Below the pieces are notes generated by a model, which saw only the letters and a list, made by a program, of their open reading frames with translations, ran no database searches and was not told where the DNA came from. Both the position numbers and the translations under genes were made by a program. A DNA stretch of 33,000 nucleotides, from positions 1 to 33,000 of the forward strand of contig JAFVMW010000077.1 in assembly GCA_017506735.1 (NCBI GenBank), given 5' to 3'. Below, in pieces: positions 1 to 33,000 of the stretch. The stretch comes from Oscillospiraceae bacterium (GTDB lineage Bacteria; Bacillota; Clostridia; Oscillospirales; Oscillospiraceae). How positions within the stretch are numbered: position 1 is the stretch's first letter; each line of letters starts with the position of its first letter.

Positions 1-127
1 CGGCCTAGATACTCAGCGAGGATAAATTGTGCCAGAAAAGGCCGACGACAACGGTGGGCTGCCGCCCACCTAGAAGGAGAACGCATTCTGGTGCAATTTA
101 GGCCGGTGAGTGTCAGGCTGTTTTATT
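1..127. other. Structured sequence of unknown identity at the left edge
   Basis: This stretch has nested complementarity. Positions 1-7 (CGGCCTA) match 99-105 (TAGGCCG). The arm AAATTGTGCCAGA (25-37) matches TCTGGTGCAATTT (87-99) with two mismatches or wobbles. A small perfect hairpin GTGGGC/GCCCAC lies between them near 53-68. A T-rich run (CTGTTTTATT) follows at 118-127. The fold could be a structured RNA or one end of an intergenic repeat cut by the window edge. I do not recognise the family. Confidence 0.3.
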
Positions 128-171
128 AAGAGTTAGTATGAAAGCCCACGGGACGGAAATGGTGCGTAATT

Positions 172-318
172 GCCACCTTTCACCCCTCAGTCCGCTTCGC
201 GGCCAGTTGCCTGCGGGCAACCCTGTCGCGGCTCTGACAGCCCACAGGGCTGTCATTCACTACCGCGACTGCGCTTCGCTTACCCCTCAAGGGGAGCCTT
301 TGGCTCGCCAAACTGTAA
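172..318. repeat. Intergenic hairpin-rich repeat (CACCCCTCAGTC family)
   Basis: No gene is visible in 1-319. This part shares blocks with other intergenic repeats of the window: TTCACCCCTCAGTC (also near 3391), CCCCTCAAGGGGAGCC, and CTCGCCAAACTG-AATTT (also near 23681). It contains several short GC-rich hairpins. It lies immediately downstream of the minus-strand methyltransferase gene. The short reading frames across it look like chance. Confidence 0.5.
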
Positions 319-319
319 T

Positions 320-1477
320 TTACTTCTTACCCTTGGGGCCGGGCTTGGGGGCTTTCCGTTCGCCGCCGGTATACATATAATAATCGCACTTGATCATGCC
401 GTTGTAGAGCTTGCGCTTTTTGTCGGCGCGCTTGCCGAAGTAATGCTCGAATTCCGGCTCGGAGGTGATGATGTATTTCTTCCAGGAGTCTGCATACTTC
501 AGATGGCGGCCCAGAGCCTGGTAGAGCTTTTGGGCGCTCTGGCGCTCCAGCATCCGCTCGCCGTAGGGGGGATTGGCGATGATCACGCCGGACTCCGCCG
601 GCAGGCTCATCTTGGTGGCGTCGCCGTCCTTGAAGGTGATCAGCTTGCCCACACCGGCCTTTCTTGCGTTGGCCATGGCAAGGCTGACGCACTTGGGATC
701 GTTGTCGGAGCCAAGAATTCGGTACTCACCCCGGAATTCCTTGTCCAGGGCCTCGCTGCGGACGGTGCGGAACACGCCCTCGTCCATCCAGTCGAATTTC
801 TCACAGCCGAAGCTGCGGCCCATGCCGGGGGCCCGGTTCAGGGCGATGAGGGCGGCCTCGATGGGAATGGTGCCGGAGCCGCAGAAGGGGTCCCAGATGA
901 AATCCCGGCCCCGGTAACGGGTCAGCTGAACCATGGCAGCGGCCAGGGTTTCCCGGAGGGGAGCGTCATTGCCCACGGCACGGTAGCCACGCTTGTGCAG
1001 ACCCACGCCGGAGGTGTCCAGATACAGATTTACCTGGTCATTCATAATGGAAAACTGGAGCTGATACTTGGCCCCGTCCTCGGGGAACCAGGTGATGCCG
1101 TACTTCTCTCCCAGACGGCGCACCGCCGCCTTCTTGATGATGGCCTGGCAGTCCGGCACGCTCATGAGCTGGCTGTTCAAGCAGTGGCCCTTCACGGGGA
1201 AGGCGCCGTTTTTGGGGATGAAATCCTCCAGATTGGTCCGGTAGACTCCCTGGAACAGCTCCTCGAAGGTGGTTGCCTTGAAAGAAGCCAGCACCAGCAG
1301 CACACGCTCGCCGGTGCGCAGATTCACATTGGCCTTTGCCATGGCGTACTCGTCGCCGGTGAACAGAACCCGGCCGTTTTCCACCTGGACATCGGACAAA
1401 TCCATACGGCGCAGCTCGTCGCCGGCCAGTCCCTCCAGACCGAACAGCGTGGGCACCGCGAATTGCATATTATTCAT
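320..1477 (-). CDS. THUMP-domain class I SAM-dependent RNA methyltransferase (RlmL/YpsC-like)
   Basis: The 385-aa protein has an N-terminal THUMP/ferredoxin-like RNA-binding part (roughly residues 1-160) and a Rossmann methyltransferase domain. The SAM-binding motif DPFCGSGT and the catalytic motif ANPPYGER (an NPPY motif of N-methyltransferases acting on exocyclic amines) are plain. This matches the RlmL/YpsC group that makes N2-methylguanosine in 23S rRNA; the exact target base is inferred from the family. The length is typical of Firmicutes single-domain forms, which lack the RlmK fusion of E. coli. The C-terminus is a basic Lys/Pro/Gly tail. The start at 1477 is supported by a GGGAGG Shine-Dalgarno about 6 nt upstream. 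The gene is divergent from the atp operon. Confidence 0.9.
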   Translation of the reverse strand: MNNMQFAVPTLFGLEGLAGDELRRMDLSDVQVENGRVLFTGDEYAMAKANVNLRTGERVLLVLASFKATTFEELFQGVYRTNLEDFIPKNGAFPVKGHCLNSQLMSVPDCQAIIKKAAVRRLGEKYGITWFPEDGAKYQLQFSIMNDQVNLYLDTSGVGLHKRGYRAVGNDAPLRETLAAAMVQLTRYRGRDFIWDPFCGSGTIPIEAALIALNRAPGMGRSFGCEKFDWMDEGVFRTVRSEALDKEFRGEYRILGSDNDPKCVSLAMANARKAGVGKLITFKDGDATKMSLPAESGVIIANPPYGERMLERQSAQKLYQALGRHLKYADSWKKYIITSEPEFEHYFGKRADKKRKLYNGMIKCDYYMYTGGERKAPKPGPKGKK

Positions 1478-1521
1478 AAAACCTCCCTGCCATATTCGGC
1501 ATGATCTGTTGTTTTCAGATT

Positions 1522-1550
1522 AGTATAGCTTAATTTGGCAGAAATAGCAA
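1522..1550 (-). promoter_or_regulatory. Sigma-A-type promoter of the methyltransferase gene
   Basis: Read on the minus strand, TTGCTA (1550-1545) and TATACT (1527-1522) are separated by exactly 17 nt. The -10 lies about 45 nt upstream of the start codon. Assignment is by consensus only. Confidence 0.6.
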
Positions 1551-1654
1551 TGTTTTTTCCATTTGCGCCAGGAAAAAAGAGGGAAGCTGCCGGATACTTT
1601 GTCATTGCCCCTGGCAAAGAATCCAAAATCGATTCCTTTTTCGTGAACTTACTC

Positions 1655-1683
1655 TTGCATCATAGCTGAAAATCGGGTATACT
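1655..1683 (+). promoter_or_regulatory. Sigma-A-type promoter of the ATP synthase operon
   Basis: TTGCAT (1655-1660), a 17-nt spacer, then TATACT (1678-1683), about 40 nt upstream of the first gene of the operon. It is the best match in the divergent intergenic region in this direction. Confidence 0.65.
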
Positions 1684-1724
1684 GTGCTTATATTATGACT
1701 TGAAGGAAAGCAGGGTGGCCGTCA

Positions 1725-1982
1725 GTGAAGGACATCAATTTGCTGGTCTGGCTGACCCAGCTTGGCATATCGGTGGCAGTGCCCCTGGTGGGATTTCTCT
1801 GGCTTGGGGTTTGGCTCTGTAATGACCTGGGCTGGGGAAAATGGACCATCGCGGCCGGTCTGATTCTGGGCCTGTCCGGAGCGGTCAGCGGACTGCGCAG
1901 CTCCCTGCAGATTCTGGGGCGGATGTCCAGAGACAAAAAAGAGGATCTGCCGCCGCCGGTGGCCTTCAACGAACACGAATAA
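1725..1982 (+). CDS. atpZ: AtpZ/AtpI-family membrane protein, first gene of the atp operon
   Basis: This 85-aa protein has two hydrophobic segments (about residues 8-32 and 38-60) and a short charged tail, the pattern of the AtpZ family encoded ahead of F-type ATP synthase genes. Family members have been linked to assembly of the Fo rotor ring and to ion uptake; the role here is inferred from position. The start is GTG at 1725 with AAGGAAAGCAGG upstream. The gene ends 14 nt before the subunit I gene, so the two are probably cotranslated. Promoter 1655-1683 lies just upstream. Confidence 0.75.
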   Translation: MKDINLLVWLTQLGISVAVPLVGFLWLGVWLCNDLGWGKWTIAAGLILGLSGAVSGLRSSLQILGRMSRDKKEDLPPPVAFNEHE

Positions 1983-1996
1983 TCAGGAGATTATCC

Positions 1997-2392
1997 ATGG
2001 ATTCCCGAAAAATTGCGTTACAGGAAACAAAAACTATCGCCATCGGCGTTGGCATCGGCGTTGGGCTGATGATCGGCGTGTTTGCCCTGCTGGGCAAGTA
2101 TGACACCTCCGTGCTGCTGGGCGGTATCACCGGCGGCGTGCTGGCGGTGCTGCATTTCTTCTCGCTGGCGGTGATCACCACACTGGCGGCTGACCGTGCA
2201 GAGGGAGGCGATGTCCAGTCCGGCGTGAAGCTGGTGCAGGGCTCCTATCCCATCCGGATGCTTGCCCTGGCGGCGGCGCTGTTTCTCTGCGCCAGGAGCG
2301 GATATTTCAACGTGGTAGCCCTGGCGCTGCCTTTGGCCTTTGTCCGGCCCACCATTACATTCGCAGAATTTTTCCGAAAGAAAGGGGACTGA
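1997..2392 (+). CDS. atpI: ATP synthase subunit I (AtpI-like)
   Basis: This 131-aa membrane protein has four predicted hydrophobic segments and ends in a short basic tail (FFRKKGD). It fits the ATP synthase subunit I family (Pfam ATP-synt_I), a c-ring assembly factor. I chose ATG 1997 (MDSRKIALQ) because AGGAGA stands 7-12 nt ahead of it. The frame stays open further upstream, but that extension overlaps atpZ and has no membrane character. The segment YPIRMLALAAALFL is typical of the family. It lies directly before atpB. Confidence 0.8.
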   Translation: MDSRKIALQETKTIAIGVGIGVGLMIGVFALLGKYDTSVLLGGITGGVLAVLHFFSLAVITTLAADRAEGGDVQSGVKLVQGSYPIRMLALAAALFLCARSGYFNVVALALPLAFVRPTITFAEFFRKKGD

Positions 2393-2398
2393 CCTGTT

Positions 2399-3298
2399 AT
2401 GGAACTGGAAGTTACAGGCTCGTTTATTTACTTTACCCTGCCGATTTTCGGCGGCATCAACGTCACCCAGACGATGGTGTCCTCCTTTATCGTCACGGTG
2501 CTGCTTTGCACCGCCTTTGTCTGCCTGGGCAAGGACCTGAAGAAGCGTCCCGACGGCAGGCAGGTGCTGGTGGAAAAGGGCGTGATGATGCTCACCGATA
2601 TGGTGGTGGAAACCATGGGCGCCCATAATGTCCACTGGACCCCCTTCATCGGCACCATCTTCCTCAGCTCCCTCTGCGGCAGCTTCATCGGCCTCACCGG
2701 CTTCCTCCGGTCCACCACCGCCGACATCAGCTGCGTCATGGTCTGGGCATTGATGGTCAGCGCGATCATCTGGTATCAGAACATCAAAAACCTGGGCTTC
2801 CTGGGCTGGCTGAAGGGCTTCACCGAACCCATCGTGGTCATGACCCCCATGAATATCGTGAGCGAGATCGCTCAGCCCGTGTCCATGGCCTTCCGTCACT
2901 TCGGCAACGTGGCCGGCGGCGGCGTTATCACCACCCTGATCTATGCCGCCCTCAGCGCCGCCTCCGTGGCAGTGCTGAATCTGATCACCTCCACCGGCTG
3001 GCTGGTCAGCGTGATTATGATCGCCCTGGGCGGCGGTCTGGTGTTCCTGTGGAAGCGGAACGGAAAGAAGCTGCCTCTGGTATTCGGCGTGATCTGCGCC
3101 GTGCTGGGCCTGTTTGGCCTGCTGCAGACCTTCGGCATCCTGTCCGGCGTGCCCATTCTGGCTTACGGTGTGCCTGCCGTCCTGTCCTGCTACTTTGACC
3201 TGTTCTCCGGCTTCGTCCAGGCCTATGTGTTCAGCCTGCTGACCATGGTCTATATCTCCGGCTCCCTGCCCGGCCCCGAAGAGGCACAGGCGGAGTAA
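2399..3298 (+). CDS. atpB: F-type ATP synthase Fo subunit a, with an extra membrane insertion
   Basis: This is the 299-aa stator a subunit, which forms the ion half-channels beside the c ring. The essential arginine is Arg166 in SMAFRHFGN, and the conserved last helix reads FVQAYVFSLLTMVYIS (about 272-287). Between them lie about 105 residues, whereas in Bacillus-type subunits this distance is nearer 50. Residues about 195-260 add a basic loop (WKRNGKK) and extra hydrophobic segments, probably two more membrane helices. Without the insertion the protein would be of normal length. The gene follows atpI by 6 nt, and a repeat element separates it from atpE. Confidence 0.95.
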   Translation: MELEVTGSFIYFTLPIFGGINVTQTMVSSFIVTVLLCTAFVCLGKDLKKRPDGRQVLVEKGVMMLTDMVVETMGAHNVHWTPFIGTIFLSSLCGSFIGLTGFLRSTTADISCVMVWALMVSAIIWYQNIKNLGFLGWLKGFTEPIVVMTPMNIVSEIAQPVSMAFRHFGNVAGGGVITTLIYAALSAASVAVLNLITSTGWLVSVIMIALGGGLVFLWKRNGKKLPLVFGVICAVLGLFGLLQTFGILSGVPILAYGVPAVLSCYFDLFSGFVQAYVFSLLTMVYISGSLPGPEEAQAE

Positions 3299-3305
3299 AG
3301 TCAAA

Positions 3306-3433
3306 GCCTCCCCTTGAGGGGAGGTGCCCCCGAAGGGGGCGGAGGGGTGAAAGCTACCGGTTGGAGTCGGTGCAAGACACAACGCTTCACCCCTCAGTCG
3401 CCGAACGGCGACAGCTCCCCTCGCAGGGGAGCC
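3306..3433. repeat. Hairpin-rich intergenic repeat inside the atp operon (atpB-atpE)
   Basis: The element of about 128 bp is bounded by hairpins: CCTCCCC-TTGA-GGGGAGG at the left and CTCCCCTCGCAGGGGAG at the right. Inside are GCCCCC-GAAG-GGGGC and GTCGCC-GAAC-GGCGAC. The outer halves are also roughly complementary (GGAGGGGTGAA against TTCACCCCTC). It shares TTCACCCCTCAGTC with the copy near 176. It leaves about 45 nt with a fresh ribosome-binding site before atpE. Confidence 0.75.
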
Positions 3434-3491
3434 ATGATTTCGTAAACCCATAAAAAATTAATATAAAACAACATTTTAGGAGGAACATTTT

Positions 3492-3737
3492 ATGGAATTA
3501 GCATCTGCAATCGCAATCGCCGGTAAGGCTATCGGCGCAGGTCTGTGCATGGGTATCGGCGCTGTGGGCCCCGGTATCGGTGAAGGTAACGCCGTCGCTC
3601 ACGCTCTGGACGGCATGGCCCGTCAGCCCGAGGCTGTGGGCACCCTGCGCTCCACTATGATCATGGGCTGTGCCATCGCGGAGACCACCGGTATTTACTC
3701 CCTGATCATCGCCCTGCTGATCCTGTTCCTGCTGTAA
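3492..3737 (+). CDS. atpE: F-type ATP synthase Fo subunit c, two-carboxylate type
   Basis: This 81-aa hairpin protein of two transmembrane helices is the monomer of the rotor ring. The polar loop is ARQPE (43-47). The ion-binding carboxylate is Glu64 in AIAETTGIY, followed by Thr65 and Tyr69, residues typical of Na+-binding c subunits. The first helix has a second acid, Glu31, in GPGIGEGN, at the place of the Gln32 Na+ ligand of Ilyobacter tartaricus. The Glu31/Glu64 spacing of 33 equals the two-carboxylate motif described for Fusobacterium nucleatum (Glu32/Glu65). Na+ coupling is therefore likely but inferred. A strong AGGAGGA stands ahead of the ATG. Confidence 0.97.
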   Translation: MELASAIAIAGKAIGAGLCMGIGAVGPGIGEGNAVAHALDGMARQPEAVGTLRSTMIMGCAIAETTGIYSLIIALLILFLL

Positions 3738-3773
3738 TTCCTTTCAGAACCATTTTGAAAGGAGCGAACAGAA

Positions 3774-4280
3774 GTGGAACGGTTTGAAGCATTTATTGGC
3801 GTAAACTTCTGGACTGCCCTGTTTGTGCTGCTGAACACCCTGACCATCTATTTCGTGGCCAGGAAATTCCTCTTCGGCCCGGTGATGAAGCTGATCCGGG
3901 ACCGTCAGCAGGAGATCGACGGTATGTACGAAGCCGCCGGCAGCGCCAGGGACGAGGCCGCCGCCCTGAGAAGTGAGTATCAGGAAAAGCTGTCCGATGC
4001 CCAGGCCGCTTCCGAGCGTCTGGTGAAGGAGGCCACGATGCGTGCCCAGAGCCGGGAGGAGGAGATTCTCCGCCAGGCCCGTGCCGAGGCAAGCGCCATC
4101 CTTGACAAGGCTGCCGCCGACATCGCCCAGGAAAAGAAGAAGGCATTGAACGATGCCAAGGATGAAATCTCCGACCTTGCCCTGGCCATTGCCGGCAAGG
4201 TGGTGGGCCGCGCCCTGACCGCAAAGGATCAGGCTGACCTTGTGGATCATTTCATCCGGGAATTGGGTGATCAGGCATGA
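3774..4280 (+). CDS. atpF: F-type ATP synthase subunit b
   Basis: The 168-aa protein has one N-terminal membrane helix (about residues 10-32) and a long charged Ala/Glu/Lys/Arg-rich helix that forms the peripheral stalk dimer. It joins subunit a in the membrane to delta/alpha of F1. The start is GTG at 3774, preceded by AAAGGAGCG; no better ATG exists nearby. The gene overlaps atpH by 4 nt (ATGA), indicating translational coupling. Confidence 0.95.
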   Translation: MERFEAFIGVNFWTALFVLLNTLTIYFVARKFLFGPVMKLIRDRQQEIDGMYEAAGSARDEAAALRSEYQEKLSDAQAASERLVKEATMRAQSREEEILRQARAEASAILDKAAADIAQEKKKALNDAKDEISDLALAIAGKVVGRALTAKDQADLVDHFIRELGDQA

Positions 4281-4816
4281 CCCAGATCGGAAGTGTTTAC
4301 GCCCAGGCGCTCTATTCCCTGGCCCGGGAGGAGGCCGTCTGCCAGCAGATTCTCAGCCAGCTGAAGGTTCTGGATCAGAGCTTCCGCACCGAGCCTGACT
4401 TTCTGCGCCTTCTGGCAGCCCCCAACCTGTCCAAAGAGGAACGCTGCCGGATCGTGGATGACAGCTTCCGGGGGAAAGTCCATCCCTATGTGCTGAATTT
4501 CATGAAGATTCTGACAGAAAAGGGCTATATGCGCCATTTTGGCGACTGCTGCAAGGCCTATCAGGAGCTGTACAACCAGGATCATGGCATTCTGGTGGTG
4601 AAGGCAGTGTCCGCTGTCCCCCTGACCAAGGCCCAGAGCACAAAACTGAAGGAAACCCTTTCCCGGATCACCGGCAAAACCATCGAGCTTGAAAACCGGA
4701 TCGACCCGGCTTGCCTGGGCGGAATGCGCCTGGACTACGACGGCAAGCGTATGGACGATACGGTGGCCCACCGGCTGGAGGCCGTGGGCAGTCTGCTCAA
4801 AAATACCGTACTTTGA
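4277..4816 (+). CDS. atpH: F-type ATP synthase F1 subunit delta
   Basis: This 179-aa protein has the OSCP/delta fold. An N-terminal six-helix domain (IGSVYAQALYSLAREE) is followed by a C-terminal part with the family signature IDPACLGGMRLDYDGKRMDDTV (given here only for orientation). It caps the alpha/beta hexamer and links it to subunit b. Start and stop overlap or closely follow neighbours: 4 nt overlap with atpF and 27 nt gap to atpA. Confidence 0.95.
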   Translation: MTQIGSVYAQALYSLAREEAVCQQILSQLKVLDQSFRTEPDFLRLLAAPNLSKEERCRIVDDSFRGKVHPYVLNFMKILTEKGYMRHFGDCCKAYQELYNQDHGILVVKAVSAVPLTKAQSTKLKETLSRITGKTIELENRIDPACLGGMRLDYDGKRMDDTVAHRLEAVGSLLKNTVL

Positions 4817-4843
4817 TCATCGGTAGAAAGCAGGAACGCATAT

Positions 4844-6358
4844 ATGGAATTAAGACCCGAAGAAATTACAAAACTCATCCGTAGTCAGATCAAGAACTAC
4901 GAAGCCAAGCTGGAGCAGAGCGAGACCGGCGTCGTCATTCTGGTGGGCGACGGCATCGCCAAGGTTTCCGGCCTGGATAAATGCATGGCCGGTGAGCTGA
5001 TCGAATTCCCCAACGGCTCCTACGGCATGGCACAGAACCTGGAGGAGGACACCGTGTCCGTCGTTATCCTGGGTACCGACAACGGCATCAAGGAAGGCGA
5101 CACCGTCAAGCGCACCGGCAGAGTCGTGTCCGTCCCCGTTGGCGCAGGCCTCACCGGCCGTGTTGTCAACGCCCTGGGCGAGCCCATCGACGGCCGGGGC
5201 CCCATCGTGTCCGAGGGCTACCGGGCCATTGAGATGCCTGCCCCCGGCATCATTCAGAGAAAGCACGTTTCCCGTCCTCTGCAGACCGGCATCAAGGCCA
5301 TCGACTCCATGATTCCCATCGGCCGGGGCCAGCGTGAGCTGATCATCGGCGACCGCCAGACCGGCAAGACCACCATCGCCACCGATACCATCCTGAACCA
5401 GAAGGGCAAGGATGTGATCTGTATCTACGTTGCCATCGGCCAGAAGCGCTCCACCATCGCGCAGTTGGTGGAAAACCTGACCCAGGGCGGCGCCATGGAC
5501 TACACCATCGTGGTCTCCGCCACCGCCTCGGAGCTGGCTCCCATGCAGTACATTGCCCCCTACACCGGCTGTACCATGGGCGAGCATTTCATGTACCAGG
5601 GCAAGGATGTTCTGGTCATCTACGACGACCTGAGTAAGCACGCAGTGGCCTACCGTGCCATCTCCCTGCTGATCCGCCGTCCCCCCGGACGTGAGGCTTA
5701 CCCCGGCGACGTTTTCTACCTCCATTCCCGTCTGCTGGAGCGCGCGGCTCAGCTGTCCGACGCCCTGGGCGGCGGCTCTCTGACCGCCCTGCCCATCATT
5801 GAGACCCAGGCCGGCGACGTTTCCGCCTACATTCCCACCAACGTCATTTCCATCACCGACGGTCAGATCTTCCTGGAGACCGAGCTGTTCAACTCCGGCG
5901 TTATGCCTGCCGTGAACCCCGGTATCTCCGTGTCCCGTGTCGGCGGCGACGCCCAGATCAAGGCCATGAAGAAGGTGGCTGGCTCCCTGAAGCTGCTGTA
6001 CTCCCAGTACCGTGAGCTCCAGAGCTTCGCCCAGTTCGGCTCCGATCTGGATGCCGACACCAAGGCCCGTCTGTCCCTGGGCGAACGGATCGTGGCGGTT
6101 CTGAAGCAGAAGAACAACGCCCCTGCCGAGGTTGCCCATCAGGTGTGCATCATCTACGCCGTTACCAAGGGCTATCTGAACAATCTGGCACTGGAGCAGG
6201 TTCCCGAGTTCGAGCTGCGGCTCCGGGAGCATATGGACAGCCGCCACTACGACGTGCTGGAGGCCATCCGGACCACCGGTAAGCTGGAGCCCCAGACCGA
6301 GGAAGCCCTGAAGACCGCGATCAGCGAGCTGGTGTCGGAATTCACGGTGGCACAGTAA
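4844..6358 (+). CDS. atpA: F-type ATP synthase F1 subunit alpha
   Basis: This 504-aa protein is a non-catalytic nucleotide-binding subunit of the F1 hexamer. The P-loop GDRQTGKT is at residues 169-176, the same numbering as in E. coli. The signature [14 protein letters not shown] lies in the C-terminal half. Length and N-terminus ([16 protein letters not shown]) are typical. The codon choice looks optimised, consistent with high expression. AtpG follows after 15 nt. Confidence 0.98.
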
Positions 6359-6373
6359 GGAAGGAGGCCAATC

Positions 6374-7213
6374 ATGGCTGGCGTTTCCACCAAGGAGATC
6401 AAGAACCGGATCCGAAGCATGGAGTCCACCAAGCAGATCACCAAAGCCATGGAGATGGTGGCTGCCTCCAAGCTCCGCCGGGCCCAGGCCCAGGTTCTTG
6501 CCTCCCGTCCCTACTTTGAAATTCTTTCTTCCACGATTGAAACCATCGTGGCCAATAACCGAGACTTTTCGTCCCCCTATCTGACCCAGCGCCCCGGCAA
6601 CCGGGTGTGCTATGTGGTCATCGCCGGTGACAGAGGCCTGGCAGGCGGCTACAACAGCAACGTGCTGAAGCTGGCCTGGGCCGATCTGGAAGGACAGGAC
6701 GCCTGCGTGCTGCCCATCGGCAAAAAGGCTGTGGACTTTTTCCGCAGCCGGAAGGTGCGGCTGCTGACGGAAACCTACCAGGAAGCCGAGGATGTGGATG
6801 TGGGCGACTGCTTCTCCATCTCCAAGCTGCTGAGCAAGGCTTACCGGGCAGGCCAGTTTGACAAGGTCTGCATCGCCTACACCAATTTCGTGTCTGTGCT
6901 GGTTCAGACCCCCACCACCCGGCAGCTGCTGCCCCTGGTCCCCCAGGGCGCAGACCAGACCGGTTCTTCCGACATTCTCTATGAGCCGGACAGTGTGGAG
7001 GTCTTTGATGCCATCGTTCCCGAGTATCTGGGCGGTATGATTTACGGCGCCCTGTGCGAAAGCCGTGCCGCCGAGCAGGCTGCCCGCCGCACCGCCATGG
7101 ACTCCGCCACCCAGAACGCCGACGAGATGATCGCTGATCTGAGTCTGAAGTTCAACCGGGCAAGACAGGCCGCCATCACCCAGGAAATCACCGAAATTGT
7201 GGCCGGCGCCTAA
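6374..7213 (+). CDS. atpG: F-type ATP synthase F1 subunit gamma
   Basis: The 279-aa protein is the central shaft. The N-terminal helix MAGVSTKEIKNRIRSMESTK and the C-terminal helix (LSLKFNRARQAAITQEITEI) are the two coiled-coil strands that turn inside alpha3beta3, and the middle part is the Rossmann-like domain (ITSD-equivalent GDRGLAGGYN). AAGGAGG precedes the ATG. The gene is followed by a repeat element rather than directly by atpD. Confidence 0.97.
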   Translation: MAGVSTKEIKNRIRSMESTKQITKAMEMVAASKLRRAQAQVLASRPYFEILSSTIETIVANNRDFSSPYLTQRPGNRVCYVVIAGDRGLAGGYNSNVLKLAWADLEGQDACVLPIGKKAVDFFRSRKVRLLTETYQEAEDVDVGDCFSISKLLSKAYRAGQFDKVCIAYTNFVSVLVQTPTTRQLLPLVPQGADQTGSSDILYEPDSVEVFDAIVPEYLGGMIYGALCESRAAEQAARRTAMDSATQNADEMIADLSLKFNRARQAAITQEITEIVAGA

Positions 7214-9162
<1,949 letters not shown>

Positions 9163-9169
9163 AAGCATT

Positions 9170-9197
9170 ACGCCCTCTGCCAAACGGCAGAGGGCGT
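9170..9197 (+). terminator. Terminator of the atp operon
   Basis: A perfect stem, CGCCCTCTGCC (9171-9181) with GGCAGAGGGCG (9186-9196) and an AAAC loop, is followed by TTATTGTG. It stands 7 nt after the atpC stop codon. Confidence 0.8.
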
Positions 9198-9202
9198 TAT
9201 TG

Positions 9203-9476
9203 TGTGATTAATGGGAGTTTGTGGGGGTGTTTCGATGATACCGTAGGGGCGACCATTGTGTCGCCCGGCCTTCCCCAAAGGGGAAGGTGGCACGGCGGAA
9301 CGCCGTGACGGGTGAGGTGAAAAACCTCCATTTTTTCTGAGACGTTCCGGAAAACGCAACGTTTCTCACACCTCTCCCGCCCCCTACGGGGCACCCTCCC
9401 CAAAGGGGAGGGCATCGGGCGTACAATGCACGCCCCTACGGGGGTATCCCGTTACATCTACAAACTCCAATTTCCA
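9203..9476. repeat. Composite intergenic repeat between atpC and the YwaF-like gene
   Basis: The gap holds no gene. It is a mosaic of repeat blocks. TAATGGGAGTTTGT at the left is mirrored by ACAAACTCCAATTTCCATTA at the right end. GTGTTTCGATGATACCGTAGGGG is shared, in reverse, with the 20381-20420 region. Hairpins include CCTTCCCC-AAA-GGGGAAGG, CGGCGGAACGCCG and CCCTCCCC-AAA-GGGGAGGG. It may also serve as bidirectional terminator for the converging genes. Confidence 0.65.
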
Positions 9477-10232
9477 TTACTGAACCGCTTTCTGCTTTTT
9501 GTCCTTCAGGTGCCAGGGCAGGTAGGCCAGGCCGTACATGGCGGTGATGACTGCCACCATAATGGAGGTTCGCAGCAGGAAATTGGGGGGCAGAATGTCC
9601 AGCACAGAGGGGGCGGACTCGGGCCGTGCCAGGAACAGGTAGTTCGCCCCGGGGATCATGGAATTGACCCAGAAGGCGATGCAGCACAGACCCACCAGCG
9701 CGCCGTAGGATCTGACCATGGACTTTTTATTGGGCCGCATATTGTGGACGAAGATCATGTAGAAGATGGCGATGTAGCCCAGGGTATGTTCCAGCCAGAA
9801 CTGATAGTACCGGAACCGGGTGGGGCCGCAGTAGGTCAGAGGCGTGGGGGTCAGCAGGGCAAACAGGGAGCCGGACATGAGCCAGAAATAGGCAATGTCG
9901 AACAGGGTCTGGCTTTTGCCGATGAGCATATAGGAGCAGAAGATCACCGCCCAGCCGCAGACACCGATGGGCAGATTCTCCGCCGCGCCCACACCCAGAC
10001 CTGGCCAGGCGGCGAAGCGCCAGTAATAGGACATATCGCAGATGATCAGCGCGAAGCCCAGGATGTAGCGGAGATTGGTCTCATACCGGGATTCCCGGAT
10101 AGCATTGGCATTTTTTCGGATCAGGAAGATCACCGCCACCATCAGCAGAATCGGAAGGAAATGGGCCAGGGTGAACAGGGCGAATTCCGGCTCATTGCCT
10201 GCGCCGAAAAAGTAGATCAGAAAATCTTTCAT
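9477..10232 (-). CDS. TIGR02206/YwaF-type multi-spanning membrane protein
   Basis: The 251-aa protein has about six to seven hydrophobic segments with conserved aromatic-rich loops (for example WRFAAWPGLG and the central TPTPLTYCGPTRFRYYQFWLEH) and a basic C-terminus (KDKKQKAVQ). It fits the YwaF / TIGR02206 integral membrane family, whose function is unknown. I chose the start MKDFLIYFF at 10232, preceded by GGAGAAGAAGC; the frame is open to 10301 but that part lacks a ribosome-binding site and family similarity. It is a single-gene unit converging on the atp operon. Confidence 0.75.
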   Translation of the reverse strand: MKDFLIYFFGAGNEPEFALFTLAHFLPILLMVAVIFLIRKNANAIRESRYETNLRYILGFALIICDMSYYWRFAAWPGLGVGAAENLPIGVCGWAVIFCSYMLIGKSQTLFDIAYFWLMSGSLFALLTPTPLTYCGPTRFRYYQFWLEHTLGYIAIFYMIFVHNMRPNKKSMVRSYGALVGLCCIAFWVNSMIPGANYLFLARPESAPSVLDILPPNFLLRTSIMVAVITAMYGLAYLPWHLKDKKQKAVQ

Positions 10233-10378
10233 TGCTTCTTCTCCATTCTTTGTTTTTCTACAGTATACCATATCAACCCCCGGGCCACAATCGGAAATCA
10301 AGTTTTTTCCAGGAGAAAGTGAAATTGATATTTGGCTTCCTGACGCACTGCATTTACAAAAGGTTCATACAATTCCTA

Positions 10379-10406
10379 TTGATAAATCGAATAAATGTGA
10401 TATTCT
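10379..10406 (+). promoter_or_regulatory. Sigma-A-type promoter of the RND transporter gene
   Basis: TTGATA (10379-10384), 16 nt, TATTCT (10401-10406), about 45 nt upstream of ATG 10451. The surroundings are AT-rich compared with the rest of the region. Confidence 0.55.
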
Positions 10407-10450
10407 AAAATGGAAATAATGCCGTTTGATCCGGCAGTCAGGAGCCGCGT

Positions 10451-13400
10451 ATGCATAAGTTTTCCGTCAAAAAACCGCTGACCGTCTTTGTGGCAGTGAT
10501 TGCCATTCTGGTTATGGGTGTGGTGGCCTATTTCAAGATGACCCCGGACCTTTTGCCCAATATGGATTTTCCCTATGTCCTGATCGTCACCACCTACCCC
10601 GGCGCAAGCCCGGAGAAGGTGGAAAGTGTGGTCACAAAGCCCATGGAGCAGTCCATGTCCACCCTGGACCACATTCTGGAGGTCACATCCACCTCCTCAG
10701 AGAACGTGTCCACCGTGATCCTCGAATTTGAGGAATCCGTCAACATGGACACCATCGGCGTGGACATCCAGCAGCAGATTGCCACCCTGCGCTCCGGCTG
10801 GGAGGACATGGTGGGCACGCCCTATGTACTGAAGATCAACCCCAGTATGCTGCCCGTGGAAGTGGCGGCAGTGTCCATGGAGGGTATGGACACCATCGAG
10901 CTGACGGAATTCCTCAACGATACCCTGATGAACAAGCTGGAGGGCATCGCCGGCGTTGCCCGGATCAGCACCACAGGCATGATCGAGCAGGAGCTTCATG
11001 TGATTCTTGACCAGGACCTCATTGACCAGGTCAACGCCCGGATCGCCCAGAGCATCAACGACAAGCTGGACGAAGCCGCCCAGGGTCTTGCCGATCAGAA
11101 GGCAGAGCTGGAGCAGAACCGGGATGACATGAACGCCGCCCAGAGCCAGCTCAGCGCCGGTGCCAACGCCATCATCCAGGGCCAGAATCAGCTGGAAACC
11201 CAGCGCACCGAGCTGCAGAACGCCCTGTCCCAGATTGAAACCGCCCTGCTGCCCCTGTATGCCGCCACTGAAACCCTGGAATTCCTCAACAGCCAGGTGG
11301 AATTCGTGGTGGGCCAGCAGAATGATGCCTATGCCCGGCTCCATACCCTGGAGGCTCTGGTGTCCCAGGGGGAAGCCGTAAAGCTGACCCAGGCAGCTGT
11401 GGAAGCCCTCCGGGAGGAGGTCCGGCTGCTCCAGGAGCAGGGGGATGACGGTTCCCTTGCCAATAAGCAGGCCCTGTTGATCCAGATGGAGGGCGAGCTT
11501 GCCCAGGAGCAGAGTGCCTATGCCGTTGCCCTGGCCGCCGCCTGGGTCACGGAGGATACCCTGGATGTGGCCATTGACATCGCCCGGGCCAACTGCGTCA
11601 TCGCCGATGAGGCGGTGGAGGCGGTGGATGTGCTGCTGGAGGCCTCCGGCACCGACCGGGCCGGCCTTGCGTCCGTCACCGCGGAAACCGCCGCCCAGCT
11701 CCAGCAGGTGCTGGATGCCAAGGCCCAGATCGAGCAGGGCCTTGTGACCATCGACCAGGCGGAAAAAATGCTGGAGGAGCAGAAGCTCACCGGTATGCTC
11801 CAGCTCAGCACCGCCGCCGCCCAGCTCACCGCCGGTGCGGCCTCCATCGAAATGGCCCTGGTGCAGATCGACAGCGGCCTGACCCAGATCGAGGACAGCC
11901 GGGCAAGCGCCCTGGATCAGGCGGATCTGAACAACATCATCACCATGGAAATGGTGACTCAGATTCTGGCGGCCCAGAACTTCTCCATGCCTGCCGGCTA
12001 TGTGGAGGAGGACGGCGTGAACTACATGGTGTCCATCGGCGACGAGATCCGCCAGCTTTCCACCCTGCAGGACCTTCTGCTCTTAGACATGGGCATGGAG
12101 GGCATCGACCCCATCTATCTGAGGGATGTGGCCGTCATCACCGTCACCGACAACCGGGACGAAACCTATGCCCGGCTGGACGGCCAGGACAGCGTGATGC
12201 TCAGCTTTGAAAAGCAGTCCACCTACGCCACCGCCCAGACCACCGCCAACATCGCCGAGAAATTCCGGGATCTGGAGGAGGCGTTCCCCGGTCTGAAATT
12301 CGTGGCTCTGATGGACCAGGGTGACTACATTTATATGGTTGTGGAGTCCATTCTCTCCAACCTGTTCCTGGGCGCGGTGTTCTCCGTGCTGGTGCTGGTG
12401 GTGTTCCTCCGGGACATCCGGCCCACCCTGATCACCCTTGTTTCCATCCCCATCAGCGTCATTTTCGCCATCGTGCTGATGTACTTCTCCGGCGTTACCT
12501 TAAACATGATCTCCCTGTCCGGCCTTGCCATCTCGGTGGGTATGCTGGTGGATAACTCCATCGTGGTCATCGAGAACATTTACCGGCTCCGGGCCAAGGG
12601 CGCCAACGTGATCCAGGCGGCGGTATCCGGCGCGGGTCAGGTCTTTGGCTCCGTCTGTGCCTCCACCCTGACCACCATCTGCGTGTTTGTGCCCATCGTG
12701 TTCGTGGAGGGCATTACCAAGCAGCTGTTTACGGATCTGGCTCTGACCATGAGCTATTCGCTGCTTGCCTCCCTTGCCATCTCTCTGACATTAGTGCCTG
12801 CCATGGCCACGGGTATGCTGAAAAAGGAACACGTCCCCCATGAGGGCTTCCTGGAAAAGCGGATCATCCCCCTGTACCAGAAGGCGCTTGGCTGGTCCTT
12901 GAATCACAAGCTGCCGGTTCTGGCAGTGGCTATGGCCGCGCTGATTCTTAGCATGATCATCGCCCTGGCCGGCGGCTTCATCTTCATGCCCACCATGGAC
13001 TCCCCCAACGTCACCGTCAGCGTGACCATGCCCGAGGGCGTGGACATGGAAGGCGCGGTGGAACGGGCGGACCAGGTGCTGGACCGGATCGCCGGTGTCC
13101 CCGGCATTAAGACCGCCGGTGCCATGATGGGCTCCTCCGGCGGCGCGCTGATGGGCATGGGCGGCGGCGGAGGAAGCTTCAACGTCACTGTGTATGTGCT
13201 GCTGGAGAATGAGAAGGATTCCGGCGCGGCGGTGGGCAGGGCCATCGAGGAGGCCTGCGAGGGCCTGGACTGCACCGTGTCCGCCAGCTCTGCCATGATT
13301 GATATGAGTATACTCACCGGCTCCGGCGTGTCCGTCCGGCTGTACGGCGAAGATATGGAGGAGCTGCAGAACGCCGCCGTCCGGACTGCCGAGGCCTTTG

Positions 13401-14440
13401 CGGCCATCGACGGTGTGGGCCAGGTGTCCAACGGACTGGAGGACGCGGCTCCTGCCCTCCATGTTGCCATTGACCGGAACGAGGCCATGCGCCACGGTCT
13501 GACCATTGCCCAGGTCTATATGGAGCTGGCCGCCGGACTGACCACCAGCGGCAACGTGACCACCCTGGAGCTGGACGGCATCTCCACCGACGTGATCATT
13601 GAAAAGCCCGAGGGCGCGGTGCTGAATGCCCAGGAGCTGAGGGACTATGTATTTGAAGTTACCGGCCAGGACGGCACTGTGAAGGAGGTTCCCCTGTCCG
13701 ACTTCGCCGTGGTGGAGGAAACCAGCTCCCTGGCCTCCATCAACCGAATCAACCAGAAGCGCTATCTGACCGTGACCGCCTATCTGGAGCCGGGCTACAA
13801 CGTCACCCTGGTCACTGCTGATGCCCAGGATGCCCTGGCCCGGGCCGACCTGGGCGACGGGGTGGACTATGTGTTCTCCGGTGAGAACGAGAGCATCATG
13901 GAGGCCATGGAACAGCTTCTGCTGATGCTGGTGCTGGGTATGCTGCTGGTGTATCTGATCATGGTGGCCCAGTTCCAGAGTCTGAAGTCCCCCTTCATCG
14001 TCATGTTCACCATCCCCCTGGCCTTTACCGGCGGCTTCCTGGCGCTGCTGCTGTGCGGCATGGAGGTCAGCGTCATCTCCATGATCGGCTTTGTCATGCT
14101 GGTGGGTGTCATCGTCAACAACGGCATCGTGCTGGTGGACTACATCAACCAGCTCCGCATGGACGGCGCTGCCTGCCGGGATGCCATCATCGAAGCCGGC
14201 ATCACCCGTATGCGGCCCATTCTCATGACCACCCTGACCACCATTCTGGGCCAGCTGGTCATGGCGGTGAGCCAGGATGTCAGCGCAGCCCTGATGCGGC
14301 CCATTTCCGTGGTCAGCATCGGCGGTCTGACCTATGCCACCATTATGACACTGTTCGTGGTTCCCTGCATCTACGAAATGACCAACAAGAAGGATCTCCG
14401 GGTCATCGACGACAAGGATCTGGAGATGCTGGATCTGTAA
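10451..14440 (+). CDS. RND-family efflux transporter (HAE1/AcrB type) with a large coiled-coil insertion
   Basis: The 1329-aa protein is a proton-driven exporter of the hydrophobe/amphiphile RND type. TM1 is at about residues 9-28. The first membrane block (about 635-800) contains GMLVDNSIVVIENIYR, where one Asp of the usual TM4 pair is kept and the other is Asn. The second block (about 1150-1315) contains GVIVNNGIVLVDYIN. Normal members have about 1,040 residues. The excess is a ~300-residue Gln/Ala/Glu/Leu-rich segment (about 197-495) that looks like coiled coil and splits the first extracytoplasmic porter region just before the helix ending LAAQNFSMPAGYV. No membrane-fusion protein or regulator gene is adjacent. 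The ribosome-binding site CAGGAGC is at 10439. The substrate is unknown. Confidence 0.9.
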   Translation: MHKFSVKKPLTVFVAVIAILVMGVVAYFKMTPDLLPNMDFPYVLIVTTYPGASPEKVESVVTKPMEQSMSTLDHILEVTSTSSENVSTVILEFEESVNMDTIGVDIQQQIATLRSGWEDMVGTPYVLKINPSMLPVEVAAVSMEGMDTIELTEFLNDTLMNKLEGIAGVARISTTGMIEQELHVILDQDLIDQVNARIAQSINDKLDEAAQGLADQKAELEQNRDDMNAAQSQLSAGANAIIQGQNQLETQRTELQNALSQIETALLPLYAATETLEFLNSQVEFVVGQQNDAYARLHTLEALVSQGEAVKLTQAAVEALREEVRLLQEQGDDGSLANKQALLIQMEGELAQEQSAYAVALAAAWVTEDTLDVAIDIARANCVIADEAVEAVDVLLEASGTDRAGLASVTAETAAQLQQVLDAKAQIEQGLVTIDQAEKMLEEQKLTGMLQLSTAAAQLTAGAASIEMALVQIDSGLTQIEDSRASALDQADLNNIITMEMVTQILAAQNFSMPAGYVEEDGVNYMVSIGDEIRQLSTLQDLLLLDMGMEGIDPIYLRDVAVITVTDNRDETYARLDGQDSVMLSFEKQSTYATAQTTANIAEKFRDLEEAFPGLKFVALMDQGDYIYMVVESILSNLFLGAVFSVLVLVVFLRDIRPTLITLVSIPISVIFAIVLMYFSGVTLNMISLSGLAISVGMLVDNSIVVIENIYRLRAKGANVIQAAVSGAGQVFGSVCASTLTTICVFVPIVFVEGITKQLFTDLALTMSYSLLASLAISLTLVPAMATGMLKKEHVPHEGFLEKRIIPLYQKALGWSLNHKLPVLAVAMAALILSMIIALAGGFIFMPTMDSPNVTVSVTMPEGVDMEGAVERADQVLDRIAGVPGIKTAGAMMGSSGGALMGMGGGGGSFNVTVYVLLENEKDSGAAVGRAIEEACEGLDCTVSASSAMIDMSILTGSGVSVRLYGEDMEELQNAAVRTAEAFAAIDGVGQVSNGLEDAAPALHVAIDRNEAMRHGLTIAQVYMELAAGLTTSGNVTTLELDGISTDVIIEKPEGAVLNAQELRDYVFEVTGQDGTVKEVPLSDFAVVEETSSLASINRINQKRYLTVTAYLEPGYNVTLVTADAQDALARADLGDGVDYVFSGENESIMEAMEQLLLMLVLGMLLVYLIMVAQFQSLKSPFIVMFTIPLAFTGGFLALLLCGMEVSVISMIGFVMLVGVIVNNGIVLVDYINQLRMDGAACRDAIIEAGITRMRPILMTTLTTILGQLVMAVSQDVSAALMRPISVVSIGGLTYATIMTLFVVPCIYEMTNKKDLRVIDDKDLEMLDL

Positions 14441-14460
14441 AAGCCAAACCACCAATGCTT

Positions 14461-14491
14461 TGTAGGGCGAGGGCATGCCCTTTCCCTACAA
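14461..14491. repeat. 31-bp palindromic repeat, copy 1
   Basis: A 31-bp sequence beginning TGTAGGGCGAGGGCATGCCC and ending TTTCCCTACAA. It is identical over all 31 bases to 24764-24794 and forms an imperfect hairpin (TTGTAGGG...CCCTACAA, GGGCATGCCC core). It lies between the RND gene and the prfC terminator. Confidence 0.8.
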
Positions 14492-14501
14492 TCCATTTTG
14501 C

Positions 14502-14537
14502 AGAAAAAGGGTGCGCCGCGTTCTGCGGCGCACCCTT
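14502..14537 (-). terminator. Terminator of prfC
   Basis: The 13-bp perfect stem AAGGGTGCGCCGC (14507-14519) / GCGGCGCACCCTT (14525-14537), read on the minus strand, is followed by TTTTTCTG. It lies about 20 nt past the prfC stop. In the plus direction there is no T-run, so it serves prfC. Confidence 0.85.
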
Positions 14538-14557
14538 GGTGCATATTCGGGGGAAAA

Positions 14558-16150
14558 TCAGCCTTCCTCCACCACGATTTCGGAAACCTCCAGACCGGGG
14601 TTCCGGCGGTTGATGAAGTCGATGGCCCAGTAGCTGGAGTACACCAGCAGGTTGTTGCCGTGGTAGTCCTCCAGAAGCTCGGCATCCGAGCCCAGGTTCA
14701 GGTCCGTCAGGTCGCCCTTGTAGGCATCGATCCGGCGGATCTCCTCGTAGGGCAGGTACTCCATCCGCAGGTCCACGCCGTACTCGGTCTTCATCCGGTA
14801 CTGGAACACTTCAAACTGCAGGGTGCCCACAACACCCACGATGACCTCCTCCATACCGGAGTTGGGAACCTTGAAAATCTGAATGGCACCCTCCTGGGCA
14901 ATCTGCTCGGTGCCCTTGACGAACTGCTTGCGCTTCATGGAATCCTTGGCGGAAACCCGGGCGAAATGCTCGGGGGCGAAGGTGGGAATGCCGGAATACT
15001 TGAACTTCTTTCCGGCCACGGTGATGGTATCGCCGATGGAGAAGATGCCGGGGTCAAACACGCCGATGACGTCGCCTGCGTAGGCCTCGTCCACGATTTC
15101 ACGCTCGGCGGCCATGAGCTGCTGGGGCTGGGAAAGGCGCATCTTCTTGTTGCCCTGCATGTGGAAGTATTCCTTGTCACGCTCAAACTTGCCGGAGCAG
15201 ATGCGCATAAAGGCCAGCCGGTCCCGGTGGGCCTTGTTCATGTTGGCCTGGATCTTAAAGACAAAGGCAGAGAAATCGGGGCTGAAGGTGTCGATCTCGC
15301 CCACATCCGCCACACGGGACAGAGGAGGGGGCGTCAGCTTCAGGAAGTTCTCCAGGAAGGGCTCGATGCCGAAGTTGGTCAGGGCGGAGCCGAAGAACAC
15401 AGGGGAGAGCTGACCGGTGCGGACGGCCTCGAAGTCCATCTCACGACCGGCACTCAGCAGTTCCACGTCGTCAATGAGCTGCTGGGCCTTGGCTTCGCTG
15501 TCCAGAAGCTGGGCGACCTGGGGATCGTACAGGTCAACCTCCAGCTTGTCAGCCTTTGCTCTGCCGTTTTTGCCGGAGAAGAACAGAAGCTGTCCCTGCT
15601 CCCGGTCATACACGCCCTGGAAGTCCTTGCCGCAGCCGATGGGCCAGTTCATGGCGTAGGTTTCAATGCCCAGCTCACGCTCCACCTCGTCCAGCAGATC
15701 AAAGGGGTCCTTGGTTTCCCGGTCCATCTTGTTGACAAAGGTGAAGATGGGAATGTGGCGCATGGCGCAGACCTTGAACAGCTTCCGGGTCTGGGGCTCC
15801 ACGCCCTTGGCGCCGTCGATGACCATGACGGCGGAGTCGGCGGCCATCAGAGTACGGTAGGTATCCTCAGAGAAGTCCTGGTGGCCGGGGGTGTCCAGAA
15901 TGTTGATGCAGAAGCCGCCGTACTGGAACTGCATGACAGAGGAGGTGACGGAAATACCTCTCTGCTTTTCGATTTCCATCCAGTCAGAGGTGGCGGCACG
16001 GGAATTTTTCTTGCCCTTGACCACGCCTGCCTGGGCGATGGCGCCGCCGTAGAGCAGGAATTTTTCGGTCAGGGTGGTTTTACCGGCGTCGGGGTGGGAA
16101 ATGATCGCAAAGGTCCGGCGGCGGCTGATCTCTTCGTGTAAAGTAGCCAT
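14558..16150 (-). CDS. prfC: Peptide chain release factor 3
   Basis: The 530-aa translational GTPase recycles RF1/RF2 from the ribosome after termination. G1 is SHPDAGKTT (residues 18-26), G3 is DTPGHQDF, and G4 is NKMDRE. The sequence RAATSDWMEIEKQRGISVTSS is the RF3-type switch I region, which separates it from EF-G and TypA. The length matches RF3 (about 529 in E. coli). Start ATG 16150 has GGAGTG a few bases upstream. It is transcribed alone, toward the RND gene, with its own terminator. Confidence 0.96.
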   Translation of the reverse strand: MATLHEEISRRRTFAIISHPDAGKTTLTEKFLLYGGAIAQAGVVKGKKNSRAATSDWMEIEKQRGISVTSSVMQFQYGGFCINILDTPGHQDFSEDTYRTLMAADSAVMVIDGAKGVEPQTRKLFKVCAMRHIPIFTFVNKMDRETKDPFDLLDEVERELGIETYAMNWPIGCGKDFQGVYDREQGQLLFFSGKNGRAKADKLEVDLYDPQVAQLLDSEAKAQQLIDDVELLSAGREMDFEAVRTGQLSPVFFGSALTNFGIEPFLENFLKLTPPPLSRVADVGEIDTFSPDFSAFVFKIQANMNKAHRDRLAFMRICSGKFERDKEYFHMQGNKKMRLSQPQQLMAAEREIVDEAYAGDVIGVFDPGIFSIGDTITVAGKKFKYSGIPTFAPEHFARVSAKDSMKRKQFVKGTEQIAQEGAIQIFKVPNSGMEEVIVGVVGTLQFEVFQYRMKTEYGVDLRMEYLPYEEIRRIDAYKGDLTDLNLGSDAELLEDYHGNNLLVYSSYWAIDFINRRNPGLEVSEIVVEEG

Positions 16151-16176
16151 ATATTTTCACTCCATAAATGATGTTG

Positions 16177-16217
16177 AGATTCAGAAAGGGCACAAATGCC
16201 CATAACAATTCATTATA
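16177..16217 (-). promoter_or_regulatory. Probable prfC promoter -10 and leader hairpin
   Basis: On the minus strand TATAAT (16217-16212) is followed by a small leader hairpin GGGCATTTGTGCCC (near 16191-16178) before the prfC start. No good -35 stands 17 nt upstream, so the assignment is tentative. Confidence 0.4.
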
Positions 16218-16309
16218 CTTTACCATATTTTTTCCCGTAGTACAAGTTATTTTTTCCACAAAGAGAGGGAATGTCAAATTATGATTTTTCGATTCGGTAC
16301 GCCCCCTTT

Positions 16310-16395
16310 GTAGGGGTCGGCGTCCTCGACGACCCGTGCCGCATAAGCGGCAATCAGAGATTGCCGAGCGGGACGTCCAGGAGGCCGTCCCCTAC
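16310..16395. repeat. 86-bp GTAGGGG...CCCCTAC repeat, copy 1
   Basis: The element has terminal inverted heptamers GTAGGGG/CCCCTAC and the internal blocks TCGGCGTCCTCGACGACCC, AAGCGGCAATCAGAGATTGC and GAGCGGGAYGTCC. The copy at 24811-24896 has the same length and differs at only a few bases. Its first 22 bases recur at 20381. It lies in the otherwise empty 385-bp gap between prfC and the ABC genes. Confidence 0.8.
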
Positions 16396-16442
16396 GATCT
16401 TCAAGCCGTCCTCCATTGTTTTACCGAAATCAACAATAATAG

Positions 16443-16471
16443 TTGCAATTGCAACGAATTGGTGATACAAT
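16443..16471 (+). promoter_or_regulatory. Sigma-A-type promoter of the ABC exporter operon
   Basis: TTGCAA (16443-16448), 17 nt, TACAAT (16466-16471). The predicted transcription start (~16478) coincides with an in-frame ATG at 16479, which argues that translation begins further down, at GTG 16536. Confidence 0.65.
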
Positions 16472-16535
16472 ACACACCATGAAAACAGTTGTCCCCGGCG
16501 GTGCGGCCGGGGCAAAAAACAGGGAGGGATCGGTT

Positions 16536-18317
16536 GTGATCTTTGGCAGACACATCAACCGCTACTATCTGAAATACGGCTGGCTTTTGCTGCTGGGCCT
16601 GGTGTCCCTGGTGGTGGTGGACTATATGCAGCTGGAGATCCCCAGACTGTATCAGATGGTGATCAACGGCGTCAGCTCCGGCTTTGTGGAGGTGGACGGC
16701 GTGACGGTGGCCTTCAGTCTGGACATTCTGCTGGACGAAATCTGTATGCCCATGGTGATTACCATTCTGTGCGTGGTCATCGGACGGTTTCTGTGGCGTG
16801 CCTTCTTCTTCGGCGCCGCCATCCGGGTGGAAACGGATCTGCGGAACCGGATGTTTGACAACGCCCGTTTCCTGAGCCGGGAATATTACCAGGTCAACAA
16901 GGTGGGCAATCTGATGAGCCTGTTCACCAACGATCTGGACACCGTCCAGGAGTGCTACGGCTGGGGCATCATGATGTTCTGCGACGCGCTGTTCATGGGC
17001 ATCATGGCTGTGGGCAAAATGCTGTTCATGGACCCCCTGCTCACGGGTCTGAGTCTGATTCCCATGGCGCTGCTGCTCTGCTCCGCCACGGTGGTGGGCA
17101 GATACATGACCAAAAAATGGGACATCCGCCAGGCGGCCTTCTCCAATCTCTCCGACTTCTCCCAGGAGAGCTATTCCGGCATGGCCGTCATCAAGGCCTT
17201 CGTCAAGGAGTCCCTGGAGCTGATGGCCTTCAAGAAGCTGAACGTGGAGAACGAAAAGGCCAACATGGATCACACCAAGGCCTCCGTCCTCATGCGTGTG
17301 CTGGTGACGCTGTTCGTGGAAAGCGTGATCTGCGTGATTCTGGGCTACGGCGGCTGGCTGGTGTATCAGGACAAATTCAACGCGGGCCAGCTGGTGGAGT
17401 TCATCGGCTATTTCAACAGCGTGATCTGGCCCATTATGGCGGTGTCCGAGCTGATTGACATGACCTCCCGGGGCAAGGCCTCCCTGGAGCGCATCGGCAC
17501 CCTGCTGGACGCGAAGCAGGATGTGACCGACCGGCCCGGCGCGGAGCCTCTGGAGAACATCCGGGGCGGCATCGAGTTCCGGAATCTGTCCTTCCGCTAT
17601 CCCGACGGCGAATTTGATGCCCTGGAAAATGTGTCCTTCACCATCAACCCCGGCGAAAATGTGGGTCTGGTGGGCAAAACCGGCTCCGGCAAGACCACTC
17701 TGGTGGATCTGATTCTCAGAACCTACAATGTCCCCGACGGCACGGTGTTCATCGACGGCCGGGATGTGAATGACGTTACCATCCAGTCCGTCCGGGCCGG
17801 ATGCGCCTATGTGCCCCAGGACAATTTCCTGTTCTCCGACACCATTTCCAGCAACATCGCCTTCGGCGTGGACAAGGCAGATCTGCGCTCCGTTGCCGAA
17901 GCCGCAGGCCTTGCGGACGTGGATGAGAACATCCGTCAGTTCTCCCTGGGCTATGACACGGTGCTGGGCGAGCGGGGCGTTACCGTTTCCGGCGGCCAGA
18001 AGCAGCGGATTTCCATCGCCCGGGCGCTGATGAAGGATGCTCCCATTCTGATTCTGGACGACAGCGTATCCGCCGTGGATACCAAAACCGAAAAAACCAT
18101 TCTGGAAAATCTCCATACCACCCGGGCCGGCAAAACCACCATCCTCATCGCCCACCGGATCAGCACCATCGAGAAGATGGACAAGATCCTGTTCCTGGAG
18201 GATGGCCGCCTGTCGGCTGTGGGAACCCACGAAAGCTTGATTGAAACCAACGAAGCCTACCGGAAAATGGTGGAGCTTCAGCGTCTGGAGGAGGAAGGAG
18301 GCCAGGCTCATGCGTGA
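16536..18317 (+). CDS. Heterodimeric ABC exporter subunit with degenerate catalytic site (BmrC/YheI-like)
   Basis: The 593-aa half-transporter has six membrane helices (about 15-330) and an ATPase domain. Walker A GKTGSGKTT begins near residue 380, the Q-loop is in YVPQDN, and the signature is the canonical VSGGQ (484-488). Walker B is ILILDDSVSAVD: Asp509 stands where the catalytic Glu is expected. That is the feature of the BmrC/LmrC-type partner of asymmetric exporters. GTG 16536 is preferred because AGGGAGGG stands 7 nt ahead; upstream in-frame TTG/ATG codons overlap the promoter. It overlaps the next gene by 8 nt. The substrate (drugs, lipids or peptides) cannot be read from sequence. 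Confidence 0.9.
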   Translation: MIFGRHINRYYLKYGWLLLLGLVSLVVVDYMQLEIPRLYQMVINGVSSGFVEVDGVTVAFSLDILLDEICMPMVITILCVVIGRFLWRAFFFGAAIRVETDLRNRMFDNARFLSREYYQVNKVGNLMSLFTNDLDTVQECYGWGIMMFCDALFMGIMAVGKMLFMDPLLTGLSLIPMALLLCSATVVGRYMTKKWDIRQAAFSNLSDFSQESYSGMAVIKAFVKESLELMAFKKLNVENEKANMDHTKASVLMRVLVTLFVESVICVILGYGGWLVYQDKFNAGQLVEFIGYFNSVIWPIMAVSELIDMTSRGKASLERIGTLLDAKQDVTDRPGAEPLENIRGGIEFRNLSFRYPDGEFDALENVSFTINPGENVGLVGKTGSGKTTLVDLILRTYNVPDGTVFIDGRDVNDVTIQSVRAGCAYVPQDNFLFSDTISSNIAFGVDKADLRSVAEAAGLADVDENIRQFSLGYDTVLGERGVTVSGGQKQRISIARALMKDAPILILDDSVSAVDTKTEKTILENLHTTRAGKTTILIAHRISTIEKMDKILFLEDGRLSAVGTHESLIETNEAYRKMVELQRLEEEGGQAHA

Positions 18318-20196
18318 ATATCTGCCTGTACTGATCCTGGGCGGCATCATCGGTACCTTCACCCTGGTGTTCCTCATCCTTTACGCCCTGGAAAAGGACA
18401 AAAAATCCACCATGGGCTTTGAGCGCCACATGGCGGACAAGGAGATCGTCCGGCGGCTCCTGCGGTACGCAAAACCCTACGTGGGCAATTTCGCCCTGGT
18501 GCTGGTGATCATGCTCTTCTCCATTGTCTATGACATCACCTCCCCTCTGATCATCGGCCACATCGTGGACACCGTCCAGACGGACTTTGAGATGGATTAC
18601 CTGCTGACCATCGTGGTGTGCTACGCAGGCATTCTGGTGGTTAGTCTGATCTGCACCTTCCTGCAGGCCATGATCCTCCAGCGGATCGGCCAGAAGATCC
18701 TGTCCCAGATCCGGCTGGATGTATTCACCCATGTGGAAAAGCTGAGCCATGAACAGCTCAACAACATCCCCGTGGGCAAGCTGGTGACCCGAACCACCAA
18801 CGACCCCAACGCCATCAGCTTCCTGTTCACCAACATTCTGGTGACCCTGGTGAAGAATGTGATGGTGATTTTCGGCGTGCTGGGCGCCATGCTGATGCTC
18901 AACTACGCCCTGACCCTGATGGTGCTGTGCTTCGTGCCCTTTGTGGTGCTGTTCACGGTGATTTTCCGCCGGTTCTCCCGGAAGGTCCACCGGAAGGTCA
19001 GCGATGCCACCACCGATCTGAATACCTATCTGTCCGAGAACCTGTCCGGCATGAAGATCATCCAGATTTTCAACCGGGAGGACCGGAAAATGGAGGACTT
19101 CCTCACCCGGAGCCGGAATCTGCAAAAGGCCAAGTACGGCCGGATGTATGTATTCGGCGTGTTCCGGCCCATGGTGTATATGCTGAACATCAGCTCCGTC
19201 ATGTGCCTGTTCTACTTCGGTGCCAAGGGCCACCTCCAGGGCACCCAGCTTCTGGGACAGGTTATCGACGGCAGTGTGATCGTGTCCTTCTATATGTACA
19301 TCTCCAAGTTCTTCCAGCCCATCCAGGCCCTGGCGGAGCAGTTTGATATGCTCCAGCGGTCCTTCGCCTCCGCCGAGAAAATCTTCTCGGTGCTGGATCT
19401 GGAGCCCCAGGTGGTGGACGAGCCCGACGCCATGGAGCTGGAGGAGATCCGGGGCGAGATCGAGTTCCGGGATGTCTGGTTTGCCTACAAGCCCGGCGAA
19501 TGGGTGCTCAAGGGCGTGTCCTTCCACGTGGAGCCGAAGCAGACCGTGGCCTTTGTGGGCGCCACCGGCTCCGGCAAGACCACCATCCTCAGCCTGATCT
19601 GCCGGAATTACGACATCCAGAAGGGCCAGATTCTCATTGACGGCATCGACATCAAAAAGATCAAAATATCCAGCCTCCGGCGACATTTCGGCCAGATGCT
19701 CCAAGATGTGTTCCTGTTTGCCGGTGATATCCGGAGCAACATCATCCTGCGCTCCGAGGACATTGCCGATGAAGCGGTCTGGGAGGCCTGTCGGTATGTG
19801 AACGCGGACAAGTTCATCGGCAGACTGGAAAAGGGCCTGGACGAGCCGGTCCGGGAACGGGGCAACAATTTCTCCGCCGGTCAGCGGCAGCTCCTTTCCT
19901 TCGCCCGGACCATTCTCCACAAGCCCAGCGTCATGATTCTGGACGAGGCCACCGCCAACATCGACACGGAAACCGAGCTTCTGATCCAGGATTCCCTGGA
20001 AAAGATGAAGAACATCGGCACCATGCTCATCGTTGCCCACCGGCTGAGTACCATTCAGCATTCGGACAACATCATCCTCCTGTCCGACGGTCAGATCGTG
20101 GAGCAGGGCAGCCACCAGCAGCTCCTGGCCCAGCACGGACGGTATTATCAGCTTTATACCCTCCAGTACAGCAAGGAACAGCTCCGGAAGGTGTAA
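18310..20196 (+). CDS. Heterodimeric ABC exporter subunit with intact catalytic Glu (BmrD/YheH-like)
   Basis: The 628-aa half-transporter has an extra N-terminal hydrophobic helix (about 4-28), six membrane helices, and an ATPase domain. Walker A GATGSGKTT begins near residue 417, and Walker B VMILDEATANID has the catalytic Glu546. Its signature is FSAGQ (521-525), departing from SGGQ. This is the complement of the upstream subunit: one composite ATP site is intact and the other is degenerate. Start ATG 18310 follows GGAGGAAGGAGG. The 8-nt overlap suggests coupled translation in equal amounts. Confidence 0.9.
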   Translation: MREYLPVLILGGIIGTFTLVFLILYALEKDKKSTMGFERHMADKEIVRRLLRYAKPYVGNFALVLVIMLFSIVYDITSPLIIGHIVDTVQTDFEMDYLLTIVVCYAGILVVSLICTFLQAMILQRIGQKILSQIRLDVFTHVEKLSHEQLNNIPVGKLVTRTTNDPNAISFLFTNILVTLVKNVMVIFGVLGAMLMLNYALTLMVLCFVPFVVLFTVIFRRFSRKVHRKVSDATTDLNTYLSENLSGMKIIQIFNREDRKMEDFLTRSRNLQKAKYGRMYVFGVFRPMVYMLNISSVMCLFYFGAKGHLQGTQLLGQVIDGSVIVSFYMYISKFFQPIQALAEQFDMLQRSFASAEKIFSVLDLEPQVVDEPDAMELEEIRGEIEFRDVWFAYKPGEWVLKGVSFHVEPKQTVAFVGATGSGKTTILSLICRNYDIQKGQILIDGIDIKKIKISSLRRHFGQMLQDVFLFAGDIRSNIILRSEDIADEAVWEACRYVNADKFIGRLEKGLDEPVRERGNNFSAGQRQLLSFARTILHKPSVMILDEATANIDTETELLIQDSLEKMKNIGTMLIVAHRLSTIQHSDNIILLSDGQIVEQGSHQQLLAQHGRYYQLYTLQYSKEQLRKV

Positions 20197-20202
20197 CATA
20201 CC

Positions 20203-20238
20203 ACAACGCCCGGCACTTTGAATGGTGCCGGGCGTTGT
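20203..20238 (+). terminator. Terminator-like hairpin after the ABC genes
   Basis: The 14-bp perfect stem ACAACGCCCGGCAC (20203-20216) / GTGCCGGGCGTTGT (20225-20238) has an 8-nt loop. It begins 6 nt past the stop codon. The T-tail is weak (TCATTCAATT). Confidence 0.7.
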
Positions 20239-20271
20239 TCATTCAATTGCAGTTTGCGGGGGAGCCCCCAC

Positions 20272-20506
20272 GGGCAATGCGTGCGTTATTGCGTCAGTAA
20301 GCGTCCTGCGAGTCAAAACCGCTCGAACACGGCGTCGTGTTTCAAATTGCAGTTTGTATGGGAGCGTGGAATAACCCATCGTAGGGGTCGGCGTCCTCGA
20401 CGGTATCATCGAAACACCTCGACAAACTGCAATTTGAAACAATGTAGTTGTCGAGCGGTTTTTACTCGCTGGACGTTTACCGGCGCACCTGCGCACGCAT
20501 TGGCCC
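20272..20506. repeat. Long imperfect inverted repeat (MITE-like) with an inserted GTAGGGG block
   Basis: Four arm pairs nest around one centre: 20272-20285 with 20492-20506 (one-base bulge), 20302-20313 with 20464-20475 (one mismatch), 20315-20326 with 20451-20462 (perfect, AAAACCGCTCGA), and 20338-20357 with 20422-20441 (perfect over 20 bases). The centre includes a 22-base GTAGGGGTCGGCGTCCTCGA-type block at 20381 followed by GGTATCATCGAAACACC, also seen inverted near 9226. No gene is apparent in the 448-bp gap. Confidence 0.75.
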
Positions 20507-20557
20507 CGGGCACTGCCCGGCCACCTGTCCGGAACGTACTTTTTCCATACTATGACA

Positions 20558-20586
20558 TTGACAAAGGGCCAATCATTTTGTATACT
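20558..20586 (+). promoter_or_regulatory. Strong sigma-A promoter of the phospho-sugar mutase gene
   Basis: A perfect TTGACA (20558-20563), 17-nt spacer, and TATACT (20581-20586). The leader is about 50 nt. This near-consensus promoter fits the optimised codon use of the gene. Confidence 0.8.
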
Positions 20587-20644
20587 GTATTTGGGCAATT
20601 TTACGAAAAACTGCAAAATTTTACATAAGGACAGGTGATTTCCA

Positions 20645-22327
20645 ATGTACATGGATGATTACAAGCGCTGGCTGGGCGCAGAGCTGGAAGATCCCGCTCT
20701 GACTGAAGAACTGAAGTCTATCGAGGGCAACGACGAGCAGATCAAGGATCGCTTCGCTGTGGCTCTGAAGTTCGGCACCGCCGGCCTGCGCGGCGTTCTG
20801 GGCGCCGGTTCCAACCGGATGAACATTTATGTGGTCCGTCAGGCCACTCAGGGTCTGGCAAACTGGGTCAAGACCCAGGGCGGCAACCAGCTGGTTGCTG
20901 TGTCCTACGACAGCCGTATCAACTCCGACGTTTTCGCCAAGGAAACCGCAAGAGTTCTGGCTGCCAACGGCATCAAGGTCCGCATCTATGACGCTCTGAT
21001 GCCCGTTCCCGCACTTTCCTTCGCTACCCGTTACTACCAGGCAAACGCCGGTGTTATGGTCACTGCTTCCCACAACCCTGCCAAGTACAACGGCTACAAG
21101 GCCTACGGCCCCGACGGCTGCCAGATGACTGACGATGCCGCCGCTGTTGTCTACGCTGAGATTCAGGCCACCGATATCCTGACCGGCGCAAAGCTGATCT
21201 CCTTCGAGGAGGGCATCGCCCAGGGTCTGATCGAGTATGTCGGCGACGACTGCAAGGAAGGCCTGTACGACGCCATCAAGGCCTGCCAGGTCCGTCCCGG
21301 CCTGTGCAAGACCGCCGGTCTGAAGCTGGTCTACTCCCCCCTGAACGGCTCCGGTCTGGTTCCCGTCACCCGGATTCTGAACGACATCGGCATCGATGAC
21401 ATCACCATCGTTCCCGAGCAGAAGTATCCCGACGGCAACTTCCCCACCTGCCCCTACCCCAACCCCGAAATCTTCGAGGCTCTGGAGCTGGGTCTGAAGC
21501 TGGCCACCGAGACCGGCGCTGACCTGATGCTGGCCACCGACCCCGACGCTGACCGCGTTGGCATCGCCATGAAGTGTCCCGACGGCACCTACGAGCTGGT
21601 TTCCGGCAACGAGGTCGGCGTTCTGCTGCTGGACTACATCTGCGAGGGCCGCATTGAGAAGGGCACCATGCCCAAGAACGCTGTGGCTGTCAAGTCCCTG
21701 GTTTCCACTCCTCTGGCTGACGCTGTCGCCGCCAACTATGGTGTTGAGATGCGCAACGTCCTCACCGGCTTCAAGTGGATCGGCGATCAGATCGCTGGTC
21801 TGGAGGCACAGGGCGAGGTCGAGCGCTTCATCCTGGGCTTCGAGGAGTCCTACGGCTACCTGGCCGGTCCCTATGTCCGCGACAAGGACGCTGTTGTCGG
21901 CTCCATGCTGATCTGCGAAATGGCCGCTTACCTGCGCTCCATCGGCTCCTCCATCAAGGAGCGCCTGGAGTCCATCTACGCCAAGTACGGCCGCTACCTG
22001 AACAAGGTTGACTCCTTCGAGTTCCCCGGCCTGTCCGGCATGGACAAGATGGCTGGCATCATGGCTGGTCTCCGGGAGAACGCTCCTGCTGAGATCGGCG
22101 GCTACAAGGTGGTCAAGGTTGTGGACTACAAGGACACCGCTTCCACCGGTCTGCCTGCTGCCAACGTTCTGGTCTACACCCTGGAAGGCGGCGCTACCGT
22201 CATCGTCCGTCCCTCCGGCACCGAGCCCAAGATCAAGACCTACTTCACCACTCTGGGTAAGGATCTGGCTGAGGCTGAGGCTCAGAAGAAGGTTCTGGCC
22301 GACGCTCTGAAGCCCATCCTGGCATAA
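20645..22327 (+). CDS. Phospho-sugar mutase (phosphoglucomutase/phosphomannomutase, PgcA-like)
   Basis: The 560-aa protein is an alpha-D-phosphohexomutase interconverting hexose 1- and 6-phosphates. The catalytic phosphoserine is Ser142 in VTASHNPAKYNGYK, the Mg2+ loop is DPDADRVG (about 299-306), the sugar loop is GFEESYG (about 399), and the phosphate-binding loop RPSGTEP is near 522. Length and the long N-terminal domain fit the Firmicutes PgcA group, which supplies glucose-1-phosphate for UDP-glucose and wall polymers or glycogen. The sugar preference is not visible. Codon use is strongly biased to GCT/GGC/CTG. The LCP wall gene follows, which suits a wall-precursor role, but a hairpin separates them. 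Confidence 0.92.
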   Translation: MYMDDYKRWLGAELEDPALTEELKSIEGNDEQIKDRFAVALKFGTAGLRGVLGAGSNRMNIYVVRQATQGLANWVKTQGGNQLVAVSYDSRINSDVFAKETARVLAANGIKVRIYDALMPVPALSFATRYYQANAGVMVTASHNPAKYNGYKAYGPDGCQMTDDAAAVVYAEIQATDILTGAKLISFEEGIAQGLIEYVGDDCKEGLYDAIKACQVRPGLCKTAGLKLVYSPLNGSGLVPVTRILNDIGIDDITIVPEQKYPDGNFPTCPYPNPEIFEALELGLKLATETGADLMLATDPDADRVGIAMKCPDGTYELVSGNEVGVLLLDYICEGRIEKGTMPKNAVAVKSLVSTPLADAVAANYGVEMRNVLTGFKWIGDQIAGLEAQGEVERFILGFEESYGYLAGPYVRDKDAVVGSMLICEMAAYLRSIGSSIKERLESIYAKYGRYLNKVDSFEFPGLSGMDKMAGIMAGLRENAPAEIGGYKVVKVVDYKDTASTGLPAANVLVYTLEGGATVIVRPSGTEPKIKTYFTTLGKDLAEAEAQKKVLADALKPILA

Positions 22328-22351
22328 TTGATTCTCTCGAACCGCGCTTTC

Positions 22352-22379
22352 TGGCCCCACGGCATACGCCGTGGGGCCA
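22352..22379 (+). terminator. Terminator-like hairpin after the phospho-sugar mutase gene
   Basis: The 12-bp perfect stem TGGCCCCACGGC (22352-22363) / GCCGTGGGGCCA (22368-22379) has an ATAC loop and only a short tail (TTGTCGTCC). Confidence 0.65.
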
Positions 22380-22499
22380 TTGTCGTCCGCCGATCCCTGC
22401 CGTCCGCTATGCCGGGACTTTACACCGGGCCGGTTTTGGAGTATGATATGTTTGAACCTTCGGGCTTCCCGGAGGAATCTCTGCAAAAAGGAACCCCTT

Positions 22500-23663
22500 A
22501 TGATGAATGAACGAAATCAGATCCCTGATGAGGATCTCCAGGATCTGCTCCGCCGGATGGATGACCTGTTTCCCATGCCCGAGCCAGAATCGGCCCCATC
22601 CCAGCCCGAATCCCAGCAGGAGCCTGTCCTTTACCGAAACTACGCCAACAATTACGGCGCCGACCGTCCGAAGGAACCCTCCGTCCTGCCGGTATACAAC
22701 AGCAGCTACCACCGCCCCGAGCCCCAGCCGGAGAAACAGACGGAAGCCCGTTCCACCACTCCGGGAAAGAAGCGGAAAAAGCGCCCCGGCTGCGCCGGTG
22801 TGCTGGCTGTGTTCCTGCTGCTGGTGCTGGCGGCAGGGGCCGGGCTGATGATGCTGATCCGCCCCGGCATCACCCAGGGCCAGGAAAACCGGAAGCCGGA
22901 CACCGCCACCATCCTGCTCTGCGGCACCGATGCCGAGGGCGAACGCACCGACACCATGATGCTGCTCTATCTCAGTGGCAGCGAAAAACGGGTCGGTCTG
23001 CTGAGTCTGCCCCGGGATACCTACACCATCACCTCCAGAGGCTACGGGGCAAAGCTCAACTCCGCCTACGCCCGGAACGGCATGGGCCATGAGGGCATGG
23101 AGGGCCTGCTGGACTATGTCCAGGAGATCCTGGGCTACCGGCCCGACGGCTATCTGATGGTGGGCATGGACATTGTGCCGAAGATCGTGGACACCATGGG
23201 CGGTCTGACGGTGGAGGTGCCCATGAGCTTCGAGCTGGAGGGCGTGACCATCCAGGAAGGTCAGCAGCATCTGGACGGACTGGAAATTTTGCAGCTTCTG
23301 CGCTACCGGAAGGGCTACGCCATGCAGGATCTGGGCCGGATCGAGGTTCAGCGGATGGTTCTTTCCGCCGCCATGGACCAGTGGCTCACCCCCGGCAAGC
23401 TTCCCGGGGCGCTCCAGGCCCTGGAGCTGGTGCGTCAGGAATGTCTGACGGATCTGGAGCTGGAGGATCTGGTCTGGATCGGCAAAACCATTCTGCTCAC
23501 CGGCGGCAATGTGGAATCCGCCACCCTGCCGGGCTACGCCGACTACATCGGTGACGCAAGCTACTACATCCTCAGCCCCGGCAAGGTTGCCGAGCTGATC
23601 AATCAAAGCTACAACCCCCTGACCGAAGAAATCACGGCGGAGGATCTGAACATCGCCGGATAA
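22500..23663 (+). CDS. LytR-CpsA-Psr (LCP) family cell-wall protein
   Basis: The 387-aa type II membrane protein has a Pro/Glu/Gln-rich cytoplasmic N-terminus (1-85), a basic stretch (GKKRKKR, 89-95), one membrane helix (about 97-120) and an extracellular LCP domain (about 135-320). LCP hallmarks are CGTDAEGERTDTMMLL, LSLPRDT (with the Arg-Asp pair that binds the pyrophosphate), and the distal Arg/Asp-rich LLRYRKGYAMQDLGRIEVQR. LCP enzymes transfer polyprenyl-linked glycopolymers such as teichoic acids or capsule to peptidoglycan. I take ATG 22500 (MMNERNQ), with AAAAAGGA just upstream; the frame is open further back into the hairpin region, which is unlikely to be translated. Confidence 0.88.
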   Translation: MMNERNQIPDEDLQDLLRRMDDLFPMPEPESAPSQPESQQEPVLYRNYANNYGADRPKEPSVLPVYNSSYHRPEPQPEKQTEARSTTPGKKRKKRPGCAGVLAVFLLLVLAAGAGLMMLIRPGITQGQENRKPDTATILLCGTDAEGERTDTMMLLYLSGSEKRVGLLSLPRDTYTITSRGYGAKLNSAYARNGMGHEGMEGLLDYVQEILGYRPDGYLMVGMDIVPKIVDTMGGLTVEVPMSFELEGVTIQEGQQHLDGLEILQLLRYRKGYAMQDLGRIEVQRMVLSAAMDQWLTPGKLPGALQALELVRQECLTDLELEDLVWIGKTILLTGGNVESATLPGYADYIGDASYYILSPGKVAELINQSYNPLTEEITAEDLNIAG

Positions 23664-23667
23664 GTTG

Positions 23668-23692
23668 CAGTTTTGGGGGGCTCGCCAAACTG
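23668..23692. repeat. Short inverted repeat (CAGTTTTGG...CCAAACTG) after the LCP gene
   Basis: The arms CAGTTTTGG (23668-23676) and CCAAACTG (23685-23692) pair with a one-base bulge, followed by TCATTTCTC. CTCGCCAAACTG also appears near 307. It may act as a terminator between the LCP and gluQRS genes. Confidence 0.5.
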
Positions 23693-23733
23693 TCATTTCT
23701 CTATCCAATCCACTTCCCAGACAGGTGATTTTT

Positions 23734-24660
23734 ATGAACAACGAACCCATCATTGGCCGGTTTGCACCCACACCTTCGGGGCGGATGCATCTGGGCAATG
23801 TGTTTGCCGCTCTGATGAGCTGGCTGTCCCCGAAATCTCAGAACGGCGGCTGGATTCTCCGGATGGAGGATCTGGACACCCTGCGGACCAAAGATGAATA
23901 CGCCCAGCTCCTCCGGGAGGATCTTCTCTGGCTGGGCCTTGACTGGGACGAGGAAACCCCTCCCCAATCCACCCGGAGCACTGTCTATGACCGGTACTTC
24001 CAACAGCTCCGGGACATGGATCTGCTCTATCCCTGCTACTGCACCCGGAGCCAGCTCCACAACGTCAACGCCCCCCATCTGTCCGACGGCACCTACGTCT
24101 ACGCCGGAACCTGCCGGAATCTGACGGAGGCGGAACGCTCCGCCAAAACCCGGGCCCCAAGCTGGCGTGTCCGGGTGCCGGACCGGGATTACGGCTTCAC
24201 GGATCTGGTTCAGGGGCCTTACCGGGAGAATCTGGTGACGGAGTGCGGCGATTTCGTGGTGCGCCGGGCAGACGGCGTGTATGTGTACCAGCTGGCGGTG
24301 ACGGTGGACGACGGGGAAGCCGGTGTCACCGAGGTCTGCCGGGGCTGGGATCTGATGGGCTCGGCACCACGGCAGATGTATTTGCAGGACCTGTTCGGCT
24401 TCCGGCATCCCCGGTACGCCCACATCCCCATGCTCATGGCCCCGGAGGGCCGCCGTCTGAGCAAACGGGATCAGGATCTGGACATGGGCGCCCTCCGGAA
24501 TCGTCTGAAGCCGGAACAGCTCATCGGCGTCCTGGCCCACGCCGCCGGTCTGACCGAAACCGCCCAGCCCATCAGCGCAAAGGAGCTTGCCACAGTGTTT
24601 GACTGGGGGAAACTCCAGGGCAGGGAAATCGTAGTCACGGAATTGAATGAATTACGGTAA
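23734..24660 (+). CDS. gluQRS: tRNA glutamyl-Q(34) synthetase (GluQ-RS)
   Basis: The 308-aa protein is a truncated class I glutamyl-tRNA synthetase paralogue without anticodon-binding domain. It attaches glutamate to queuosine-34 of tRNA(Asp). The HIGH-like motif is PTPSGRMHLGNV and the KMSKS-like motif is RRLSKRDQDLDMG. The zinc site typical of GluQ-RS is present: Cys101, Cys103, Tyr123 and Cys127 (Y-x3-C). ATG 23734 (MNNEPIIGRFAPTPSG) has CAGGTGAT ahead of it; the open frame back to 23665 covers the repeat and is rejected. Codon use is rich in CGG, unlike the neighbouring phospho-sugar mutase gene. Confidence 0.92.
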   Translation: MNNEPIIGRFAPTPSGRMHLGNVFAALMSWLSPKSQNGGWILRMEDLDTLRTKDEYAQLLREDLLWLGLDWDEETPPQSTRSTVYDRYFQQLRDMDLLYPCYCTRSQLHNVNAPHLSDGTYVYAGTCRNLTEAERSAKTRAPSWRVRVPDRDYGFTDLVQGPYRENLVTECGDFVVRRADGVYVYQLAVTVDDGEAGVTEVCRGWDLMGSAPRQMYLQDLFGFRHPRYAHIPMLMAPEGRRLSKRDQDLDMGALRNRLKPEQLIGVLAHAAGLTETAQPISAKELATVFDWGKLQGREIVVTELNELR

Positions 24661-24763
24661 ATTTGGCGGCGAGTCGCCGCTGACAACTCGAGCCTTCGGG
24701 ACCCTTAAAAACCAACGCCATTGGGTACCGCCCGACCGGAACGTGGGATCAATAGACAACCAT

Positions 24764-24794
24764 TGTAGGGCGAGGGCATGCCCTTTCCCTACAA
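24764..24794. repeat. 31-bp palindromic repeat, copy 2
   Basis: Identical over 31 bases to 14461-14491 (starts TGTAGGGCGAGGG, ends TTTCCCTACAA). It stands 16 nt before a copy of the 86-bp GTAGGGG element, so the two elements occur in tandem here. Confidence 0.8.
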
Positions 24795-24810
24795 AAGGTT
24801 ATCCCATACC

Positions 24811-24896
24811 GTAGGGGTCGGCGTCCTCGACGACCCGCGCCGCGTTAGCGGCAATCAGAGATTGCAGAGCGGGATGTCCGGGAGGCTGTCCCCTAC
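24811..24896. repeat. 86-bp GTAGGGG...CCCCTAC repeat, copy 2
   Basis: Same length, ends and internal blocks as 16310-16395, with few substitutions (for example GTGCCGCATAAGCGG there, GCGCCGCGTTAGCGG here). The 302-bp gap between gluQRS and the AlaX gene contains this, the 31-bp repeat and a short hairpin (GGCGGCGAGTCGCCGC near 24665) but no gene. Confidence 0.8.
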
Positions 24897-24962
24897 GATA
24901 TCCACCAACTGCTCGCCAAATCGAAATTTGAGATTCTTCTTTCCAGAAAGGGAATAATAAAC

Positions 24963-26129
24963 ATGAATACGGAAAAGCTTTATTACACCGACTGCCATCT
25001 GGCGGAGTTCACCGGCCGGGTGGTTTCCTGCGCCGCCTCGGAAAAGGGCTGGCTGGTGGTATTGGACCGGACGGCATTTTATCCCGAGGGGGGCGGTCAG
25101 GCGGCGGATACCGGCGTGCTTGGCGATGCCCGGGTGACCTACGTTTATGAGGACGGGGAGCAGGTGGTTCATGTCTGCGACGGCCCTCTGACCCTGGGGG
25201 AAACGGTTTCCGGCCGGATCGACTGGCCCGAACGGTTTGACCGGATGCAGCAGCACACCGGCGAGCATATGGTTTCCGGTCTGATCCACGCCAGATACGG
25301 CCACCACAACACCGGCTTCCACATGGGCGCCACCTCCGTCACCATCGACTTTGACGGCATCATCCCGGCGGAGGATCTGCCGGTTTTGGAGCGTCTTGCC
25401 AACGAAGGCGTGTGGGCGGACATCCCTCTGAAGATCTGGACCCCGGAGCCTGAGGAGCTGCCCAATGTGTTCTACCGGACGAAACGGGCCCTGCCCTGGC
25501 CCGTGCGGATCGTCCAGGTGCCGGGGTATGATTCCTGCGCCTGCTGCGGTGTTCATGCGGCCCGAACCGGCGAGGTGGGTCTGGTGAAGCTGCTGTCCGT
25601 GGTTCGGTTCCGCACCGGCTCCCGGATTGAGATGCTCTGCGGCAGACGGGCCCTGGACTATCTGAACGTGAGTCTCCGGGAAAATCTGCTGGTGTCCCGG
25701 GCCTTCTCGGCAAAGCTCGATCAGACCGGCGTGGCGGCGGAGCAGATGAACGCCCTGCTGGGCGCCCAGAAGGCGAAGATCGCCCAGCTGGAAACCCAGG
25801 CCTTTGAAGCCATCGCCGCCTCCTGCGCAGGCCGGGGCGATGTGCTGATTTTCCGGGAGGGACTGGATTCCGTGCTGGTGCGGAAGCTTGCCGATCTGGC
25901 GGCAGACACCTGCGGCGGCACCGCGGCGGTGTTCTCCGGCTCCGACGAAGAAGGCTACAGCTACTGCCTGGTGCGCAGAAACGGGGACCTGCGGCAGTTC
26001 GGAAAGGAAATGAATCTGGCCCTTTCCGGCCGGGGCGGCGGCAAGCCTGAGTTCCAGCAGGGAAGCGTGAAGGCAGGACGTCAGGCGGTTTTGGAACATT
26101 TTGTATCCTTTTTGTTGATTCTGGAGTAA
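24963..26129 (+). CDS. Alanyl-tRNA editing protein (AlaX-type with DHHA1 domain)
   Basis: The 388-aa protein is related to the editing and C-terminal parts of alanyl-tRNA synthetase without its catalytic core, and should hydrolyse mischarged Ser- or Gly-tRNA(Ala) in trans. The editing-site zinc ligands are present: HTGEH (His98, His102) and CCGVH (Cys194, His198). The N-terminal part has FYPEGGGQ, typical of AlaX. Residues about 225-388 are a coiled segment and a DHHA1 domain with the glycine-rich GRGGGKPEFQQG. This is the long AlaX form. Start ATG 24963 follows AAAGGGAATAATAA. The gene is probably transcribed from the repeat-filled gap, where I see no clear promoter. Confidence 0.9.
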   Translation: MNTEKLYYTDCHLAEFTGRVVSCAASEKGWLVVLDRTAFYPEGGGQAADTGVLGDARVTYVYEDGEQVVHVCDGPLTLGETVSGRIDWPERFDRMQQHTGEHMVSGLIHARYGHHNTGFHMGATSVTIDFDGIIPAEDLPVLERLANEGVWADIPLKIWTPEPEELPNVFYRTKRALPWPVRIVQVPGYDSCACCGVHAARTGEVGLVKLLSVVRFRTGSRIEMLCGRRALDYLNVSLRENLLVSRAFSAKLDQTGVAAEQMNALLGAQKAKIAQLETQAFEAIAASCAGRGDVLIFREGLDSVLVRKLADLAADTCGGTAAVFSGSDEEGYSYCLVRRNGDLRQFGKEMNLALSGRGGGKPEFQQGSVKAGRQAVLEHFVSFLLILE

Positions 26130-26167
26130 CCTCGTATCAAAGGAACAACCGTTTGCGCAAAGGCTTT

Positions 26168-26243
26168 TGTACAAACTATGCAGAAATAAAATTGGAAATC
26201 CACAAACTTTGTACTTTACTTCTGTACAACTATGCTATATAAT
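26168..26243 (+). promoter_or_regulatory. gap promoter region with TGTACAA(A)CTATGC direct repeats
   Basis: TTTACT (26215-26220), 17 nt, and TATAAT (26238-26243) form the promoter. A direct repeat flanks it: TGTACAAACTATGC (26168-26181) and TGTACAACTATGC (26223-26235, between -35 and -10). A related half, ACTTTGTAC, is at 26206-26214. Repeats overlapping the core promoter suggest a repressor or activator site; the regulator is unknown. Confidence 0.55.
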
Positions 26244-26289
26244 GGAATCGCTCGGGATTTATCGAATTCCCGAAACCCCTAGTAACAAA

Positions 26290-26306
26290 CACTGCCAAAG
26301 GCAGTG
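26290..26306 (+). promoter_or_regulatory. Small leader hairpin before gap
   Basis: CACTGCC-AAA-GGCAGTG, a perfect 7-bp stem 14 nt upstream of the GGAGGA ribosome-binding site. It could stabilise the leader of a highly expressed mRNA. Confidence 0.4.
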
Positions 26307-26332
26307 ACATTAAAATTTTGGAGGAATCTAAC

Positions 26333-27355
26333 ATGTCTGTTAAGGTTGCAATTAACGGTTTCGGTCGTATCGGCCGTCTGGCTTTCCGTCAGATGTTCGG
26401 CGCTGAGGGCTTCGAGGTTGTCGCTATCAACGACCTGACCTCTCCCAAGATGCTGGCTCACCTGCTGAAGTACGACACCACTCAGGGCGCTTACGCTCTG
26501 CCCTTCGGCACCCACACTGTCGAGGCCGGCGAGGACAACATCGTTGTCGACGGCAAGAAGATCACCATCTACGCCAAGGCCAACGCTGCTGAGCTGCCCT
26601 GGGGCGAGCTGGATGTCGATGTCGTTCTGGAGTGCACCGGCTTCTACACTTCCAAGGCTAAGGCTCAGGCTCACATCGACGCCGGCGCCAAGAAGGTCGT
26701 CATCTCCGCTCCCGCTGGCAACGACCTGCCCACCATCGTCTACAACGTCAACCATGAGTCCCTGACCAAGGAAGACAACATCATCTCCGCTGCTTCCTGC
26801 ACCACCAACTGCCTGGCTCCCATGGCTAAGGCTCTGAACGATCTGGCTCCCATCGAGGCCGGCATCATGTGCACCATCCACGCTTACACCGGCGACCAGA
26901 TGATCCTGGACGGCCCCCAGAGAAAGGGCGACCTGCGCCGTTCCCGTGCTGGCGCTTGCAACATCGTTCCCAACTCCACCGGCGCTGCCAAGGCCATCGG
27001 CCTGGTCATCCCCGAGCTGAACGGCAAGCTGATCGGCGCTGCACAGCGTGTTCCCACCCCCACCGGCTCCACCACCATGCTGAACGCTGTCGTGGCTAAG
27101 GAAGTCACCAAGGAAGAGATCAACGCTGCCATGAAGGCTGCTGCCACCGAGTCCTACGGCTACACCGAGGACGAGATCGTCTCCTCCGACATCATCGGCA
27201 TGACCTTCGGCTCCCTGTTCGACGCTACCCAGACCATGGTCAACAAGCTGCCCGACGGCAAGACCCAGGTTCAGGTCGTGTCCTGGTACGACAACGAGAA
27301 CTCCTACGTTTCTCAGATGGTCCGTACCATCAAGCACTTCTCCAAGCTCCTGTAA
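26333..27355 (+). CDS. gap: Glyceraldehyde-3-phosphate dehydrogenase, type I
   Basis: The 340-aa glycolytic enzyme oxidises glyceraldehyde-3-phosphate to 1,3-bisphosphoglycerate with NAD+. The N-terminal dinucleotide-binding motif is INGFGRIGR, the catalytic cysteine is Cys156 in AASCTTNC, and the C-terminal part has [20 protein letters not shown] stands 7 nt before ATG 26333, which I prefer to the TTG at 26318. Codon use is extreme (GCT, GTC, AAG, CTG), as in very highly expressed genes. It appears to be a single-gene unit with its own promoter and terminator; no pgk follows. Confidence 0.98.
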
Positions 27356-27387
27356 AAAGAAATCAGCTGATTAATTTACCTCCTATG

Positions 27388-27421
27388 ATCCCCCCTTGGT
27401 GTTGCTTCATCAAGGGGGGAT
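27388..27421 (+). terminator. Terminator of gap
   Basis: The 11-bp stem ATCCCCCCTTG (27388-27398) / CAAGGGGGGAT (27411-27421) has a 12-nt loop and stands about 30 nt after the stop. There is no T-run after it. Confidence 0.7.
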
Positions 27422-27473
27422 GGTTCGTAAAAATTGATCACAACAGAAATCATCTAGCAATATAGAAAACGCA

Positions 27474-27532
27474 TTTTGTCTATGTTTTGTCGAAGTTTGT
27501 CTATTCACAACTACTATTATTCGAGCTATAAT
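27474..27532 (+). promoter_or_regulatory. Repeated promoter module, copy P1
   Basis: TTTTGTCTAT (27474-27483), 12 nt, TTTGTCTATTCA (27496-27507), 19 nt, TATAAT (27527-27532). The 9-mer TTTGTCTAT occurs twice without change, 21 bp apart. The -35 is weak (TTCACA, 17 nt from the -10). The same layout recurs at four more places. It points to putative small RNA 1. Confidence 0.75.
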
Positions 27533-27538
27533 ACTGAC

Positions 27539-27690
27539 AGATAAAAGAGATTTCAACAGGGTACCAAAGAAATCAGCGTTATTTCTGACAGCCCGACATA
27601 ATAATAGATTCTTCTTCTTTGTCATTCTCCTCTCCTTCTTTCCAAAGTACCCCGGATCGTTTTGATTCGGGGTACTTTGGTTGCTCTAAA
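27539..27690 (+). ncRNA. Putative small RNA 1 between gap and ppdK
   Basis: The predicted transcript starts about 7 nt after the P1 TATAAT and ends at a strong hairpin (27642-27680: CCAAAGTACCCCG with CGGGGTACTTTGG, extended inward to about 17 bp). It has a 5' stem-loop (AGAAAT/ATTTCT, 27568-27586), then an unpaired CU-rich tract from 27609 to 27643 containing TTGTCATT (27619-27626) and CTCCTCTCCTTCT (27627-27639, region), complementary to Shine-Dalgarno sequences. No start codon with a ribosome-binding site is present. The tail after the hairpin is weak (TTGCTCT). Sequence evidence only. Confidence 0.45.
27642..27680 (+). terminator. Hairpin ending putative small RNA 1
   Basis: The perfect 13-bp outer stem CCAAAGTACCCCG / CGGGGTACTTTGG continues inward through one G-T wobble and three more pairs to a GTTTT loop. 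Confidence 0.65.
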
Positions 27691-27762
27691 GGAAACAGGA
27701 CTGAAATATCTTGTGATATGGACGCAAGAGATGATTATTGTGATGCTATTAAAAATGGCGTG

Positions 27763-27821
27763 TTTTGTGTATATTGCAGCGCAGTTTGTTCATTCCATTG
27801 TTTGATCGAAACTGCTATAAT
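27763..27821 (+). promoter_or_regulatory. Repeated promoter module, copy P2
   Basis: TTTTGTGTAT (27763-27772), 12 nt, TTTGTTCATTCC (27785-27796), 19 nt, TATAAT (27816-27821). Spacing is identical to P1. It points to putative small RNA 2. Confidence 0.75.
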
Positions 27822-27827
27822 CAGGTC

Positions 27828-27960
27828 AGAAAGAAGCAAGTGTCTCAGAACCTGAAATTGATTTTATCCCCGTTATTGATACCCACCAATGCTTGTCATT
27901 GTCTCCTCTTCTGTTCAAACCCCTCCGGATCCGTACCAATCCGGAGGGGTTTGAATTTCT
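27828..27960 (+). ncRNA. Putative small RNA 2 between gap and ppdK
   Basis: The predicted transcript runs from about 7 nt after the P2 TATAAT to the hairpin at 27914-27955, which is followed by TTTCT. It shares with small RNA 1 the order TTGTCATT (27893-27900), CU-rich tract CTCCTCTTCT (27903-27912), then a CCCC-CCGGAT hairpin, but little else, so the two look like diverged paralogues. The open frame through it also runs across the hairpin and the next promoter and is probably fortuitous. Confidence 0.45.
27914..27955 (+). terminator. Terminator of putative small RNA 2
   Basis: The 17-bp perfect stem TTCAAACCCCTCCGGAT (27914-27930) / ATCCGGAGGGGTTTGAA (27939-27955) has an 8-nt loop and a T-rich continuation (TTTCT). 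Confidence 0.8.
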
Positions 27961-27993
27961 CTACACGATTTCTTCATATATATCGAAAAATCA

Positions 27994-28052
27994 TTTTGTG
28001 CATATGCTGGAAAAGATTGTTTATTCAAAAAAGACAGAAATCAAGTTATTAT
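27994..28052 (+). promoter_or_regulatory. Repeated promoter module, copy P3 (ppdK promoter)
   Basis: TTTTGTGCAT (27994-28003), 12 nt, ATTGTTTATTCA (28016-28027), 19 nt, TATTAT (28047-28052). It gives a leader of about 65 nt to ppdK. The -35 equivalent is TTCAAA. Confidence 0.75.
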
Positions 28053-28124
28053 TAAGGTGTTCAAGCAAGAGATAAAGCAACAAAAAAGATTTAAAAAGGG
28101 ATAAAACGAAAGGGGTAATTCAAG

Positions 28125-30755
<2,631 letters not shown>

Positions 30756-30763
30756 TTTCTATC

Positions 30764-30791
30764 AATCTCCCCGGCACAGTCCGGGGAGATT
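30764..30791 (+). terminator. Terminator-like hairpin after ppdK
   Basis: The 11-bp perfect stem AATCTCCCCGG (30764-30774) / CCGGGGAGATT (30781-30791) has a 6-nt loop. There is no T-run, and no promoter is visible before the next gene, so some readthrough into the acetyltransferase gene is likely. Confidence 0.65.
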
Positions 30792-30819
30792 CTGAATCAA
30801 GTATAGAAGGAGGAACTCC

Positions 30820-31470
30820 ATGCATTTATGTGACAGAATCAACAGCGGCATGCTGTTCTACGAACATGGGCATACCGATCCCATCGATATCCAGCAGGAA
30901 AGACAGCTCCAGGAGGAGCGGGATCACTGCAAGGAAGTGATGTTCGAATACAACAACACTCACCCGAGAGAGGATACACGCCGTCAGGCAATCATGAAAG
31001 GCATTCTGGGAAGCAGCGGTGAACGGTTTTTCTTCGAGCCTCCGGTACATATGTCCTACGGTAAGCATGTGCATATCGGAGAAAACTTCTATTCCAACTT
31101 CAATCTGGTACTGGTGGACGATGGTGAGATTATCATTGGGGATAAGGTTATGATCGGCCCCAATGTTACCCTCTGCACCACCGGACATCCGGTGCACCCT
31201 TTGTACCGGGAAATGGTTGCCCATTATTCACTGCCCATCCGGATCGGCAACAATGTCTGGATCGGTGCCCACAGCGTGGTGCTTCCGGGAGTTACGATTG
31301 GTGACAACGCGGTGATCGGTGCAGGCAGCATCGTGACCCGGGATATCCCTGCCAATACCGTGGCAGTAGGTAACCCTTGCCGGGTTATGCGCGAGATTAC
31401 AGATCGGGATAAGGAGTACTATTTCCGGGATTTGAAGGTAGATTATCCCTATACCCTCCGGTTGAAATAA
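30820..31470 (+). CDS. Sugar O-acetyltransferase (LacA/Maa-type hexapeptide-repeat protein)
   Basis: The 216-aa protein has an N-terminal helical maltose/galactoside acetyltransferase cap (about 1-65) and a left-handed beta-helix of hexapeptide repeats (for example IGDKVMIGPNVTL, IGNNVWIGAHSVVLPGVTIG). The catalytic His is His123 in TTGHPVHP. It should transfer acetyl from acetyl-CoA to a sugar hydroxyl; the physiological substrate of this family is seldom known. AAGGAGGAAC precedes the ATG. It lies 64 nt after ppdK with only a hairpin between, and has a terminator after it. Confidence 0.9.
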   Translation: MHLCDRINSGMLFYEHGHTDPIDIQQERQLQEERDHCKEVMFEYNNTHPREDTRRQAIMKGILGSSGERFFFEPPVHMSYGKHVHIGENFYSNFNLVLVDDGEIIIGDKVMIGPNVTLCTTGHPVHPLYREMVAHYSLPIRIGNNVWIGAHSVVLPGVTIGDNAVIGAGSIVTRDIPANTVAVGNPCRVMREITDRDKEYYFRDLKVDYPYTLRLK

Positions 31471-31481
31471 ATGCCATACAG

Positions 31482-31519
31482 TATATCTCGCACAGAAGGT
31501 ATATTTTGTGCGAGATATA
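31482..31519 (+). terminator. Terminator after the acetyltransferase gene
   Basis: The 13-bp stem TATATCTCGCACA (31482-31494) / TGTGCGAGATATA (31507-31519) is followed by TATTTCTTTCT. The right arm includes TTTTGTGCGA, which resembles the first half of the promoter module. Confidence 0.75.
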
Positions 31520-31602
31520 TATTTCTTTCTACATCAGAGAATTGATCCTCGCCCGCCAGATTTACGGGATATTCAGTATCATCGGTTATCTCTATATGAT
31601 TA

Positions 31603-31661
31603 TTTTGTGCATATTCAAGCACACTTCGTTTATTCAAATTGTAATTATTACATGATATAAT
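31603..31661 (+). promoter_or_regulatory. Repeated promoter module, copy P4 (ParB-like gene promoter)
   Basis: TTTTGTGCAT (31603-31612), 12 nt, TTCGTTTATTCA (31625-31636), 19 nt, TATAAT (31656-31661). It leaves a leader of about 70 nt to ATG 31738. TTCGTTTAT is the copy closest to the published LytTR half-site pattern. Confidence 0.75.
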
Positions 31662-31737
31662 GAGGCTAATCCGATAGTAAATGGGTAATATTTGAATATA
31701 TCGAAAAAATTGACGTATTATGATCGGGGAGGGCAAC

Positions 31738-32598
31738 ATGGGAAATTGCAGAGAAATCAGTGCGCAGTATCAGATTGCAAATGCTTTAGCGGCTCAGAGC
31801 CTTCAGAAGGATAAGAAGCAAATTTTGCCAGTGTGTCCTGCATCGGTGAATGCGCTTATGGATGACCGGTTGGTCTCGAATCGGGTGGATTTGGGGGAAT
31901 TAGTAATTCCTGTCAACCTGATTGTAGGCGTCGCCAAGACCAGTGATCAGGTGAATCATTACACCAGCGAGTTTCTTCCGATTCCTGCTCCCAACAGTAA
32001 ATTTGCAGAACGTTGGATGAGGATCTATGAAGTATTTTATCTTCACGAGGTAAACTCAAATGTGATAAAGTGCTATGAGTATCTGGGAAAGTTCTATGTT
32101 GCGGACGGATTAAAGCGCGTGAGCGTTGCAAAGTTTCTCAGCGTTTCGACTATGAGGGCGCAGGTAGTCCGGATCTTGCCGATCAGAACAGATACCAGGG
32201 AAGCGCAGCAGTATTTTGATTTCCTGTTCCAGTATCGGTTGACGCACCTATATCAGCTTCAGTTCACACAGCCGGGATTCTTTGAACAGTTTCAGTCCGC
32301 ACTGGGGAACGGTCCTTCCTACCTGTGGAGTGAAGGTGATAGATCTCGCTTCCTGATGCATTGGAATACCATTGAGGAGGCTTTCAGAAAGGCATATGGT
32401 GGATTATTGAGGCTTACAACTGCTGATGCATTGGTGGTGTTGATGCGGAAATATTCGTATGAACAGATCCTCCAAATGGAATCCTGGGTGCTTGCCCGTA
32501 TTTTCCAGGCTTCGTGGAAAGAACTGTACGCATTGAGTTTCCCAAATCTAGCAGTTGTTGGACTCAGGCAAGCAGTACCATATCCTCAGACTGCATAA
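31738..32598 (+). CDS. Orphan protein with a ParB/sulfiredoxin-like domain, function unknown
   Basis: The 286-aa protein has a middle part (about 52-150) resembling the ParB N-terminal/sulfiredoxin fold: VIPVNLIVGV, then YEYLGKFYVADGLKRVSVAKFL (about 113-134), where ADGLKRVSVA matches the ParB box-II pattern DGxxRxxA. No helix-turn-helix is obvious. The C-terminal half (150-286) is helical and Phe/Tyr/Leu-rich with no recognised motif. There is no parA or replication origin nearby, so chromosome partitioning is unlikely. ATG 31738 is chosen for GGGAGGG just upstream; the frame also has an ATG at 31720 without one. Codon use is more AT-rich than in the neighbours, suggesting different origin or low expression. 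P4 precedes it. Confidence 0.7.
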   Translation: MGNCREISAQYQIANALAAQSLQKDKKQILPVCPASVNALMDDRLVSNRVDLGELVIPVNLIVGVAKTSDQVNHYTSEFLPIPAPNSKFAERWMRIYEVFYLHEVNSNVIKCYEYLGKFYVADGLKRVSVAKFLSVSTMRAQVVRILPIRTDTREAQQYFDFLFQYRLTHLYQLQFTQPGFFEQFQSALGNGPSYLWSEGDRSRFLMHWNTIEEAFRKAYGGLLRLTTADALVVLMRKYSYEQILQMESWVLARIFQASWKELYALSFPNLAVVGLRQAVPYPQTA

Positions 32599-32608
32599 AC
32601 ATGTTATG

Positions 32609-32672
32609 AAGCATTCGGATGCCATTATATTTCTCCAACTTTTTAATATTTCAACCTTATCTCCGAATGCTT
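32609..32672 (+). terminator. Long-loop hairpin after the ParB-like gene
   Basis: AAGCATTCGGA (32609-32619) pairs perfectly with TCCGAATGCTT (32662-32672), followed by TTTATATA. The 42-nt loop is pyrimidine-rich and includes TTCTCC. It may be a terminator or part of a small structured RNA. Confidence 0.5.
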
Positions 32673-32680
32673 TTTATATA

Positions 32681-32706
32681 GCCCCGGTTCCTTCTGGAAT
32701 CGGGGC
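32681..32706 (+). terminator. Second terminator after the ParB-like gene
   Basis: GCCCCGGTTCC (32681-32691) / GGAATCGGGGC (32696-32706) forms an 11-bp stem with one G-T wobble and a TTCT loop, followed by AGTTTTG. Confidence 0.7.
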
Positions 32707-32735
32707 AGTTTTGTGCGAATAATCAATTTGTTCAA

Positions 32736-32794
32736 TTTTGTGTATATATCAACTCGCTTTTGAAATTCAAATAACTATGCTAAAAATATATAAT
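32736..32794 (+). promoter_or_regulatory. Repeated promoter module, copy P5
   Basis: TTTTGTGTAT (32736-32745), 12 nt, TTTTGAAATTCA (32758-32769), 19 nt, TATAAT (32789-32794). Extra related words lie just upstream (TTTTGTGCGA at 32709, TTTGTTCAA at 32727). The downstream half-site is the least conserved of the five. Nothing recognisable follows before 32988; the rest of the 402-bp gap is AT-rich. Confidence 0.65.
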
Positions 32795-32919
32795 ATTGCA
32801 AGAAGACTAAGAATTCAACAAACCCATAATGCATGAATCAATAAATACAAATATTAGTTACTCAAACTTCGCACCCTTAAAAAACAGAACAATTTGAAGA
32901 AACACACAAAATAAAAAGC

Positions 32920-32986
32920 GTGCAGACCTAATGTATGGTATAATGTAATCACCACAAAACACCAAACACATACACGAGGTCTGCAC
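32920..32986. repeat. Inverted decamers GTGCAGACCT / AGGTCTGCAC before the last start codon
   Basis: GTGCAGACCT (32920-32929) and AGGTCTGCAC (32977-32986) are perfect inverted copies 47 nt apart. A TATAAT lies between them (32939-32944). They may form a leader stem-loop masking the GAGG ribosome-binding site, or be an operator. A terminal repeat of an insertion sequence is also possible. Confidence 0.5.
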
Positions 32987-32987
32987 T

Positions 32988-33000
32988 ATGAACAGTATAG
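32988..33000 (+). CDS. Start of an unidentified gene cut by the window edge
   Basis: ATG at 32988 opens a frame reading Met-Asn-Ser-Ile before the sequence ends. GAGG (32976-32979) could be its ribosome-binding site, and TATAAT at 32939 its -10. Four codons do not allow identification; a transposase is one possibility given the inverted repeat and the AT-rich surroundings. Confidence 0.35.

What the first reader, a model, noticed from the sequence alone, without database searches (positions are those of the whole stretch)
27474..32794. Five promoters share one rigid composite architecture across the gap-ppdK-ParB-like region
P1 27474-27532, P2 27763-27821, P3 27994-28052, P4 31603-31661 and P5 32736-32794 all read TTTTGTSYAT, N12, TTTGTTTATTCA-like, N19, TATAAT with no spacing change (S/Y vary). 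In P1-P4 two TTTGTNYAT-like 9-mers lie 21 bp (two helical turns) apart, the second abutting a weak -35; P1 has the same 9-mer twice. Known: LytTR response regulators (AgrA, ComE) bind paired direct repeats of a GTT-centred 9-mer spaced 12-13 bp, and the spacing and the GTTNAT core fit. Inference: a regulon controlled by one direct-repeat-binding activator. I did not see this layout at the other promoters of the window.
Basis: partly seen in the sequence, partly recalled or inferred. Interest (0 to 1): 0.9.

Follow-up and report, generated by a model that had tools for sequence, protein, structure and literature searches.

The report
Sugar-regulator promoter set with small RNAs
A set of look-alike promoters beside two sugar-burning genes matches the control site that, in many related bacteria, lies next to the gene of an AraC-type regulator of milk-sugar genes, and here two of the promoters appear to make small RNAs rather than proteins.

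Summary
P1-P4 fit TTTTGTSYAT-N12-TTTGTTTATTCA-N19-TATAAT with 1-2 mismatches and no spacing change; at up to 3 mismatches nothing else in the 2.3-Mb assembly does. P5 keeps box 1, -35 and -10 but lacks the second box.

The LytTR reading is not supported. In 136 genomes of the genus the site tracks one AraC/XylS-family gene: strong sites in 9 genomes, the gene in 9, both in 7. In named genomes fetched by that protein, the core TTTTGTGCATGTTTTGTCTAAT (<=5 mismatches) lies upstream of the gene in 72 of 79 loci, always facing away from it, mostly towards a beta-galactosidase (lacZ) or sugar-transporter gene. Matrices from other species' operators rank P1, P3 and P4 as the three best places in the window.

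In the window's genome and two relatives the site has spread to other genes: together gap, ppdK, lacA-like, orf292. P1, P2 and sites beside gap in both relatives precede ~150-nt units with long hairpins and CUCC-rich stretches that look like small RNAs.

Main weakness: the araC gene was not found in the window's own assembly (81% complete). No binding, induction or RNA has been measured.

The parts
27474..27532 (+). P1: box1 27474-27483, middle box 27485-27495 (TTTTGTCGAAG), box3 27499-27506, -35 27504-27509, -10 27527-27532
   Evidence: first or second of the window with matrices from other species' operators
27539..27690 (+). putative small RNA 1: no frame of 10 or more codons with a Shine-Dalgarno motif; UUCUCCUCUCC at 27625-27635; 3' hairpin 27642-27680
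   Evidence: fold z -4.36; local alignment with the unit after gap in G142 (score 57, best of 60 shuffles 20) and the unit before gap in G055 (36 vs 21); coding check
27763..27821 (+). P2: boxes 1 and 3, -35 TTCCAT, -10 TATAAT; middle box not kept
   Evidence: not above shuffles with the foreign matrices
27828..27965 (+). putative small RNA 2: UCUCCUCU at 27902-27909; 3' hairpin about 27914-27955
   Evidence: fold z -3.87; weak local similarity to small RNA 1 (28 vs best of 60 shuffles 22)
27994..28052 (+). P3: presumed promoter of ppdK (TTCAAA-17-TATTAT)
28125..30755 (+). ppdK, pyruvate phosphate dikinase
   Evidence: Pfam PF01326, PF00391, PF02896
30820..31470 (+). lacA-like hexapeptide acetyltransferase (best NCBIfam match galactoside O-acetyltransferase, below its cut-off)
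   Evidence: Pfam Hexapep/Mac; NCBIfam PRK09527 256 bits, cut-off 347
31603..31661 (+). P4: presumed promoter of orf292 (TTCAAA-17-TATAAT)
31738..32598 (+). orf292, no Pfam or NCBIfam family; most relatives are longer proteins, one of which was shown to end in a PnrA/Bmp-like domain; ParB-like only by one weak PHROG match of a relative
32736..32794 (+). P5: box1, -35 TTCAAA and -10 TATAAT in register; box3 absent; target unknown (contig ends at 33000)
26318..27355 (+). gap, glyceraldehyde-3-phosphate dehydrogenase; in G142 and G055 it has such a site upstream, in the window none was found

Best explanation
P1-P4 (P5 less surely) are operator-promoters of the AraC/XylS-family regulator that, in relatives, sits beside the lacZ/sugar-transporter/gal genes. 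The regulator is thought to bind as two protomers on direct repeats 21 bp apart, the inner one against the -35, and to recruit RNA polymerase when a galactoside is present. In this species and two relatives the site was copied or evolved beside gap, ppdK, lacA-like and orf292 genes and in front of ~150-nt hairpin-ended units, so that sugar uptake, lower glycolysis and small RNAs with an anti-Shine-Dalgarno stretch would rise together. Shown by sequence: the sites, their layout, the link with the araC gene in relatives, the hairpin-ended units. Inferred: binding, galactoside response, activation, RNA function, and that the regulator acts in the window's own species.
For: A pattern taken from the window alone finds sites in 4 other genomes of 136, reversed control 0. 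Profile R1: sites at E<3e-5 in 9 of 136 genomes (six of the nine gave sites to R1, so G037, G139 and G143 are the new ones). AraC gene at E<1e-60 in 9 of 136; both in 7, Fisher p 8.6e-9. In the other two AraC genomes (G116, G028; the fetched loci are 100% identical, so one event) a weak R1 match lies beside the gene. Among 80 named loci fetched by the AraC protein the site upstream of araC is the best of the locus in 75. 72 of 79 hold a 22-nt core within 5 mismatches, all facing away from araC, against 3 of 1580 shuffles; the nearest divergent gene is lacZ in 47 (core in 45), a GPH-type transporter in 23 (20), neither in 9 (7). 18 other AraC loci of G000, G030 and G142 score at most 4.8. Matrices from other species' operators, window excluded, rank P1, P3, P4 as the top three, above 30 shuffles. 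Further sites precede a sugar transporter gene and galK or follow an epimerase (galE-like) gene. G055 and G142 have the sites at gap and the AraC gene in the same genome.
Against: No close AraC gene in G000 or G030, which both have sites (best 23% identity in G000; different recognition helices). G000's lacZ relative on contig C61 has no araC neighbour and no site. P2 and P5 are not above shuffles with the foreign matrices. Most satellite sites lack the middle box that is among the best conserved parts of the operators beside araC. Seven of 79 named loci do not hold the core within 5 mismatches. The hairpins after P1, P2 and in G055 were not called as terminators for want of a U tract. Nothing has been measured.
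Confidence: 0.73

Rival explanations
1. A LytTR response regulator (AgrA/ComE type) binds the paired 9-mers and controls the cluster.
For: Spacing of the 9-mers is 21 bp; LytTR domains are present in 10 of the 11 genomes searched, all with a strong site or the AraC gene, G000 included.
Against: G055 has three sites and no LytTR found (77% complete, so not decisive). No LytTR gene lies beside a site; the nearest are about 5.5 kb (G139) and 78 kb (G037) away, the others on other contigs. The site lies upstream of the AraC gene in 72 of 79 named loci. LytTR was not sought in site-free genomes.
Confidence: 0.08
2. A different AraC-family or other regulator, related in specificity, has taken over the satellite sites in the window's species; the AraC protein of the lac locus is truly absent there.
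For: No close AraC gene and no lac-type galK in G000 and G030; satellite sites differ in the middle box.
Against: G142 and G055 carry both site types and the AraC gene; P1 keeps the middle box; G000 is 81% complete, so the gene may be in the missing part; lac-type galK is also not found in G037 and G139, which do have the AraC gene, so its absence says little; none of the other AraC proteins of G000 shown has matching recognition helices.
Confidence: 0.17
3. The hairpins after P1 and P2 are attenuators or leftover hairpins in a long ppdK leader, so that P1-P3 are stacked ppdK promoters and there are no independent small RNAs.
For: P1, P2 and P3 all point at ppdK; the hairpin tails are poor in U.
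Against: In G142 the relative of RNA 1 ends in a hairpin followed by TTTTTA, and the next gene downstream is the convergent IMP dehydrogenase gene, so it leads into no gene; in G055 the related unit lies between the galE-like gene and the separate promoter of gap.
Confidence: 0.3

Closest known systems
BgaR-PbgaL lactose-inducible system of Clostridium perfringens (passages of PMC10312008; AraC-family membership of BgaR and the enzyme made by bgaL are recalled)
   Same: regulator gene paired with a beta-galactosidase gene in a Firmicute; there the regulator is switched by lactose
   Different: BgaR's sequence and operator were not compared here; here the site has spread to glycolytic genes and small-RNA-like units
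XylS/Pm and AraC/pBAD direct-repeat activation (XylS: passages of PMC5481539; AraC recalled)
   Same: two direct repeats, inner one near the -35; the XylS half-site begins with box A TGCA, which is also in TTTTGTGCAT of most operators beside araC
   Different: different ligands and sequence; the second box of the XylS half-site (GGTA) is not at the matching place
Predicted AraC-GPH-GH2 locus Eub-2 of Eubacterium rectale (PMC5320581, passages)
   Same: AraC regulator, GPH transporter and GH2 enzyme in one predicted locus
   Different: the passages seen describe no operator and no link to gap, ppdK or small RNAs
csRNAs of the CiaR regulon in streptococci and Spot 42 of enterobacteria (recalled)
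   Same: sibling small RNAs under one regulator with direct-repeat sites and an anti-Shine-Dalgarno stretch (csRNAs); a small RNA tied to galactose metabolism (Spot 42)
   Different: no sequence relation tested; no Rfam family reached its gathering score in the window

Membership tests
Operator of an AraC/XylS-family sugar regulator | Cognate regulator gene of the family beside the site in relatives | tested here: met
   PF12833/PF00165/PF02311 for the neighbour in G142; site upstream of its relatives in 72 of 79 named loci
Operator of an AraC/XylS-family sugar regulator | Two direct repeats about two turns apart with the inner one at the -35 | tested here: met
   21-bp spacing, box3 overlaps or abuts the -35 in P1-P4; not met for P5
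Operator of an AraC/XylS-family sugar regulator | Regulator gene present in the same genome | tested here: inconclusive
   Present in 7 of 9 strong-site genomes; not found in G000 or G030
Operator of an AraC/XylS-family sugar regulator | Protein binding and inducer response | not testable with these tools
   needs EMSA, footprint, expression data
LytTR response-regulator operator | LytTR protein in every site-bearing genome | tested here: inconclusive
   0 in G055 (77% complete), present in the other 10 of 11 searched
LytTR response-regulator operator | Site beside a LytTR gene | tested here: not met
   none of the seven window proteins scanned has a LytTR domain; LytTR matches lie on other contigs than the sites except in G037 and G139, about 78 and 5.5 kb away
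BgaR of C. perfringens | Sequence kinship to BgaR | not tested
   BgaR sequence not held; named-genome scans spent
BgaR of C. perfringens | Lactose response | not testable with these tools
   no expression data
Regulatory small RNA | Own promoter, terminator and no reading frame | tested here: inconclusive
   promoters; hairpins; no frame of 10 or more codons with a Shine-Dalgarno motif in 4 units; a terminator with U tract was called only in G142
Regulatory small RNA | Detected transcript and targets | not testable with these tools
   no RNA data

The most novel reading that the evidence does not exclude
A galactoside-responsive AraC-type activator in Gram-positive gut bacteria drives a pair of sibling anti-Shine-Dalgarno small RNAs together with gap, ppdK and the lac-gal genes: a sugar-specific small-RNA arm that could re-route translation when milk sugar or plant galactosides arrive, an activator-driven counterpart of Spot 42.
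Probability: 0.4. Interest if true: 0.65.

Novelty: new variant of a known kind. Interest (0 to 1): 0.5.

Why it matters
It turns an anonymous promoter repeat into a testable site: one operator shared by records titled Lachnospiraceae, Oscillospiraceae and other Clostridia, where the ten strain genomes searched have only one or two matches each, and three genomes of this genus in which it has spread to core glycolysis and to small-RNA-like units. That makes regulon expansion by a local sugar regulator directly visible and gives candidate small RNAs. No paper on this operator was met in the searches (open-licence papers only).

Tried and rejected
LytTR and a window-wide promoter class were rejected. 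Spo0A was considered because P1's middle box TTTTGTCGAAG resembles a recalled 0A box; it was set aside because box 1 across species is TTTTGTGCAT and the sites sit beside araC; no Spo0A search was made. Rfam gave no match at gathering score in the window. orf292 as the regulator: no DNA-binding family found. orf292 as query in named genomes: 9 stretches matched a pattern, none was confirmed. The small-RNA covariance model R2 had base pairs only in the terminator and was not searched with. A DNA search with small RNA 1 across 136 genomes found only itself and its inverted terminator arm in G000, plus short matches (22 and 28 bases) in G145 and G106; it does not see the G142 and G055 relatives, which rest. 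tblastn of the AraC protein in plasmids at E<=1e-30: none. An idea that a weak -10 goes with the middle box (4 of 4 lacZ sites in A2) was dropped as a rule: 44 of 72 named operators have a perfect TATAAT.

Circularity: R1 was built with sites of G000, G055, G142, G129, G019 and G030. In one search the matrix A2 held sites of G142, G129 and G019, which are also loci L118, L121 and L122. R3 held five window sites and operators of the ten strain genomes it was searched in. One of 80 loci (L131) was left out because its upstream part is cut off. A5 used 46 of the 71 distinct named operators plus five window sites; the matrices left the window sites out (46, 37 and 8 operators; the 46 include L118 = G142).

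Full report
WHAT IS THERE. Four places, P1-P4, match with 1-2 mismatches and identical spacing; 100 shuffles give none, and a search of the whole 2.3-Mb assembly finds no fifth place at up to 3 mismatches. P5 has box 1, -35 and -10 in register but not box 3. The core promoter is TTCACA, TTCCAT or TTCAAA, 17 bp, then TATAAT or TATTAT.

THE SITE IN RELATIVES. The same pattern in 136 genomes of the genus matches in five, G000 included, with no control match. A sequence-only profile, R1, of 17 sites from six of these genomes gives a clear gap: E below 3e-5 in 9 genomes (G142 9 sites, G000 5, G055 3, and one each in G129, G019, G037, G139, G143, G030), then nothing until 8e-4. G000's five all lie in this window. 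In G142 and G055 sites precede gap, lacZ and short hairpin-ended units; in G142 also two orf292 relatives, a lacA-like gene, a sugar transporter gene and a DUF624 gene. In G055 lacZ is followed by transporter, galK, galT and a galE-like epimerase gene, then the hairpin-ended unit, then gap. In the single-site genomes other than G030 the site lies between lacZ (GH2) and a divergent AraC-family gene.

THE REGULATOR. That AraC protein (HTH_18, HTH_AraC and AraC_binding domains) is found at E<1e-60 in 9 of 136 genomes. Seven are strong-site genomes. The other two (G116, G028; 51% identity) have loci that are 100% identical over 3.8 kb, so they count as one; a weak site (E 0.02-0.03) lies beside the gene. 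G000 and G030 have sites without the gene.

TEST IN NAMED GENOMES. An alignment of eight AraC proteins brought 80 named loci, by their titles mostly Lachnospiraceae and Oscillospiraceae. The site upstream of araC is the best of its locus in 75 of 80. Within 5 mismatches of TTTTGTGCATGTTTTGTCTAAT are 72 of 79, all facing away from araC, against 3 of 1580 shuffled regions. The nearest divergent gene is lacZ in 47 of 79 (core in 45), a GPH-type transporter in 23 (core in 20) and neither in 9 (core in 7). In the 72, a hexamer with at least 5 of 6 TATAAT letters lies at one fixed distance in 58 and one base further in 11. Box 3 is less conserved there (GTTTATGGA is commonest) than boxes 1 and 2. 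Matrices made from such operators, without the window's, rank P1, P3 and P4 as the three best places in the window, above 30 shuffled windows, also when only the 37 operators with AraC identity below about 66% are used; P2 and P5 are not above shuffles. Ten strain genomes have one or two matches each at E<=0.01, some of the second ones partial and weak, so the multi-site regulon of G000, G142 and G055 is the exception. In P. phocaeensis An507 a second, weaker site (E 0.001) follows a galE-like gene, as in G055.

TWO SITE TYPES. In the genus the four lacZ sites among the 17 have the middle box at 9-11 of 11 positions; the other 13 have 4-7, except P1 with 9. So the satellite sites rest on boxes 1 and 3. 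The lacZ sites have a -10 with one mismatch, and 11 of the 13 others a perfect TATAAT, but outside the genus 44 of 72 operators beside araC have a perfect TATAAT too (the 72 include a few of the genus), so no general trade-off follows.

THE SMALL RNAS. P1 and P2 are each followed by about 140-150 nt without a frame of 10 or more codons with a Shine-Dalgarno motif and with a strong hairpin (fold z -4.4 and -3.9). RNA 1 is related to the unit after gap in G142 (score 57 against at most 20 in 60 shuffles) and the one before gap in G055 (36 against 21); RNA 2 is related only weakly to RNA 1 (28 against 22). All four carry a CUCC-containing pyrimidine stretch just before the hairpin. In G142 the unit is followed by the convergent IMP dehydrogenase gene, so there it leads into no gene; its hairpin has a proper U tract, those of the window and of G055 were not called as terminators. 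Function and targets are unknown.

WHAT SPEAKS AGAINST. The window's own assembly lacks a close AraC gene (best match 23% identity; other recognition helices). It has only the galK copy that all nine genomes searched share (61-65% to the lac-type one); the lac-type galK is missing in G030, G037 and G139 as well, the last two with the AraC gene, so this is neutral. An 81% complete assembly may simply lack the AraC gene, but true loss is not excluded. The lacZ on contig C61 has neither araC nor site, and 12.8 kb of that contig is 99.99% identical to a G030 contig, so its owner is unsure.

VERDICT. Observation confirmed, activator-regulon idea supported, LytTR not supported. Most likely an AraC/XylS-type galactoside regulon that in a few species of this genus has taken in lower glycolysis and sibling small RNAs. 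New variant of a known kind.

Noticed in passing
L114 (G000:C61) and L115 (G030:C93): The two genomes share 12.8 kb at 99.99% identity around a lacZ gene, which suggests a cross-binned or recently shared contig.
   Followed up: partly
window 31738-32598; L008-L025: orf292 belongs to a family without Pfam or NCBIfam name; 53 of 99 genomes searched (own included) have a match, most in frames of about 650-720 aa; the one scanned whole ends in a PnrA/Bmp-like domain.
   Followed up: partly
L040 2805-4351 (G030:C139): Two neighbouring orf292 relatives, the first only matching the C-terminal half, and a lacA-like frame of 162 aa, shorter than the window's 216 aa.
   Followed up: no
window 32915-33000: A further promoter-like stretch (TATGGTATAATG) and a start codon near 32989 at the contig end, just after P5; it may be a mobile element that broke the assembly.
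   Followed up: no
L083 5080-5960 (G142:C41): A weaker site upstream of a DUF624 gene suggests further regulon members.
   Followed up: no
L139 6191, L151 6220, L216 about 1501: Second sites elsewhere in or beyond the araC loci of Lachnospiraceae, some not in front of an obvious lac gene.
   Followed up: no
L078 and L079 (G116, G028): Two genomes counted as separate species share a 3.8-kb araC locus at 100% identity.
   Followed up: no
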